A stretch of DNA of 62,994 nt. Origin: Anaerolineales bacterium. Lineage in GTDB: Bacteria; Chloroflexota; Anaerolineae; Promineifilales; Promineifilaceae. The DNA is taken from assembly GCA_011524645.1 (NCBI GenBank), contig WTJY01000163.1, positions 1 to 62,994 of the forward strand, written 5' to 3'. Below the pieces are notes generated by a model. That model saw only the letters and a list, made by a program, of their open reading frames with translations, was not told the origin of the DNA and did no database searches. The translations under genes were made by a program, and so were the position numbers. This document shows, piece after piece, positions 1 through 62,994 of the stretch; within the stretch, counting starts at the first letter, position 1, and each line of letters opens with the position of its first letter.

Positions 1-1417
1 CTTGTACAGAGGCTCGGCGGTATTGCCCAAGTGGTGCTTCTCTTTCCGCCAATAGATGGTCGAAAATGCGGCTCGCTTCTTGTAAGTCATGCATTTCTAA
101 CATGAGATAGGCGAGTCGTTCATCGGCGGCAACCCCTTCATGAATGGAGCCATATTTCTCGAGAAGCGGGTCGGCGCGACGATACCATTGGGCGCTTTGG
201 GTAAACAAACGCACGATAATCCAATCTTCACCCTTGAGCGCAATCCAATAACTCGGGCGTAAGACGCGCCAGCCGAAATGGAAAAAGAGGTAAATAATAA
301 GAGGGAGGCTGAGGAGACTTTCAAACCAATCGAAAAGGCGTTGGGCCGGTTGATGGTCAACCGTTTGTTCCTGATACCCGCGCGCGCTAATGGCGAGCCC
401 TGCATAAGCATCGCCGAGTGCGATCATGATCGTCCCTTTTTCCGCTTCAATCGCTTTGCGTGCCGGATCATCGGCGGGTCCGGTCATGTTGTTGCTGACC
501 GTTTCTAATTCAGCGAGAGCGATTTCGTATTCAGTGATCGCTTGCTCAAATTTTTCATTATTGGCGAGGGCGCTGGCATATGAATGGCCGACAAATGGCT
601 TGAAAGAAGGCCATAGATTGCTTTTCTCTTTTAAGGCTTGTAGCACCGGAATGGTGTCCGCCCAATTTCCTTCGAGCTGGCGGAAGCGGGCATGAAGATA
701 GATACGTAAATCGGTATAGGCGCTGCGCCACGGGGTGTCGAGTTTCGCTAGATAAAAATCGGCATCCTCGGCCGTTTTTAAGAGCTGTTCCAGCGCCGCT
801 TTGTTTCTTTCATTGCTGTAGGCGCGATAGGTGTTGAGCAATAAATTGACGCTGGCTAAATTTTCTGGCGATTCCGCTTGTGAATCGGCGATTAGGCTAT
901 GGTAGAGCAGGTGTTGGATGTGGATCGTCTCATCTTCGTGTGGGTGGGCTTGATAATAATCATGCGCGCGCCGATGAGTAGCGAGGTAGCCCGCTTTGTC
1001 TTGGCTGATAAAACGCTCGTTGAGAATTTGCCGATTGAGCCCGATGACGCGGTCTTGCTCATCATGCCAACTGCTAATCACAAACGAAAATTTACGCAGT
1101 CGGCCGAGCATCTTTTCATCTTTGCCATCTTCACGGGTGCGTAGTGTTTTGAGCAACTCTAAATCATAGCTATGGGGCACGGCCGCAACCATCAATCCTT
1201 CTTGTACGGCCGCGTGGCTTTTGCTGAGTAGCTGATCGAGGAGATCGGCCGTCAGTGAATACTCTTCTCCTTGACCGACAACCGCTTGGACCAGATCTAG
1301 GCTGGCTTCTTGGGTGGGTTCAGCCCCATTTGGATCGTCGCTGGGACTGTGCTGGGAGACGGCCGTTTCGCCTGTTTCTATTGGTGGCTCGTTATTTTGC
1401 TCAGATGATTCGCTCAT
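1..1417 (-). CDS. Partial TPR-rich protein with a putative winged-helix N-terminus (C-terminus beyond the left edge)
   Basis: An uninterrupted reading frame of 472 codons runs from an ATG at 1415-1417 off the left edge; I checked the frame base by base and it has no stop. The first ~60 residues are Glu/Gln/Ser-rich and look disordered. The next ~120 residues include NERFISQDKAGYLATHRRAH, which resembles the winged-helix segment that follows the NTPase in STAND proteins. The remainder is helical and TPR-like, interrupted by a hydrophobic stretch (SLLSLPLIIYLFFHFGW) that could be a membrane segment. It lies 129 bp downstream of the ATPase gene on the same strand, so the pair is probably one operon. 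Inference: this is the repeat and sensor half of a STAND-like machine carried as a separate polypeptide. The exact function is unknown. Confidence 0.7.
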   Translation of the reverse strand, partial: MSESSEQNNEPPIETGETAVSQHSPSDDPNGAEPTQEASLDLVQAVVGQGEEYSLTADLLDQLLSKSHAAVQEGLMVAAVPHSYDLELLKTLRTREDGKDEKMLGRLRKFSFVISSWHDEQDRVIGLNRQILNERFISQDKAGYLATHRRAHDYYQAHPHEDETIHIQHLLYHSLIADSQAESPENLASVNLLLNTYRAYSNERNKAALEQLLKTAEDADFYLAKLDTPWRSAYTDLRIYLHARFRQLEGNWADTIPVLQALKEKSNLWPSFKPFVGHSYASALANNEKFEQAITEYEIALAELETVSNNMTGPADDPARKAIEAEKGTIMIALGDAYAGLAISARGYQEQTVDHQPAQRLFDWFESLLSLPLIIYLFFHFGWRVLRPSYWIALKGEDWIIVRLFTQSAQWYRRADPLLEKYGSIHEGVAADERLAYLMLEMHDLQEASRIFDHLLAEREAPLGQYRRASVQ

Positions 1418-1546
1418 AACCTATTTTGCTATCTTTTGGGTGATTGAACCGGTCGTGACCGGTCTATCTTGGCTGATATGCCTTAACTAAAAAAGTTTAA
1501 TGGGGTGCAGGCTGATGTTGACGGTTTTTATTCTGTGGTAGATAGA

Positions 1547-2680
1547 CTACCAATCATCATCATCTTCCTCTTCCATGCTCGCCATATCGGCCATGGTGGC
1601 AAGGATACCGGGCATCCCACGGCAATAGGTGTAAATTTTATCAATATCCTCTTCGATGATGTTTCGTTTGCCGAAATATTCCCCCACATGTTCTTTGGTG
1701 AAGGGGGCTAGCCCTGTTTTACCGATGAGCGGCTTATATTCGTTATATTCTGGCGTATCTTGCCCTGCGATCACGAGGAGCATATTGGAATATTGTCGAT
1801 CAACGAGTGGAAGGACGAGATTTTGGTGCATCCATTCTTCCGCTTCATCGGTATGGTCTTCATATGAGTCGATGAGGAACACGAGCCGATGGGTTTGCTG
1901 AATATCGGCGATCGCTTTGCGGAAAGCGCGGTTGATTTGTTTAAGGGCGAGTCGTTTTGCGTCTTCGCCGAGGGGTTGGAAGTCTCCGCCGTTGTCGGTG
2001 ATCGCACCACCGGCCGTTGTTGGGCTAGCATCGGCCGTTTCGGCCGGTAGTTGATCCATTTCATGCCACCAGCTAAAGCTGCTGAGCTCTTCCGCTCCCC
2101 AAACGACTAAGTCTCCCAATAAATCTAAACGATGGGAATCTTGAATGAGGCTATTGACCCGTTCGCGCAAGGTGACACCGCGCAGATGATCGTAGCTGAT
2201 GCCGAGGTCGAAACAGAGATTGCGGATTTCCGGTTCATCAAGATAGAGCATCGTTTTCTCTAAATCGCGAAAATCGACATAGACTTCGCGTGGGGGCTGC
2301 CCTCTTTGCACAATGGTGGCGACCGCATTTTTCTGTCGCAAGACGACCATGTTCATATCGGTGAATCGGTTAACGACTTCGTTTAGGTCGCTAAAGATTT
2401 CGTCTGGATTGTGGAGGAGGGGGCTAATTTGGTGGCGGGCGTAGCGGGTTAGCCAGAGGGTGTCGTACGGCCGTCTTGTCCGGAAATCGATATGGACGAC
2501 CGGATGACGGGCTTTTTCGGCTAAATAGCGCATTTTTTTTACGAGAAACGTTTTGCCCATACCGGTTGGCGCTTCGATTAACATCGTGGCCATCGGGGTT
2601 TCGTTCGCCAACATTTGGCGGTATCTTTTGTGTTGTTTGGTGCGGTTTACAAACCACTCAATGTAATCAACAACGCTCAC
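1547..2680 (-). CDS. P-loop ATPase (AAA/STAND-like) with an internal EAD death-like domain
   Basis: The 377-residue protein has Walker A at residues 37-45 (APTGMGKTF) and Walker B at 266-274 (LVFLIDSYE). A GMP motif near residue 355 resembles the GxP of STAND NTPases. Between the two Walker motifs, residues ~140-195 match the bacterial effector-associated domain pattern (EIRNLCFDLGISYDHLRG, then RERVNSLIQ and RLDLLGDL). That death-like fold is known as a homotypic adaptor in bacterial conflict systems. Placement inside the NTPase core is unusual, since EADs usually sit at a terminus. The tail is acidic (EEEDDDDW). The protein ends just after the GxP region, where a winged helix and repeats would normally follow; these appear instead in the next gene (<1-1417). 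A signalling or conflict role is inferred. Confidence 0.75.
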   Translation of the reverse strand: MSVVDYIEWFVNRTKQHKRYRQMLANETPMATMLIEAPTGMGKTFLVKKMRYLAEKARHPVVHIDFRTRRPYDTLWLTRYARHQISPLLHNPDEIFSDLNEVVNRFTDMNMVVLRQKNAVATIVQRGQPPREVYVDFRDLEKTMLYLDEPEIRNLCFDLGISYDHLRGVTLRERVNSLIQDSHRLDLLGDLVVWGAEELSSFSWWHEMDQLPAETADASPTTAGGAITDNGGDFQPLGEDAKRLALKQINRAFRKAIADIQQTHRLVFLIDSYEDHTDEAEEWMHQNLVLPLVDRQYSNMLLVIAGQDTPEYNEYKPLIGKTGLAPFTKEHVGEYFGKRNIIEEDIDKIYTYCRGMPGILATMADMASMEEEDDDDW

Positions 2681-2773
2681 AGATTAATACCTCAAATCAT
2701 AAAAGTCTATCGATTATTGCGACACACATTGTAACAGTTAACCGATGAGAGAGAAAACGGAATCTTGTTATGG

Positions 2774-2979
2774 TAGCCATTCTCAATTTGCATAGAAATA
2801 ATTGCATTTTGCTTGTCGTCGCAGGCGATCTTTACCCCCAAGGGGTGTTTCGGTGGCTTTGCCACCGAAACACCCCTTCTCATAGTCCCGATTTTCGCGC
2901 CGAAGGCGCGAAAATCGGGACTGAGCGGTAGAATCGCGAGCTTTGATAAGCAAAATCGATGATAAATTGAGAATTGCTG
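2774..2979. mobile_element. MITE-like element with 9-bp target duplication and two perfect hairpins
   Basis: This 206-bp non-coding element is flanked by a perfect 9-bp direct repeat, TTGTTATGG, at 2765-2773 and 2980-2988. Its right end reads inward as CAGCAATTCTCAAT and the left end as TAGCCATTCTCAAT. Inside are two perfect 18-bp stems with 3-nt loops, at 2840-2878 and 2884-2922; the second has a GAA loop. The same ends, duplication length and GAA-loop hairpin occur in the element at 37447-37609. No transposase gene is present, so it would need one supplied in trans. Confidence 0.85.
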
Positions 2980-3019
2980 TTGTTATGGGTAGCTTCAGTC
3001 ACGGCGGTTGTGAACCAAG

Positions 3020-4144
3020 TTAAGGGATTGAGCAGATCGGCCGTGGGAAAGTCAACCCGTTTTTGCGATCGGTGAGCTGGATCGGTGACGATTTCATATA
3101 GTCAATAACTTCTTGCCCGTTTTCAAATTGGTCGGTGCTGAGCAAGAGTGCGGCACACCCTGTGGCGTGTGCGGTCGCCATGCTGGTCCCACCGAGTAGG
3201 GAAACTTGGTCGTCTGGTACGGTCGAGATAATGCTTTCCCCTGGTAGGACCATTTCCGTAATCGCGTTGGTGTTGCCTCGACCGGCGACAAATTCATTGC
3301 CGTCAAAATCGACACCGGTGGCCCCAACCGCGACTACGCTGCTAAAACAGGCCGGTGCGCCGATTGTTTGTCCGTTATAGTCGTTTCCTGTCGTGCCGAA
3401 AATGATAATATCGGCCGCTGCTAGTTTTGCGAAAACTTCGGCATAACGATCCGCAAGCCAGTGATAATCATCACACACGCTATCATAGACATCCCCTTCA
3501 AAAATCGATAGATTGATCACATCGACTTCTGGTAGCTCTTCGGCGATATATTCGAGCGCATCGAGAACATCGGTCACAAAGCGGTAGCCGGTATTTCGAT
3601 TAAGGATTTTGATCGATACCAATTCAACATCTGGGGCCAAGCCGATATCGCTCAGATTCCCGCTTGACGCGATGATGCCAGCCATGTGGGTTCCGTGTCC
3701 TACTTCCGCATCATCTTCGGCCGAACCGACGCCGATTTGGCGGTCACTGCCATCTGGGCAAATGCCAACCCCATCGATGTCGCCGTCTGTGTCGAGGAAG
3801 CACGCTTGATGAACCACTTTGCCCGCTAAATCGATGTGATCTGAATCGATGCCGGTGTCGAAGACGGCGACGGTGATCCCTTCGCCGGTATAGCCACGAG
3901 CGTGCATATCGGTCGCTTCGAGATATTCGGCCGTATTGATGATATCCCCTACTTCATTGCGGTAAATGGTGCGTCGGGCGACGGCCGCGTAGACCCGATT
4001 CCCTAAAATCGTTAGGCTGTGCCTTGTTTCGGCACTGGTGGGGGGCGCGATGAGTAAAACCGCTAAGATTAAGCCGATAACGGCCGCTACACCAACCCCT
4101 GCAAAAAATCCGATTCGGATGAGTCGTTTAATAAGTGTCCACAT
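3020..4144 (-). CDS. Membrane-anchored subtilisin-like serine protease (family S8)
   Basis: The 374-residue protein has one N-terminal membrane segment (~residues 12-34), so the catalytic domain is probably outside the membrane. The catalytic triad is visible: Asp96 in AVFDTGID, His150 in VGHGTHMAG and Ser321 in GGTSMATAH. The oxyanion Asn254 lies in TTGND. The usual GTSMAxPH is GTSMATAH here, with Pro replaced by Ala, which is tolerated in some family members. Residues 40-85 may be a short prodomain. It diverges from the lipoprotein gene at 4275. Its C-terminus ends at residue 374 without an extra domain. It belongs to a region holding two S8 proteases and a CHAT protease. Its substrate is unknown. 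Confidence 0.9.
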   Translation of the reverse strand: MWTLIKRLIRIGFFAGVGVAAVIGLILAVLLIAPPTSAETRHSLTILGNRVYAAVARRTIYRNEVGDIINTAEYLEATDMHARGYTGEGITVAVFDTGIDSDHIDLAGKVVHQACFLDTDGDIDGVGICPDGSDRQIGVGSAEDDAEVGHGTHMAGIIASSGNLSDIGLAPDVELVSIKILNRNTGYRFVTDVLDALEYIAEELPEVDVINLSIFEGDVYDSVCDDYHWLADRYAEVFAKLAAADIIIFGTTGNDYNGQTIGAPACFSSVVAVGATGVDFDGNEFVAGRGNTNAITEMVLPGESIISTVPDDQVSLLGGTSMATAHATGCAALLLSTDQFENGQEVIDYMKSSPIQLTDRKNGLTFPRPICSIP

Positions 4145-4199
4145 GTAAAAAATAACCTGTATTGATTTGAAATTTAAATTTTTTCTTAAAGCGAATATG

Positions 4200-4228
4200 C
4201 CGGAAAAATAGATTCGACTTCGTTTATA
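4200..4228 (+). promoter_or_regulatory. ECF-type promoter P1 upstream of a lipoprotein gene
   Basis: CCGGAAAAA at 4200-4208 and CGTTTATA at 4221-4228 are separated by exactly 12 bp. The same two boxes with the same spacer occur before the genes at 9845 and 11832. GGAA and CGTT boxes are typical of ECF sigma promoters. The lipoprotein ATG is 46 bp downstream. Recognition by the sigma factor encoded at 5385 is inferred. Confidence 0.75.
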
Positions 4229-4274
4229 CAGCTAAATATATCAAATTTGTATCGAACAAGAATGAGGTAATAGC

Positions 4275-4844
4275 ATGAATCTAAAACGAATCTTAGCTGG
4301 CGTATTGATTATTGGACTTTTAGCCGCTTGTGGGGTGCGAGAGCGTTTGCAAGAAGAGGCGGCCGAGGCGATGGCGGAAGCGATTATGGAACAGGCTACC
4401 GGTGTAGACGACATTAATATTGACACCGATGGCGAGTCGATCTCTTATGAAGTGACAGATGAAAATGGAGAGACGGTTAGTGTTGATTTTGGCGCGGAAA
4501 CAACAGATGGCGAGTTCGCGGGCTTAGGCTTTTCGGTCTCTTTGCCCACCGGTGTGGGGTCTGGTGCGGTGCAACGGCTTGCGGAGGGGGGCGCGGAATC
4601 GGCCGTGACCGGACAGTTCCCTGTGACTGATTTGACGGCCGCTGAATTTTATACCCAGATCGAACCGGAGCTAACCGCGCAAGGGTTTGCTTATGATGAT
4701 CCGGCCGAATCTGGCGCAACCTTGCCCGATTTTGAAGATCCATATGCGATTTTAGGTGTTGTGTTTGAGCATCCAGACGGGATTAACTTTACCGTTTTCT
4801 GGGGTGAAGAGATGGTTATTCTCGGCTTTATGCAAGCGGAATAA
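4275..4844 (+). CDS. Small lipoprotein of unknown function
   Basis: The start ATG follows an AATGAGG-type ribosome site. The 189-residue product has a lipoprotein signal (GLLAACG, lipidated Cys at residue 20). A short Glu/Ala-rich helix follows, then an acidic beta-rich domain that includes ITDGESISYEV-like repeats of Asp, Thr and Val. The last ~90 residues (FPVTDLTAAEFYTQIEPEL to the end) look like a small globular alpha/beta domain. I do not recognise the family. It carries the first of three matching ECF promoters, so it is probably co-regulated with the subtilase lipoprotein at 9845 and the lipoprotein at 11832. It is likely displayed on the outer face of the cell. Confidence 0.8.
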   Translation: MNLKRILAGVLIIGLLAACGVRERLQEEAAEAMAEAIMEQATGVDDINIDTDGESISYEVTDENGETVSVDFGAETTDGEFAGLGFSVSLPTGVGSGAVQRLAEGGAESAVTGQFPVTDLTAAEFYTQIEPELTAQGFAYDDPAESGATLPDFEDPYAILGVVFEHPDGINFTVFWGEEMVILGFMQAE

Positions 4845-5114
4845 CCCGCTTTATTGCGGCCGATCTGAGTCTTTGACGATATTGTTCTTCGCCTTGGTTT
4901 GAGTGGTGTATAATTTATCCAGCTCTTTGTGAGACAAGTCGCTGGATAACACCTATTTTGAATGATGATGTCGTTTCGCTTTATCAGAAATCAAGAAATA
5001 GGGACAAATGATAGGGATAGAGATGCTCCTTAGTTGAAGTGATCGCCTTATTTCTATCTTTGATTGGTGTTCCGCAATTGGGATCAAATTATTTCTAAGA
5101 ATTTCTGCTAAATA

Positions 5115-5272
5115 CAGCGTCTCAAAAAAATCTGTTGTTTTGTCTCCCTCCTATGAGGAGGGGGTGGGGGAGGTAGATTTTATAAATTTCTCTCTCTCAC
5201 AGCCCCTCTCCCAACGGGAGATGGGGGCAAAACAGACGGATTTTAAAAAGTTATAAGATTTCTGAGACGCTG
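5115..5272. mobile_element. MITE-like element with 9-bp target duplication, upstream of the sigma gene
   Basis: This 158-bp element is bounded by terminal inverted repeats (CAGCGTCTCA at 5115 and TGAGACGCTG ending at 5272). It is flanked by a perfect 9-bp duplication, TGCTAAATA, at 5106-5114 and 5273-5281. The interior carries the G-rich/C-rich palindromic core also seen at 20.3, 35.2, 37.7, 38.9 and 56.3 kb. It has no coding capacity. It lies in the 540-bp gap before the sigma operon, about 110 bp upstream of the sigma start, so it could influence expression of that operon. Confidence 0.88.
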
Positions 5273-5384
5273 TGCTAAATATCATCGGTTAAAAATCCGG
5301 CTTCACTTGTGTTTTTCGGTTTAATCAGCTTTGTCTTGCTTCGTAAACCGACTTAATCTGTCTTGTTATCACTTGTTGTCGCTT

Positions 5385-6119
5385 ATGGATTTAGATGCCC
5401 TAAATGTTGTTGGTCTATCGACCGCGTGCCAAGAGCAAAGCAACTTGTATTTTGCTCGCCAATCGTTTGATCCAAAATATTGCTATGAGCTATTTCGGCG
5501 GGCGATTGTTTCTCAATCTGATGAGGCTTGGACGGCCGTTTATCAGCAATATACCCCACTCGTCAAAAGCTGGATTCACAAAAACAGCTTGTGGCAGAGT
5601 CAGCAAGCCGCTCATGATATAGATGAGGTGGTGAATCGGGTATTTGCCAAGATGTGGCGCTGTATTTCGATAGAAAAATTTACTTCTTTTGCCGATCTGG
5701 CTTCACTTTTACGTTATTTACAGATGTGTGTTCATAGTGAATTGGTTGATATAGGGCGGGTGGCAGCGCGACATACGGCCGTTTTAGAATCGGAAACCTT
5801 GTTTGCTGATGCTGAGTCAGATGTGCCATCCGAAGAATACCAAGCCCACCAAACCAGCGCGAGCGCGGAGCAAGAAGTGACAACGGCCGCGCAAAAAGAT
5901 GCTTTGTGGCATCTGGTCAGCGCTAAATTGAATAGTGATGCAGAGCGGATCGTTTTTTATGAGACGTTTGTTTTATGGCAAAAGCCGCGCCAAATTGCGG
6001 CCGGTCATACCGACATTTTTCGTAATACGAAGGAGGTGTCGCGGGTAAAAGATAACTTGATCGCTCGCCTGCGACGAGATCGCGAATTACATCAATCATT
6101 AATCGATTTGTCCCTTTGA
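5385..6119 (+). CDS. ECF-like RNA polymerase sigma factor
   Basis: I chose the ATG at 5385 (244 residues); a TTG at 5331 would add 18 residues. Region 2 is recognisable in the first half: LFRRAIVSQSDEAWTAVYQQ, then DIDEVVNRVFAKMWR and LASLLRYLQMCVHSELVD. This matches the core-binding and -10 reading helices of sigma-70 family proteins. A region-4-like helical segment follows near residues 180-230 (DAERIVFYETFVLWQKPRQI, then RVKDNLIARLRRD). The linker is acidic and variable. It is the first gene of a tight operon, with 49 bp to the zinc-finger gene. A weak relative of the nearby ECF promoters (CCGG at 5297, GGTTTAAT at 5318) may give autoregulation. Target recognition at the three matching promoters is inferred. 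Confidence 0.75.
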   Translation: MDLDALNVVGLSTACQEQSNLYFARQSFDPKYCYELFRRAIVSQSDEAWTAVYQQYTPLVKSWIHKNSLWQSQQAAHDIDEVVNRVFAKMWRCISIEKFTSFADLASLLRYLQMCVHSELVDIGRVAARHTAVLESETLFADAESDVPSEEYQAHQTSASAEQEVTTAAQKDALWHLVSAKLNSDAERIVFYETFVLWQKPRQIAAGHTDIFRNTKEVSRVKDNLIARLRRDRELHQSLIDLSL

Positions 6120-6168
6120 TTGATTTGTATTCGATTGATCAATACAAGCACTAAGGAAGTGGACAATT

Positions 6169-6774
6169 ATGCTTGAACAAAAATTGCTTGCACAGTTGTA
6201 TCGTCATCAATGCCCTTCATCTGAACAGTTGGGGGAATTTTATTTAGAATTATTATCGGAAACGGCCACTGTCGCGGTACAAGACCACTTGACTGCTTGC
6301 CCGCACTGCCAACAAGAGCTTCAGAGCTTAAAGCGGTTTATTACGGAAAACCGGTTGCCGTATGGGCTGGGGGCACCGGCCGAGCCTGTGAAAGCCCCAT
6401 CTGTTCGCGTGTTGATCGCGGAACTGATTAGCGGTTTTCTTCCCGGCCAAGCGGCATCCGCTATGACCGTTCGTGGTCAAATCGACCCGAATGAAGGGCC
6501 ACAGGTGTATGGCGCGGAGATGTATCAATTTGCGATTGAAGTGAGTGAAGATTTGAATAGCCCGCTTCATCGTATGATTACCGGCTTGATGCTGGCTTCT
6601 GACCCTGAAATGCCGGTCGATCAAGTTCAGCTAATCGAAAATGGGGTTTCTCTGCACGATGCTGAAATCGATGAGTTTGGGAACTTTGTTTTTAGTCAGG
6701 TTAATCCTGGACTTTATTCGTTGCAAATCACAGGGGTGGGAATTCAGATAAATTTGTTGCCTATCTATTTGTAA
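6169..6774 (+). CDS. Zinc-finger putative anti-sigma protein with a C-terminal beta-sandwich
   Basis: The 201-residue product has an N-terminal segment ending in DHLTACPHCQQELQSL, the His-x3-Cys-x2-Cys arrangement of zf-HC2 anti-sigma domains. Around residues 70-115 is a linker. The C-terminal half (VRGQIDPNEGPQ through LYSLQITGVGIQ) resembles a transthyretin-like or carboxypeptidase-regulatory beta-sandwich. No membrane segment is visible, unlike many classical anti-sigmas, so it is probably cytoplasmic. It lies 49 bp after the sigma gene and 31 bp before the TPR-CHAT gene. Inference: it holds the sigma factor and may be the cleavage target of the CHAT protease. Confidence 0.65.
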   Translation: MLEQKLLAQLYRHQCPSSEQLGEFYLELLSETATVAVQDHLTACPHCQQELQSLKRFITENRLPYGLGAPAEPVKAPSVRVLIAELISGFLPGQAASAMTVRGQIDPNEGPQVYGAEMYQFAIEVSEDLNSPLHRMITGLMLASDPEMPVDQVQLIENGVSLHDAEIDEFGNFVFSQVNPGLYSLQITGVGIQINLLPIYL

Positions 6775-6805
6775 GCATTCTGTTACTGTACTTATAATAG
6801 GGGGT

Positions 6806-9685
6806 ATGGATTCAGCCCCCTTCCACACTTGGCTACAATTATCACCATCAGAGTGGGGCACAACACTGCAATCTTTCCGTACCACAAAATCGATAGCGGA
6901 CTGGCGTGACTTATTTGACCAAGGGGTGCTTCGTATTCGCTCTTTGCTGCATGAAGATGGGGCGGATGCGTTGGCTTTGGCCGATTTGCTTTATTCTGCG
7001 GCCGTTTATTCCCCTGAACCGAGCCATGCACCTTTGGCGGCCCGTATGAAAGCACAGGTGCTATTGATTTGCTTTGGTCGTTATGATGAAGCGGCCGTGT
7101 ATTATGATGAAGCACTAACCGGCTATGAAAATCTAGGGGATGATTTCGGCCGTGCCAAAGTGGAGAGTACCCATATTTGGCTGTTGGCCTTGACAGATCT
7201 GCAGGATGAAGCGTTTCAGCGCGGCCGTTGGGCGCTGTCCACACTGGCTGAATTAAAGGAATGGGAAATACACGCGATGGTTTGCAACAACCTGTCGAGT
7301 GTTTATCATGTGTGTGGCTATACACGACTCGCGTTTGATGTATTGGGTGAAGTTAATCTAGAGTTTCTAAAAGAGCTTGATCTGACAAAAGCGTTGGCGG
7401 TTGATGCGAATAGAGCACTCTATTTACAAGAGCTGGGTCGCTATGCTGAAGCGATTGAATTAATGGAGCGGGTTATTCCGGCCGCTTTAGAAAACCCAAA
7501 TACAAGGATTACGGGGGCCAACTTAAAGCATAATCTAGCCCTTACCTACATTAAGATGGGGCATTATTCAACCGCGTTGCGCCTGCTGGACGATGCCTTT
7601 GCAATTTGGCAAGAGGATAAACGATATGCGGATATGGCTCTTAGCCAGCTGGTTAAAATTGAATGTTTTTACCAATTGCGTCGATTTGCGGATGTTCTCC
7701 AATTATTTGCCGATTTAAAGGAATTTATTCGGACGCACGATGTTTTGCCGGAAAAGCTTTTCTCCTTTACCAATGAAGCGCGGGCTTATATGGCGTTGCA
7801 TCAATATGAAGAGGCTTCTGCATCCTTAAAAGAAATGAAGCGATTGCTTAATAGTGCGAACCGTTTTGTTTTGTTGCATTTTGAGTTGATTGAAGCGGAA
7901 ATTTTATTTGTGCGTCAAAGCTGGTCTGAATCCCGTCTGCTGGCCGCTTCTGTGGCGGAGCGATTCATGACGGATGGGCATCAGTTTGCGGCCGTAACAG
8001 CCTTGATCCTAGCGGCACAATGTTGCTTGGAAGCCAAAGATACGATCATGGCTACTGGCTATTTGCAACAAGCGGAAGAAATCGCTGTGCAATATCGTGT
8101 GCCGTCATTGTTGTATAAAATTTATGGGATTAAGGGCGTATTGTTTGAAGATGATTCTCCACAGGGGGCATTGGCTTATTATCAGGCCGCAATTCAACAG
8201 CTTGAGCGCTTACAGAGCCATATTATGTCGGAGTTCCGCCCTGATTTTATGCTGGATGCCCAAAAGCAACGTTTGTATGAACGATCTGTTTCTTTGCTGG
8301 TCGCAAATGGGGAGATTACGGCCGCATGGCGATACGTTGAGCGAGCCAAATCGCGTGCACTACTTGATATTTTACAAGGACGTATTAATTTACAAATTAA
8401 GGCGAAGAGTGAAGCAGATGAGCGATTGGTCCAAGAATTAAATGATCTGCGCCAGCGGCGCAATGAATTGACGGCGAAAACGAATGAGCTTGATGAAGAA
8501 CAGGATATTGTCGAAGCTTTGCAAGAAGCGGAGCGGATCGAACAACAATCGACAGAACTTTGGCATCGTCTTTTGTTGCGCAATACCGCTTACGGCCGTT
8601 CGGCCGCGATTTACCAAACACCACAAGATATTCAAGTGCCATTTGTTGATCGAGATGTATCGATCCTTGAATATTTTTTAATTGATCAACGATTTGTCGC
8701 TTTTGTGCTGTGTTTTGATGATCAAACCGATCAAACTGTCGTTCATCAAGTCCCTTTGTCTGCAACGGTGCAACAGATCAACCAGCTACACCGTCAACTG
8801 TTCCTGAATATTCAGCTCTTGACTCGCAACCCTAAAATTGCAGAGAACCCACAACTTCAGAAAAACATACAGGGGGTTTTGTACCGTCTTTATCAAGCGC
8901 TGATCGAACCCTGTCTGCCTTATTTAGGCGACACAACGAGATGGCGCATTATTCCGCACGGTGTTTTACACTATTTCCCGTTTGATGCCTTTTTCGATGG
9001 GGCACAATATCTGGTTGAGCGAGCAGCCATTAGCTATTTACCGTCGGTCGATGCGGCACGTAACTATGTGAGTCGTGCACCACAGTCTGAGCTAGCTAGC
9101 TTGGTTGTCGGTCACTCGTATCAGGGGCAATTGCCGTTCGCGGTAAGCGAGGCGGAGCAAATTAGTGACCTGTGTCAGGCCGATTTGCTCATTAATCAAG
9201 AGGTGACACATGATACTGTGACCCAGCAAATGTCTGGACAGCAACTCATTCATATCGCTACACATGGTGAATTTCGTCACGATAATCCCCTCTTTTCCGG
9301 TCTGGCTCTCGAAGACGGTTGGTTAACGACGCTTGACATCTTTCACCTCGATTTAGATGCCTCATTGGTGACGCTAAGTGCCTGTAACACCGGCCGTAGC
9401 TTGATTAGCGGGGGGGATGAGCTGATCGGTATTTCGCGAGCGTTTCTAACGGCCGGTGCTGCCTCCCTATTATTGAGTCATTGGCCGGTTGATGATCATT
9501 CGACCGCGCTCTTGATGAAGCATTTTTACCATCTAGTCCTACACCAAAATCAACCCAAAGATCGCGCCCTACAGCAGGCGAAAATCGCTCTGATTCATGG
9601 AATACTCGCCGACTCCGAGGCCAGTTATCAGCATCCTTTCTTTTGGTCTCCATTTTTTTTGGTTGGCGCAAATGGGAATTTGTAA
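6806..9685 (+). CDS. TPR-CHAT caspase-like protease
   Basis: This 959-residue protein has an N-terminal array of TPR-like helical repeats (~60-480), a charged coiled coil (~530-590) and a C-terminal CHAT domain (~640-957). The catalytic dyad is visible: His820 in HIATHGEF and Cys860 in LSACNTG, 40 residues apart as in the family. There is no signal peptide, so it should act in the cytoplasm. CHAT domains are caspase-related cysteine proteases, and TPRs usually sense a partner. It is the third gene of the sigma, zinc-finger, TPR-CHAT operon. In type III-E CRISPR systems a TPR-CHAT protease (Csx29) controls an associated sigma factor by cleaving a third protein; a similar logic is inferred here, without any CRISPR component. 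Confidence 0.9.
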   Translation: MDSAPFHTWLQLSPSEWGTTLQSFRTTKSIADWRDLFDQGVLRIRSLLHEDGADALALADLLYSAAVYSPEPSHAPLAARMKAQVLLICFGRYDEAAVYYDEALTGYENLGDDFGRAKVESTHIWLLALTDLQDEAFQRGRWALSTLAELKEWEIHAMVCNNLSSVYHVCGYTRLAFDVLGEVNLEFLKELDLTKALAVDANRALYLQELGRYAEAIELMERVIPAALENPNTRITGANLKHNLALTYIKMGHYSTALRLLDDAFAIWQEDKRYADMALSQLVKIECFYQLRRFADVLQLFADLKEFIRTHDVLPEKLFSFTNEARAYMALHQYEEASASLKEMKRLLNSANRFVLLHFELIEAEILFVRQSWSESRLLAASVAERFMTDGHQFAAVTALILAAQCCLEAKDTIMATGYLQQAEEIAVQYRVPSLLYKIYGIKGVLFEDDSPQGALAYYQAAIQQLERLQSHIMSEFRPDFMLDAQKQRLYERSVSLLVANGEITAAWRYVERAKSRALLDILQGRINLQIKAKSEADERLVQELNDLRQRRNELTAKTNELDEEQDIVEALQEAERIEQQSTELWHRLLLRNTAYGRSAAIYQTPQDIQVPFVDRDVSILEYFLIDQRFVAFVLCFDDQTDQTVVHQVPLSATVQQINQLHRQLFLNIQLLTRNPKIAENPQLQKNIQGVLYRLYQALIEPCLPYLGDTTRWRIIPHGVLHYFPFDAFFDGAQYLVERAAISYLPSVDAARNYVSRAPQSELASLVVGHSYQGQLPFAVSEAEQISDLCQADLLINQEVTHDTVTQQMSGQQLIHIATHGEFRHDNPLFSGLALEDGWLTTLDIFHLDLDASLVTLSACNTGRSLISGGDELIGISRAFLTAGAASLLLSHWPVDDHSTALLMKHFYHLVLHQNQPKDRALQQAKIALIHGILADSEASYQHPFFWSPFFLVGANGNL

Positions 9686-9777
9686 GTAGCTGATAATAAT
9701 TGATTAGACAATTTTCTTGATTGCGCGCGTAAAAACAGTTTTTGCTGACCGCTGACTTAATTGAAATCCGGTTGATG

Positions 9778-9806
9778 CTGGAAATTTGAAAACTTAATCG
9801 TTTATA
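9778..9806 (+). promoter_or_regulatory. ECF-type promoter P2 upstream of the subtilase lipoprotein
   Basis: CTGGAAATT at 9778-9786 and CGTTTATA at 9799-9806 are separated by exactly 12 bp, matching P1 and P3. The start codon is 38 bp downstream, with an AGGAGA ribosome site. This gives the subtilase its own promoter, apart from the sigma/CHAT operon. Confidence 0.75.
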
Positions 9807-9844
9807 GAGTTGTTATAGAAAAAATAGTCCATTTAGGAGACACC

Positions 9845-11590
9845 ATGTATCAATATAAAAAGATTTTATGGCTTACATTAAGTTGTTTGCTGTTGGTTTT
9901 CGCGGTGGCAGGCTGTCAGATGTCTGTATCCACAGATGATTTAGCCAATGCTGCGGTTGCGAGCAAACGGGGTGGCAGCTTTGAGTCCCAATGTGTCGCT
10001 TTAGGGCACGCGATGGAATCGCGCATTGGGTCGGGTGAATTACGTCGCACAACGGCCGGTCTTAATGGTGACTTTACCAATACTGCGCTTGATGGCAACT
10101 TGATTCAAGATCAAGTCATTATTTCTGGCGGAGACGAGGCGATGGATAACCTTGTCGGCTTTTACGAAATAGAAGAGCTGTTTGCGGTTCCATATTATGA
10201 TGCGGCCGATCCCAATACCGCAACCGGGGAAATTCGCCTTTATCAACTCGATCCAGGTACCGATGTTTATCGCTTTATTCAAGAATTTAATCGCACGGCC
10301 GTACAGGAAATGGGTGGGATTAATGATACAACCCCATTTGCAGAACCGAACCTCGTGGTTCATGGCCCTGAATCCCCATTTGTTGATACTGGTGGTAGTG
10401 GTGGCAAAAATACGATTTTAGGGACCGGCGGTAAAAATACGATTTTAGGGACGGGGCCAGATGCGTTATTCCCTTTGGCGGTTGATAGTCGGAATGCGGC
10501 TGGTGAATTTTCAAATCAATGGGCTTTTTCACAAATCGGTTTGATGACCAATGGGCAACGTAATACAACTCAGAACGGGGATGGGGTTAATATCGTTGTT
10601 TTTGATACATCGCCGATGGATACATTCGGTTTGCAGACGATCGAATGGGCGGCCGAGCCTTATGAACTGTGTAATCATAGTGTGATTGACACATTTGGTG
10701 ATGGGGCGCAGGATCAAAAAGGGGGGAGTGGTGACCTGTTACAAAACCACGGTCTGTTTGTGAGTGGTCTAAGCCAAGCGATTGCCCCAGCCAGCCAAAT
10801 ACACTTGGTCCAAGTTTTAAACGACAATATGACCGGCAATCTCTTTACGTTACTTAATGGGATCGATTTGTTTGCACAGGCCCAACTAGAAACGAGTGGC
10901 CCTCAGAAAACGGTCTTTAACATGAGTTTGGTGATTAGCCCAGCGCGTGACTTTACTTATGAATCTGGTGATCACGAGACTCAAACGGCTCAAGAACGAT
11001 ACATTGACGAACTTGTAGCCCAAGGGTGCGATCCGACCAGTGTGGCGATGTGTCGCTCGATCAACCGTTACAATAGCATGGGGTATGTGATGGTTGCGGC
11101 CGCAGGCAATCTTAATTTGAGTGAAACCCAATATCCTGCGAGCGATGCTCGGGTGATCGGTGTGTCTGGGACAACGGAAAGCGGTGAGAAAGCTTGTTTT
11201 GCCAACGCTGGCGAAGTTGCGGCACCCGCAGGTAATGGATTGTTTGATGCGAGTGCCCAAACTTGCGATTTGCGCTTGGCTCAAGTTTGCCCAACCAGTG
11301 AAATTTGCGACAGCGATGGGATTCGGATGATCGTTAGTTTGGCTCATCCAGACACCGGTTATGAAAGTGGCTATGTGCAATGGGTCGGAACCTCATTTGC
11401 TGCACCACAGGTTTCCGGCTTAGCGGCACTTAGTTTTGCTCAGCAACCGGATGGTCAGGATTTTAGTGTGTTGCAAGCCGGAGCAACACAGGTCAGTAGT
11501 GATGTCATGAGTGGCGCGGTTCATATTATCCAACCGCCAATCCCTGAAATCGGCTCAGGTGTGGCACAGACCGGTGGAAAGACCCCTTAG
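9845..11590 (+). CDS. Subtilisin-like serine protease lipoprotein (family S8)
   Basis: The 581-residue product starts with a lipoprotein signal (LLLVFAVAGC), so it is exported and lipid-anchored. Triad residues are Asp254 in IVVFDTSP, His302 in QNHGLFVSG and Ser517 in VGTSFAAPQ; the oxyanion Asn is in AAAGNLN. The ~235-residue N-terminal part looks like a prodomain or extra domain. It contains two identical 9-residue units, GGKNTILGT, just before the catalytic domain. These may be a flexible hinge or a processing site. It sits 160 bp after the TPR-CHAT gene, has its own ECF promoter and ends at a strong terminator. A role as an extracellular effector of the sigma regulon is inferred. Confidence 0.88.
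   Translation: MYQYKKILWLTLSCLLLVFAVAGCQMSVSTDDLANAAVASKRGGSFESQCVALGHAMESRIGSGELRRTTAGLNGDFTNTALDGNLIQDQVIISGGDEAMDNLVGFYEIEELFAVPYYDAADPNTATGEIRLYQLDPGTDVYRFIQEFNRTAVQEMGGINDTTPFAEPNLVVHGPESPFVDTGGSGGKNTILGTGGKNTILGTGPDALFPLAVDSRNAAGEFSNQWAFSQIGLMTNGQRNTTQNGDGVNIVVFDTSPMDTFGLQTIEWAAEPYELCNHSVIDTFGDGAQDQKGGSGDLLQNHGLFVSGLSQAIAPASQIHLVQVLNDNMTGNLFTLLNGIDLFAQAQLETSGPQKTVFNMSLVISPARDFTYESGDHETQTAQERYIDELVAQGCDPTSVAMCRSINRYNSMGYVMVAAAGNLNLSETQYPASDARVIGVSGTTESGEKACFANAGEVAAPAGNGLFDASAQTCDLRLAQVCPTSEICDSDGIRMIVSLAHPDTGYESGYVQWVGTSFAAPQVSGLAALSFAQQPDGQDFSVLQAGATQVSSDVMSGAVHIIQPPIPEIGSGVAQTGGKTP
10400..10453 (+). repeat. Two 27-bp in-frame tandem repeats encoding GGKNTILGT
   Basis: Two adjacent 27-bp units (10400-10426, 10427-10453) differ only at the third base of a few codons and encode residues 186-203 of the subtilase. 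They lie between the N-terminal region and the catalytic domain. In-frame units allow copy-number change without loss of the frame. Confidence 0.85.
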
Positions 11591-11641
11591 TTTCATCTGT
11601 TTGTTTTAATCGAGCCGCATCAGTTTTTTCAGTGCTTGAAT

Positions 11642-11684
11642 CGGGTTCGGTTTGTCGCTTGTGGCGACGGCCGAACCCGTTTTT
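11642..11684 (+). terminator. Rho-independent terminator after the subtilase gene
   Basis: CGGGTTCGG (11642-11650) pairs with CCGAACCCG (11671-11679), with a second inner stem GTCGC/GCGAC. Five T residues follow at 11680-11684. It separates the subtilase from the next promoter, P3. Confidence 0.8.
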
Positions 11685-11705
11685 GTTTTTGAATAAAGTT
11701 GGATG

Positions 11706-11734
11706 CCGGAAAAAAGAATCTTTTCTCGTTTATA
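11706..11734 (+). promoter_or_regulatory. ECF-type promoter P3 upstream of a lipoprotein gene
   Basis: CCGGAAAAA at 11706-11714 and CGTTTATA at 11727-11734 are separated by exactly 12 bp, identical in layout to P1. The start codon lies 97 bp downstream, leaving a longer leader than at the other two promoters. Confidence 0.75.
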
Positions 11735-11831
11735 GAAATAAAATTGAGTGATTCAAGCAGTTTATCGCTGTTCGTGAGGTGAACAGCTTCAATTACACTT
11801 CGTTTTATCGCATACGATAGGAGATTTAAAG

Positions 11832-13028
11832 ATGGTCAAAATGACTTTTGTAAAACGGTCTAATTTTTTTATAGCTTTGCTATTGTTGGTTGCCCTTTGT
11901 GTCGCATGCGGGGGAGATGATCGCGGTCAATCGGCCGGTCTGGAAGCAGAGACAAATAGCACGGATGCTACGGCTACAGATGTTGTGACAGAAGAAGACG
12001 GTAATGCAGAAACAGGAGCGTCGGGGAGCGAGGCAAACTCTGCAACAGAGGGGGTTGACACTTCGGTTGACACGTCAGGGGCAGACACCGCTACAGACGA
12101 CACCACCACAGACATGGCCCAGCTTGCCACCTCAGAGAATATACAAGATGATGAAAGCGGATCGATGTTACCGACTGTCGGTTCAATTAGTCTGAACAAG
12201 ACGGTATTCGACCCTCAAGAAGAGATTATGATTACGGTCGATATCGTGGTTGATGAAATGAGTGATGCATGGGTTGGGATTATTCCTTCTGATGTCCCTC
12301 ATGGCTCAGAAGCGGAAAACGATGACTATGACCTTTCCTATTTTTATGTGATTAATGCGGCCGATAATCAAGGCACTTTGAATGCGCCGCTTGAAGCGGG
12401 TATGTATGATGTGCGCTTGTTTAATACAGATGATGGGCAGGTCGGCATTGAATTAGATTCAGTATCTATTGAAGTTGGCACTGTTGATCTGGAAGCGATA
12501 GGGAGTGGTATGGCTGAAGGAATAGATACGGCCGCTGAAAACGAATCAACTACCGATGCTACCGATGCTGAACAGCCGACTGACGTTACGGCCGATGGAA
12601 CCGACGCTTGTGTTGTTGGAACATGGCGACTCGAAAACTTTGATGCTTATTTGGTGGCGGTTATTCAAGAAGCGATGGCAGAAACGGGCCAAGATGTCGA
12701 AGTCACAGCTGAAAGTAGCGGTGATTTCCTTCTCGCCTTTGATGGTGAGGTGATGACCGCGAGTGAAAATGGCTTTTCTGTGACCGCTTCGATGATGGGA
12801 GTTTCGGTTCCTACAGATATAGATGCTAGCGGTTCAGCGCGCTACACGGCCGATGGGACGATTATTACCGGCTTTGTAGATTCGGTAAATGTACAAGAAA
12901 CGAACCAAGGGTTTGGGATTAATGCGACCAATCTCGTCGGAGAGAAGGTCATGTATACTTGTACTGGGGATGTCATGATGTGGTCGGACCCGTTCCCGAT
13001 TTCACTTGAATTTAGCCGAGTAAATTAG
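11832..13028 (+). CDS. Lipoprotein with Thr/Asp-rich stalk, Ig-like domain and lipocalin-like domain
   Basis: The start has an AGGAGA site. The 398-residue product has a lipoprotein signal (ALCVACGG). A ~90-residue Thr/Asp/Glu/Ala-rich stalk follows, then an Ig-like beta domain (~115-215, SISLNKTVFDPQEEIMITV to VSIEVG). After a second acidic linker comes a domain starting CVVGTWRLENF and ending MYTCTGDVMMW, which recalls lipocalin-like ligand-binding barrels. The first Cys of that domain may pair with the Cys in YTCTG. It is driven by P3 and ends before a bidirectional terminator, so it forms a single-gene unit of the same regulon. The ligand is unknown. Confidence 0.8.
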   Translation: MVKMTFVKRSNFFIALLLLVALCVACGGDDRGQSAGLEAETNSTDATATDVVTEEDGNAETGASGSEANSATEGVDTSVDTSGADTATDDTTTDMAQLATSENIQDDESGSMLPTVGSISLNKTVFDPQEEIMITVDIVVDEMSDAWVGIIPSDVPHGSEAENDDYDLSYFYVINAADNQGTLNAPLEAGMYDVRLFNTDDGQVGIELDSVSIEVGTVDLEAIGSGMAEGIDTAAENESTTDATDAEQPTDVTADGTDACVVGTWRLENFDAYLVAVIQEAMAETGQDVEVTAESSGDFLLAFDGEVMTASENGFSVTASMMGVSVPTDIDASGSARYTADGTIITGFVDSVNVQETNQGFGINATNLVGEKVMYTCTGDVMMWSDPFPISLEFSRVN

Positions 13029-13100
13029 ATTTTAATGAGGGCGTGGTTTTATCCGTAGAGCATAAATGCTCCGGCTAGAGCGGTGCTTTTCAGTCTAAAA

Positions 13101-13138
13101 AAAAGCCCCATCTCGCTTTTTAGAGAGATGGGGCTTTT
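13101..13138. terminator. Bidirectional terminator
   Basis: A perfect 14-bp stem (13101-13114 with 13125-13138, core AGCCCCATCTC) is flanked by A-rich and T-rich tracts, so it can end transcription both from the lipoprotein gene and from jag on the other strand. Confidence 0.9.
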
Positions 13139-13165
13139 TATATTTATTTGAACAGTTTGGTTCGA

Positions 13166-13708
13166 TTACTTTTTAGGGTGAATCCGAACTCGGCGTTCAC
13201 GTCCTTCGCCGACACTTTTGGTATAAACATCGCCGTGGTCGCGCAGTGCCATATGAACCAGACGGCGTTCATAAGAATTCATCGGTTCAAGGGTAACTGA
13301 TTTTTGTCGTTTGATTACTTTTGCGGCCATGCGTTCCGCGAGCTTGTTTAATCCCGCTTCTTTGCGTTGACGATGTCCGTCCACGTCGAGCGAGAAATCG
13401 ACTTTGCGATGGAGTTTATGGCTTACCATGAGACGGCCGATATATTGCAAGGCACTCATGACTTCTCCATCTTCCCCAATTAATTCTTCAGCATCGGCGC
13501 CGGTGACTTGGACTTCGACGATCTGTTTGTCTAAATCATCTACTTCGGAAAGCCTTGCGGTGACTTCGATATCAAGACCGATTTTATCGAGTAGTTCGAG
13601 CAATGTGTCTCTAGCAACTTCGCTTTCTTCCAATAACTCTGGGTCTGGGAGGGCATCTAAATCGTCTAATTCATCAAATTCATCATCAAATTCATCTATG
13701 TCTTCCAT
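13166..13708 (-). CDS. jag: Jag/KhpB RNA-binding protein (KH and R3H domains)
   Basis: The 180-residue protein has a very acidic N-terminus (~30 residues of Asp/Glu), a KH-like domain (~40-115, including GADAEELIGEDGEVMSAL) and a C-terminal R3H domain (PMNSYERRLVHMALRDH then GEGRERRVRI). It is an RNA-binding protein usually encoded next to yidC. It is the last gene of the rpmH block and lies 136 bp after yidC. It is implicated in control of cell-envelope growth in other bacteria. The N-terminus lacks the usual Jag_N domain and is acidic instead. Confidence 0.92.
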   Translation of the reverse strand: MEDIDEFDDEFDELDDLDALPDPELLEESEVARDTLLELLDKIGLDIEVTARLSEVDDLDKQIVEVQVTGADAEELIGEDGEVMSALQYIGRLMVSHKLHRKVDFSLDVDGHRQRKEAGLNKLAERMAAKVIKRQKSVTLEPMNSYERRLVHMALRDHGDVYTKSVGEGRERRVRIHPKK

Positions 13709-13844
13709 TTCCTTACGCCTCTGTCATACTAATTTTCGGCTGAACAAATCCGATCCCTCTCCGAGCTGTTTTGTAGTGACGGATGTTCAACTGAATGACC
13801 ATATTAAATATTTTCAATTGGTAATCCAAGCTGACTAGGGTGTT

Positions 13845-14756
13845 CTATCGTTTCCCTTTTTTCTTGGATTTCTTGTTCGATTTTTTGTTTTTCTCAACTG
13901 AATCAGTCAATTTTTTCGTTTTCGATTCAGATTTTTTGCCATTGTTATTGTCATCGTTTTCAAGGCGCGCGGCCGCTTCGATGTTGGCTTTGCGGCGTAC
14001 TTCTGATTCCGCACGGGCTTGGGCCATGGTGCGACGGACGAAGAACCCTTGGGCCATACCGATTAAGTTCGATACAACAAAGTAAATTCCCAGCCCAGAG
14101 TTAAAGCTCATGGCGAAGAAGCCGAACATCAATGGCATAGTGTATTGCATTGACCGTTGCATTTGTGCGGCCGGATCATCTTGCTCCGCCCCTTTTTTGT
14201 TGCGCCCTTTGCTGTCTTCGGCCGCTTTTTTCGGTGGCATCAAAAGCTTTTGCGATACAAACATTGATCCTGCAACCAAGACCGGCAAAACGAAGTAAGG
14301 GTCTGGCAGGGACAAGTTCATCCACAAAAAGGTGTTGTCAATCGGGAGCATGGTCGCTAAGTCAAAGCTGGGGTCGATTGTTTCCTTTAAGGTGAGCAAT
14401 GACTCTGGTGTTGACTCTAGCATGATGATGATAACGCGATAGAGAGCGAAGAAAATCGGCATTTGTACCAATAGTGGCAAACAGCCCATTAGAGGTTCGG
14501 TTGGGTTGTAGCCGATTTTTTGGAACTCCTCCATCATTTTTTGTTGGTTATCACGATATTTCTTCTGAATCGCTTGTACTTGAGGTTGCAATTCTTGCAT
14601 CCGAATGGTGGATCGTTGTTGACGCAAGTTGAGAGGAAGGAGCAACACCCGTGTCAGGACGGTAAAAGCCACAAGGGCGAAGAGAAAATTGTTGCCCAAT
14701 CCCTGATATAAATACATCATGATATTGAGCATAAAGTCGATAAATGCTTGCCACAT
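13845..14756 (-). CDS. yidC: Membrane protein insertase YidC/Oxa1
   Basis: The 303-residue protein has the Oxa1/YidC core: an N-terminal helix, FALVAFTVLTRVLLLPL, the cytoplasmic helical hairpin (QQRSTIRMQELQPQVQ), then further membrane helices including PLLVQMPIFFALYRVI and MPLMFGFFAMSFNSGLGIYF. The conserved Arg in the hydrophilic groove (TVLTR) is present. The large periplasmic P1 domain of Gram-negative YidC is absent. The C-terminus is a long Lys-rich tail (KKSNKKSKKKGKR), a form linked to ribosome binding in other YidC proteins. It follows a PQQ-propeller lipoprotein gene, with 52 bp between them. Confidence 0.95.
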   Translation of the reverse strand: MWQAFIDFMLNIMMYLYQGLGNNFLFALVAFTVLTRVLLLPLNLRQQRSTIRMQELQPQVQAIQKKYRDNQQKMMEEFQKIGYNPTEPLMGCLPLLVQMPIFFALYRVIIIMLESTPESLLTLKETIDPSFDLATMLPIDNTFLWMNLSLPDPYFVLPVLVAGSMFVSQKLLMPPKKAAEDSKGRNKKGAEQDDPAAQMQRSMQYTMPLMFGFFAMSFNSGLGIYFVVSNLIGMAQGFFVRRTMAQARAESEVRRKANIEAAARLENDDNNNGKKSESKTKKLTDSVEKNKKSNKKSKKKGKR

Positions 14757-14808
14757 AACTATCTTTCAATCCTAGTCGTTTGCTTATTGATCAGCACGGC
14801 CGACCTAT

Positions 14809-15987
14809 CTATTCAGTGCTTGGTGTATAAGACCAAACATCGTTCCCACTTTCCATATCATAGACAACTACTTGTAATACCCCATCTGCATCCGCAAATG
14901 CGACGGCGATACCACTAGAGGTCGCCACAGGATTCGCGCTGATCGCACCATTGGTTGTCGCTTGCCATAATTGCACCGGCTGACCATCATCTGAACCATC
15001 AAGTTTATAAGCGGTCAAATGGCCAACATTGTTACTGACATCACCAGACGCAACAAATAACGTATCGTTGTGAATCAGTAGTTTCGCTTGAATCGATTCA
15101 GGGACTTGTTCTTGCCAGATAGGAGGCGTTTCATCTGTCCGATCTTCCGCTTCGATGGCGATAATGTTACCGGCCATATCGCCGAAATAGACTGTGTTGT
15201 TATGAAGAGCTGGTGTGCTCCAGACCCAATCATCTGTTTGGGCGGTCCATTTTTCTTCCCCTGTGGTCAGGTCGAATGCGTAGAGAATCCCTTCAAAGCT
15301 ACCGATGTAGAGCAAGTTCGCTTCTTCATTGATCACAGGGGTTCCGGTGCTGGCACCACTTAGTGCAGCTTGCCAAATAATTTCTCCTGTGTCAGCATCT
15401 GCTGAGTAAATTGTTTTGTCAAGGGAGGTGAAGTAGACGTGGCCGTTGGCATAGCTTGGCTGGGCCCAAACTGAATTTCCTGTCATGAAGTCCCAAATCT
15501 TTGTGCCATCTGTGGCGTCTAAAGCGACGAAGTGATTATCAGCTGTGCCAAAGAAAATCTTGCCATCGACTTGTAGCGCCTCCGCATAGACACGGCCGGA
15601 AACGACATCATCCGCGATCCAATTGGTAGTCGGTGGGTTGGTATCACCAAGCGGCATAGAGTGGATGCCCACGATAAAGCCACCACCTTGGAAAATACCG
15701 GCCGAGATCCCATTGTCTCCAACGACCAAGTTGCCATCTTTAATTGATGGGGGGGCGTAAAAGTTTACCCCAGCTGTTTCACTGCTATATGACCAGACAA
15801 CCCGATTTTCTGGGCCTGTCGGGTCTAGCGCGACGACTGAATCTTGATAAGCGACATAAACGCGCTCACCATCTGTTTCTAGCCCCGGCCAGTTTCCACT
15901 TTCTTGCACGCCGCATCCCGTTAAGAAAAGGAAGGAAACCAGTATAAATACGAAAAGAAGTTTTTTTTGCTGTTGTTTTGCGAACAA
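14809..15987 (-). CDS. PQQ-type beta-propeller lipoprotein (BamB-like)
   Basis: The 392-residue product has a lipoprotein signal (SFLFLTGCGV). It also has repeating blades of the form VYFGDxxGNIIAIEAE, KIWDFMTG, IYSADADTGEIIWQAAL and LYAFDLTTGEEKWTA. About seven blades would give a closed PQQ/BamB-type propeller. It should be anchored outside the membrane. It is inserted between yidD and yidC in an otherwise conserved operon, so a helper role in membrane or envelope protein assembly is inferred. BamB itself works with an outer-membrane machine that a Chloroflexota cell may not have. A quinoprotein enzyme is less likely, because it is short and has no obvious dehydrogenase motifs. Confidence 0.85.
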   Translation of the reverse strand: MFAKQQQKKLLFVFILVSFLFLTGCGVQESGNWPGLETDGERVYVAYQDSVVALDPTGPENRVVWSYSSETAGVNFYAPPSIKDGNLVVGDNGISAGIFQGGGFIVGIHSMPLGDTNPPTTNWIADDVVSGRVYAEALQVDGKIFFGTADNHFVALDATDGTKIWDFMTGNSVWAQPSYANGHVYFTSLDKTIYSADADTGEIIWQAALSGASTGTPVINEEANLLYIGSFEGILYAFDLTTGEEKWTAQTDDWVWSTPALHNNTVYFGDMAGNIIAIEAEDRTDETPPIWQEQVPESIQAKLLIHNDTLFVASGDVSNNVGHLTAYKLDGSDDGQPVQLWQATTNGAISANPVATSSGIAVAFADADGVLQVVVYDMESGNDVWSYTPSTE

Positions 15988-16095
15988 GCCACAACTCCAT
16001 GTCTTTAGTAACTAATGTTTAGTGTATTGTGATGAAGTAGGTGCTATTGCCCTAATCACTAGTCACTCTAACTTTAATACGTTAATTAGAAACAA

Positions 16096-16305
16096 TTAAG
16101 GGACTGGGTCATACCCACCTTTGGAAAATGGGTGACAACGGCCGATTCGTTTAATCGCCATCCAACCACCTTGTAGCACACCATACTTTTCAATCGCTTC
16201 ATACCCATACTGCGAACAGGTAGGTTGAAAACGACAGCTTGGTGGGAAAAGGGGGGAAATGAAACGGCGATAGATCCGAATGAGGAATAGAATGGCAGTT
16301 TTCAT
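16096..16305 (-). CDS. yidD: YidD membrane protein insertion efficiency factor
   Basis: The 69-residue protein matches the YidD family across its length: [43 protein letters not shown] and GGYDPVP. The conserved Cys residues are all present. Its start overlaps the rnpA stop by 4 bp, so the two are translationally coupled. It is a small membrane-associated protein that helps YidC-dependent insertion. Confidence 0.96.
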
Positions 16306-16667
16306 GGTACGTTTGGCGCATTATTGGTTGCGTCTATTAATTTTGCTCGTTCCAATAATTGCAAAACGGCCGCTTGTACATCGACAAAAGCGGCCGTTGG
16401 GGTTTTCTCGCGTACGATAAATAAGCAGTCCCAACCTGAATCGATTTCAGGGAGCGATAACCTTACCGCTTCCCGAAGCAATCGTTTTCCTCTATTTCGT
16501 TTGATCGCATTACCGACACGCCGACTGGCTGAAAAGCCGAACCGGCTGTCCGCTTCGTTGTTTCGACAGTAAATAAGAACGGCCAAAGGGTGTGCCTTTT
16601 TACGGCCGTATCTGCGCAACTGCGCAAAATCATTACGTCGTTTTAAGCGATTTGGTCGCGGAACCAT
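16302..16667 (-). CDS. rnpA: Ribonuclease P protein component
   Basis: The 121-residue protein shows the RnpA pattern: [18 protein letters not shown] at the N-terminus, [20 protein letters not shown] (the RNR motif region) and LLREAVRL. It assists the RNase P RNA in 5' maturation of tRNAs. It is 95 bp downstream of rpmH and overlaps yidD by 4 bp. Confidence 0.96.
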
Positions 16668-16762
16668 ATGGGCTATGGCGAAAAAGAAGGAATTGCTAAG
16701 GAAATTTAGACGGTGTATAACGCCTTGGCTTATTTATGTAAGGAGCCAAGGCGGAATGCCGC

Positions 16763-17011
16763 TTAAACTTTACGCATATCTTTGGTGGCCTGTTTGCCGG
16801 ACGAATCGCGTACAGCGCGGTAGCTGACAGCGCGTGCGCCGTTCCAGTTCACCTTTTTCACATGGTTGTTCATGCTAACGCTCAAATTTTTACGTCCTTT
16901 AGCACGACGTTTTTTCAATACAGCACGCCCAGTTCCTGTTTTCATACGTGCACGGAACCCATGGACGCGCAGGCGACGACGGATTTTGGGTTGATAGGTA
17001 CGTTTTGACAT
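16763..17011 (-). CDS. rpmH: Ribosomal protein bL34 with a long C-terminal extension
   Basis: Residues 1-46 are a standard bL34 ([20 protein letters not shown], then [18 protein letters not shown]). The family normally ends at about 44-50 residues, but the frame continues to residue 82 with a basic, polar tail ([20 protein letters not shown] to KDMRKV). There is no stop near residue 46 and the tail has a protein-like composition. The start has a GGAGATG ribosome site. The promoter and a hairpin-U9 structure lie upstream. It heads the rpmH-rnpA-yidD-propeller-yidC-jag operon. Confidence 0.95.
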
Positions 17012-17025
17012 GGTTTTACATCTCC

Positions 17026-17052
17026 AAAAAAAAAGAGCTATTTGCTCTTTTT
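17026..17052 (-). terminator. Terminator-like hairpin in the rpmH leader (possible attenuator)
   Basis: On the minus strand a perfect 9-bp stem (AAAAAGAGC with GCTCTTTTT, loop AAATA) runs straight into a continuous U tract, only a few bases before the GGAGATG ribosome site of rpmH. The promoter at 17118-17146 lies upstream of it, so rpmH transcripts must read through. Either it attenuates the operon or it shields the ribosome site. Confidence 0.6.
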
Positions 17053-17117
17053 GCTCATATTTATGCTTTCAAAAAAATCTGGAAAATGGAGCGCCGATGA
17101 GGAATCGGCGAATTGGT

Positions 17118-17146
17118 ATTATACGAGATCATTGCGAAATCGCCAA
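17118..17146 (-). promoter_or_regulatory. rpmH: Sigma-70-type promoter of the rpmH operon
   Basis: Read on the minus strand: -35 TTGGCG (17141-17146), a 17-bp spacer and a perfect -10 TATAAT (17118-17123). Transcription should start near 17110, at the foot of a second hairpin (CGCCGAT/ATCGGCG, 17092-17110). The predicted leader is about 100 nt. Confidence 0.75.
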
Positions 17147-17222
17147 CATTTAGAGTGACGAATTTAGAGTGACGAGCGACGAGTAAATAGATGTTATTAT
17201 TGGCCGCTCGTTAAAATTCTCT

Positions 17223-18524
17223 TTAGTTGCCCACTGTGATGCGCTGAATATTGGCTCCTAACTGGCTAAAACGGCCGACAACATCTTCATAACCACGGTC
17301 GATTTGGTGGATATTGCGAATTTCAGTGTTGCCTTCCGCGCATAGCCCTGCCAGCACCATCGCCATTCCGGCGCGAATATCAGGGCTGACAATAGCGCTT
17401 GATGGGGCGTAGAGTGGTGATTTGCCTTGGATAATGACTCGGTGAGGGTCACAGAGAACGATACGTGCCCCCATAAAGACGAGGCGGTCGGTGAAAAAGA
17501 ACCGACTTTCGTACATCCAGTCATGTAATAAAATAGAACCGGTTGATTGGGTGGCTAAAACCACAGCAATACTCATTAAGTCGGGAGGGAAGCCGGGCCA
17601 AGGCATCGGTTTGATTTCTAGAACACGGCCGGCTAAGGTTTGCTCGATTTCCATTTTTTGATTCGCGGGAACGATGATGTCATCTCCGTCTACTTCCCAG
17701 CGGACTCCTAGACGACCGTAGACCAAATTGATCATGTGCATATTTTGGGGGGCTGCATTTTGAATGCGAATTTCGCCACCGGTGACCGCCGCCGCGCCGA
17801 TCAAGCTACCAACTTCCATAAAGTCCGCCCCGATAGTGAACGCTGTTCCGTTGAGTTTGTCGACACCTTCTATGATTAAGCGACTGGTCCCAATGCCGGT
17901 GATCTGCGCCCCCATTTGACAGAGCATGTTACATAAATCTTGGACATGCGGCTCGGAGGCTGCGTTGTCGATAATCGTTTCACCACGTGCGGTGACGGCC
18001 GCCATTAAGGTGTTTTCGGTCGCAGTGACGCTCGCTTCCGCTTGTAGAAGATAGCCAGCACCTTTTAGACCGGCCGTGTAAATATGGAACAGTCCTTCTT
18101 GGCGGAATTCAAATTCGCCACCGAGTGCTTGTAACCCTTGCATATGGGTGTCGAGCGGCCGCCCGCCAATGCGGTCACCACCGGGAAGAGGCAGGGTGAT
18201 TTCCCCCACACGAGCTAACATCGGTCCTGACAAGACAAAGGAGGCCCGAATACGTTCGGCTAATAGCGGGTCTAATGCCGTTTTGGTCAAATTATGGGCA
18301 TGAACTCGCCAACTATGGTCGCCGAGATGGGTGACCTCGACCCCTAAATCCTGAATAATCTTGAACATGACCCGCACATCTAAAATGTTTGGGACATTGT
18401 GTAAGATCACCGGTTGATCGGTTAATAAACAGGCCGGAATAAGTTTGAGTGCTGCATTTTTATTCCCGTTCGCTTTTATTGTGCCTGATAATGGATGACC
18501 ACCTTCAATAATAAATGCTTCCAT
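17223..18524 (-). CDS. murA: UDP-N-acetylglucosamine 1-carboxyvinyltransferase with Asp in place of catalytic Cys
   Basis: I chose the ATG giving MEAFIIEGG (433 residues), which fits the family; an upstream ATG at 18596 would add 24 residues. Family motifs are present: GTIKANGNKNAALKL (Lys22), RIRASFVLSGPMLAR, and GGEIRIQNAAPQNM later. It performs the first committed step of peptidoglycan synthesis. The active-site loop reads PGGDRIGGRP, with Asp117 where most enzymes have the Cys modified by fosfomycin. The codon is GAC on the coding strand. The same change makes the Mycobacterium, Chlamydia and Borrelia enzymes fosfomycin-resistant. It lies upstream of the rpmH promoter on the same strand. 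Confidence 0.95.
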   Translation of the reverse strand: MEAFIIEGGHPLSGTIKANGNKNAALKLIPACLLTDQPVILHNVPNILDVRVMFKIIQDLGVEVTHLGDHSWRVHAHNLTKTALDPLLAERIRASFVLSGPMLARVGEITLPLPGGDRIGGRPLDTHMQGLQALGGEFEFRQEGLFHIYTAGLKGAGYLLQAEASVTATENTLMAAVTARGETIIDNAASEPHVQDLCNMLCQMGAQITGIGTSRLIIEGVDKLNGTAFTIGADFMEVGSLIGAAAVTGGEIRIQNAAPQNMHMINLVYGRLGVRWEVDGDDIIVPANQKMEIEQTLAGRVLEIKPMPWPGFPPDLMSIAVVLATQSTGSILLHDWMYESRFFFTDRLVFMGARIVLCDPHRVIIQGKSPLYAPSSAIVSPDIRAGMAMVLAGLCAEGNTEIRNIHQIDRGYEDVVGRFSQLGANIQRITVGN

Positions 18525-18828
18525 GTCCTCGTATCCTTGTTTTTTGTTCCTTTTCGCCTTGCCCAGCAGTCGATTCATCCATTGCGGATTCATCATTTAT
18601 TTATAAAGTATGCATCTGTTTTTAAGGGGAAGGCGCGCTCATTCTAGCGATCATATTTTTTGGGGCAAGGTGTTTCTGTTTTTTTTAACTTTCACGTATA
18701 ACCAATATAAACCGCTTTTAGATTTATGGAAAATGGGCTATCATGGTACTCGAGTAATTGCTAGCAAAGATGTCTAATTGCCTTTTAAACGACTCCAAAA
18801 TCACCCAAAATCACTAAATAGGAATGAC

Positions 18829-20295
18829 ATGTCTAAAAGTCGCGTTTTAATCGTGGATGATCAAGCGTTGATGCGCAACCATATGAACCGCTTACTCAAA
18901 AACGAGGGGTATGAGCTTTTTTTCGCGGAAAATGGCCTTGAAGCTGTCGACAAAGTCAATGAGGTGTTGCCGGATTTGATTTTACTTGATGTGCGCTTGC
19001 CGGGGATTGATGGCTTTGAAGTTTGCCAACGGGTGCGAGCCAACTCGATGACGGCCGACATTCCGATTATTATGGTCACCGCATTTGATGACCGTGCCTC
19101 ACGTCTGCGCGGAATTGAAGCTGGGGCCGATGACTTTATTCCGAAACCTTATGACACGCTAGAATTACAGGCTCGGGTCCGCACCATTACCCGATTAAAT
19201 CGATATCGTCGCATTTCAAACGAAAAGGCGAAATTTGAATTGGTGGCAGAGCTTTCCGAAAATGGGTATCTGTTAATTAATGAGCAGAATCAAATTGTTT
19301 TTGCGAACCATCAAGCCCGCCTTTACTTAAAAGTTTTAGCAGAAACGGAATTTCCTTTCCCTATCCGTTTCTTAGATTTGGTTGATCAATCGTATCAGCG
19401 GGAATCGGCCGAAGCATGGGCTAATTGGCCTCATCCGCCAGCCAATCATCAAATTCGCTACTTGCTACGGCAGGAAACGGCAAGGCAATCGGTTTTGTGG
19501 TTACAAGTAGACACCTTGCAAAATTTAGTGGCAGATGGGGAGACCGTGTGGGTCATTAGCATTCGTGATGTCACCAGTCAAATCGTGACTCGGCAAGATA
19601 TGTGGAAATTTCAACGTGCTATTCACCATAAAATGCGTACCCCACTAATCGGGATGTATAGCGGTGTACAATTCTTGGCTGGCTACTCTCAGGATATGCC
19701 TGCGAAAGATGTGAAAGAATTGCTGGACACCGCATTGGCTCATGGGGAAAGACTACGTGAGTCTGTCGAAGATGTATTGCGATATATCGATACGCCGACT
19801 CTTGCCCAAGGGACAAGCCGTTTTCATGCGGATCAGCTAGACGAACTTGTGGCTGGTGTCGTTGATAGCTTAAAACTCGAAGGTGTTCGTGTCCATATTG
19901 AACCGGACGTTCTTCAATATGCATCCGCTATTTCTACAGAATCGATGGAGCTGATTTTGTGGGAGCTACTAGAAAACACGCGAAAATTCCATCTGGAAAA
20001 CAATCCGAGTGTCGAGATAGAATTGAGTACCAACCCGCATAAAAAACACACCGTTCTTGTGGTACGTGACAATGGGCGGGGAATTCCAGCTGAGCATTTG
20101 CGTAAAGTGTGGGAGCCTTATTATCAGGTTGAGAAAAACTTTACGGGAGAAGTTGCCGGTATGGGGCTCGGTTTGTCTGCTGTCGCATCTGTGGTTTGGG
20201 GTGTTGGTGGCCAATGTGTCATGCGCAATCGCTCTGATGGTGAAGGGGTTGAAGCGATTGTGAGTGTGCCCCATTTTGTGGCTGAAAAAGATTAG
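18829..20295 (+). CDS. Receiver-PAS-histidine kinase hybrid
   Basis: I chose the ATG at 18829 (MSKSRVLIVDDQ, 488 residues). An N-terminal receiver (~4-122) has the acidic pair DD, phospho-Asp in LILLDVRLPGIDGF, Thr in MVTAFDD and Lys in PKPYD. A PAS-like segment follows (~140-265). The kinase part has an H-box (HHKMRTPLIGM) and an ATPase domain (LWELLENTRKFH, DNGRGIP, GMGLGLSA). No membrane segment is seen, so it is cytoplasmic and probably takes phosphate from another kinase to modulate its own. No partner gene is adjacent. Its stop codon TAG uses the first base of the repeat element that follows; the original stop was probably TAA. Confidence 0.9.
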   Translation: MSKSRVLIVDDQALMRNHMNRLLKNEGYELFFAENGLEAVDKVNEVLPDLILLDVRLPGIDGFEVCQRVRANSMTADIPIIMVTAFDDRASRLRGIEAGADDFIPKPYDTLELQARVRTITRLNRYRRISNEKAKFELVAELSENGYLLINEQNQIVFANHQARLYLKVLAETEFPFPIRFLDLVDQSYQRESAEAWANWPHPPANHQIRYLLRQETARQSVLWLQVDTLQNLVADGETVWVISIRDVTSQIVTRQDMWKFQRAIHHKMRTPLIGMYSGVQFLAGYSQDMPAKDVKELLDTALAHGERLRESVEDVLRYIDTPTLAQGTSRFHADQLDELVAGVVDSLKLEGVRVHIEPDVLQYASAISTESMELILWELLENTRKFHLENNPSVEIELSTNPHKKHTVLVVRDNGRGIPAEHLRKVWEPYYQVEKNFTGEVAGMGLGLSAVASVVWGVGGQCVMRNRSDGEGVEAIVSVPHFVAEKD

Positions 20296-20424
20296 CAACT
20301 ATACGGGTGTTGAACCTATGGTTTTGGCTCCTCTCCTATGAAGAGGGAGTGGGGAGGTGGAATTTAAATGATTTTCCCTCTTCCGCAAGTGAGAGGGGGC
20401 TTGTCGCTTCATCTCTATAGTTAC
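20295..20424. mobile_element. G-rich palindromic element inserted at the kinase stop codon
   Basis: The 130-bp element has ends GCAACTATA and TATAGTTAC and is flanked by an 8-bp direct repeat, AAAGATTA (20287-20294 and 20425-20432). The core, CTCCTATGAAGAGGGAGTGG then CCCTCTTCCGC, belongs to the same family as the cores at 5.15, 35.2, 37.7, 38.9 and 56.3 kb. Joining the flanks restores GAT TAA at the end of the kinase frame. Confidence 0.7.
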
Positions 20425-20450
20425 AAAGATTAAACCCGTTTTTGCTTTGA

Positions 20451-21191
20451 CTAGAGTGTGAGGTACAGGGCGACAACTTGTAATAAATTGTTCATCATAT
20501 GAACGATAATAGCTGACCAGATGGAGCCTGTGCGTTCGTACACCCACGCACAAACAACACCAAGTGCGGTGGTGGCCACAATAAGAGGGGGTTCTAAGTG
20601 GAATAGACCAAAGATAAGACCGCTCAACGTTGCGCTACCTATAAATGGTAAATGCTGTCGGAGCCAACGATACAAGACCCCGCGAAAAAGCCACTCCTCA
20701 ACAAATGGGGTGGCGATCCCTATGAGAATGACAAATCCTATCTTACTGAGAACAGTGATTTCTTCTGGGAGGAGTAGATCGAGTTGAGGGTTGTCAAATG
20801 ATTCCCCTTGTAGCGCAATGACAAGGTACGAGATGCTGAGCATCAGCGGAATGATGGCGATACCGATCAATGTGTCAACTAGAATCTGCCGGCCGGTTAA
20901 TCGATTGGGGCTAATATCTGACCAAGATATGTTACGGACTTGGCTTATAAACAAAATGGGGAAGCCCATACTCGCCAACTGCAAACCGACTAAGAGTAAT
21001 GAGGTGCTTGCGGTTAGATTGTTCCTAGCGTTTATATTATCGGGTATAAGTGCAAGCAATAGACCGGAGCTACCCACAACGAGCAAGATAAAAATAACGC
21101 CGATGGCCAAAACATCTAAGCCGTGCCAAGCGATGGGTAATCGATTGGCATTTTGGGGCTTAGTGGGTATCGGGTCGGACGGCGTTGTCAT
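20451..21191 (-). CDS. CPBP-family (CAAX protease-like) membrane protein
   Basis: The 246-residue protein has about six to seven membrane segments. It carries the CPBP signature EEWLFRGVLYRWL (the EExxxR motif) and, one helix later, GLIFGLFHLEP (FxxxH). These supply the metal-binding Glu and His residues of intramembrane proteases of this family. The C-terminal helix includes WSAIIVHMMNN, with the third conserved His. It follows the lipoprotein gene at 21201 on the same strand, with only 9 bp between them, so the two are probably one operon. The substrate is unknown, and many members have roles other than prenyl-protein processing. Confidence 0.9.
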   Translation of the reverse strand: MTTPSDPIPTKPQNANRLPIAWHGLDVLAIGVIFILLVVGSSGLLLALIPDNINARNNLTASTSLLLVGLQLASMGFPILFISQVRNISWSDISPNRLTGRQILVDTLIGIAIIPLMLSISYLVIALQGESFDNPQLDLLLPEEITVLSKIGFVILIGIATPFVEEWLFRGVLYRWLRQHLPFIGSATLSGLIFGLFHLEPPLIVATTALGVVCAWVYERTGSIWSAIIVHMMNNLLQVVALYLTL

Positions 21192-21200
21192 TTATTGTCT

Positions 21201-22811
21201 CTAAGGCTCGGCTGTTTCTACGGCCGTTGCTTCCGCTGTTGGGGTGCCTTCGTTCGAAGTCTCGTCGCCTGCACCAACGGTACTTTCCGCATCGTTCGTC
21301 GCCTCGGGCGTGACCGTTTCGGTGATGATTTGGCCATCTGCACTTTCTTGAATCGAGGCAATTCGCCAGCGATCTCCTTCTTCGACCATGTAGAAATAGC
21401 GAAACGCTTCAGCACCGCTTCGATTTGTGAACTGAACTTCTACGATGATCTGAATTGAGTCTTGAACTCGATTCGCTTCGAAGTTTGATGGCGCGAAATC
21501 GAGAAGTAGTGAGGTTCCCACATCTGCCACTGACGTAATTGTTTCTCTTTGAGCTTCGCTATAGTAATCGAAAATATCTTCTGCCACTTCATCACGCAGG
21601 ATGATTAAGACGAGGTTGATTATTGTCTGCACCGGTCCTGCTGTTGTGGGGTCTGGGCGTGTTGCTGTGGGTTGCTGCGTTGGGCTGATTGTTGGGCTGG
21701 GGGAAGGGGTGCTGTTGGCTGTTGGGCTAGGCGTGTTTGTGGTCGTGGTGGCTACCGTTGGCGTATCTGTTTCCGTTGGGACAACTGTTTCAGTTGGGGT
21801 TGTTGTGCTGGTCGCTGTGGCTGTGTTCGTTGCTGTTTCAGTTGGGTTGTCTTCCACAACGGCCGCGCTGTCATCCGCAGATGGTTCCGGTGTTTCTGTA
21901 GGTGCTTCTGTTGGTTCCGGTATGTCTGTGGGTGTGTCTGTTGGTGAAACGGCCGCGCTTTCTGTGTCAGAGATCGTTTCTAGCAAGCGGAATGTGTTCA
22001 CCATCGGTTCTAATGTTTGTAACGTTGTGGGATCATGGAGAGAGAAGTAGACGAGACGGCCGTTGTACTCGATGAAGAACCATTCAAGCTCCGGTGTGTT
22101 TTCTGACCCGATGACGGCTGTGCGGGCATCGATTCCACCGACGGAGGTGATGCCGACAACCACTTCATCTTGGCATGATGTTGTACCACAACGCAGCAAG
22201 TTAACCGCTCCGACTGTGCGAAAATCTGCCGTATCACCGACTAAAATAGTACTAACTTGAGGATCACCTGAGGTTAAATTATCGCCCAATCCTAACAAAA
22301 CCATTTTGCCGAGGGGGGTGATTTGCGCGTCTGTTACGTTCCAGTCTTGAGGAATATCAAGGGCGAAACCGACTTCTTCATCTGCATATGTTTTGAAAGC
22401 ACCATCATATTTAAGGGTGAATGGTGCGATCGCTTGAATCGCATGATCGGCCGTTTCTGCCACGACGACTAGCTCTGTTTGCCCGGTCAAATCAGCCCCT
22501 TTCCAGGTGGTCGGCATCATGAGCGATGTCTCGAATTCACCATCTTTATCGGTGATGATTTGGGCATAAGATTGGCTTAAATTGGTTGTTGTAATTCCTA
22601 GTCTGATCACGATCCAAGCTTCAGTTGGAAATCCGCTACCGTTTGCCACAATTTCTGTATTGGGGCCTCCTTGATTTTTGTCGAGAACAAGGTTCGGTTG
22701 GGCTACGACAATAGCTGGGGTGTTGGCGACTTCAGATGGTGGTGTTGGTGCGGCTTGACCGCATCCGATTAAGAGCAATAAACTACTGCAAATTAATACT
22801 AATCGTTTCAT
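21201..22811 (-). CDS. Large lipoprotein with Pro/Thr-rich linker
   Basis: I chose the ATG giving MKRLVLICSS, because it places the lipobox (LLLLIGCGQ) correctly; 536 residues. After the lipid anchor comes an Ig-like domain (NLVLDKNQGGPNTEIVANGS) and a region like PsbP/DUF1795 (DEEVGFALDIPQDWNV). A ~110-residue Pro/Thr/Glu linker follows (TPTDIPEPTEAPTETPEP and similar). The C-terminal domain (~410-510) is alpha/beta, with FRYFYMVEEGDRWRIASIQ, typical of NTF2-like or stress-associated extracellular domains. It ends in another Thr/Glu-rich tail. It is encoded just upstream of the CPBP protein. Function unknown; surface-exposed by inference. Confidence 0.85.
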   Translation of the reverse strand: MKRLVLICSSLLLLIGCGQAAPTPPSEVANTPAIVVAQPNLVLDKNQGGPNTEIVANGSGFPTEAWIVIRLGITTTNLSQSYAQIITDKDGEFETSLMMPTTWKGADLTGQTELVVVAETADHAIQAIAPFTLKYDGAFKTYADEEVGFALDIPQDWNVTDAQITPLGKMVLLGLGDNLTSGDPQVSTILVGDTADFRTVGAVNLLRCGTTSCQDEVVVGITSVGGIDARTAVIGSENTPELEWFFIEYNGRLVYFSLHDPTTLQTLEPMVNTFRLLETISDTESAAVSPTDTPTDIPEPTEAPTETPEPSADDSAAVVEDNPTETATNTATATSTTTPTETVVPTETDTPTVATTTTNTPSPTANSTPSPSPTISPTQQPTATRPDPTTAGPVQTIINLVLIILRDEVAEDIFDYYSEAQRETITSVADVGTSLLLDFAPSNFEANRVQDSIQIIVEVQFTNRSGAEAFRYFYMVEEGDRWRIASIQESADGQIITETVTPEATNDAESTVGAGDETSNEGTPTAEATAVETAEP

Positions 22812-23030
22812 AGATTTCGCTTTGTATGGTGTGCTACATACCACACAATGATTGACTAAATGTTGAATTAGGTTTGCCACAAGATGATGATTGAGGGCAA
22901 TGCCTGTCAAGTATACCAATTGGGTGTGGAATTGTTTATATCAATCTTGATTTAGATGGTGTAGACTCTCCATCTTCTTATTGTTTAAATCTTTTCTATG
23001 GACTAACCGACTCTTGAAATTTCGCAATTT

Positions 23031-23405
23031 GTGACATTTTTGCCTACGGCCGATTTGACACAAACTCGTTATTTTTATGAAAAATTAAGCGGTTTACCGC
23101 TTGTTTTGGATCAGGGCGTATGTCATATTTATCAAGTCATTTCCAGTGCATTTGTCGGATTCTGTACAGAATGCTCGGCCGTTGGGGATCGTGTTAACGC
23201 AGACGGTGCGATTGTGACATTTGTCACGTCTCAAGTTGATGTATGGTATGAATATTTCCGAGAAAAAGGGGTGACCATTGAAAAAAAGCCAACACTGAAT
23301 AAGAAATTTAATATTTATCATCTTTTTGTCTGTGATCCTGATGGGTATTTGGTTGAATTTCAGACTTTTCTGGACCCAAAGTGGCTACAAATAGAAACGA
23401 TGTAA
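23031..23405 (+). CDS. VOC (glyoxalase/bleomycin-resistance) superfamily protein
   Basis: The 124-residue protein starts at a GTG (MTFLPTADLTQTRYFYEK). The VOC pattern is clear: DLTQTRYFYEKLSGLPLV in the first module, then VDVWYEYFREKGVTIEKKP and a closing VCDPDGYLVEFQTF with the metal-ligand-type Glu. One more turn could be added upstream if a non-standard start is used, because the sequence before the GTG still fits the fold (LEISQF). It stands alone, upstream of the metalloprotease. The substrate cannot be told from the sequence. Confidence 0.82.
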   Translation: MTFLPTADLTQTRYFYEKLSGLPLVLDQGVCHIYQVISSAFVGFCTECSAVGDRVNADGAIVTFVTSQVDVWYEYFREKGVTIEKKPTLNKKFNIYHLFVCDPDGYLVEFQTFLDPKWLQIETM

Positions 23406-23515
23406 GTTGTTGCATTTACAATCTCATCCCCGCCCGCAAATAGAATAAAGTTTGTAGACTCGCAATTCAACATGAATTTGTTGTTTATCTGTCAATTTAC
23501 TTTTAGGAGATGCTA

Positions 23516-26500
23516 ATGGAATATCGTTCCAGCCGTCTAATCTTTTCCAGTTTGGTTGTTTTGGTCTTGCTCGCGACCGTTTTGATCGGTGTCGATGCCG
23601 AACCACCAGCCGAAGCCGCGTTTGTTTCCGCTTCCGTTGAAAATGTGGCTAGCGACGAAGAGGGATTGTTTGCCCCTTCAAATCAACGTGTGTCGGTCAA
23701 TGTTCCTGCACAAGCGATCCGTTACCGTAATGTGACGGCCGATTTTTCACCATTTTTGTCGGCTAACGGCCGTGCGGCGAGCACCACAGAAGTCGCTGAT
23801 GCCTTGACACTTAATCTGTTTAGCGATGTCGTGGTTGAAGCGCAGCTTGATCGATATAACCATAACATGCAAGGTTCTGTTTCTTGGATGGGGCATGTGA
23901 CCAATGTCGAACAGTCAGAAGTGCTGTTGGTGGTGAAAGATGACGTTTTGGTCGGTTTGATTACGGTTGGGACCGATGTTTATGAAATTCGCTATGGTGG
24001 TAATGGAAATCAAATTATTTTAGAACTTGATCAGTCTAAATTTGTGGACCATCCGGCCGATTGGAAGGCGGTGGTTGATGAACAAATCGCGGCATATGAA
24101 GCGGAACTCGGGGCGAACCCGCGTGCGGCCGATGTGGCGGCCGATGATGGTTCGGTGATCGATATTTTGGTGGGGTATACCGAAGAGGCGAAAAATGGGG
24201 CAGGCTCGACGGCCGCCATTGAGAGCACCGCGCAATTAGCGGTTGATGCGACCAATGCCTCTTATGAAAATGCACAAATTTCACAACGCTTGTATCTCGT
24301 ACATACGGAAGAGTTTGCATATACAGAGTCTGGTAACAATACGACCGATTTATATCGCTGGACATACACGAACGCAGAGGAACCCTCTCTTGATCCGGCT
24401 GGCGATATGGATAACGCACAGACATTGCGGGATACCTATCATGCTGATGTGATGATGTTGCTTGTCGAAGGAGCTTCAGCAAGTGGGTGTGGGGTTGCGT
24501 GGCATCAGTCAACGATGAGTGCCTCATTTGAATCGCTCGCTTATGGGGTGACGGTCCGTAGTTGTGCGGTGGGGAATTTAACTTTTGCGCATGAAGTTGG
24601 CCATAATCTTGGTTTGCGTCATGACTGGTATGTAGATGATAGTCAAACGCCGGAAAGTTATGCACATGGGCATACTTATCCACAAGCTGGATGGCGTACA
24701 GTGATGGCTTACAATAACTACTGTTCGAGCTTAGGTGTCTCTTGTACCCGCTTGACCTATTTTTCTAACCCCTCTGTTCAGGTCAACGGGGTTGTGGCGG
24801 GTGTCGAAGGTGGTACATCTGACAACTGTGTTGAATTTATGGCATCTCCGGCAGCAAATAGTTGTGACGCCGACTCGGAACGACTATTGAATGACAACAA
24901 TACGATTTATGCCGCTTGGCGAAGTAGTCAAATTACATGGGTTGGGAATACATCTGATTGGAATACAGCAAGCAATTGGTCGATTGATTTAGGTACACCT
25001 GGGGCAACATCGTCGACCAACCGTGTTCCATTGAGTATCGATGATGTATATATTCCGGCCAATCCTACCGGGGGTAATTTTCCTGAGTTAAGTAGTGGCA
25101 CGGCCGTTGCCCGAAATGTTGTCTTGGAAGATGGCGCATCGATGACCATAAATGGTGGCACACTAGAACTCTATGGGCAATGGGAAGAACAAGGCTCTAA
25201 CGGCTCAACGGCCGGATCGAGCGGAACCGTTCAGTTTGTGGGCACATTTGACCAAACGATCTCTACAAGAGCTGCTTCTACATTGCCTAACGTCCTCGTT
25301 GGAAACGGAAGTACAAGCCAAGAGGTCTCATTCGTAAGTGACATTGACATTAATGGTGATTTTACAATCTTTGCTGGGGCGGGTGTCAAAGCGGGTAGTG
25401 TAACCGCTGAGTTTGCCGGTGATTGGGATGATCAAGCGAATAGCTTTGATGCTGAGACAAGCAGTGTCATCTTTGATGGTGCTTCTCAGTCTGTTACCAA
25501 GACAACCAATAGCACATTGGTAACTGAGGATTTTAGTGCTTATACCACCTGCGGGTGTACGTCGGGCGCGCCGATCGGATGGGCGCGATCTGGTGATGGT
25601 CTCTCGTTCTTGTTTGGGGATGAGATCGCTTATCATTGGCGTGATTCAACAGATGCTTGGCTATTCACCCCTGCATTCGATCTTGCACCTAATGTTGATT
25701 ATACGATTAGTTTTGATCAGCGTAAGGGAACTAGTTCAAGTGTCAGTTCACTTTCTGTCGCTTATGGGACATCTCAAGCTTCGGCCGCAATGACAAATGT
25801 GATTGGCGGAATCAGTAATGCGGAAATGAGTACCTCATTCCAAGGTGCTTCATTTACGTTTACGGTTGATACGGCCGGTACTTATTACATTGGGATTAAC
25901 AGTATGCAGACGGCCCCCTATAGTCGCTTAGATAACATCAGCTTGACGGCCGAGCAAAATTTGAGCTTCTATGATTTGCAGGTGTCCAATGGGGAAACGC
26001 TCTTTAATAAGCCGGTTGATGTTGATAATGATTTACTTGTCGATTCGGGTGCCACGGCTGATTTTTCAACCCATATAGTCCGTGTCGATGGTACAGTTAC
26101 CAATAATGGATCGATGAAACAAACCAAGCCGGTGCCGACGAGTGCTACGACCCGTTTCTTAGCGATTTCTGATCGAGATGGTAGTGCGACGGCTTATGCT
26201 GGTGTTGACCTCACTCCGAGTACGGGAAGTATGGGGGATACAACTGTGACGGTTCGTGGCAATCAACAATGTAGTAGTGTGGACGTGATTGATAGTGGGG
26301 TGTCCCGTTGTTATGACATCGACCCGACTACCACGCAAACGGCCGTTGTTCGCTTGTACTATTCATCATCTGAAGCCAATGGGAACTCTGAGCCAAACGT
26401 GTTTAATGAAACAAGCGATGGCTCTGATGTTTGGGTCCAAGATGCTGGGACAACCAATGGCGGATCGGGAATCGGTTTTTACGCTGAGAGTTCTGGTGTG

Positions 26501-27271
26501 ACAAATTACGGTCAATTTGCGCTATCTTCTGGCCCTACGGTTAGCTTGAGCGGTGATAGCGGGTTGATTAACGAAGGTGATAGCGGTACGACAACATATA
26601 CATTTACAGCGACGCTTAATATTGCGACTGGTGGCGCATTTGATGTGCCTGTGACCATTAATGATGGGACTGCGACCACCGCCGATGGTGACTATAGCGA
26701 CAATGATCAAACGCTTAACTTTGCGGGTACGGCTGGAGAAACAAAAGTATTTACCGTATCTGTGAATGGGGATGATACGGTTGAAGCAAATGAAACCTTT
26801 CGTGTGGCCTTGGGGGCACCGTCAGATGGCACGACCGGCGTATCGGGGACACCTTGGGTTGCCACAATTTACAATGATGATATTGGTACAATCAACCTGA
26901 GCGGTGGGACAAGCCAGATGGAAGGGGATAGCGGAACCGTTAGTTATGTGTTCACCGCAACGCTTGACACGGCCGTTCAAGGCGGGGTTTCCGTTTCGTA
27001 TGCAACGGATGATATCACCGCACAGGCTGGCTCAGATTATACGAGTCAAAGCGGGACTTTTAATTTCGTAGGCAACGCCAATGAAACCCACACGGTTACT
27101 GTGCTTGCGAATGGGGACACGTTACTGGAAACGGACGAACAATTTATGATGAGTATTTTTGTACCGAGCCATCCGGCCGTTTTACAAGGTGGCACACCTC
27201 AATTTGCCACGATCTTAAATGACGATATCGGCTTCCCTGTTTATCTACCACTTATTATTACGTCACAATAG
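23516..27271 (+). CDS. Secreted multidomain metalloprotease with Calx-beta repeats
   Basis: I chose the second ATG because AGGAG lies 6 bp before it; 1251 residues. A signal peptide (LVLLATVLIGVDA) is followed by a ~165-residue prodomain. The reprolysin/M12B-like catalytic domain has HEVGHNLGLRHD (His359, Glu360, His363, His369) and a Met-turn (TVMAYNNYC). Next come a beta-rich region (DDVYIPANPTGG, NVVLEDGASMTING) and a jellyroll-like segment (~680-810, WLFTPAFDLAPN). Two Calx-beta domains follow (~1010-1110 and ~1120-1230, ending ATIYNDDIG and ATILNDDIG). The tail FPVYLPLIIT is a C-terminal form I associate with exported Chloroflexota proteins. Calcium binding is expected. Confidence 0.9.
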   Translation: MEYRSSRLIFSSLVVLVLLATVLIGVDAEPPAEAAFVSASVENVASDEEGLFAPSNQRVSVNVPAQAIRYRNVTADFSPFLSANGRAASTTEVADALTLNLFSDVVVEAQLDRYNHNMQGSVSWMGHVTNVEQSEVLLVVKDDVLVGLITVGTDVYEIRYGGNGNQIILELDQSKFVDHPADWKAVVDEQIAAYEAELGANPRAADVAADDGSVIDILVGYTEEAKNGAGSTAAIESTAQLAVDATNASYENAQISQRLYLVHTEEFAYTESGNNTTDLYRWTYTNAEEPSLDPAGDMDNAQTLRDTYHADVMMLLVEGASASGCGVAWHQSTMSASFESLAYGVTVRSCAVGNLTFAHEVGHNLGLRHDWYVDDSQTPESYAHGHTYPQAGWRTVMAYNNYCSSLGVSCTRLTYFSNPSVQVNGVVAGVEGGTSDNCVEFMASPAANSCDADSERLLNDNNTIYAAWRSSQITWVGNTSDWNTASNWSIDLGTPGATSSTNRVPLSIDDVYIPANPTGGNFPELSSGTAVARNVVLEDGASMTINGGTLELYGQWEEQGSNGSTAGSSGTVQFVGTFDQTISTRAASTLPNVLVGNGSTSQEVSFVSDIDINGDFTIFAGAGVKAGSVTAEFAGDWDDQANSFDAETSSVIFDGASQSVTKTTNSTLVTEDFSAYTTCGCTSGAPIGWARSGDGLSFLFGDEIAYHWRDSTDAWLFTPAFDLAPNVDYTISFDQRKGTSSSVSSLSVAYGTSQASAAMTNVIGGISNAEMSTSFQGASFTFTVDTAGTYYIGINSMQTAPYSRLDNISLTAEQNLSFYDLQVSNGETLFNKPVDVDNDLLVDSGATADFSTHIVRVDGTVTNNGSMKQTKPVPTSATTRFLAISDRDGSATAYAGVDLTPSTGSMGDTTVTVRGNQQCSSVDVIDSGVSRCYDIDPTTTQTAVVRLYYSSSEANGNSEPNVFNETSDGSDVWVQDAGTTNGGSGIGFYAESSGVTNYGQFALSSGPTVSLSGDSGLINEGDSGTTTYTFTATLNIATGGAFDVPVTINDGTATTADGDYSDNDQTLNFAGTAGETKVFTVSVNGDDTVEANETFRVALGAPSDGTTGVSGTPWVATIYNDDIGTINLSGGTSQMEGDSGTVSYVFTATLDTAVQGGVSVSYATDDITAQAGSDYTSQSGTFNFVGNANETHTVTVLANGDTLLETDEQFMMSIFVPSHPAVLQGGTPQFATILNDDIGFPVYLPLIITSQ

Positions 27272-27352
27272 TCAAATGGGCTTCGTCTTGCGTAAAAGGC
27301 GAGGCCTTACTTTCTGATACATCCTCTGATGTATCTGATTTTGCGTTCGATT

Positions 27353-27904
27353 TTACAATGGGGTTGATGTTGTAGGCGGTGTGTCACTTGATTGCTCTGC
27401 TTTGCGTCGCTTGGCGTTTTGCCGTATCGTGCGGAAAAAATGCTGTAGCATCGAGATCGACTCATTGGCAAGAACTCCACGGCGGATTGAAACAAAATGG
27501 TTGAACTGTTTTTCTTGATCTGCCTGTGGTTCCATAATGCTGACGATAGATCCATCCGCCCCGAATTTTAGGTCGGGGGCACCATAAACAAGTCTTGGGA
27601 GTCGTGCTTGCATCATCGCACCACCACACATGGGGCAAGGCTCTAGGGTACAGTACAAAGTGACATCGATCAGGCGCCAGCTTCCTAAATGTTGGGCCGC
27701 CTGTTGCAAGGCGAGGATTTCCGCATGGGCGATCGGGTCTTGATCACTTTCTTTGCGGTTGTGCCCACGGCCGATAATCTCCCCTTGATAAACTGCAACC
27801 GCTCCGATCGGTACTTCGCCCAAATCGGCCGCTTTCTGGGCCTCTTTTAGTGCTTCATGCATCCACATTTCATCGATTTCTGTTTGTTCTGGGGGAATAA
27901 TCAT
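27353..27904 (-). CDS. tadA: tRNA adenosine(34) deaminase
   Basis: The 183-residue protein has the zinc deaminase motifs HAEILALQQ (catalytic Glu) and PCPMCGGAM, and a typical start region (MHEALKEAQKAADLGEVPIGAVAVY). It makes inosine at the wobble position of tRNA-Arg. The C-terminus is about 25 residues longer than in E. coli, ending in a polar tail (KRRKAEQSSDTPPTT). It is the last gene of the M48-membrane protein-tadA unit and converges with the metalloprotease gene. Confidence 0.94.
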   Translation of the reverse strand: MIIPPEQTEIDEMWMHEALKEAQKAADLGEVPIGAVAVYQGEIIGRGHNRKESDQDPIAHAEILALQQAAQHLGSWRLIDVTLYCTLEPCPMCGGAMMQARLPRLVYGAPDLKFGADGSIVSIMEPQADQEKQFNHFVSIRRGVLANESISMLQHFFRTIRQNAKRRKAEQSSDTPPTTSTPL

Positions 27905-27967
27905 GCTGTTTGTTGACGTGTTTGGGTAGAGTCTTGCTGTTTGTGATGAACAAGCGGAGGGGATAGG

Positions 27968-28582
27968 TTAGCCGCCATTCATTTGATTCCATAAACCGAT
28001 TAAGAAGCCGAGGCCCGCTAACATGATAAAAATGATTAGCCCCAGCGTCATGTAACGTCGGCGGCGGCCGATGCGCTCGGCCGTGATACGGTATCCCATG
28101 TCACCGTTGTAATCGATGTTTTTCGGGAAAAAGTATTCATCGTTGGGTAAGAAAACAAGTTCGATTGTGTCACCGACCTGCCATGTGGGGCGCCCGTATC
28201 CGCCTATGCTGGCTTTCCCTGAAAGATCGGCTGGAGTGATGATATTTAAGGTCATCGTCCATCCGTTTTCGGTTAAGCCACTATCGATGATGATCTCTGC
28301 TGTTCCGGCCGTCAGTGGGCCATCTAATTCTCGACGTGTTTTATAGCGTCGTGAGAGCAACCACACACCTAAACCGGCAAAAGCCAAACCTAGCATCAGG
28401 AAGGCGACCATCCCTTCGGTTCCATCTGCATTCACTTGGCCACTGGCCCGTTGCCATAGATACCAGACAAACAGCGCGACCACAAAAAGAGCCATTCCAA
28501 CCAAAAACCAACCACCGGCCGTTGCGCCATAGGTGACCTGTTTTGCGATTTTATCTTTTTGTGGTCCGGATAAATCAACCAT
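27968..28582 (-). CDS. Membrane protein with DUF3592-like extracytoplasmic domain
   Basis: The 204-residue protein has three membrane segments: ~24-46, ~60-78 and, near the C-terminus, ~178-198. A soluble domain lies between the second and third (TAEIIIDSGLTENGWTMTLN to IELVFLPNDEYFFPKNIDYN). The arrangement recalls DUF3592-type proteins, but the match is by eye only. It overlaps the M48 protease stop by 8 bp and lies 63 bp before tadA, so it is co-expressed with the protease. Function unknown. Confidence 0.75.
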   Translation of the reverse strand: MVDLSGPQKDKIAKQVTYGATAGGWFLVGMALFVVALFVWYLWQRASGQVNADGTEGMVAFLMLGLAFAGLGVWLLSRRYKTRRELDGPLTAGTAEIIIDSGLTENGWTMTLNIITPADLSGKASIGGYGRPTWQVGDTIELVFLPNDEYFFPKNIDYNGDMGYRITAERIGRRRRYMTLGLIIFIMLAGLGFLIGLWNQMNGG

Positions 28583-30065
28583 TTTTGTTGCTATGGGATT
28601 CGCTTAAATCTACATCGGCTAAATCATTTTGTTCACAAAGATCGATCCAATTTTCGGCCGTAATTGTGCCTTGGGCCAAGTTTCCAAGCAAGCTGAAAGG
28701 GTGGATTTCTTGATCTTCTTTTGTGAAGTAAGCGTCATCATGCAATCGAGTTTGTAGCGTCCATCCTTTCTTGTTGAGAATGACACAGATGGCAATGCCG
28801 ATTAATCCACTCGCATTGCCTTTGCTCTCATCGATAGAAGCACTGGGGAATCGTCTTTGAACTTCTGCTTCATTTTCTACCAGTGAGGGGATGTCACGAA
28901 AACGAATGCCGCTGATCGGTTGCTGATTGGCATCGGCGATATTGCTCCAAAGGGGGAGATAAACGGCCGAACCGGTTTCATGCCAGTCGATTTCCTTGAA
29001 GGGTGCGATATTATTCGCGTTGGCGATCATGGCGAAAAATTCACGCTCTAACGAAACAACATCGTTTAGCAAGGTGATCGCCAACGGGTCATGATCGTTT
29101 TTATCCCCTTGTGGTAGATCTGCGACCGCATCGATCCGCATCGGTAAGGGTGGGTGGGTGTCGTATGGACTGTGATTGGTCGCTTCCATCATTTCGTCGG
29201 TCACTTTTTCCATCGCTTCTTGGATATGACCAGCCGAGAGAAATGTTGCGAATCCGGAAACCAATGGGGGGCGGTGACCTGAATTGAGAACCGGGCCAAA
29301 TGATCGATTCCAGTAAGCATCGAATGCCATCGCACTGGCGTTGACCTTTTTTAGACCATCAATAAGATGTCGGGCACCGACAACCGTTGCGGCTAACGCA
29401 TCGGCCGCATATTCTTGCTGGCGTGAAATGGCGTGTGTAACGCGCAAATACATGTTGCCATACCAGAGAAACGGTTTATGCATAGCTGACCCTTGCCCCG
29501 CCAAATTTTGAATTGTTCGGCCGATGACTGATCGTGTCTGATAAATCCACGGCCCCAGATTGGTATCTCCACCATGATAATGGCCGAATTCATGGGCAAG
29601 TACGGCGCGAAATTGATCGACTGTGAGTGTCTGCAATAGAGGTAGCCCGATCCCCATGATACGACGACTACCGATTCCCATAACCCCACCACGATTCGCG
29701 ACCCAAGCGTTAATTTGTGGGTCTACATAAATTTCAACCGGCATGCTTTGCTGGGTCGCATCTGCGATTTCTTGTACGGTGGCAAAAAATTCCGGCTCTT
29801 TATCAGGGTCAATGCGGGGGCCGGGGGCAACAAATTTGTCACGACGTGGCACAAGCGACCATAGAATCGTGCCGGATACGAGTAGGATGCCGATAACGGC
29901 ACGGCCGTCGATACGGTTACCATAGACAATCATGGCATAAAGTATGTAGAGCAACACACCGACAATCGCCAAGGCCAGCGCGTAAAACCCGATAAGTAGA
30001 ACGACGGCAAGCAAGGCACGACCGGCAAAAGAGGGACCCGATTTTTTCATGTCGAAAATCTCCAT
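28575..30065 (-). CDS. M48-family membrane metalloprotease
   Basis: The 496-residue protein has two N-terminal membrane segments (~17-45 and ~52-68). The zinc site is RAVLAHEFGHYHGGDT (HExxH), with a downstream Glu ligand in QQEYAADALAA. This is the HtpX/Ste24-like M48 arrangement, with a C-terminal ~200-residue region that has no clear family. Such enzymes degrade or process membrane proteins. The next gene overlaps by 8 bp. The 710 bp upstream contain inverted TCACA/TGTGA boxes that may control it and the divergent gene at 30776. Confidence 0.88.
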   Translation of the reverse strand: MEIFDMKKSGPSFAGRALLAVVLLIGFYALALAIVGVLLYILYAMIVYGNRIDGRAVIGILLVSGTILWSLVPRRDKFVAPGPRIDPDKEPEFFATVQEIADATQQSMPVEIYVDPQINAWVANRGGVMGIGSRRIMGIGLPLLQTLTVDQFRAVLAHEFGHYHGGDTNLGPWIYQTRSVIGRTIQNLAGQGSAMHKPFLWYGNMYLRVTHAISRQQEYAADALAATVVGARHLIDGLKKVNASAMAFDAYWNRSFGPVLNSGHRPPLVSGFATFLSAGHIQEAMEKVTDEMMEATNHSPYDTHPPLPMRIDAVADLPQGDKNDHDPLAITLLNDVVSLEREFFAMIANANNIAPFKEIDWHETGSAVYLPLWSNIADANQQPISGIRFRDIPSLVENEAEVQRRFPSASIDESKGNASGLIGIAICVILNKKGWTLQTRLHDDAYFTKEDQEIHPFSLLGNLAQGTITAENWIDLCEQNDLADVDLSESHSNKNG

Positions 30066-30775
30066 GTATAAGTAAATGTGAGTAGAAATAGGTCATGTAC
30101 AAAGGCTTCTCGTAATTTTAGATAGATGTTTTTACCCTGACAAATCGTCACAATTTCTGAATGGGGGGGAAATTGTGTGAAAGTCACACCTTGTCACAAT
30201 TAGAGTTTGATCAGAGTTCGCTGAAGAATTGCGCTAAAATGACGCCTGCTAGCGTATAAAGTCAAAGAATGTGGCACTTCCTAACCGATAATGTTGGAAT
30301 TAAAGGGGTTTAGTACCCTTTTCCTGTCACATAAATGCAAGTTAAAACTATGCATTTGTATCACCTTGTGGTAAAGTTAAAGGCGTTAATACTAATGTAG
30401 TAAAGAAACTTATAGTTCAATTGTGACGTAAAGTTGACAAGCTAATGAATTAATGTCAAAAGAACTGTTAGTTATTTAGTAGGAAGCGAGTTATTTAGAT
30501 GCTTCATAACAAGCTAATGTGAGGATCTAACCCATCAAATACAAGTCAATTGTTTCTTTGGGTCTTTATCTGAGTCTGCTTACCCACAATCATATTGAGC
30601 GTGCGCGCTAAGATCACAAAGTCCAAATAGATGCAATTGAAAAGTTTTGCTAAGAAAACTCACCGCTTCATACACCTCTAGGTCCATCAGCAGGTGATTT
30701 GTTGTCAGTTTCATTATTCGTCATTCATTAAGAAGCTTAAGTGACAAATTAGAGAGCAATAAGAGGTTATTCAAT
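30066..30775. other. Long AT-rich divergent intergenic region
   Basis: These 710 bp separate the divergent M48 and 30776 genes. No reading frame of convincing length is seen. Besides the operator-like boxes at 30147-30202, a related pair TTGTGAC/GTTGACAA lies near 30420-30443. The rest is AT-rich, with many short TTAA/TAAC runs. A small RNA or long leader is possible but not shown. Confidence 0.5.
30147..30202. promoter_or_regulatory. Cluster of TCACA/TGTGA inverted repeats (putative operator)
   Basis: GTCACAATTT (30147) and GAAATTGTG (30169-30177) form one inverted pair. GTGTGA-AAG-TCACAC is a perfect palindrome at 30175-30189. A further TTGTCACAATTA follows at 30191-30202. Such boxes resemble CRP/FNR-type half-sites, though the spacing is not the classical TGTGA-N6-TCACA. 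They may serve either divergent gene. Confidence 0.45.
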
Positions 30776-31528
30776 ATGAATCACACCCGATCTTCTAGAA
30801 CATCTCCGGGTAGCGGCGCTGGAAACAATGCGCGAAACAGTTTAGGTTATGACGCAGTCAGGCAATTAGCCCAAAACTTGACCAATCAATTTTGGATCAT
30901 TCCTGTTTATGCGATGGCACAAGTCGCGTTGATCGCATCACTTTATTTGGCTTATATCGACGCTTCTACTTCATATTTTGGACTGCAATGGGCGGTCGAT
31001 CAGGGGTTGCTGAATCTGGTTGGGAATGGACAGCTCGTCTTGTTGGCGATTCTTCCACAGTTGGCACAGGTTCTGTGTTCATTCTGGATTGTGACCTTGC
31101 CCGCCGAAGCTAAGGCGCAACGTGTGGCAACTTGGGTCATTCTCGGATTGGCGTTCGCCTTTGATAGTGGCACTGATTTCGCTTTCAATATGTCAAACAT
31201 TCCAGAAGGTTTGTTCTGGGCCAAGCTAATTATCGCCATCATTATGGTGGGAATTAATACCGTTCTTTCAGAAATTATGTTGGTGTATAGCTTCGGCCTA
31301 TGGGCGGAACTTGATCAACATGCTTATCAACAATGGCAAAAAGCGATTGGCGGCCGTAAAGAACTTACTTTGCTTCATCGCATGGTTGGGTTCGCAACCG
31401 GTCTCAGCACAACTCCTGCTATCGCGGCCGTTTCTCGATGGGGGCGTGATCGGATTCAGGCGACCCGTGGTGCCTTTTCAAATGCGGTGCAAACACGACG
31501 CTCTGCACGGGCTTCCTCAGCTTCTTAA
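30776..31528 (+). CDS. Membrane protein of unknown function
   Basis: The 250-residue product has a Ser/Gly/Arg-rich N-terminus and about four membrane segments: ~42-62, ~78-100, ~114-132 and ~142-166. A basic C-terminal tail contains many Arg residues (RSARASSAS). An AAGAGG site precedes the ATG. It is followed 27 bp later by another membrane protein, and the two probably form one unit. I recognise no family. Repeated aromatic and acidic residues in the membrane helices (FAFDSGTDFAF) suggest a polar path. Confidence 0.7.
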   Translation: MNHTRSSRTSPGSGAGNNARNSLGYDAVRQLAQNLTNQFWIIPVYAMAQVALIASLYLAYIDASTSYFGLQWAVDQGLLNLVGNGQLVLLAILPQLAQVLCSFWIVTLPAEAKAQRVATWVILGLAFAFDSGTDFAFNMSNIPEGLFWAKLIIAIIMVGINTVLSEIMLVYSFGLWAELDQHAYQQWQKAIGGRKELTLLHRMVGFATGLSTTPAIAAVSRWGRDRIQATRGAFSNAVQTRRSARASSAS

Positions 31529-31555
31529 TTACTTCTATACGTAGGTGGCACGTTT

Positions 31556-32305
31556 ATGAACATAAAAAGGAGAGAAGGAACGATCAAGCTATTTAGTTTA
31601 GAAGATCGTCCTATCGAAATAAGGACAATTGGCAGTAAATTGAGGATTGCCGGTTGTGACTGTTTGTTAGAGATGGATGCGAGCACCGGCCGTATTCTCA
31701 AATGGAATGGCCCCGCTAATTTGCGGGGCGTCATTTTGGCCCACATTTACCAAGAGTGGCCAGAGCTTAAAAAGGGGGAGTTTAAGCAACTCAGATTAAA
31801 GCCAAAAAGCAACTATACTTTACGCGATGCCCATGTGATGGCGGCGACAGCGATCTCGCTGGCATGGGGATGTGCAGCGACGTTAGCGGTTTTGTTCCCG
31901 ATTCAAACGGTGACATCCGGTTTTGTCAGCGTGATCGAGATTTGCTTATTCTTAGCCGGTATCGGATTCTCACTTGTCTCTTACGTTGATTATTTCTGGT
32001 ATCATTACCAATATGACCTTGCACCAGAGAAGCCTGTCGAAAAAAGCCCGATTAATGATGTACAAAGTAAAGTGAATCGCTACGCGGAATTGCAGAAAAT
32101 CTGGAATAGCGTGCGTCCTTTGACTATGGAAGATGGCAAAGTCTATCGGATTTTTGATCGGAACAAGATGCGCAAGTTGCGCCAATTAGAATCTCGTTTA
32201 GATATTAAGTTGCCTTTCGATGGGGATAGTGGCTGGGCGTTGGTTGGGGTCAACGACGAGATCGCTCAAGAACATCAAGCCTATATGCAAACACGGCCGC
32301 GTTAG
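31556..32305 (+). CDS. Membrane protein of unknown function
   Basis: The 249-residue product has an N-terminal soluble domain (~1-95, with CDCLLEMDASTGRILKW). Two membrane segments follow (~98-118 and ~122-145), then a C-terminal soluble domain (~150-249) rich in charged residues. It follows the previous membrane protein by 27 bp, with an AAAAGGAGAG stretch just inside the frame. A strong terminator ends the unit. No family is recognised; the pair may form a complex. Confidence 0.7.
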   Translation: MNIKRREGTIKLFSLEDRPIEIRTIGSKLRIAGCDCLLEMDASTGRILKWNGPANLRGVILAHIYQEWPELKKGEFKQLRLKPKSNYTLRDAHVMAATAISLAWGCAATLAVLFPIQTVTSGFVSVIEICLFLAGIGFSLVSYVDYFWYHYQYDLAPEKPVEKSPINDVQSKVNRYAELQKIWNSVRPLTMEDGKVYRIFDRNKMRKLRQLESRLDIKLPFDGDSGWALVGVNDEIAQEHQAYMQTRPR

Positions 32306-32347
32306 AATCACCGGTCTTTTACATTATTTTGTAGCCACCCAATTTAG

Positions 32348-32386
32348 CAAACAAAAAAACAGGCCATCGGCCTGTTTTTTGTTTGC
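32348..32386. terminator. Bidirectional terminator
   Basis: CAGGCC-ATC-GGCCTG, extended by A7/T6 and GCAAAC/GTTTGC arms, forms a nearly perfect 18-bp stem. It sits between the convergent gene at 31556 and the long SerA at 32410 and can serve both. Confidence 0.88.
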
Positions 32387-32409
32387 TTGGTGATGGGGAT
32401 AGCAACTGG

Positions 32410-34005
32410 TTACAACTTCATCAGCTTAACTTCTGTAATCGCATTGGCTTGTGCGAGTGCGTTAAGGACCACGTTGGGGGGTTCTTTGTCGACATTAATA
32501 AAACAGAGCGCTTCCCCGCCCAGTTTTTCACGGCCGAGCCGCCATTCGCCGATATTTACCCCGTAGGCGGCCATTAGCGTCGCTACTTGCCCAATGACGC
32601 CCGGCTTGTCTTCATTGCGCATCACGACCACATGTCCCTGAGGTTTCGCCTCTAGTCGATATTCATCGACTTGAACAATACGTGGCTCTGATCCGCCGAA
32701 AAGAACCCCAGAGACGGTGCGGGAGGCTTCTTCTCCCGCCTGATTTTGCCAATAGGCACGGCAGGTAATGAGGTTAGAGTAGTCGATTTCGGACATGTCA
32801 TACTCTTGCGAAATCGATACGCCTAACTCCTGAGCCAAGATCGGAGCGTTAACCATGTTGATTTGTGCCTCACGCTCGTTTAGCACCCCCTTGAGCACAG
32901 ATGAGGCTAAAAGCTTAATGCTGTTTTCTAGAGCCGCTCCGGTTACTTCGAGCTGGACTTTGTTGATGACACCATCGGCCAAGTTGTGTTGAATCCGGCC
33001 GATCGCTTCCGCTAGATCGATATACGGCCGGATTTGGGTAAAGGTAATGTCCCTTGGGAATGAGACATTGACCGCATGACGAAAATCTTTTTGTTGTAAA
33101 GCATTAACGACCTGCTCAACCAGATCGATCGAGACGGTGTGTAGCGCTTCGCTTGTGTTGGCCCCTAAACGAGGGGTATGTATCACGCTTGGGTGACCGA
33201 TTAGCGGGCTGGTGATCGGAGGCTCTGCGGTATAGGCATCTATACCAACACCGGCCAGTGTTCCATTTTCTAAGGCGGCTGTGACCGCTGCTTCATCTAT
33301 TAATTGACCATGCGCCACATTAATGAGAATCGTTCCCGCGTTCATTTTGGACAATGTTGTTGTGTTGATTAAGTTTTCTGTTTCTGGGGTTGCGCTACAG
33401 TGGAGAGAAATGTAGTTTGCTCGGGTTAATAGATCTTCGAAGTCTACCAATTCGATTCCGAGATCACGGCCGACTCTTTCAGACACATAGGGGTCATAAG
33501 CGATGACTGTCATGTCAAAGGTCTTGGCATATTCAGCGACCAAAGATCCGATCCGGCCGAGGCCGATGATGCCTAGCGTTTTTTCTTTGAGCTGCCTTCC
33601 CACATAAAGATTTCGTTCCCACTGTTTCTGTTGAACCGAGGTGTGTGCCTGCACAAGATGGCGACTTGTGGCTAGCATGAGCGCGATTGTATGTTCGGCC
33701 GTACCTGTGCTGTTGGCATCGGGAATGTTCATTACAATGATCCCTTGTCGTGTGGCCACATGTAAATCGATATTTTCAACGCTAATGCCGGTGCGCCCAA
33801 TCACTTTTAATTTTTGGACTTGCGCCAGAATTTCTGCATCGATTTTTGTTTCACTATCCACAATAAGGGCATCAAACTGTGGTAATTGCTCGCGAAGCTC
33901 CTCCGCTGTCAACTGCGTGCGAACTTCATGGGTGACATCCGCCATCTGATCAAGAAGATCTAGTCCTGCTTGGCCGAGTTGGTCTGTAATTAGAATTTTA
34001 TACAT
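32410..34005 (-). CDS. ACT-bearing SerA paralogue with altered active site (likely regulatory)
   Basis: The 531-residue protein has the full long-form D-3-phosphoglycerate dehydrogenase layout: catalytic/NAD domains (~1-310), an intervening ASB domain (~320-445) and a C-terminal ACT domain (~455-531, VVVMRNEDKPGVIGQVATLM). It aligns without gaps to the short SerA over ~285 residues. However, the substrate Arg50 is Asp (VDSETK), the catalytic Arg232 is His (INVAHG) and the catalytic His279 is Arg (HTPRLGA); Glu261 is kept. I checked all three codons on the DNA. The Rossmann motif GLGRIG is retained. It therefore probably binds NAD and senses serine but does not oxidise phosphoglycerate. It lies at the end of the ser operon, 171 bp after the short form. 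Confidence 0.88.
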   Translation of the reverse strand: MYKILITDQLGQAGLDLLDQMADVTHEVRTQLTAEELREQLPQFDALIVDSETKIDAEILAQVQKLKVIGRTGISVENIDLHVATRQGIIVMNIPDANSTGTAEHTIALMLATSRHLVQAHTSVQQKQWERNLYVGRQLKEKTLGIIGLGRIGSLVAEYAKTFDMTVIAYDPYVSERVGRDLGIELVDFEDLLTRANYISLHCSATPETENLINTTTLSKMNAGTILINVAHGQLIDEAAVTAALENGTLAGVGIDAYTAEPPITSPLIGHPSVIHTPRLGANTSEALHTVSIDLVEQVVNALQQKDFRHAVNVSFPRDITFTQIRPYIDLAEAIGRIQHNLADGVINKVQLEVTGAALENSIKLLASSVLKGVLNEREAQINMVNAPILAQELGVSISQEYDMSEIDYSNLITCRAYWQNQAGEEASRTVSGVLFGGSEPRIVQVDEYRLEAKPQGHVVVMRNEDKPGVIGQVATLMAAYGVNIGEWRLGREKLGGEALCFINVDKEPPNVVLNALAQANAITEVKLMKL

Positions 34006-34142
34006 CTGGTTATTCCTTCCGGTTTTGATGAGGATCGGCCTGCTGTTGTTTTGCGGACCTAGCTGTGTAGCACTGGTTCTGTCTAATCACGAGAATGGGG
34101 CTGGGGGGTAGGGAGAGTAACGAGCGAGATGCTATGATCTAT

Positions 34143-34177
34143 CACTCGTCACTCGCCACTCGTTATTCGTCACTCAC
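34143..34177. repeat. Heptamer tandem repeat (CACTCGT, five units)
   Basis: Five 7-bp units (CACTCGT, CACTCGC, CACTCGT, TATTCGT, CACTCAC) lie between the two serA genes, the last touching the stop codon of the short form. A related set occurs on the other strand near 17151-17187, upstream of the rpmH promoter. Confidence 0.75.
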
Positions 34178-35124
34178 TAAAACGGATTGACTTGGTGTTG
34201 GGCTGGGTTGCCACGTAATACATCGACAACTTGTTGGGCGATTTGCTCACCCACGGCGCGTTGCGCTTCTTTAGAACTCGCACCCAAATGGGGGGTATGG
34301 GTGACATTAGGCAAGCCGATAAGCGGATTGTTTTCGGGTGGTTCGCTGAAATAGACATCAAGCCCTGCACCAGCGATGGTGCCGTTGCTTAAAGCTGCTG
34401 CGAGCGCGTCTTCATCGATTAGCTTCCCGCGAGCGACATTGATCAAAATCGCATTCGATTTCATTTGGGACAATGCTTCTGCGTTGATCATTTTGGTTGT
34501 TTCTGGTGTGACGATGGTGTGGAGCGAAATGTAGTCCGCTTGAGGTAAAAGCTCAGCGAGTTCTACCAATTGGACGTTCATTTCTTGACCGACTTCACTT
34601 GAAACATAAGGGTCGTAAGCGATGACGGTCATGCCGAATGCTTGGGCGCGTTGGGCGACCAAACGGCCGATGTAACCGAAACCGATAATCCCTAGTGTCT
34701 TGCTGTGCAGTTCAACGCCGACAAATTTAGAACGTTCCCATTTTCCGGCCGCCACAGAGCTGTGTGAGATGGCTGTGTATCGGCTAGAGGCGAGCATGAG
34801 AGCCATGGTTTGTTCGGCCGTGGCGATGCTATTGGCGCGGGGGGTGTTCATGACGATCACTTTGTGTTTGGTGGCGGCAGCCAAGTCGATATTGTCAACC
34901 CCGATCCCTGCACGGCCGATCGCTTTGAGTTTTGTGCCGGCCGCGATAATGTCTGCATCCGGCCGAGTGCCGCTACGAATGATTAAGGCATCGTATTCTG
35001 GCATAATGGCGATAAGTTCCTCTTTGTTGAGGCCTGTTTTCATGTCGTAGTGGACATCATCTTGTTGTTCAAGCAAATCGAGCCCAGCTTGGCCCAATTT
35101 GTCTGAAATTAAAACTTTATACAT
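34177..35124 (-). CDS. serA: D-3-phosphoglycerate dehydrogenase, short form
   Basis: The 315-residue enzyme consists only of the catalytic and NAD-binding domains. Active-site residues are complete: Arg50 in IIRSGT, the Rossmann GFGYIG, Arg232 in INVARG, Glu261 in YFSEPP and His279 in HTPHLGAS. It carries out the first step of serine synthesis from 3-phosphoglycerate. It lacks the ASB and ACT domains through which serine feedback-inhibits long forms. Next to it is a long paralogue that has those domains but a damaged active site. It is the third gene of the ser operon, after serB and the aminotransferase. Confidence 0.93.
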   Translation of the reverse strand: MYKVLISDKLGQAGLDLLEQQDDVHYDMKTGLNKEELIAIMPEYDALIIRSGTRPDADIIAAGTKLKAIGRAGIGVDNIDLAAATKHKVIVMNTPRANSIATAEQTMALMLASSRYTAISHSSVAAGKWERSKFVGVELHSKTLGIIGFGYIGRLVAQRAQAFGMTVIAYDPYVSSEVGQEMNVQLVELAELLPQADYISLHTIVTPETTKMINAEALSQMKSNAILINVARGKLIDEDALAAALSNGTIAGAGLDVYFSEPPENNPLIGLPNVTHTPHLGASSKEAQRAVGEQIAQQVVDVLRGNPAQHQVNPF

Positions 35125-35155
35125 CTCTACTTCCTGTTGATTTTTGTAAATAATG

Positions 35156-35270
35156 GTAATTGTTTAGCTACAACCCCTCCTCGTAGACGGGAGACGAAGG
35201 GTGGGGAATAGACCCGAGCCGTTTTGGGCGCGACTTTGATTTTTAGGGTTGCAAGCTAAATAGCGGTTAC
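35156..35270. repeat. Degenerate copy of the G-rich palindromic repeat
   Basis: The ends GTAATTGTTTAGCTACAACC and (inverted) GTAACCGCTATTTAGCTTGC resemble each other. The core ACCCCTCCTCGTAGACGGGAG matches the family by composition. No target duplication is visible. It lies in the 300-bp gap between the aminotransferase and short serA genes. Confidence 0.5.
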
Positions 35271-35316
35271 AGTTGACTCGTCACCGCCTTTGGCGGTTCG
35301 TCAAGTTGTTTGTTAA

Positions 35317-35347
35317 ATTTTTGCGGTGGCATAGCCACCGCAAAAAT
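35317..35347. repeat. Perfect 14-bp hairpin
   Basis: ATTTTTGCGGTGGC pairs with GCCACCGCAAAAAT around a 3-nt loop. It shares the CGGTGGC/GCCACCG core with the first hairpin of the element at 2774-2979. A shorter stem (CCGCC/GGCGG) lies at 35284-35296. It could terminate or stabilise the aminotransferase transcript. Confidence 0.65.
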
Positions 35348-35425
35348 CTAGAATGGTTTGCTCGGCTTTAGACCAACCAAGCCATTCGACTGCACATGCG
35401 ACAATTATTTAGTCGCTATTATTCC

Positions 35426-36550
35426 TTAGTATTCGATCCCTTGGGCGGTCAGATACTCATCGACTGTGGCAAACAGCTCTTCCATGTCGGCTAATTGCCA
35501 ATCACCCATGTGGCCGATGCGGAAGGTTTTTTCTTTGAGTTTTCCATAGCCATTGGACAAAATCATCCCTTTGGTCCGTAGAAACTTGTTGAGGTCTGCG
35601 ATGCTGATGCCCAAATCGTTGGCAACTGTGGTCACAGTGGGGGAGGCGTATGCTTTGTCTGCGAACAAACCGAAGCCGCGAGAGAGGGCCCATTCGATGG
35701 TGCGATCACGTAGTGCCATGTGGCGAGCCCAGCGACCTTCCATTGTTTCCGCCATCATTTTATCTAATTGTTTGTTGAGCGCGAAGAGCAAAGAGATCGC
35801 GGGTGTTGCGGGTGTCTGGTCTTTGAGTAAAGATTTCTCCATGGAAAGATAGTCAAAGTAGAAGCCACGATTCGGGATCGTTTTCGCTTTTTCAAAGGCG
35901 CGTTCTGATACGGCCGCGAAAGACAAGCCGGGTGGGAGGGCGAACGCTTTTTGGCTGCCGGTTAAGACAATGTCTAAGTCCCAAGCGTCAAATTCGATTT
36001 CCGCACCGGACATCCCACTGACGGAGTCGATCATAATGGTGATATCTTGGCCACCGGGCGCGTTGCGAATTGCAGCAGCGATTTCTTTAACCGGACTGGT
36101 GACTCCGGTGCTGGTTTCATTGTGAGCGAAGGCGACCGCATCATATTTTCCAGCGGCTGCCGCGAGGTGTTCTGCGACGAGTTCTGGTAAGATCGGTTGA
36201 CCCCACTCTACATCGACACGGTCCGCTTCTTTGCCGTTGGCGATTGAAACAGTGTGCCAACGATCACTAAATGACCCGTTGACGAAGTGGAGGACACGAT
36301 CACGGACACAGTTGCGTACGGCCGCTTCCCACATGCCGGAACCAGATGAGGTAGCGACATAGACGCGAGATTCGGTCCGAAATACTTTGCGTAATTTCGG
36401 TTGAATTTGTCCGTAAAGGGCGATGCACTCTGGCATGCGATGCCCGATCATGGCGGTCGTTTGTGCTTCTAAAATATCCGCACTAACTTCTGTCGGTCCG
36501 GGCAAAAACAGCTTCAAAGGCGTGGTTGAATTTTGATTTGAGTTGCTCAT
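35426..36550 (-). CDS. serC: Class V aminotransferase, probable phosphoserine aminotransferase
   Basis: The 374-residue PLP enzyme has the class V pattern: LFLPGPTEVSADIL at the N-terminus, SSGSGMWEAAVRN, NETSTGV, MIDSVSG and the PLP-binding Lys in TGSQKAFALPPGLS. Its closest appearance is to the serine-glyoxylate/alanine-glyoxylate type, which serves as phosphoserine aminotransferase in several bacteria and archaea lacking classical SerC. The location supports that role: its start lies 68 bp inside serB, and serA genes follow. It would convert 3-phosphohydroxypyruvate to phosphoserine with glutamate. Substrate choice rests on context. Confidence 0.85.
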   Translation of the reverse strand: MSNSNQNSTTPLKLFLPGPTEVSADILEAQTTAMIGHRMPECIALYGQIQPKLRKVFRTESRVYVATSSGSGMWEAAVRNCVRDRVLHFVNGSFSDRWHTVSIANGKEADRVDVEWGQPILPELVAEHLAAAAGKYDAVAFAHNETSTGVTSPVKEIAAAIRNAPGGQDITIMIDSVSGMSGAEIEFDAWDLDIVLTGSQKAFALPPGLSFAAVSERAFEKAKTIPNRGFYFDYLSMEKSLLKDQTPATPAISLLFALNKQLDKMMAETMEGRWARHMALRDRTIEWALSRGFGLFADKAYASPTVTTVANDLGISIADLNKFLRTKGMILSNGYGKLKEKTFRIGHMGDWQLADMEELFATVDEYLTAQGIEY

Positions 36551-37331
36551 TTTGGAAAGTTATATCTCCTTGTTCAATTAAATGAACTGTTTTATTCAAT
36601 AGAGTGGCGTGTGGACTGTTTTCTAATTGGGTAAGACCTGCTGGACCTTGGGCAAGGGCGAGCAGTGGGGCAAGGCTGGGATTGTGTAGGAATACAGGGG
36701 CTTGCTGGAACACTTTGTCTCGCTTGACTACGCCACCGTAGCCGACAAATAGGTCGACTCGTTTGCTTGCCAAGAGATCGCTGCTTCCATCACCGATTAG
36801 CAAAGACCTGCCGGACTGGTCGCCTAATAATTGGTCCACGACTTGGGCTTTGCCATCGGTTGCGGTCAGATTGCCTGCGGTGTATTTTTTGTAGCGGGCG
36901 GACGATGTGTCTTGATCGAGCCACCAATCGCCACTGAGTTGGTCATATTGAACATCGACGGCGCGAATATTTTCGGGCGCAACGCCGAGGGATATGCCAA
37001 ACTCAAGGACCGGCTCGTAGAGCCCGCCACTAATAATATAGACTTTGTGGCCGAGCCACTTAAGAATATCGATCACTTCTTGAGCGTCTTCGACGATATT
37101 TTTTTTATAGCTGTTTTTGATAATTTGGATTTGTTGACGGGTCGGTCGTACCGCCTGCAACCGTTTGCCGTACACATCGGCTAAGTCGATATCTCCGTTC
37201 ATGGCGGCGTTTGTTAGCACTTCGACCCGCCACTTTTTGTTAGCGGATTCAGCTAAAATGTCGATTCCCTCAATTGTGCTGAGTGTAGAGTCACAATCGA
37301 AAAAGATATGTTGGTAGATAGGCCAGCGCAT
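36483..37331 (-). CDS. serB: Phosphoserine phosphatase (HAD family)
   Basis: The 282-residue enzyme has HAD motif I in IFFDCDSTLSTIEGIDILA, close to known phosphoserine phosphatases. It also has motif II in IISGGLYEP, a motif III Lys in TDGKAQVV and motif IV in LIGDGSSDL. It would release serine from phosphoserine. It is the first gene of the operon; its last 68 bp overlap the aminotransferase start. The C-terminal ~70 residues (after VFLHNPSLAP) extend beyond the HAD core and continue through the overlap. The overlap is long, so one of the two borders may be shorter in the cell. Confidence 0.92.
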   Translation of the reverse strand: MRWPIYQHIFFDCDSTLSTIEGIDILAESANKKWRVEVLTNAAMNGDIDLADVYGKRLQAVRPTRQQIQIIKNSYKKNIVEDAQEVIDILKWLGHKVYIISGGLYEPVLEFGISLGVAPENIRAVDVQYDQLSGDWWLDQDTSSARYKKYTAGNLTATDGKAQVVDQLLGDQSGRSLLIGDGSSDLLASKRVDLFVGYGGVVKRDKVFQQAPVFLHNPSLAPLLALAQGPAGLTQLENSPHATLLNKTVHLIEQGDITFQNEQLKSKFNHAFEAVFARTDRS

Positions 37332-37446
37332 TATATTTTACTCCTACAGTCTCCAGTGATTGATGTATCACTGATGTTTTACTAAAGGGCACACTATTAA
37401 TTCAATAAATATGAGTCAACTTCTGTTAATACCTGCGCCATTTTTA

Positions 37447-37609
37447 CAGCAATTCTCAATCTAAAATCGATTTTGGCTGTCAAAATCAATGAATTTAGTC
37501 TCTCAGTGCCGCTTTTTGTGTCGAAGGTGCAAAAAGCGACACTTCTTAGAAAGGGTCGTCTATGGCGACAATCAAAAGTGATTCCTTTGGTTCAGATTGA
37601 GAAGTTCTG
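37447..37609. mobile_element. MITE-like element with 9-bp target duplication
   Basis: The 163-bp element has ends CAGCAATTCTCAATCT and, inverted, CAGAACTTCTCAATCT. A 9-bp duplication CCATTTTTA lies at 37438-37446 and 37610-37618 (10 bp if the preceding G is counted). An internal imperfect hairpin at 37505-37543 has a GAA loop, like the element at 2774-2979. Same family; no coding capacity. Confidence 0.87.
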
Positions 37610-37720
37610 CCATTTTTAGACACCTATGACAAAAGAGTTGCCTTTGAGGTAAATTTGTTTATTCAATTAAAAATGTCTTAGGCCGAGAGCTCGATGATTT
37701 TTAATTCGAGTCTGATCAAA

Positions 37721-37834
37721 AGCTCCCCTCTCACAATGGGAGAGGGGCTGGGGGGAGAGGGGAAATCCACCGTCCCCAGCCCTCCTAGTAGGAGGGGGAA
37801 AATCCAATTAGGTGCTTTGTACTGGTGAAGGTAT
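37721..37834. repeat. G-rich palindromic repeat copy
   Basis: The core is CTCCCCTCTCACAATGGGAG, then GGGGCTGGGGGGAGAGGGG and CCCCAGCCCTCC. The right side (AATCCAATTAGGTGC) matches the copy at 56.3 kb. The ends are not sharply defined and no target duplication was found. Confidence 0.65.
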
Positions 37835-37938
37835 TGTTCTGTATATTTTGATTTTTAAGTTGGGAATGTAGTTGATGCAGGAAGCCTTACTAGGATACAG
37901 GAGAATTACGCTCTCTATATTGTAAGTTTTGTACAAAA

Positions 37939-38739
37939 TTATGTAGTCGCTCGTAGTAAATGTGCACAAATTGCTTCATGGAACCGGCCGTTGCTGGCTA
38001 AACAGTCTCGCTGTTGCCAATGCCAATCCTTGTTGGCAAAGTTACTCACACGGCCGCCTGCTTCATGCAAAATGAGTTGAGCGGCCGCATTGTCCCACGG
38101 TGAGATATCGTAGTTAATATAGCTATCGACTCGGCCGTCTGCGATCCAACAGATCGCTAGGGCAGCGGTGCCGATCGCCCGAATGGTACGTGTTTCATGC
38201 ACCATATGGTTGAGTATTTGCAACGTTTTGGCGCGATTTTCTGGGCTACGTGACCAATCAAGCGTAAAGACTGATTCACTTATTTCATCGACTGGAGATC
38301 GCCTTAGGGTCCGTTCATTACAGACAGCAGGCTTCCCTTTTTGGGCTGAAAACAATTCATCATGGATCGGGTCATAGACCGCTCCTACGTGAACATCTAG
38401 ACTTGAACCGACCTGTTTTGCGGCCGCGATCGATACACAATAATTTGGAATTCCCCGACTATAGTTGCTTGTGCCATCAACCGGATCAATGATCCAAATC
38501 CACTCACCGCTAGACGGCAACATATGGTCCTTTTCTTCCGGTAGAAAACCATGATGTGGATATTTTTCTTGAATCTTTGTGGTGATTAACTTCTGGGCGG
38601 CGAAGTCCGCATCGGTGACGATATCTCGAAACCCTTTTTTATGTAGGGTACGTGGCTCTTTCGCTTTAGCTTGGATGAGTTCTCCTGCGGCTTTGGCGAG
38701 CTCACAAGTAAAAAGATATAAGTGATTAAGGTCGGTCAT
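37939..38739 (-). CDS. Inositol monophosphatase family protein
   Basis: I chose the ATG giving MTDLNHLYLF (266 residues). Family motifs are complete: FLPEEKDHM (metal Glu), WIIDPVDGTSNYSRG (DPxDGT) and ISPWDNAAAQLILHEAGG (WDxAA). This metal-dependent phosphatase family includes inositol-1-phosphatase, CysQ and histidinol-phosphatase. There is no clear neighbour that fixes the substrate; the ser operon lies upstream on the same strand across 600 bp. The stop is at 37939-37941. Confidence 0.92.
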   Translation of the reverse strand: MTDLNHLYLFTCELAKAAGELIQAKAKEPRTLHKKGFRDIVTDADFAAQKLITTKIQEKYPHHGFLPEEKDHMLPSSGEWIWIIDPVDGTSNYSRGIPNYCVSIAAAKQVGSSLDVHVGAVYDPIHDELFSAQKGKPAVCNERTLRRSPVDEISESVFTLDWSRSPENRAKTLQILNHMVHETRTIRAIGTAALAICWIADGRVDSYINYDISPWDNAAAQLILHEAGGRVSNFANKDWHWQQRDCLASNGRFHEAICAHLLRATT

Positions 38740-38882
38740 AATTGAATCGCCGATTGGCGCAGATCGAGGGTACATTACCTGTTGTGGTGCGTCCTCAAAT
38801 TGTTAAGCAAAAATAAAGCCCTACCCTGATGGGGCAGAGCCTGTCATAGTTGCGTAAATTATTAAGGATCTTAATGGAAATT

Positions 38883-39030
38883 AAGGAGATTGACATAAAA
38901 ATATAGTTCTCTTTCTCTCCTCCTATGAGGGGGGGGTGGGGGTGGTGGAATTTTAAAGAATTTCCCCTCTCCCCCAGCCCCTCTCCTTCAAGGGAGAGGG
39001 GAGCAAAACCGCTTGAATCTGTAGCTCCTT
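38883..39030. repeat. G-rich palindromic repeat copy with strong G-run
   Basis: The core CTCCTCCTATGAGGGGGGGG and GTGGGGGTGGTGG is followed by CCCCTCTCCCCCAGCCCC. Short inverted ends AAGGAG/CTCCTT lie at 38883 and 39025. The plus-strand G-runs could form a G-quadruplex. It lies in the gap between the phosphatase and the solute-binding protein. Confidence 0.65.
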
Positions 39031-39123
39031 GAAACACATAAAGAGCCATTATTAAAATGGAAAAACTTTTTGGTAAATGATGCTTAGATGCCAATTGTGG
39101 GAGATGAAGCCGAGCCCGACTGC

Positions 39124-40752
39124 TTATTCTGGCGCCGATTCAACTAAAATTTGATTGGCGATTTCATCTAATTCTCTCAAGATTGTAGCCACATCAGCTT
39201 CCTCTTCTTCTAGGATGCGGATATAGGCGGCCGTTACTTCATCTCGGACATTGTCATAGCCTGCAACGGGTGGTTCAGTTTTCCCATATTCTAGCAGATC
39301 AAAAGCGGTTCCATATGGTGGATTTTCGGCGATGTATTCCTGCATTTCTTCGGCAACGCTTGCCCGAACAGGGAAATAGTTACTAGCGGTCGCCCAACGT
39401 GCTTGCACCTCAATAGAAGTGTAATATTTGAGGAAGAGCCATGCGGCTAGCTGTTCTTCTGGTGATGTTTTTGGGATGCTGACACTGGCTCCGTAAATGT
39501 TTTGCACCGGCTGGTATCCGCTATAAGGAATTGGCGCAACAGACCAATCGAATGGGAATACGGGGTTTTCCTCGGTTGATACAGCTTCTGCTTCCGCTTC
39601 GACCAACGCTTTGATTTCCGGAATGCTCGAAGACGAGCCGATAATAAAGAGGACACGTTCCTTGCTAAAATCGATTTGATCCCCATCATCTTCGGCGATT
39701 AGGATGGCACAACCATCATCATACATCTCTTGAATTAGGGTCAATGCATCTACCGCTTCACCGCTAAAAAAGGTGAAGGTATTGTTGTTATAGTCATAAA
39801 TCTCCCCTTCGTGAGCGAAAATTAATGACGCAACACGTGAGGCATCTGTGCTGATTTCATAGCCGATCGTGCCTGCTCCAGGTTCTGAAGCGGCACAGGC
39901 CACTTCTTGGAATTCTTCGGGGGTGCGTGGAGGGCTATCATAACCTAATTCTTTCAACCATGTTTGATTATAATAAAGAAGCTCCATTGAGCGGTTGGGG
40001 GGGAAGCCGAACGACTCGTTGTTAAATTGGGGGAGTCGGTCTGCGTTTAGAAACGAGGCGAAAAAATCAGAACGTTCTTCATCGTTTAGACCGTATATCG
40101 GATGATTGATGTAAGGATCGAGATTAACGAGTCCGTTGTTAACCTGATAGCTAGCGGCTTGGTTTTGGTAAGCGACAACGAGACTTGGAATCTCTTTTGT
40201 GGCGAACCCTGCGATCATTTTGTCATAGATATCACCATATCCACCTTCGTTTGAGGCTTCTACAACGATGCCGTATTCATTGATGGCGTTAAATTCATCG
40301 ATAATGGTGATCAGTTCCGTTTCACGGCCGCCTTGATGCTGGTGCCACCAAGTGACTCTGACCCCATTTAAGTTGAGGTTATCGATAATGCCATATGTGC
40401 TGGTGTCATAATTAACAGGAGGTGAAGCTTCGGCCGTGGCAGAGGCGGATAGGGCGTCTGCGGTTGCTTGCGCGCTTGATATCGCATCGAGCGCTTGATT
40501 TTGAGCATTGCTAAGCGCATTGGCGGCTGTGGTTGCTGCGGCATTGATTGCCTCCGCATTTTCTGTGGCCGCTGCTTCAATTTGAGCGGCTGCTTGATTG
40601 ACCGAATCGGCATTTTCTGTGGCGAGTGCGGCTATTTGTTCTTCGGCCGCCGCTAAATCCTGCTCAAGCTGGTTGTTGCCACAAGCTGACAGGATAGATG
40701 CAAGTGCAAATAGGGCGAGTGTAAGCGATATAAATTTTCTTTGATTACTCAT
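39124..40752 (-). CDS. Solute-binding lipoprotein (family 1) on an Ala-rich coiled-coil stalk
   Basis: I chose the ATG giving MSNQRKFISLT, which places the lipobox (ALASILSACG) correctly; 542 residues. After the lipid anchor, ~95 residues are rich in Ala, Glu, Gln and Asn with heptad-like spacing (AAAEEQIAAL, AAAQIEAAATENAEA), giving a probable helical stalk. The rest is a sugar-type periplasmic binding protein: VTWWHQHQGGRETELITIID, PSLVVAYQNQAASY, GSSSSIPEIK and PKTSPEEQLAAWLFLKYYT. No ABC permease or ATPase gene is nearby, so it is an orphan. The stalk may hold it away from the membrane or let it oligomerise. Confidence 0.88.
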   Translation of the reverse strand: MSNQRKFISLTLALFALASILSACGNNQLEQDLAAAEEQIAALATENADSVNQAAAQIEAAATENAEAINAAATTAANALSNAQNQALDAISSAQATADALSASATAEASPPVNYDTSTYGIIDNLNLNGVRVTWWHQHQGGRETELITIIDEFNAINEYGIVVEASNEGGYGDIYDKMIAGFATKEIPSLVVAYQNQAASYQVNNGLVNLDPYINHPIYGLNDEERSDFFASFLNADRLPQFNNESFGFPPNRSMELLYYNQTWLKELGYDSPPRTPEEFQEVACAASEPGAGTIGYEISTDASRVASLIFAHEGEIYDYNNNTFTFFSGEAVDALTLIQEMYDDGCAILIAEDDGDQIDFSKERVLFIIGSSSSIPEIKALVEAEAEAVSTEENPVFPFDWSVAPIPYSGYQPVQNIYGASVSIPKTSPEEQLAAWLFLKYYTSIEVQARWATASNYFPVRASVAEEMQEYIAENPPYGTAFDLLEYGKTEPPVAGYDNVRDEVTAAYIRILEEEEADVATILRELDEIANQILVESAPE

Positions 40753-40885
40753 AAACTTTTGTTTGCCTTGTAAGTATTGCCCAAACATATCTATTTTGTA
40801 CAAATTTTCTAGATTAGACAACCCCGTAATCTTTTGACTGATGCTTAGGGTGGACCATTTTCTTGCCGTGTGATGATGTTTATTG

Positions 40886-41965
40886 TTAAAACGCAGATTG
40901 GTCTTGTAGTATTTGTGATTCTTCGGCCGATGGTGGGGGTACTTCCCGTTGCATTTCGTTAGGCTTCGTCTCTTTTTGCTTAGATTTGGAAAACGGCCGG
41001 AAGCTACGTTCCCGTGGTTTGGGTAATGCCAAGAATAAAGGTGTTAAGCGAATCAAAAGTGTTTTCATCCCATCGTAAGATGGTACATCTTTTTCGAATT
41101 TGACCAATAAAATCGAGATAGTTAAAACCGCTGCTCCGATCCACTGCCACATGGTCATAAATTCATCAAGCCACCAATATGCTAGAACAATTGAGACGAG
41201 TACTTCTGCGACTCCGATTAAAGATGTCTGCATACCGCCTAAATTTTTAACACCCAGGAACAGGGTGAGCCTTGCTAAAGCGGTGACAATGCCCATGGCG
41301 ACAACGGCCCCCCAACCGATTGCAGGAATATGATTAATGGGAGGCGTGACTACAAACCAAGCGATCACGACGACCGTGCTCATGCCGCTTAGTGCGTATA
41401 GTGCCATAGTCATCGCAGGGACGTCTCGCATGATGCGCTGACTAAATACGATTTGCACAGCGTATGAGAAGGCCGCGATCGCCATATAAAGGACACCGAT
41501 CCAATCGGGCTGGCCAAGACCTGAACTAGTGATTACATAGATGGCGAAAATCGCCATCATGGTACGCGCCACTGTTAAGCGAGAGATATGATGCCCCATA
41601 ATTCTGAGCAGGAGGGTCACATAAATGAGATATGTGATATTAATCAACTGCCCCATAGAGGCGTCGATTCGGGTTAAACTACTATAGAAAAATAGAGAAC
41701 CGATGCCATTAATCGCTCCTGCAATAAAACTCCCTGCGATTGCGGGCTGTGAGCTATAGATATAGTTGGTGTCAACAACGACTGCGATAATCCATAAGAC
41801 GGCCGCTGCGATAACGGTCCGCAAGGCTGCGACCGTATAGACATCTACATCATAGCTATAAGCGATTTTTGCGATAATGGGCATAAAGCCCAGAAATGTA
41901 GGAGATAAAAAAGCGGATAGTAGGCCCCGACTTTTCGCGGCTAAAGAATTTTGTTTGATGGTCAT
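40886..41965 (-). CDS. EamA/DMT-family transporter
   Basis: I chose the ATG at 41965 (359 residues); a TTG at 42004 would add 13. About ten membrane segments form two EamA repeats, for example FMPIIAKIAYSYDVDVYTVA in the first and VVAMGIVTALARLTLFLGVK in the second. A Lys/Pro-rich cytoplasmic tail of ~60 residues follows. These are metabolite exporters or exchangers. It lies 133 bp upstream of the solute-binding gene on the same strand, but the families do not normally work together. The substrate is unknown. Confidence 0.9.
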   Translation of the reverse strand: MTIKQNSLAAKSRGLLSAFLSPTFLGFMPIIAKIAYSYDVDVYTVAALRTVIAAAVLWIIAVVVDTNYIYSSQPAIAGSFIAGAINGIGSLFFYSSLTRIDASMGQLINITYLIYVTLLLRIMGHHISRLTVARTMMAIFAIYVITSSGLGQPDWIGVLYMAIAAFSYAVQIVFSQRIMRDVPAMTMALYALSGMSTVVVIAWFVVTPPINHIPAIGWGAVVAMGIVTALARLTLFLGVKNLGGMQTSLIGVAEVLVSIVLAYWWLDEFMTMWQWIGAAVLTISILLVKFEKDVPSYDGMKTLLIRLTPLFLALPKPRERSFRPFSKSKQKETKPNEMQREVPPPSAEESQILQDQSAF

Positions 41966-42314
41966 GAAACTACTTGAGAGCCATCTGTATATCAGATGCG
42001 GCAACTAGTAAGATAATACAACAACAGGCTAGAACATCGCATCAGCAAATAAAATATGCTAATAGCACTTTATGATCTATATGAGGCTAGATTAACCTCA
42101 TTACACCAAGTACTCAGATATTTCTGTTTACTAGTGTATGAGTTCACTGCAAAAAGGTGTGTTTTAAAATTGATCCCACATATTGCGCTTTTTGTGTTGT
42201 TTTTTCGAGTCTAAAACCGCAATATATGGATGCCTGTCAAAATTAAAGTCCTTTTTTCACCAGGCTCAGTGTATATACCAGAGAAGTTGAATTCTATGGT
42301 ATTGAAGGACTTAT
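41966..42314. other. Gene-free region
   Basis: About 350 bp between the EamA gene and the receiver-kinase gene, both on the minus strand. It contains a CATCTG-TATAT-CAGATG palindrome just upstream of the EamA start and an 8-bp inverted pair ATATTGCG/CGCAATAT (42180-42187, 42218-42225). No reading frame or clear terminator is seen. Confidence 0.5.
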
Positions 42315-43553
42315 TTATTCAGTTTGGCGGATGGGGAGGAGGATGTGGAAGATGCTACCGGGAGGATTTTCAGTATCCCGCCGATCGCTTTCGACCCAGA
42401 TGCGACCTTGATGTGCATCTATGATACCTTTTGCGATCGGTAATCCCAAGCCTAAACCACCACCCTTAAAATTTGACTTACTAGTGGAATGGTTTTGAAT
42501 TGAGCCTAGGATGTGGAACTGCTCAAAAATGCGACGTTGTTCTTCGATGGGGATGCCGATTCCGGTGTCTTCGATGGTGATAACGACGGCATCGGATAGA
42601 GCACGGCCGCTGATGTGTACGCTACCTTGATCAGGGGTATATTTTATGGCATTGCCAATGACATTTTCAAAAGAAATTTTTAGTTGAGCCGCATCACCGC
42701 GAATAATGGGAAGCTCACTAAGGTCATCAATTTTGACGTTAACATCCCGTTTGCTTAGGACTTCCTTTTGGTTGTGCATGACTTCTTCAATGAGCTTTGA
42801 TACACGGACTGGGCCAACTGCTAAATCGAGTGTGCCGGCTGCGATACGTGATACGCTGATAATTTCATTGATGACTTGTGATAGACGATCAATCCCTTTG
42901 GTTAACCCTTCGGCCACATGGAGCAGTTGGGCATCACCATTGTCTCGTGCTTTTTGGGCCCGATCTTTTAGCAAGAAGGAGTAACCATTGATGAGGGTTA
43001 GAGGAGTTCTCAATTCATGTGAAACGAGTACGATAAAATCACTCTTCATGCGATCTAACTCACGTAACTGGTGGTTTGCACCTTGAAGTTCTTTGATTTT
43101 ATTTTCAAGTTTGGTAACCAGTTGTTGGGCATAGATTTTTAGCTGTTCGCTTTCTTCCCCTTTGCTTAATTCATCGACATGGCCTTCGAGAAATGATTTA
43201 ACTTGTGTAGGAAATACCGCGACATTGATCGGTTTCGTGAGGAAACCATTGCAACCGGCCGCTAGTGCTTGGGACCGACTGTCTGGCGATGTATTCGCGG
43301 TTAAGGCGACAATCGGTGTTTTTTCAAAGCGTGCGATGCTCCTTAGGCGGGTTGTAATTTGTTTGCCATCCATTGTGGGCAAGTTGATGTCCATTAATAT
43401 GAGTTGAGGGGTCTCTTTGCGTGCGAGTGAAATCCCTTCAAAGCCATCATTGGCAATGAATACATTATAGCCGTGCCGTTGCAACACTCGTTGGACCAGT
43501 TTTTGGTTCGCCAAATTATCTTCAATATAGAGAATCTTGATTTTGTCTGTCAC
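42315..43553 (-). CDS. Receiver-histidine kinase hybrid
   Basis: The 412-residue protein has an N-terminal receiver (~5-122: YIEDN, LILMDINLPTMDG, ALTAN, TKPIN). A coiled linker follows, then an H-box (VSHELRTPLTLINGY, ~190) and an ATPase domain (~290-408: NVIGNAIKYTP, DTGIGIP, GGGLGLGL). No membrane segment is seen. It is the last gene of the 50.9-42.3 kb cluster and lies 64 bp after the threonine synthase-receiver gene. It may read phosphate from the large upstream kinase. Confidence 0.92.
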   Translation of the reverse strand: MTDKIKILYIEDNLANQKLVQRVLQRHGYNVFIANDGFEGISLARKETPQLILMDINLPTMDGKQITTRLRSIARFEKTPIVALTANTSPDSRSQALAAGCNGFLTKPINVAVFPTQVKSFLEGHVDELSKGEESEQLKIYAQQLVTKLENKIKELQGANHQLRELDRMKSDFIVLVSHELRTPLTLINGYSFLLKDRAQKARDNGDAQLLHVAEGLTKGIDRLSQVINEIISVSRIAAGTLDLAVGPVRVSKLIEEVMHNQKEVLSKRDVNVKIDDLSELPIIRGDAAQLKISFENVIGNAIKYTPDQGSVHISGRALSDAVVITIEDTGIGIPIEEQRRIFEQFHILGSIQNHSTSKSNFKGGGLGLGLPIAKGIIDAHQGRIWVESDRRDTENPPGSIFHILLPIRQTE

Positions 43554-43617
43554 GGTATTTAATGGTTTGTTTGCTATAACTGGACTAAAGGTAGCCGTAA
43601 TAAATATAGTTCAGATT

Positions 43618-45327
43618 CTAACCTAATACTTGCTCGATGTCGCTCATTAAATCAGCATCCATAAAATTGCCTTTGGGCAATAGTTTTTTAATTTTACCGC
43701 TTAATTGCTGTTTCTCAATAGGAGATAACTCTTTAGCTGTAATGACAATGATTGGAATTTCGCGTAATAGGGGGCTATTCTTCATTTGATTTACAACTTG
43801 AAAGCCATCGACTTCTGGCATCATGAGGTCAAGGATGACAAGGTGGGGTGGGTTTTTCTGCATCATATCGAGCGCGTCACGGCCGTTTGTAGCCTCTGAT
43901 ATGAAATATTCTCCTTGCGATTGAAGAATGCGCCGTATAAGCCGTGCCGCGTGCGGGTTGTCTTCCACAATTGCGATTCGTTTGACTCGATCATCAAGCT
44001 TTTCAATTGCGGTAACCAATCGATTTTCTTGTTTGGCGTTTTCAGATTCATCGTTTAGAACCATATCGCGCGCGAATTGATCGCCGAGAATATGTTTTTC
44101 AACAGGGAATGTGTGGCCCGAGCAATTAATAACGACCATTTCATTGGGCTGAATAACCCTTTGGCGAACCAATTTGATTAAACCGGCAAATGTTACGGCC
44201 GTTGCCGGTTCGATCGATATCCCGTCCATTTGAGCGACAACTTTGAGGGCTCGAAACGCTTCCGAGTCGGTGACCGCTTCCATTGTGCCACCATAGCGGT
44301 CGATTGTGTTTTTCAATACTGTATATGCTTGGCCGGGGACACCGGTTGCCAATGTCGTGATTTGTGTGTCTGGATCAAAGACATTTTCCGCCTGATCTAG
44401 ACCGGCTTTGAAGGAATGGACCATGGGAGCGCAACCGGCCGCTTGTAAACAACCGAGTTTCGGTATTTTATTAATCAAGCCCATCGATTGGAGCTCTTCA
44501 AATCCTTTGATGACACCGACTGGTCCCATGCCACCACTGACCGCCTGCAAATACCAATCGGGTGAAGCCCAGTTGGTGGTCGGGGGATAGACGGTATAAG
44601 GGTCAAGACCTGTTTGGAGACGGCCGAGTTGCTCGCTTATTTCGAAAGCGAGTGTTTTCATCGCTTCTTTGGCCGCCATCGCTTTAATTCCACGATCCAG
44701 GAAGAGATTTTTGCTGGCGGCAAATTCTGCGGCTACTTGTTTTGTTTCATCGTAGGTCCCCGCGACTTTAATGACTTCTGAGCCATAAATGGCTGCTTCG
44801 CGCATTTTTTCTTGGGGGACCGAACTGGTAACGAAGACCCATAGTTTGATTCCCGCTCGGGCACAGTAAGCGGAGTAAGCGATAGCGACATTTCCGGTAG
44901 AGGCGACGACCGCTTCACGGATGCCTGCTTCGCGCATGGCACTGACCGCCACGGCCGCTTGTCTATCCTTGAATGAGCCTGTCGGCCCTTGGCGTTCGTC
45001 TTTGATATAAATATTTGAGTGGCCGAGCATCAGCCCTAAATTTTCCGCTTTGATCAGGGGGGTCCAGCCTTCTCCCATTGAGACAGTGTGCCGCAAATTC
45101 TTCAAGGGGAGAAGTTCGTGGTAGCGCCACAGACTGGTGCGCCTATTGTGTAAGCTTTGTTGCCATGCTTGGGCCGCATGATAGTAATCATATGTCGCTT
45201 CTTGCCATTGATGGTTACATTTGGCACAAGCTAGAGTGGGTTGGTCGTAAATATTTTCATTTCCGCAATTACGGCATTGGATACAAAATCTTTTTGAGTT
45301 GGTGTGGTGTTGGTTAAGGATGGTCAT
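43618..45327 (-). CDS. Threonine synthase-like PLP enzyme fused to a receiver domain
   Basis: Of 569 residues, 1-~425 form a PLP fold-type II enzyme of the threonine synthase group. A zinc ribbon sits at the N-terminus (Cys18, Cys21, Cys34, Cys37). The PLP Lys120 is in GPTGSFKDRQ, with VASTGNVAIAY, SGGMGPVG and NCSGHTF further on. Residues ~449-568 are a complete receiver: Glu455/Asp456, phospho-Asp500 in LVILDLMMPEVDGF, Thr530 and Lys552. Its start overlaps the stop of the large kinase (ATGA at 45324-45327), so the two are translationally coupled. I know of no characterised enzyme of this type with a receiver. Inference: phosphorylation controls its activity or oligomerisation. Homoserine phosphate as substrate is likely but unproven. 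Confidence 0.92.
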   Translation of the reverse strand: MTILNQHHTNSKRFCIQCRNCGNENIYDQPTLACAKCNHQWQEATYDYYHAAQAWQQSLHNRRTSLWRYHELLPLKNLRHTVSMGEGWTPLIKAENLGLMLGHSNIYIKDERQGPTGSFKDRQAAVAVSAMREAGIREAVVASTGNVAIAYSAYCARAGIKLWVFVTSSVPQEKMREAAIYGSEVIKVAGTYDETKQVAAEFAASKNLFLDRGIKAMAAKEAMKTLAFEISEQLGRLQTGLDPYTVYPPTTNWASPDWYLQAVSGGMGPVGVIKGFEELQSMGLINKIPKLGCLQAAGCAPMVHSFKAGLDQAENVFDPDTQITTLATGVPGQAYTVLKNTIDRYGGTMEAVTDSEAFRALKVVAQMDGISIEPATAVTFAGLIKLVRQRVIQPNEMVVINCSGHTFPVEKHILGDQFARDMVLNDESENAKQENRLVTAIEKLDDRVKRIAIVEDNPHAARLIRRILQSQGEYFISEATNGRDALDMMQKNPPHLVILDLMMPEVDGFQVVNQMKNSPLLREIPIIVITAKELSPIEKQQLSGKIKKLLPKGNFMDADLMSDIEQVLG

Positions 45328-48300
45328 GTTGAAGACTTGGCCGGGACATCTGGCATTAACTGAATCACACGGGCTAAATCATCAGAAATAATCGGTTTGG
45401 GTAAAGCCAGTTGTGCGCCACGACGTTTCGCATCTTGCTCATTTGAATCGACTGAGCAAATGGCGATCGGTATTTTTGCAAATTGTGGCTTTTCCCGTAT
45501 CGCATCTAGCACTTGCCAGCCATCGAGATCTGGCATGTGAATATCTAATAAGATGAGACCGATATTGGGATGTTGTTCAAGCGCATTTAGCGCTTTTTGG
45601 CCACTGTCGGCCGTGATGATCGGATTCGGTAATGTATTGAGGTATCTCTCATAAAGAGACAAGATACCGGGTTCATCGTCTACGAGTAAGATGGCAGGGA
45701 TGCTGTTGGTGATGGGGTTGATTTTGTCCGAGACGTTCGATGCTAAACTGCTGGTTTCTGCATTGACACCGGTTGTGATTTGAGCGGGCGTGATGTTGAT
45801 ATCATCGGTGTTTGTAGCACCTGTGCGGTACTTTTCTTGGCTGATAGGAATGAGCACATGGAATGTACTTCCTTTACCTAAGACACTTTCGACCCAAATA
45901 CGGCCGTGATGCAATTGCGTTAATTCTTGCACAATCGGCAGACCCAAGCCTGTTCCTTCCGCTTGGCGCGTGGTTGTGGTGTCGATCTGTTCAAATTTAC
46001 GGAATAAACGTGGGAAATCTTGGGCATCAATTCCCATACCGGTATCTTCGACACTGATTTGGATAAAATCTTGTGCTTGATTTGGTTGGTGCATTGACAT
46101 ACTGATATACCCACTTTCTGTAAATTTAATGCTATTGGAAATGAGATTGAGTAAAATCTGGCGTAAACGAATGGCGTCCGCTTCGATAAGGGGTAAGTCT
46201 TCGGAAATATGCCAACGGAGTTCTACATGAGGCTTTTCACGCATAAGACCACGCGCCGTTGATAGAAGACTGTCCGCTAATTGGGGCAGATTCACTTCTG
46301 TGAACACTAGAGCCATTTTACCAGAGTCTAGTTTGGCTAAGTCTAAAATATCGTTAATAAGGCTTAGAAGGTGTTGACCGCTATGATAAATCGAGTTGAG
46401 ATCTTCCCGTTGGGTGTCGTTGATTGGTCCATCGATCCCTTTGATAATGAGGCGAGAGAAGCCGATGATTGAGTTTAGTGGTGTGCGTAGTTCATGAGAC
46501 ATATTGGCCAAGAACTGCGTTTTCATGCGATCTAGCTCTAATAAGCGGACATTGGCGTCTTGAATTTGTTGGAATAAACGGCCGTTTTCTAACGTTGCTG
46601 CCAAGCTCACACTGATTGTTTGGAGCAAGCGTAGGTCACGCGAATCAAAAGGTCGCCCTTGTTTTTGAATGGCGTGGAGCACCCCAATTGGCTCTTGGGC
46701 CAGTTTTAGAGGGATCAAAATTTCACTAAATCGGGTTCGCCCATCATCTGTGGCGACTTTGTCTCCGGCTTGATTGACCAAGATCGGATGGTCGCTGTTT
46801 AAGGTTTGCGCTTGAAGGCTATCTGCCCATTCGCGTGCTGGCGGTAGTTGGTATGGTTGGCCGTAACTGGCCATGACTGAGTGGGTTTGTGAGAGACGAT
46901 CATAGAAGATAAGCGAGATTGTCGCTTCATGTAGCGTTAAATGAAGTGTTTGTAAGGTGCTTGTTAGGCGGGAGTCCGCTTCGACACTGGAGGCAAGCGA
47001 TTGGGTCACACTGAATAACGTGCGTAGTTCGGCGACGCTATCTCGAGTTTCTGTTAGGAGGTCTGTGTTTACTAGGCTTAGTGTGGTTTGGTTGGCGATC
47101 GCTTGAGCGAGTTGCATTTCATCTGCTGTGAAATATTCTTGGCCTGTTCGCAGATAAAGAGTAAAGCCGACTGGGAGTTCTTCTGCGTGAAGTGGGGTAA
47201 CGATGAGGCTGGTGATCGGCGATTGGGTGTCTAAGTTTAATGCGGTTGTGAGATGCTCAACGAGCGGATTGCCGTGATGGTAGAGTTGTGACTCATTCTT
47301 GATGAGATGGGTATGCACTAATGATGAGACCTTCCCGGTTGCTGGGGCCAGAATTTCTTCGCCTAATGCGATAAATTCCGCGCGATATTCAAGCACCTCA
47401 TGATCGTAACGAGCGAGAACAAACGAATCGAATTGTAGAAGTCGTTTTGACTCGTTATAAACGATTTGGGCTAGTTTTTCAGCGTCTATGGTGCTGGCGA
47501 TGTTGGCCCCGATTTGATTGAGGGTGATGAGGTCTCTGGCCCGATTCAGTGTTTGATTGAACAGGATAAAGTTTTCATTGGTGACCGCGAATTGGTCTGC
47601 GGCCGTGCGTGCGAAATTGATGCTTGATTTGGTAAACGGCCAATGCATTTCTGAGCTGTCAAGCATAATGAACCCGATTAAATCATACTGGCTGATTGCG
47701 GGGACGAATAGGGTGGCTTGTACATCGTACGGCCGTAAATATCGGGCGACGATTGGGGCCATTTCTTTGTTTTCGTCTTGTTCATCAACGACGACAAATT
47801 CTGTGTCGGATTGCTTAAAACGAGAGTAAACAGGGTCATCTAAAATCGCATTTCGTTCCAGTTCAACGATTTCTTTGGTATGAGAACTGGCGATTTTCGT
47901 TAAGTTCAGTGACCTGTCATGGAATAGGATTCGAACTTGCTTGGCATTGGTATAAGAGGCCAATTTTTCGGCCGTAACTTGAGCCATATCATTTTGGGTC
48001 AAGGATTCATTTAGGTTTCGACTGAGTGTGTATAATGTGCTTGTTTCGTTCAGAAGATTCTGATTTGAAAGGATGATTGCCGCTTGATCCATGAGTGTCC
48101 GTAGGGACTGTAAGCTTTTGTTGCTCGGTAGATCTGTTTGACATGCGGCTACAAGTGATCCGAACCAGTGTTGCCCTAAATTGATGGGAATGACGAGCAA
48201 GCTTTTCATTTCATAATGATATAGAGAGTGATCTTTTGCTAGGTTGAGCGAGTTGATGTCATCGATACGGGAAAATTCGGTTGTGGGTAAGTTATATAAT

Positions 48301-49850
48301 GTCGAATCCGCTTCAAGAAACACCTCTTTTTTCCCATATTTATCAATGAGGGTGCGATGTAACCAGTAACGGCCGATTGAGCGAGCGCTAGACGCTTGTT
48401 CATTTGGTGCAATAATGCGAACTCCATCGAAGAGTTCACTCAGGGCGGTATAGCGGATAAGTGCTTCGTAGATGCTTTCTTTTGAACTCGCCTCAACCAG
48501 TTGCCGTTCCGCTTGGTAAAGGCTGTCGATTTTTTCGATATTGCTTTCAAGCTGACTGAACAAATTGGCATTATCGAGCGCGACCGCAATCTGGTCACAC
48601 ATCGCTTGAAGGATTTGGACAAGCTCTGGAACAAACTTGTTGACCTCGACACTTTGTGCGGTGAGAGCCCCTAAAATACGGCCTCTAGCCCGTAAGGGAA
48701 GGGCGATTTCTGATCGAGTGTCAGGTAGAAGCGGGTTGGCGAACCAATTTTCGGAGAAACGAACATCTTGGAGGACGCGAGCTAGACCGTCACCGGTAGC
48801 ACTCCCGATGAGCGAGCGGCTGTTAATCGCATGGCGGTGATTATTGATGAGCTGTTCACGGCCGGCTTCCCCTGTCCCTGCTTGCAGGACCGCATACCGA
48901 TTGTCTTTGTCGAGCAGGAAAAAGCCGACATAGTACAATTCAAAACGCTCTTGGATCAAATCGATCGTCTGTTGCATTAATTGGCTCGGGTTAAGCACCC
49001 CACCAAGCTGTCCAGACACATCGATCGCGGTTTGCAACTCAATACGCTGTTGTGCTTGCTTTTGTAGGGCACTCCGTGTGCGTGTAAGGAGCTGCTGATT
49101 TTGCATTGTGATGGCGAGCGTAATCGCGGCGGTGGCGACTAAATCTACATCATCCCATTCAAAGGCGTTTTCTTGATGTGGGTTGGTCAAGATTAAGATA
49201 CCGACTTTTGTTTGGCCGATATGGAGGGGGACCCCAAGCCAAGAGCCGGTAATACTTTGGGCTAGAGGTTGAATTTCATTGGGTAGGAATGTGAATGTCT
49301 TGTTTTGAATGAGTAAGGGTTTATTAAAGTCATTAATCCATTGTGTGATGATATTCATACGCAATGGCATCGGTGCTTTTGATTGGCATTCCTCTCTCGA
49401 TTTGTCTGTCTCGTAGACTAAACTTAGATTAGTTTGTGAGTCATCAAAACTGTAAATTGAGAGGACCTTGGCCGTTCCAACAAGGTGGAACAGTTCTGTC
49501 TGGGTTGTGAGATAAGATTCTTGCAAATCAGAGGCCAAAGCCAAGCGGCGACTTAAGCGGTTGAGGGTGCTGAGTTTGTTTACTTCCGCTTTTGGCTGTT
49601 TGTTCAGAGCTGTGTGTGATCTTTGAACAACTAACCCGCTAATAATTAGGCTGGTACAGAGAAACACGATCGCGGCAATCCAAAAAGGCTGGTTCGTCGC
49701 CCTGTAGTTGGAGATTAAGAGCAAGATGAGCCCTATTCCCCCGATTATCATTGGGGTTAACCACAGCACCCACATAGATCGGGGGGTGCTTTGGTGTGTA
49801 GTTTGGTTGGGTGTGTTATCTGGGGGGGAGGCTGGTGTTTGAGATTGCAT
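45324..49850 (-). CDS. Large multi-GAF hybrid histidine kinase with C-terminal receiver
   Basis: The 1508-residue protein has a Pro/Thr-rich N-terminus and two membrane segments (~26-47 and ~55-75). A chain of GAF-like domains runs from ~95 to ~1090 (repeats of the type GVPLHIGQTKVGILIL, ALPLRARGRILGALTA, VTPLHAEELPVGFTLY and LIPLKLAQEPIGVLHA). Next come an H-box (ANMSHELRTPLNSIIGF, ~1120), an ATPase domain (NLISNSIKFTE, DTGMGID, GTGLGLPI) and a receiver (~1388-1500: LVDDEPG, LILLDIHMPDLDGW, PKPI). Such chains sense small ligands or redox state. It overlaps the threonine synthase-receiver gene by 4 bp, the strongest link in the cluster. Confidence 0.93.
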   Translation of the reverse strand: MQSQTPASPPDNTPNQTTHQSTPRSMWVLWLTPMIIGGIGLILLLISNYRATNQPFWIAAIVFLCTSLIISGLVVQRSHTALNKQPKAEVNKLSTLNRLSRRLALASDLQESYLTTQTELFHLVGTAKVLSIYSFDDSQTNLSLVYETDKSREECQSKAPMPLRMNIITQWINDFNKPLLIQNKTFTFLPNEIQPLAQSITGSWLGVPLHIGQTKVGILILTNPHQENAFEWDDVDLVATAAITLAITMQNQQLLTRTRSALQKQAQQRIELQTAIDVSGQLGGVLNPSQLMQQTIDLIQERFELYYVGFFLLDKDNRYAVLQAGTGEAGREQLINNHRHAINSRSLIGSATGDGLARVLQDVRFSENWFANPLLPDTRSEIALPLRARGRILGALTAQSVEVNKFVPELVQILQAMCDQIAVALDNANLFSQLESNIEKIDSLYQAERQLVEASSKESIYEALIRYTALSELFDGVRIIAPNEQASSARSIGRYWLHRTLIDKYGKKEVFLEADSTLYNLPTTEFSRIDDINSLNLAKDHSLYHYEMKSLLVIPINLGQHWFGSLVAACQTDLPSNKSLQSLRTLMDQAAIILSNQNLLNETSTLYTLSRNLNESLTQNDMAQVTAEKLASYTNAKQVRILFHDRSLNLTKIASSHTKEIVELERNAILDDPVYSRFKQSDTEFVVVDEQDENKEMAPIVARYLRPYDVQATLFVPAISQYDLIGFIMLDSSEMHWPFTKSSINFARTAADQFAVTNENFILFNQTLNRARDLITLNQIGANIASTIDAEKLAQIVYNESKRLLQFDSFVLARYDHEVLEYRAEFIALGEEILAPATGKVSSLVHTHLIKNESQLYHHGNPLVEHLTTALNLDTQSPITSLIVTPLHAEELPVGFTLYLRTGQEYFTADEMQLAQAIANQTTLSLVNTDLLTETRDSVAELRTLFSVTQSLASSVEADSRLTSTLQTLHLTLHEATISLIFYDRLSQTHSVMASYGQPYQLPPAREWADSLQAQTLNSDHPILVNQAGDKVATDDGRTRFSEILIPLKLAQEPIGVLHAIQKQGRPFDSRDLRLLQTISVSLAATLENGRLFQQIQDANVRLLELDRMKTQFLANMSHELRTPLNSIIGFSRLIIKGIDGPINDTQREDLNSIYHSGQHLLSLINDILDLAKLDSGKMALVFTEVNLPQLADSLLSTARGLMREKPHVELRWHISEDLPLIEADAIRLRQILLNLISNSIKFTESGYISMSMHQPNQAQDFIQISVEDTGMGIDAQDFPRLFRKFEQIDTTTTRQAEGTGLGLPIVQELTQLHHGRIWVESVLGKGSTFHVLIPISQEKYRTGATNTDDINITPAQITTGVNAETSSLASNVSDKINPITNSIPAILLVDDEPGILSLYERYLNTLPNPIITADSGQKALNALEQHPNIGLILLDIHMPDLDGWQVLDAIREKPQFAKIPIAICSVDSNEQDAKRRGAQLALPKPIISDDLARVIQLMPDVPAKSST

Positions 49851-50063
49851 AAAAACTTATATCAAAAGAATGCTAAATACTTCTACATTAATTTTGTGGA
49901 AGAGAAATTTAATTTTGTTCACAAAAAGTCTGGATATTCCCCAGAAAATTAACTTCTAATGTGGGTTCTCCATACCTGTATAAGAAGAACCCCAATGTTA
50001 GGTGTGTATGCTTTTGAACTAGAACGTGAATCTGCGTGACCTGTCTTCAAAGAGGGGAGAACT

Positions 50064-50507
50064 TTAAGAGTTTAATTCCCAAACTGATTCACCTTGAAGA
50101 ATACGTTGAATTTGACTAGGGAATTTGTCAGGATCAAGCGGTTTAGAGAGGAATCCATCAAATCCGGCTTTGCGTGCTTTCGACATTTCTTCCGCATCTC
50201 CTTGGGCGGTTACTGCGACAACGAGAGTGTTTGTCAAGCTTGGTTCTGTGCGAATTTGATTAAGTGCGTCATATCCGTCTTCATGGGGAAGACGCAAATC
50301 CATGAGGATAAGATCAACACGGGGCATTGTTTTTGCGAAATCGACAACCCCCCATCCTGTTGTTTTCCACTCACAATTTTGGATACCCATGAATGCAAGT
50401 AAACGAGCGATTAAAACGAAATTGGGGACATTGTCTTCTACGACGAGTATGGTTGTGTTTTCCATTAGATCGGCTATATCTTTATTATTTGAGGACTGGT
50501 TCGGCAT
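50064..50507 (-). CDS. Single-domain response regulator
   Basis: The 147-residue protein is a lone receiver: LVVEDN, phospho-Asp in LILMDLRLPHEDGY, Thr in VAVTAQGD and Lys in SKPLD. The first ~14 residues are polar and may not all be translated (a second Met precedes ENTTILVV). There is no output domain. It lies 70 bp after another lone receiver and 213 bp before the large kinase, all on the minus strand. Confidence 0.92.
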   Translation of the reverse strand: MPNQSSNNKDIADLMENTTILVVEDNVPNFVLIARLLAFMGIQNCEWKTTGWGVVDFAKTMPRVDLILMDLRLPHEDGYDALNQIRTEPSLTNTLVVAVTAQGDAEEMSKARKAGFDGFLSKPLDPDKFPSQIQRILQGESVWELNS

Positions 50508-50577
50508 GATGATCCTAGATTTAGTTTGCAGTAAGTAAAGTAGAATCTCTGAAACTGCTGAGATAGAAAAGATCCGA

Positions 50578-50946
50578 TTAAAGATCTATAAATTGTTGGA
50601 CTTGATCGGGAAAGGTGTCGATATCGATCGGTTTTTGGATGTATCCATTACAACCGGCCTCAATCGTTTTTTCGCGATCCCCTTTCATGACATTGGCTGT
50701 TAGCGCGATGATAGGGACATGATCTAGGTGCGACGAATTTCTCATTATTTTCGTCACCGTATAGCCATCCATTTGGGGCATACTGATGTCCATCAAAATG
50801 AGGTCTGGGGTGTTTGTCTTGACAAACTCTAACCCATCTGGGCCACTGTCGGCTAAATGGACGTCAAACCCATGGACAGATAACAGACGAAAAACAAGTT
50901 TTTGGTTGTCTGGATTGTCTTCGATGTATAAGATTTTTGTTGACAT
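50578..50946 (-). CDS. Single-domain response regulator (DivK-like)
   Basis: The 122-residue receiver has YIEDN, phospho-Asp in LILMDISMPQMDGY, Thr in ALTANVM and Lys in QKPID. It has the DivK-type layout, with no output domain. It is the first gene of the cluster and starts divergently from the YbaK gene; the promoter should lie between 50947 and 51131. Confidence 0.93.
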   Translation of the reverse strand: MSTKILYIEDNPDNQKLVFRLLSVHGFDVHLADSGPDGLEFVKTNTPDLILMDISMPQMDGYTVTKIMRNSSHLDHVPIIALTANVMKGDREKTIEAGCNGYIQKPIDIDTFPDQVQQFIDL

Positions 50947-51131
50947 AAATGATTTCTGAGTGATTCTGGCTGTTTGTCAGACCGATATGAATTTGTTATT
51001 TTTGCAAGAGTGAAAGTAGTAGATTGATGTACTTATAAAGTATAAATACAAAAATGTTTAGGTTATGCTGAATGGATGCATTCCAAATTTATCTTAACTT
51101 AAATTTATCATTATATAGAAAATTAAGCGAT

Positions 51132-51620
51132 ATGGGGAAAAAATCAAAGAAAACATTAGCGATGAAGGTGTTAGAAGGGCAAGATGTTGTTTATGAGCCT
51201 TACAATTATCCGATTACAGAGCGTGATGCGCTGGTGATTGCGGATCATTTTGGGGTAAATCGTAGTCAAGTCTTAAAAACATTGGTTGTTAAGCGACCGT
51301 TGAAAAAGCCTTTACTTATTATGGTGCCAGCAAACTTTCGCTTGAACTTAAAGAAATTGGCCCAGGTGACCGGCGATAAGAAATTGAAAATGTCTACACA
51401 CGCGGAAGCGGAAAAAATAACAGGGCTTAAAGTAGGGGGGATATCTCCTTTAGCATTACTTAATAAGGGGTTCTCTATTTTCTTGGAGCGAACCGCACTT
51501 GAGTTTGAAGATGTTTTTGTGAGTGCAGGCCAAAAAGGATTGAATCTGAAGGTGGCATTGGATGGGCTGATCAAAGCCACGGCTGCACAGGTGGCGGATG
51601 TGGCTGATCTAGCTGACTAA
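51132..51620 (+). CDS. ybaK: YbaK/EbsC-type Cys-tRNA(Pro) deacylase
   Basis: I chose the ATG giving MGKKSKKTLAMKVL (162 residues). The family pattern includes FGVNRSQVLKTLVVK, MVPANFRLNLKKLAQ, MSTHAEAEKITGLKVGGISP and VFVSAGQKGLNLKVA. It clears cysteine mis-charged on tRNA-Pro. It converges with the receiver gene at 51617, their ends overlapping by 4 bp. Confidence 0.92.
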   Translation: MGKKSKKTLAMKVLEGQDVVYEPYNYPITERDALVIADHFGVNRSQVLKTLVVKRPLKKPLLIMVPANFRLNLKKLAQVTGDKKLKMSTHAEAEKITGLKVGGISPLALLNKGFSIFLERTALEFEDVFVSAGQKGLNLKVALDGLIKATAAQVADVADLAD

Positions 51621-52000
51621 TCGCTATTCTGCCAAGCAAGTCTTTGGACCGTATGGACAACATCTGGGAAGTCAAATGGCTTGGGTAAGAATTTCGCCCC
51701 GATTTTATCAAGCTGGTCGCGGGTGGGGGCGGGCCACGCGCTGACAAGAACGATCGGCCGTTTTTCGCCACGGGCGCGTAATTCGGCCGCGAGTTCCATG
51801 CCGGTCATTCGAGGCAGGCGAATATCGAAAATGAGAATATCAGCCTCTGCATATTCATGATCGCCGGTTTTTTCTAATAGCTCTTCCGCACTGACAAAAG
51901 CGGGAAAGACTTCGATGCCAAATAAACTAAGGCCACTAGCTAATAGTTTAGCGATATTGGGTTCGTCTTCTACATAAAGGACATTGAGTTTTGTTTCCAT
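51617..52000 (-). CDS. Single-domain response regulator
   Basis: The 127-residue receiver has YVEDEP, phospho-Asp in ILIFDIRLPRMTGM, Ser in LVSAWPA at the Thr position and Lys in PKPFD. It is more diverged than the other lone receivers and separated from the cluster by the YbaK gene. No kinase is adjacent. Confidence 0.9.
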   Translation of the reverse strand: METKLNVLYVEDEPNIAKLLASGLSLFGIEVFPAFVSAEELLEKTGDHEYAEADILIFDIRLPRMTGMELAAELRARGEKRPIVLVSAWPAPTRDQLDKIGAKFLPKPFDFPDVVHTVQRLAWQNSD

Positions 52001-52127
52001 ACTTCTTTGTTGTCTCCAAAAAATATCAAAATATTGTAACAGAGATTATAAGGATTGCTTGTGATAGAGTCGTGACTTTTGGTTTGGCGATCACCAACGG
52101 CCGGAAAGTACTATGATTTTTGAATTA

Positions 52128-52841
52128 TTATTCAGATATAGGGCTTAAGTGGGCCATAATGTCTTCGGGGAATGGGGTCCAGAGAGGCGCTGGTAATCCG
52201 GTTCGCTTGAGCATGGTGATTGTCCAATGGTTACATGTCTGAAAAAGATGGTAGCGCTGTGGAGAATCGTAAAAATTATCACTTACCGCCGGATACCAGC
52301 AACAGTTTTGTTCGATCGGGTTCCCAGAACTGTCTAATGTGATTGATGCTATGATTTCTTGGACTAGGGTTTCATACTGTTTTGGGCTGATAATCACCTC
52401 TTTGACATTTTCGCTTGGTTGTAACGGCCGTTGCCTGTAAGTCACATGCATGCTGGATTTTGTGGGTACAGCCATAGCATAGAGGAAAATGCGGGTGCTA
52501 AATTTATCCCAAGTGGGGACTTTATCATATAGGTTTTGCTCCCCCCAACCAAATGAAATGTATTCCGGATTTTCCTTGGGAGGATGAAATGTATCGGGAG
52601 GGAATTGCTGTGTCCAGTCGATTTGTTCTGTCTTGCTGGGAACCAAAATATCGGTATGAATCCCGTTTGATAGAATAAAGATGGTGATTCCAGTTGACGA
52701 GTCGGCCGGTGTAAAATCTTGATTGACAACGATTTTTCCTAGCGTATGTCCTGCGATGATATAGCTATTGGTGATAAATAAGAGCGTGATGAGTATCCAC
52801 AGAAAGATACGCCAAAGTATTTTGAAAGATTGTTTAGACAT
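52128..52841 (-). CDS. DUF2459/TIGR02117-family membrane-anchored protein
   Basis: The 237-residue protein has one N-terminal membrane segment (~10-30). It then shows the family pattern SNGIHTDILVPSK, YISFGWGEQNLYDKVPTWDKF and, near the end, YHLFQTCNHWTITMLKRTGLPAP. The His, the Cys in FQTCNHW and the Trp-rich block resemble NlpC/P60-like folds, but no activity is established. It stands alone between the receiver and argS genes. A role in envelope or peptidoglycan metabolism is a guess. Confidence 0.85.
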   Translation of the reverse strand: MSKQSFKILWRIFLWILITLLFITNSYIIAGHTLGKIVVNQDFTPADSSTGITIFILSNGIHTDILVPSKTEQIDWTQQFPPDTFHPPKENPEYISFGWGEQNLYDKVPTWDKFSTRIFLYAMAVPTKSSMHVTYRQRPLQPSENVKEVIISPKQYETLVQEIIASITLDSSGNPIEQNCCWYPAVSDNFYDSPQRYHLFQTCNHWTITMLKRTGLPAPLWTPFPEDIMAHLSPISE

Positions 52842-52986
52842 AAAGCTATTCCTGATAAGTTTTGTTTTTTGTCAGCGACCATTTATCTTAAGATATTGTG
52901 GGGCATATGAACACAGTTTGTTAGAATAGATAACGTCTACCCGCTTAATATAGTTCCAAAATGTCACAGAATATCTTTCATTGCAT

Positions 52987-54762
52987 ATGTCTTCACTTAA
53001 AGAACAACTTTCACAATTAACGGCCGATGCTTTTGTTGCTTGTGGCTATGATGCCAAGTATGGCAATGTCGCAGTTTCACAACGGCGTGAACTGGCCGAT
53101 TATCAATGTAATGGCGCGCTGCAGGCTGCCAAACCATACAAGAAAAAACCACGCGATATTGCGCAAGAGGTGGCCGCAAAATTAAGCGAAGATGCTTCGT
53201 TTGCTGAAGTATCTATTGCGGGTCCGGGGTTTGTTAATTTGCGCTTGAGCGAGCAGTTCTTGTCTAGTCATATTAACCATATGGCAGGGGATGAAAACGG
53301 CCGTTGTGGTGTCCCCACAAGCCAAGAGCCCCTTTCGATTATAGTCGATTATGGCGGGGCGAATATCGCCAAGCCTTTACATGTGGGTCACTTGCGGGCG
53401 GCGATTATCGGGGAAAGCTTGAAGCGGCTTTGCGTCTTTTTGGGTCATAAAACCTTGGGTGATGTCCACTTGGGAGATTGGGGGTTGCAAATGGGGCAAA
53501 TTATTATGGAGCTTGAGCGACGGAATCCTGATTGGGTTTACTTTGATGCTTCGTTCGAAGGGGAGTACCCGAGTGAATCGCCGGTGACGATTGATGATTT
53601 GCAAGAGATTTACCCGGCCGCTAGTGCGCGAAGCAAGAGTGATCCCGAAGCGAAAGCGGCCGCTCAGCAAGCGACATCGGAATTGCAAAGCGGCCGTCGG
53701 GGGTATATGGCTCTGTGGCAACATTTCTTCGACATCTCAGTGGGAGATTTGAAGCATAACTATAGCCAGCTGGATGTTCATTTCGACTTATGGCTAGGGG
53801 AAAGTCATACACAACCACTTGTGGCTGATATGGTGCAACAGCTCATCGACGATGGCCATGCGATTTATAGTGATGGGGCTTTGATTGTGCCGGTCGCTGA
53901 AGAGTCCGATAAAAAAGATATGCCCCCCCTGATGTTGGTTAAATCGAATGAATCAATCGGCTATGGGACAACCGATTTAGCGACATTGGTGCAACGGATG
54001 CGGGATTATGATCCTGATGAGATTTTGTATGTGGTAGACGGCCGTCAGCAAGAGCATTTTAAGCAGGTGTTTCGCGCCGCTTATAACTCAGGCATTGTGC
54101 CGGAATCGACCAAGCTGGAACACAACTATTTTGGCACGATGAATGGCAAAGATCGTAAACCGTTCAAGACCCGTGAAGGGGATGTGATGCGTTTGGATGA
54201 TTTAATCCAGATGATTATGTCTAAAGCGGAAGAGCGGCTAGAAGAGATCGATGCGGCGGCCGATTATGATGCTACCGAGAAGCAAGAGATCGCCCGACAA
54301 GTCGGTATTGCTGCACTAAAATTTGCTGACTTAGTTAACCACCGCACTGGCGATTATGTCTTTGATTTAGAACGTTTTTCTTCATTTGAAGGGCGGACCG
54401 GTCCATATTTGCTTTATGCGGCGGTGCGGACACGCTCTATTTTGCGTAAAGCGGCCGATCAAGGGCTCCAAGCGGGAGATATTATTGCGGCGGCAAGTGA
54501 TGAAGAGCGTGAGCTACAGCTCAAATTGCTTGAGTTGACCGACTTGTTACGTTTCGCTTCAGAAACCCGTGCGCCCAATCATTTGTGTGAATATGCCTAT
54601 AGTTTGGCTGGTGCGTTTAATCGCTTCTACGCTCAACATCATATCATTAATGAAGAAAACAAAGCGCAACAAGCGTCTTGGCTTGGCTTGTCCCAATTGA
54701 CAGTCGATGTCTTGGTGCTAGTGCTTGACCTGTTGGGGATTAGTGTGCCAGAACGGATGTAG
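52987..54762 (+). CDS. argS: Arginyl-tRNA synthetase
   Basis: I chose the ATG at 52987 (591 residues). The N-terminal additional domain is present, followed by the HIGH-type motif in AKPLHVGHLRAAIIG. Also present are GDVHLGDWGLQMG, the KMSKS-region equivalent MNGKDRKPFKTREGDV and a C-terminal DALR anticodon domain (AFNRFYAQHHIINEE, ending ISVPERM). It charges tRNA-Arg. It is complete, and dgkA follows 33 bp later, so the two are probably co-transcribed. Confidence 0.96.
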   Translation: MSSLKEQLSQLTADAFVACGYDAKYGNVAVSQRRELADYQCNGALQAAKPYKKKPRDIAQEVAAKLSEDASFAEVSIAGPGFVNLRLSEQFLSSHINHMAGDENGRCGVPTSQEPLSIIVDYGGANIAKPLHVGHLRAAIIGESLKRLCVFLGHKTLGDVHLGDWGLQMGQIIMELERRNPDWVYFDASFEGEYPSESPVTIDDLQEIYPAASARSKSDPEAKAAAQQATSELQSGRRGYMALWQHFFDISVGDLKHNYSQLDVHFDLWLGESHTQPLVADMVQQLIDDGHAIYSDGALIVPVAEESDKKDMPPLMLVKSNESIGYGTTDLATLVQRMRDYDPDEILYVVDGRQQEHFKQVFRAAYNSGIVPESTKLEHNYFGTMNGKDRKPFKTREGDVMRLDDLIQMIMSKAEERLEEIDAAADYDATEKQEIARQVGIAALKFADLVNHRTGDYVFDLERFSSFEGRTGPYLLYAAVRTRSILRKAADQGLQAGDIIAAASDEERELQLKLLELTDLLRFASETRAPNHLCEYAYSLAGAFNRFYAQHHIINEENKAQQASWLGLSQLTVDVLVLVLDLLGISVPERM

Positions 54763-54795
54763 GTCGGTTTGATCGCAGTCTCTGGAGTTAATGGG

Positions 54796-55179
54796 ATGAA
54801 TTCAATTCGCGAAGAAACCTATAGTCGATTGCGTAGTTTTAAGTATGCGTTTGAAGGGTTGTGGTACGTGATTCGAACCCAGCATAATGCGTGGATTCAT
54901 GCGGTATTTACTGTGGCGGTTCTGGTGTTGGGTTTTTGGTTGCGGGTGACCCCGTTTGAATGGGCACTTTTGGTGCTGTGTATGATGGCTGTTTGGATGG
55001 GGGAGTTTTTGAACACGGCCGTGGAAGCGGTGGTTGACATGGTTTCCCCAGAATTTCATCCCTTAGCCAAAACGGCCAAAGATGTGGCGGCTGCGGCCGT
55101 TTTACTGGGAGCGATCGGTTCGGCTATTGTTGGGTTGATTATTTTTGGGCCGCGCTTAATGACCCTGTTCTTCGGCTAG
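54796..55179 (+). CDS. dgkA: Diacylglycerol/undecaprenol kinase family membrane protein
   Basis: The chosen start gives MNSIREETYSRLRSFKYAF (127 residues). The family signature NTAVEAVVDMVSPEFHPLAK then KDVAAAAVLL is complete, with three membrane helices. In Gram-positive-like cells this type recycles undecaprenol for cell wall synthesis. It lies 33 bp after argS. The C-terminus converges with the AraC gene. Confidence 0.94.
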   Translation: MNSIREETYSRLRSFKYAFEGLWYVIRTQHNAWIHAVFTVAVLVLGFWLRVTPFEWALLVLCMMAVWMGEFLNTAVEAVVDMVSPEFHPLAKTAKDVAAAAVLLGAIGSAIVGLIIFGPRLMTLFFG

Positions 55180-55194
55180 GGTCTGGTGCGACCG

Positions 55195-56094
55195 TCAGGC
55201 GATTGTTTGAGAGGGAGCATAACCGAAATGGCGCTTATATTCACGACTGAATTGGGCGGGGCTGTTGTAGCCGACCAGATAGCCTGCTTCACTGGCATTT
55301 TTCCCTTGACGGATAAATAGCTGAGCGCGATTTAGCTTGACCGATTTGGCATATTGCAATGGGGGAAGATGCATGATTTCACGAAACGCTTTGCGGAAAC
55401 TTGAAGGACTCATATTGACCATATTGGCTAGATCGTTAACAGAGATGACCTGATCAAGATTTTTGTGAATATGGTCCACTGTGCGCGATATTTCTGGGAT
55501 TTGTCCTCGATGTTGCAGTAAGTAGCGTAGCGTTCCTGATGTGTCGTTGCTGATCACACGATAATAGATTTCGTCCATGATAATATCGGTCAACACGGCA
55601 CGGTCCATCGGCTTATCGAGCAAGCGCGTTAACCGTAAAATGGCGTCTAATAGCTCTTCACTTAGATCATTTTGCATGATACCGGATACTTGTGCACCGT
55701 TGATTTTGGGTGTGATTGGTGACTGCTTGTCGAATTTCATCATCAATGTCGCGACTCGGCTCATATCAAATTGGATGCCCATCATGAGTAGCGGGTTATC
55801 TAGTGAGGCTTCGATCACTTTGGTTTGTAGTGCCATCGGTAAAAAGATGGATACATAATGGCCAGGGCTAAAATCGTATACTTGATCGTTTAGAAACGCG
55901 ACCTTTTTTCCTTGGACCAACAAAATAATACCGGAGTCATAGATTACTGGTGTTTTGGCTGTTTGACAGGTTACCCCTTTGAAAAGATATAAGCTAGAGA
56001 CGGCCGATACTGACTCTTCGACACTGGCGACTGTCGATGCATGTCGGTTGACGATGTCAGCGAGCTCCGCCATTTTTTGTTTTGAATAGTTCAT
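55195..56094 (-). CDS. AraC-family transcriptional regulator
   Basis: I chose the ATG giving MNYSKQKMAELA (299 residues). The N-terminal ~180 residues are an AraC_N-type sensor (YLFKGVTCQTAKTPVIYDSG). The C-terminal ~100 residues have two helix-turn-helix units: VNDLANMVNMSPSSFRKAFR and ASEAGYLVGYNSPAQFSREY. It is divergent from the molybdenum hydroxylase genes and so probably controls them, perhaps in response to an aldehyde or aromatic compound. Confidence 0.92.
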   Translation of the reverse strand: MNYSKQKMAELADIVNRHASTVASVEESVSAVSSLYLFKGVTCQTAKTPVIYDSGIILLVQGKKVAFLNDQVYDFSPGHYVSIFLPMALQTKVIEASLDNPLLMMGIQFDMSRVATLMMKFDKQSPITPKINGAQVSGIMQNDLSEELLDAILRLTRLLDKPMDRAVLTDIIMDEIYYRVISNDTSGTLRYLLQHRGQIPEISRTVDHIHKNLDQVISVNDLANMVNMSPSSFRKAFREIMHLPPLQYAKSVKLNRAQLFIRQGKNASEAGYLVGYNSPAQFSREYKRHFGYAPSQTIA

Positions 56095-56232
56095 GATTTT
56101 TCTCCAAATATGCAAGCATCATACCGACTTCGTAGTTTGTTTACAATACAAAACGCTTTATTTGTGATAAATTGTGCAAGCTTTGTATCGTTTTGTGTAT
56201 TCAAAATCGAATAGTGTTGCGTAAACTGTTTT

Positions 56233-56379
56233 GTAACTATTCAGTCGCTTGCTTAGCACCCCTCTCGAGAGGGGCTGGGGGAGAGGGAAAAATTATTTTA
56301 ATTCACCTCCCCCAGCCCCTTGTATATTAAAACCGAGAGGAGGGGAGCAAATCCAATTAGACGGTTGCTGAATAGCTAC
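56233..56379. repeat. G-rich palindromic repeat between the AraC and hydroxylase genes
   Basis: The ends GTAACTATTCAG and CTGAATAGCTAC are inverted with one mismatch. The core CCCCTCTCGAGAGGGGCTGG and CCTCCCCCAGCCCC matches the family. It occupies much of the 375-bp divergent control region. No target duplication is visible. Confidence 0.7.
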
Positions 56380-56469
56380 TAATTATTTAGCGATGCAACA
56401 ATCGATAATGCGCAGAAATAATGATTTTCGACAAAATCTAGTTGACTTATCATATTTTTTGGAGGTTTG

Positions 56470-59163
56470 ATGGAAACAACAATTAATGGACAGCCTCTGA
56501 CGTTTGAACCACATCCGTTAGATACAGCAATTGATGTGATTCGGGACCAAGCGGGACTGACCGGAACCAAATTGGCTTGCGGTGGTGGCGTATGTGGTGC
56601 ATGTACCGTTTTGGTTGATAATGTGCCGACATGTAGCTGTTTGATGCCTGCGAATCATATGGAAGGCAAAGCGATTCAGACGATTGAAGCGCACGGCCGT
56701 GATAATTTGCACCCTGTACAACGGGCATTTATGGCGAATGAAGGGCTGCAATGCGGCTTTTGTACACCGGGCTTTGTCAATGAAGGGATCGCATTTTATA
56801 ACAGCTGGCGAGAAGCACATGGCAAAACACGGCCGTCGCAACACGACATCGCGCTAGCGATGGGCGGCCATCTTTGTCGCTGTGCCGCCTATGTCGGAAT
56901 CTATGAAGCGATCGCCCAAGCGTGTGCTGGTGATTTCGATGAGGTAACCGAATTGATTGCGCCTCGTGTCGATGCGATTGAGAAGGTGACAGGGGAAGCG
57001 AAATACACTGTTGACGTTCAACTTGATGGGTTACTCGAAGGGCGTATTTTGCGGTCCCCTTATCCCAATGCGATGGTTAAATCGATCGATTTTTCGGCCG
57101 CGCAAGGGTTGGCTGGGGTTGAGGCGGTGGCTGACTTAATGGAAGGTAAGCGACGGATCCGCTTTGTGGGACAACCGGTTGCTGCCGTGGCGGCGATCGA
57201 TGGGCGTACGGCCGAAGCCGCACTGAAGCTGATCAAAGTTGATTATCAAGTGATGGCGGCCGCTGTTGATTTTGAAACGGCCGACCAACCAGACGCGCCG
57301 GAAGTTTGGGATGATGACAAAGGGAGTATCCCGACAGCGGCCGAGGGGACATCGCTTCCGTACCGGTGGAATAAAAATGTAGGGCGGGCACGAATGGGGT
57401 TGATTACTTCTCGTTGGGCTGGCGCGGCTGGTCGCCGGTTGGCCAGTGCTGAGAAAAACGAGCCGGATCGCTATGCGGCCCATACGTTTCGCAATAGTCA
57501 GCAAGTTCATACCGCGCTTGAACCGCATGCGGCCGTCGCCCAATGGGACGGGGCGGACAAACTACATGTCTATACATCGACCCAAGGAGTGTATGGCCTG
57601 CGTTTCGAGATCGCCGAGCATTTTGATTTAGATAAAGATCAAGTCACAGTCGAATCACACTATATCGGCGGTGCTTTTGGTGGAAAGCAGGGGATGTATC
57701 GAGAAATCGTGGCGGCGATTACCGTGGCTCGTCACGCTGGTGGCCGCCCTGTTCGTATAGTCAATAATCGAATGGAAGAGTTGGCTTATGCTAGTTTACG
57801 GCCGGGGATGAAAGTTGATGCGGCTTTGGCGGTGAAGCCGGATGGTACGGCCGAAGCGATGAAGCTTCATTCATATGGAAATGCGGGTGTGGCAGGGGGA
57901 ACGATTACGGCCGCGCTGGCTTCGATTACTGCGCCACGTGGTGCCTATCGAGATATGGCCGACTTCGTGGTGACCACCAATACATCACAGGGTACACCGT
58001 TTCGTGGCCCCGATGCACCGCAACAGCGCTGGGCGATGGAGCAGTTGATTGATGAAGTGGCCCTTAAGCAAGGAGTTGATCCGGTGACGATGCGTCGTAA
58101 GTGGGACCCGAAACATGAAATTAAGAACCGTCTGCTCGATTGGGTTGAATCGATCCCTGGGTGGCGAGATCGGGCTAAAGCGGGATCTGATAAAGGGCGT
58201 TTCCGTCGCGGAATCGGCCTGTCGACCGCGCAATGGATTTTCATGTACAACCCGGACACCCAATTGACCATTAGCTCTTCCCCTGAGGGAATCAAAGTAA
58301 GTTGTGCGACCCAAGATATCGGCAACGGTACTCGAACCACGATTGCCAAAGCGGTGGAAGATTTGATGGGAATCAGTCGAAATGACTTGGTGATTGAGAT
58401 TGGGGATGCCAGTTTGCCGCTGGGACCTGTGGCTGGCGGAAGTCAGGTGACACCGTCCGTTTACCCGACGACGTATCAGGCGACTGAGGCGTTGATGGCC
58501 CATTTGATCAAGGAAGCTGAAAGCAAAATGGGGCTGAGCGGGTGCTCTGTAGGGCAGGGTGGTATTAATCATACGGCCGGTTTTACCGCTTGGGCCGATG
58601 TGCTAGCGATCGCTGCACCGTTTAGTTTGACTGAGAAGCGGGCCAACGAACGGGGACCGTTAGGGATTCCGATGAATACATCGACGGCTCCGGTTGCTCC
58701 TGCGTTGGGAATGCGCTTTAGCCATGGGGCAACCGTGACAGAGCTAGAAGTTGATACCCGCTTGGGTAAGATCCGGCCGTTGAACGTTTGGAATGCGGTC
58801 GCGGTAGGCAAAATTTTTGTGCCTCACTTGGCCAATAGCCAAATGTATAGCGGTGTGATTCAGGGGCTTGGGTACGCGCTGTATGAAGAGAAAGTTTATG
58901 ACCTAAAGACCGGTCATGTTTTGAGCAGCAATTTGAACGATTATCGCGTTCCCGGCATCGGTGATACCCCGAATATTCATATTCACTATGATCAAGAAGG
59001 GTATGAAGAGGTTCAGGGACAAGGGATCGGGTTGTCTGAATTGGCGACCGTTGGTGTGGCTGCATCTGTTGGAAACGCCGTTCATCATGCGACCGGCTGG
59101 CGGCCGTTGAATACCCCGATTACCCCGAAAACGGTGGTGATTGGATTAGGGATGGGAGATTAA
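56470..59163 (+). CDS. Fused [2Fe-2S]/molybdopterin subunit of a xanthine dehydrogenase-family oxidoreductase
   Basis: The ATG at 56470 follows a GGAGG site; 897 residues. Residues 1-~155 are the iron-sulfur subunit, with two clusters: Cys37, Cys42, Cys45, Cys57, then LQCGFCTPG and LCRCAAY. From ~165 the molybdenum part begins (IEKVTGEAKYTVDV), with VGQPVAAVAA, YIGGAFGGKQG and the C-terminal GLSELATVGVAASVGNAVHHATG, which holds the catalytic Glu. PaoABC-type periplasmic aldehyde oxidase carries these as separate PaoA and PaoC; here they are fused. No twin-arginine signal is seen, so the enzyme is probably cytoplasmic. The substrate is unknown. Confidence 0.92.
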   Translation: METTINGQPLTFEPHPLDTAIDVIRDQAGLTGTKLACGGGVCGACTVLVDNVPTCSCLMPANHMEGKAIQTIEAHGRDNLHPVQRAFMANEGLQCGFCTPGFVNEGIAFYNSWREAHGKTRPSQHDIALAMGGHLCRCAAYVGIYEAIAQACAGDFDEVTELIAPRVDAIEKVTGEAKYTVDVQLDGLLEGRILRSPYPNAMVKSIDFSAAQGLAGVEAVADLMEGKRRIRFVGQPVAAVAAIDGRTAEAALKLIKVDYQVMAAAVDFETADQPDAPEVWDDDKGSIPTAAEGTSLPYRWNKNVGRARMGLITSRWAGAAGRRLASAEKNEPDRYAAHTFRNSQQVHTALEPHAAVAQWDGADKLHVYTSTQGVYGLRFEIAEHFDLDKDQVTVESHYIGGAFGGKQGMYREIVAAITVARHAGGRPVRIVNNRMEELAYASLRPGMKVDAALAVKPDGTAEAMKLHSYGNAGVAGGTITAALASITAPRGAYRDMADFVVTTNTSQGTPFRGPDAPQQRWAMEQLIDEVALKQGVDPVTMRRKWDPKHEIKNRLLDWVESIPGWRDRAKAGSDKGRFRRGIGLSTAQWIFMYNPDTQLTISSSPEGIKVSCATQDIGNGTRTTIAKAVEDLMGISRNDLVIEIGDASLPLGPVAGGSQVTPSVYPTTYQATEALMAHLIKEAESKMGLSGCSVGQGGINHTAGFTAWADVLAIAAPFSLTEKRANERGPLGIPMNTSTAPVAPALGMRFSHGATVTELEVDTRLGKIRPLNVWNAVAVGKIFVPHLANSQMYSGVIQGLGYALYEEKVYDLKTGHVLSSNLNDYRVPGIGDTPNIHIHYDQEGYEEVQGQGIGLSELATVGVAASVGNAVHHATGWRPLNTPITPKTVVIGLGMGD

Positions 59164-59169
59164 GCGATC

Positions 59170-60105
59170 ATGTTAAATATCATTACACAAGCTGAAGAAG
59201 CACAAGGACTTCGTGGTGAAATCCGTGCGGGTGGTACCGATTTGCATGATCGTTACCGTGCTGGTGTGTCGAGTGGCGCGATTGTTGATATTCACAAATT
59301 GGTGGGGCTGGATCAGATCGAGCAGGCGGCCGATGGAACGACGACGATCGGAGCATTGGTTTCAATTGATACGGTTGGTAACCATGCGATCACGGCCGGA
59401 AATTACAGTGGGTTGGCGAAAGCGGCAAATGGATTGGCGACCCCACAAATTCGTTGGGCGGCATCCTTTGGCGGTAGTTTGTTGCAACGGACTCGCTGTG
59501 CGTATTATCGTCATCCTGATTTGAGCTGTACGAAGAAAGGGGATGAGGTATGTGGCGGCCGTGATGGGAATCACACCAATGGGGTGATTTTCGACAAGGG
59601 GGGGTGCTCACATCATCATCCCTCTACTTTAGGTGGATCACTATTGGCTTATGACGCACGGATTAAGACTTCGCAACGAGATATAACGGTTGCGGAACTT
59701 TATGGTGATGGCTCAGAGCATAGCCGAGATCATTTGTTAGCGAATGGTGAAGTGCTGACCCATGTGATTTTGCCACCACCTGTGGCTGGTGAAAAGACCG
59801 CTTATTTTCGCTCGATTAGTCGCTTTGAAGCGGAGTGGCCGATTGTGGAATGTACCGTACGGCTAGCGGTGGCCGATGGGCTAATTACAGCGGCCGGTGT
59901 TGGGGTGGGAGGGGTGTCACAGATTCCTCTTAAGCTTTCTAACGTGGAGACGTTGTTGGTGGGCCAAGCTGCAACACAAGAGACATTAGAGCGGGCGGCG
60001 GCCGCTGCGGCGGAAGGGGCCAATCCTTTACCGGGGGCGGTCTGGAAGGTTGAGATGTTAGTCGGGACGCTATTGACGACATTCGAAATGGCGCTAGCTG
60101 ACTGA
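59170..60105 (+). CDS. FAD-binding subunit of the molybdenum hydroxylase (PaoB-like, extra Cys cluster)
   Basis: The 311-residue protein has the FAD-binding pattern RAGGTDLHDRYR and GLATPQIRWAASFGGSLLQRTRC. After that come four Cys in a row of motifs: RTRCAYYRHPDLSC, KKGDEVCGG and KGGCSHHHPS. This matches PaoB-type subunits, which hold an additional [4Fe-4S] cluster. The C-terminal CO-dehydrogenase-flavoprotein domain follows. The gene starts 7 bp after the fused subunit. It would pass electrons from the molybdenum centre to FAD. It completes a three-centre enzyme on two polypeptides. Confidence 0.9.
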   Translation: MLNIITQAEEAQGLRGEIRAGGTDLHDRYRAGVSSGAIVDIHKLVGLDQIEQAADGTTTIGALVSIDTVGNHAITAGNYSGLAKAANGLATPQIRWAASFGGSLLQRTRCAYYRHPDLSCTKKGDEVCGGRDGNHTNGVIFDKGGCSHHHPSTLGGSLLAYDARIKTSQRDITVAELYGDGSEHSRDHLLANGEVLTHVILPPPVAGEKTAYFRSISRFEAEWPIVECTVRLAVADGLITAAGVGVGGVSQIPLKLSNVETLLVGQAATQETLERAAAAAAEGANPLPGAVWKVEMLVGTLLTTFEMALAD

Positions 60106-60126
60106 TATTTGTTTTTACAACCAAAT

Positions 60127-61179
60127 TTAAACCAACAATTTCGCTTTCAAATGCTCCCGTACCTCATCCCCAACCCCACAACGCTCACGAATATAGGTAT
60201 CTATCGAGCCATATGTCCGGTCGATATGGGCGAATGTCTCCCGCAACACGGCCGGATTTGCTGTCAATAGTGGAAACAGGTGCCGCGTTTTCAATCCGAA
60301 ATAAGCCAGTCGATCCGCATCCTTTTTAATCGCCTCCAGCAACTTCAAATAATCGATGTTGCTCAACGTATATTCATCAATAATCGTCTGACGCGGCACA
60401 CCCAAAATATGAAGCAACAGCGCGATCGAAATACCGGTCCGATCTTTTCCAGCCGTGCAGTGAATTAAAGTCGGCCGTTCTTCATCGGTCGCCACCCGCT
60501 GCAACACATTCCCAAACGCGCTCGCCCGTTTCGTCACCAGCCGGTCGATATAAATCTCATTGAGCCATATCTTTTCAATTCGATTTCGCCGAAACAAAAA
60601 GGTCCGCAACCATTTTCCGGAACGGCCGTGTTGCTCATAAATCGGCTGATGCTGATAAATATGGGCCATCTCGGCCGGAATATTGTTTTCCTTACTAATC
60701 TTTTCGCTACTCGTGCGCAAGTCGAGCACCGTCTTGATCTCTAGCCCAGAGAAATTTGTCCAGTCGGCCGCTGTAAAATCCCCCAACGCCCCAGACCGAT
60801 AAACTTGCCCCCATCGTACCTGATGCCCCGAAACCGTCTGATAGCCACCAATATCCCGAAAATGAATCCCTTTCTCAAACGGCAAAAAGCGACGCGCAAC
60901 TTGTAACGGTGGCCCCCCATTCTCAAACTCAACCGTAAAGAGCTGCCGATTCTCACCGGCCGCTTCAGCCATCTCTGGTCCAGTGACGAATCGATTATTT
61001 TCAGTCACACCAACACGTTGATTGTCCGCTTCTGGTGCCAGCATCGGCCGTGCATACACCGTGCCGCTCCCCAAACGTTCGTCCCATTCGAGTGCATCCG
61101 GCTGGTTACTCTCTGTCACATACCGAATCGCCACCTCTGGATAAGTGATAAAGTCGTACGCATTTTGTTGATGATCCAT
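60127..61179 (-). CDS. Tyrosine phosphatase family protein (Y_phosphatase3 type)
   Basis: I chose the ATG giving MDHQQNAYDFITYPEV (350 residues). The catalytic loop HCTAGKDRTG is complete, preceded by FRDIGGYQT and LDLRTSSEK, typical of the family; the C-terminus has IDEYTLSNIDYLK. These proteins dephosphorylate tyrosine or phosphoinositide-like substrates. The first ~75 residues (before LPFEKGIHFRDIGG) form a beta-rich N-terminal domain. It converges with the FAD subunit gene. The strand composition changes near this gene. Confidence 0.88.
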   Translation of the reverse strand: MDHQQNAYDFITYPEVAIRYVTESNQPDALEWDERLGSGTVYARPMLAPEADNQRVGVTENNRFVTGPEMAEAAGENRQLFTVEFENGGPPLQVARRFLPFEKGIHFRDIGGYQTVSGHQVRWGQVYRSGALGDFTAADWTNFSGLEIKTVLDLRTSSEKISKENNIPAEMAHIYQHQPIYEQHGRSGKWLRTFLFRRNRIEKIWLNEIYIDRLVTKRASAFGNVLQRVATDEERPTLIHCTAGKDRTGISIALLLHILGVPRQTIIDEYTLSNIDYLKLLEAIKKDADRLAYFGLKTRHLFPLLTANPAVLRETFAHIDRTYGSIDTYIRERCGVGDEVREHLKAKLLV

Positions 61180-61442
61180 GAATATATGTCCAATTTTGTG
61201 TTTATGCTGGTCAAATTTATTACATCTTTCGTATAATAGTAAAAGATGAAGTGCTATTAGCTTGCGGCAATAATTCAGCCACAATAATAGGCATTTTTCA
61301 CAACCTACACGATAGTACGTCTTATATCTCAATAGTTTCTAGTGAAACTTATATATCAAAGTTGTTCTCAAAGCTGTAAATATCCTTGTCGCTATTAAAA
61401 AATATCGCAAGGAAGAGAATTTATCTATTTCTTCTAGAGGTT

Positions 61443-62093
61443 ATGATGACTGTGTTATCTGCAAATGAAAATTTAAAACCAAACCAATTCATTCCAGACC
61501 GTATTTTTACCCATCCAGATCATATTTTTTATGACCAACGCCTCCTTGCTTACATGGCGCGGCGCTTGTCCCTCTTGTTTGAAACGGGTCAAATGACACC
61601 CCATCATCCCCGCATGTCCACCTTAAATCTGATTGAGCCAGACGGCCGGAGCCATCGTATCATCGTCGCGCGCCCCAAAGAACTAACATGTGCCTCCGAG
61701 CTAACGGTCGTCGGATTCTTTGGCCAACGCCGTGTTCATGGTGTTGAGCATCTACCGATGGACTCAACAGACCACTTACTCGTCGAAACGATGCGTGACC
61801 ACGATGGCTTATATAGTTACAGTACTCAAGAACTAACTTGTGGCAACTTCGTCAATCTTGTGATCTTTCGCGATGAGGAAGCGAAGAACTTTTGGGGCCG
61901 CTGTCCGGTACACGCTCGCTTCGCCCATGAGATTTCACCACAATACTATTACACCATTCGTATCTACAACGGGCACTTACCCAACGGATTGCCGAAAAGT
62001 GATCAGTTGGCTTTACAGTCGGTCAAATATTACGATTATCAATCACAACCGATGTGGCAAGCCGCTCGGCAGCTCCCCAACACGCTTCATTAG
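61443..62093 (+). CDS. Unknown protein paired with a PhnD-like protein
   Basis: I chose the ATG at 61443 (216 residues), just after AGAGG. The product has no signal or membrane segment. It is mixed alpha/beta, with LIEPDGRSHRIIVARP, VVGFFGQRRVHG and LVIFRDEEAKNFWGRCPVH; the last could be a small ligand pocket with several His and Tyr residues. It lies 6 bp before the PhnD-like gene, so they are one operon. I do not recognise the family. Confidence 0.78.
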   Translation: MMTVLSANENLKPNQFIPDRIFTHPDHIFYDQRLLAYMARRLSLLFETGQMTPHHPRMSTLNLIEPDGRSHRIIVARPKELTCASELTVVGFFGQRRVHGVEHLPMDSTDHLLVETMRDHDGLYSYSTQELTCGNFVNLVIFRDEEAKNFWGRCPVHARFAHEISPQYYYTIRIYNGHLPNGLPKSDQLALQSVKYYDYQSQPMWQAARQLPNTLH

Positions 62094-62099
62094 TGCCCC

Positions 62100-62903
62100 A
62101 TGCCCCCACTCCGCATCACCACCTGTCAAGCTGAAAACACACATGTCATGACGGCCGCGCTGGCGGCCGCCCTACAAGAAAAACTTGACATACCGGTTGA
62201 ATATATCATCCATCTCAACTGGCATGATCGCTACCAAGCGATCACGACGGGTGACATCGACCTAGCTTGGATTTGTAGCTGGCCGTTCGTCTACTGGCAA
62301 ACATGGACCACTCGGCCAGTTCGGCCGCTCGTCGCCCCAGTCATGCGCGGTGCGCGCTACAAAAGTCAGCCCCGCTACTTTTCAGACATCATTGTCCGGC
62401 AAGACACCCCTTACACGATATTTAGTAACTTAAAAGGGACCCACTTTGCTTATAACTACCTGGAATCCCAATCCGGGCATCATGTGGTGTGTACCCATTT
62501 GCGTCAGCAAGGAGCAGATTCTAGCTTTTTTAGTCAGACTAGCGCGACAGGCTCCCATAGCGAATCGATCCGCGCCGTTCAGACCGGCCGTGCCGACGCA
62601 GCCGCGATCGACAGCACCCTCTATGATTGGTATCGTTATCACCATCCCGAGCAAACCGCCTCATTGCGCACCATCGCCCAGCTCGGCCCCTCTCCCATGC
62701 CACCGATCATCGCTCATCATTCGTTGGACCTTTTTCTGGCACAAGACATTATCGATCTATTGAGTCAGCTCCACACAGATCCCTATTGGGCCGCTACCTT
62801 TACCGAAGCGATCATCTCCCATTTTACCCCTGTGCAAGAAGCAAATTACCGGCCGATTCGCACCGCATTTGAGCAAATCGCCAAGATGAATCTGGCTCAA
62901 TAA
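62100..62903 (+). CDS. PhnD-like phosphate/phosphonate-binding protein without signal peptide
   Basis: The 267-residue protein has the PhnD/type 2 binding-protein pattern: LDIPVEYIIHLNWHDRYQAI, GDIDLAWICSWPFVYW, FSNLKGTHFAYNYLESQSGH and GRADAAAIDSTLYDW. The domain begins at residue 5, with no signal peptide or lipobox, so it would stay in the cytoplasm unless a start further upstream is used. No permease genes are visible. Together with the preceding gene it may be a cytoplasmic sensor. Confidence 0.85.
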   Translation: MPPLRITTCQAENTHVMTAALAAALQEKLDIPVEYIIHLNWHDRYQAITTGDIDLAWICSWPFVYWQTWTTRPVRPLVAPVMRGARYKSQPRYFSDIIVRQDTPYTIFSNLKGTHFAYNYLESQSGHHVVCTHLRQQGADSSFFSQTSATGSHSESIRAVQTGRADAAAIDSTLYDWYRYHHPEQTASLRTIAQLGPSPMPPIIAHHSLDLFLAQDIIDLLSQLHTDPYWAATFTEAIISHFTPVQEANYRPIRTAFEQIAKMNLAQ

Positions 62904-62974
62904 ATCGCTCAAACAACAACACAAAAACATAACTACTCTTGTCGGATTTGGTGGGAGCTGATCAATTAACGATT

Positions 62975-62994
62975 GTCATTCCCACGAAGGTGGG
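62975..62994. other. Start of a short palindromic repeat cut by the right edge
   Basis: The last 20 bases read GTCATTCCCACGAAGGTGGG, a 5-bp stem CCCAC-GAAG-GTGGG. This is the beginning of a common dispersed bacterial repeat type. The remainder lies outside the window. Confidence 0.4.

Follow-up and report, generated by a model that had tools for sequence, protein, structure and literature searches.

A tandem SerA pair in an Anaerolineales bacterium suggests a phosphoglycerate dehydrogenase split between a catalytic subunit and a putative regulatory pseudoenzyme

Phosphoglycerate dehydrogenase (PGDH, SerA) is a textbook allosteric enzyme. In Mycobacterium tuberculosis SerA, a type I PGDH, a single chain both catalyses the reaction and senses serine. 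The 62,994-nucleotide stretch of DNA analysed here (the window), from an Anaerolineales bacterium, carries two adjacent, co-directional SerA genes that appear to divide these tasks: the product of one (SHORT) has catalytic domains only, and the product of the other (LONG) has regulatory domains and a degraded active site. A previous sequence-only reading proposed that the two proteins form a hetero-oligomer in which LONG senses serine and restrains SHORT. The question is whether LONG is a maintained partner of SHORT, acts on its own, or is simply decaying.

SHORT and LONG are 55% identical over 313 ungapped residues, slightly more than the approximately 285 residues first claimed. The roles of their residues can be assigned by homology to the M. 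tuberculosis enzyme, whose numbering is one higher than that used here. In that enzyme, R51 and, from the neighbouring subunit, R132' contact the substrate phosphate, R233 binds the carboxylate, and H280 serves in proton transfer (PMC6300728). The corresponding residues are R50, R131', R232 and H279, and R232 belongs to the Arg/Glu/His triad of the family (PMC6303947). SHORT holds R50, W129, R131, R232, E261 and H279. LONG keeps W129 and R131 but, among R50, R232, E261 and H279, only E261 is left. Pfam detects the PGDH_inter (ASB) and ACT domains in LONG and not in SHORT. The coordinates of both genes, the residues at 50, 232 and 279 and the domain content given in the sequence-only reading are borne out.

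LONG has the domain content of a type I PGDH (substrate, NAD, ASB and ACT, in this order) but not its key residues, since D50, H232 and R279 replace R50, R232 and H279. It matches TIGR01327, the NCBIfam PGDH profile, with 547 bits over profile positions 1-525, and its AlphaFold2 model (mean pLDDT 86.6) has M. tuberculosis PGDH (3ddn, 3dc2 and 1ygy) as its best PDB matches, with a Foldseek E value of 6.9e-51 against 3ddn. Thus, LONG shares the four-domain order and the fold of this enzyme, and both serine ligands of its ACT domain, D463 and N481, are kept as D466 and N484. SHORT (414.7 bits, profile 1-311) has the sequence features of a type IIIH PGDH, i.e., the Arg/Glu/His triad, R50, the partner-donated Arg and no regulatory domains, and it resembles the enzymes of Pyrococcus (1wwk) and Sulfolobus (2ekl) in its two catalytic domains. 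Known type III PGDHs are described as unregulated dimers, whereas SHORT co-occurs with a probably dead type I paralogue. Assignment of SHORT as an ordinary hydroxyacid dehydrogenase was rejected, as PGDH is its top profile hit and its gene is linked to that of an aminotransferase.

Because terminator-like palindromes bracket the pair (Table 1), SHORT and LONG may form a transcript of their own, apart from the aminotransferase gene. The upstream palindrome has 13-bp arms and is terminator-like in both directions. It has 14 further near copies in the genome (1-2 mismatches), and a reversed control pattern had no near copies there. A terminator scan reported no terminator-like site in the spacer between SHORT and LONG. 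In many genomes, LONG is linked to SerB and SHORT to the aminotransferase. LONG also adjoins rnpA, yidC and jag, a typical origin-region cluster, in many relatives (L084, L074, L078, L082 and others), although not in the window genome.

Table 1. Features of the SHORT-LONG locus, in positions of the window
Feature	Coordinates	Strand	Basis
Bidirectional terminator-like stem-loop, directly downstream of LONG	32354..32380		terminator scan
LONG, type I PGDH architecture, 531 aa, degraded active site, putative regulatory pseudoenzyme	32410..34005	-	ORF, profiles, AF2 model
LONG ACT domain, PF01842, residues 458-519; serine-ligand positions N464, D466 and N484 kept	32449..32634	-	Pfam
LONG ASB / PGDH intervening domain, PF19304 (PGDH_inter), residues 325-446	32668..33033	-	Pfam
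LONG residues 1-313, degraded catalytic half	33067..34005	-
LONG changed codon 279	33169-33171	-
LONG changed codon 232	33310-33312	-
LONG retained codon R131	33613-33615	-
LONG retained codon W129	33619-33621	-
LONG changed codon 50	33856-33858	-
SHORT/LONG spacer, 171 nt	34006..34176	-
SHORT, putative PGDH catalytic subunit, 315 aa (substrate- and NAD-binding domains only, type IIIH-like)	34177..35124	-	ORF, Pfam, TIGR01327
Perfect terminator-like palindrome TTTTTGCGGTGGC-NNN-GCCACCGCAAAAA, between aminotransferase and SHORT	35318..35346
Class V aminotransferase (Aminotran_5; PSAT-like candidate), upstream neighbour; SerA-linked in relatives	35426..36550	-
SerB-like HAD-IB phosphatase; LONG-linked in relatives	36483..37331	-
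Inositol-monophosphatase-family protein, recurrent operon neighbour	37939..38775	-	Pfam and relatives' loci

In the window LONG, 12 of the 63 catalytic-part columns with 97% or higher conservation in intact relatives have changed (50, 72, 75, 77, 94, 101, 159, 222, 232, 253, 257 and 279). The claim that this damage is confined to substrate and catalytic positions holds for most of the 12, which line the substrate site, but not for R159Y, K222N and A253V, which are not obviously active-site changes. The damage exceeds chance, since intact SerAs of the same family reach at most 4 such changes in a leave-one-out count. The regulatory part has lost 7 of 42 conserved columns, mostly by conservative changes, and it has diverged too (branch 0.57; catalytic part, 0.63). 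The corresponding losses, catalytic versus regulatory, are 20/63 versus 4/42 in a congener (G004) and 6/63 versus 1/42 in a third genome of the family (G010). The terminal branch of the window LONG is long (0.74, median 0.14).

We read SerA residue by residue in 108 class-level genomes with a full-length protein. LONG lacks R50, R232 or H279 in 35 of them, and all 35 encode SHORT. The search found 34 of these SHORT genes; the 35th (G196, L267:1647-2363) is frameshifted, with residues 2-69 read in one frame and 73-314 in another, which would reflect an assembly error or a recent loss. LONG is intact in the other 73 genomes, 15 with SHORT and 58 without a detected SHORT, where SHORT presence was called by score in incomplete assemblies. 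Four genomes with intact LONG (G184, G185, G204 and G344) have a SHORT-like protein only 44-50% identical, which may be another enzyme. The conserved pairing and conserved loss sought in relatives turned out to be more extensive than expected, and a search for LONG-only genomes with the same losses found none: all 58 keep R50, R232 and H279, a congener (G003) included. The association of LONG loss with SHORT is strong by a Fisher test that ignores phylogeny (p 3e-15). When the active-site columns are left out of the tree, LONG loss needs at least four changes, always with SHORT, which rules out a single origin for all degenerate LONGs. The four independent contrasts all agree, with p=0.125 on their own, and the phylogenetically corrected support for the association is limited.

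One such pair is co-inherited across three GTDB families (f21, f47 and f57), in which the SHORT and LONG clades are mirrored. In a distant genus (g130; G210 and G265), a SerB-SHORT-LONG tandem arose separately; here SHORT and LONG share 73-76% identity, and residue 50 of LONG is Y or H. The tandem arrangement is rare (the window, G210 and G265), and most genomes have the two genes at separate places. One genome (G246, L096:5011-8265) has two full-length type I SerA genes in tandem with both active sites intact, a possible starting state of such a split.

Within the GTDB-level family of the window genome (G000), 14 genomes have both LONG and SHORT, and LONG is degraded in G000, G004 and G010 and intact in the others. 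The nearest degenerate relative, G004, has D50, S232 and S279, plus H129 and S131; G010 has H232. The congener G003 has one intact LONG and no detected SHORT, and its gene occupies the site syntenic to SHORT in G001 and G004. The trees, partly quick ones with long branches, differ in detail. Regulatory-domain and full-length trees group the LONGs of G000, G003 and G004, while the catalytic tree groups G003 LONG with SHORT and joins the G000 and G004 LONGs, two long branches, near the family base. A tree that unites G000 and G004 LONG with SHORT and the intact G003 protein is not rejected (p-AU 0.60) and scores slightly higher. In the simplest history, a G003-like gene was duplicated, one copy was truncated and the other lost catalysis.

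Other forms of SerA occur in the class. LONG was ruled out as the only other SerA of the window genome: a third, intact SerA (L002:604-2358, G000:C82), not of type I, is fused to a C-terminal SbnI/SerK-like free-serine-kinase domain, and this protein confounds any growth-based readout of SHORT and LONG. This fusion occurs widely across the class and adjoins SHORT in G010 and G013. Its SerA part, intact in G000, is degenerate in G003, G010 and G013. In addition, G021 encodes a 910-aa triple fusion (L254:2803-5535) of PLP-dependent ammonia-lyase-like, SerA-like and SbnI-like domains, in which the SerA-like active site is apparently degenerate; similar frames of 910-938 aa are present in other genomes of the family.

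Residues kept and lost in degenerate LONGs were scored in columns with a conservation of at least 97% across 74 intact LONGs. Among degenerate lineages, five have changed R232, four D77, and three each R50, A72 and G75. The replacements differ by lineage (D, Y or H at 50; H, S, F, V or Y at 232; R or S at 279). E261, D256, D466, N484, G469, G472, R492 and the Rossmann glycines are changed in no lineage as a whole; individually, G370 and G385 of the f21 clade carry V261. The Rossmann glycines (G145/G148) and the ACT ligands D466 and N484 are retained in 35/35 degenerate LONGs, all of them free of stops over about 500 codons. W129 and R131, which extend into the active site of the neighbouring subunit, are retained in 34/35 and lost only in G004. 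As the largest clade mostly retains R50, E261 and H279, and R232 is the only one of these four residues to be consistently lost there, residual or altered activity of LONG is possible.

In one form or another, LONG is likely to be a maintained pseudoenzyme. This part of the sequence-only reading is well supported by the 35 genomes, the repeated losses, the intact frames and the preserved ACT ligands. Because the same split arose at least four times in relatives, LONG is probably a maintained regulatory partner and not a decaying gene. It has prozyme-like properties, being a paralogue with lost catalytic residues that always co-occurs with an active-type paralogue. For the nature of the partnership, we lean modestly towards a hetero-oligomer in which SHORT would catalyse and LONG would complete the SHORT site in trans and carry the serine switch. 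SHORT would be the catalytic subunit of a split PGDH, and LONG a dead or crippled paralogue kept for its ASB/ACT serine-sensing end and its dimer surface. The two would pair via their nucleotide-binding domains, with LONG donating W129 and R131 to complete the active site of SHORT; the site of LONG itself lacks R50 for the phosphate, R232 for the carboxylate and H279 for proton transfer. The ACT/ASB domains of LONG would link two such pairs into an S-L/L-S tetramer, and serine at the ACT interface would move LONG and thereby shut down SHORT. The architecture, the losses, the recurrent co-occurrence, the kept trans residues and ACT ligands and the linkage to serine genes are visible in the sequences, from which we infer the loss of activity, the hetero-complex and the direction of control. 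It is equally conceivable that SHORT requires LONG for its activity, with serine-free LONG activating as opposed to serine-bound LONG restraining. Against the model stand the loss of W129 and R131 in G004, the separation of the two genes in most genomes, the 15 genomes in which both are intact and SHORT needs no dead partner, the limited phylogenetically corrected support, the possible residual activity of LONG in the largest clade and the divergence of the regulatory part in the window LONG.

Among the sequence evidence, retention of W129 and R131 speaks most strongly for a LONG that faces SHORT, because a dead homodimer would have no use for these residues. It bears directly on an alternative that we regard as unlikely, though not negligible: homo-oligomers of LONG sense serine and act elsewhere, e.g., on SerB, with no stable SHORT complex, and SHORT homodimers are unregulated. 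The separate LONG/SerB and SHORT/aminotransferase linkages would fit this arrangement, as would the activity of type III PGDHs as homodimers (PMC6300728, PMC6303947) and the LONG of G004, which cannot complete the SHORT site through W129 and R131. However, so general a retention of the donated residues, together with a SHORT-LONG tandem that arose at least twice, argues against LONG acting apart. Somewhat less probable again is a new catalytic function, with the LONG pocket rebuilt for another hydroxy acid and NAD binding unchanged. The Rossmann motif, E261 and D256 do remain in nearly all lineages, and in the f21/f47/f57 clade residues 8, 51, 72, 77, 232 and 253 change together while R50 and H279 stay. 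Yet the lineage-specific residues at 50, 232 and 279 look like loss and not like one new pocket; R232 is part of the Arg/Glu/His triad (PMC6303947), G000 and G004 have lost the proton-transferring histidine itself, and the ACT ligands are invariant.

Two explanations remain. That LONG is a redundant copy decaying slowly once SHORT took over catalysis would agree with its long terminal branch and with the finding of LONG loss only where SHORT exists, but the long open frames, the unchanged ACT ligands and the inheritance of a SerB-linked pair across three families make this improbable. It is harder still to credit that SHORT and LONG are two independent, ordinary PGDHs and that LONG works despite its substitutions; its profile score exceeds the equivalog cut-off, but the window protein retains a single one of the four key catalytic residues.

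To our knowledge, there is no earlier case of PGDH catalysis and serine sensing residing on different paralogous chains, and open-access full text, which misses most subscription papers, yielded no report of a PGDH pseudoenzyme. Regulation of a live enzyme by a dead paralogue is itself of a known kind, represented by prozyme and DHS and, in function, by HisZ. HisZ is HisRS-like and not a close paralogue of HisG, whereas LONG is a close paralogue of SHORT. The HisGS-HisZ ATP phosphoribosyltransferase likewise has a short catalytic subunit and a separate regulator, through which end-product inhibition acts, at the first step of its pathway (PMC9734150). In trypanosomatids, the AdoMetDC prozyme and a DHS paralogue are dead paralogues that heteromerise with the active enzyme and control it (PMC5201418 and PMC3663545). 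These systems are eukaryotic, have no ACT-type ligand sensor and have proven complexes, whereas that of SHORT with LONG is predicted.

These data also point to a flaw in annotation. At its cut-off of 454, the NCBIfam PGDH equivalog accepts the probably dead LONGs (547, 535 and 498 bits) and misses the active-looking SHORTs (415 and 404 bits). The repeated origins, from a recent tandem with 76% identity to an old pair shared by three families, offer a natural series for the evolution of regulatory pseudoenzymes. Overall, we see about an even chance that, in this one class, the serine gateway enzyme has undergone repeated splits into a type III subunit for catalysis and a dead type I subunit, which supplies two residues to the active site of its partner and itself holds the serine switch. 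Such a pair would be a bacterial PGDH 'prozyme' whose members standard annotation labels in reverse.
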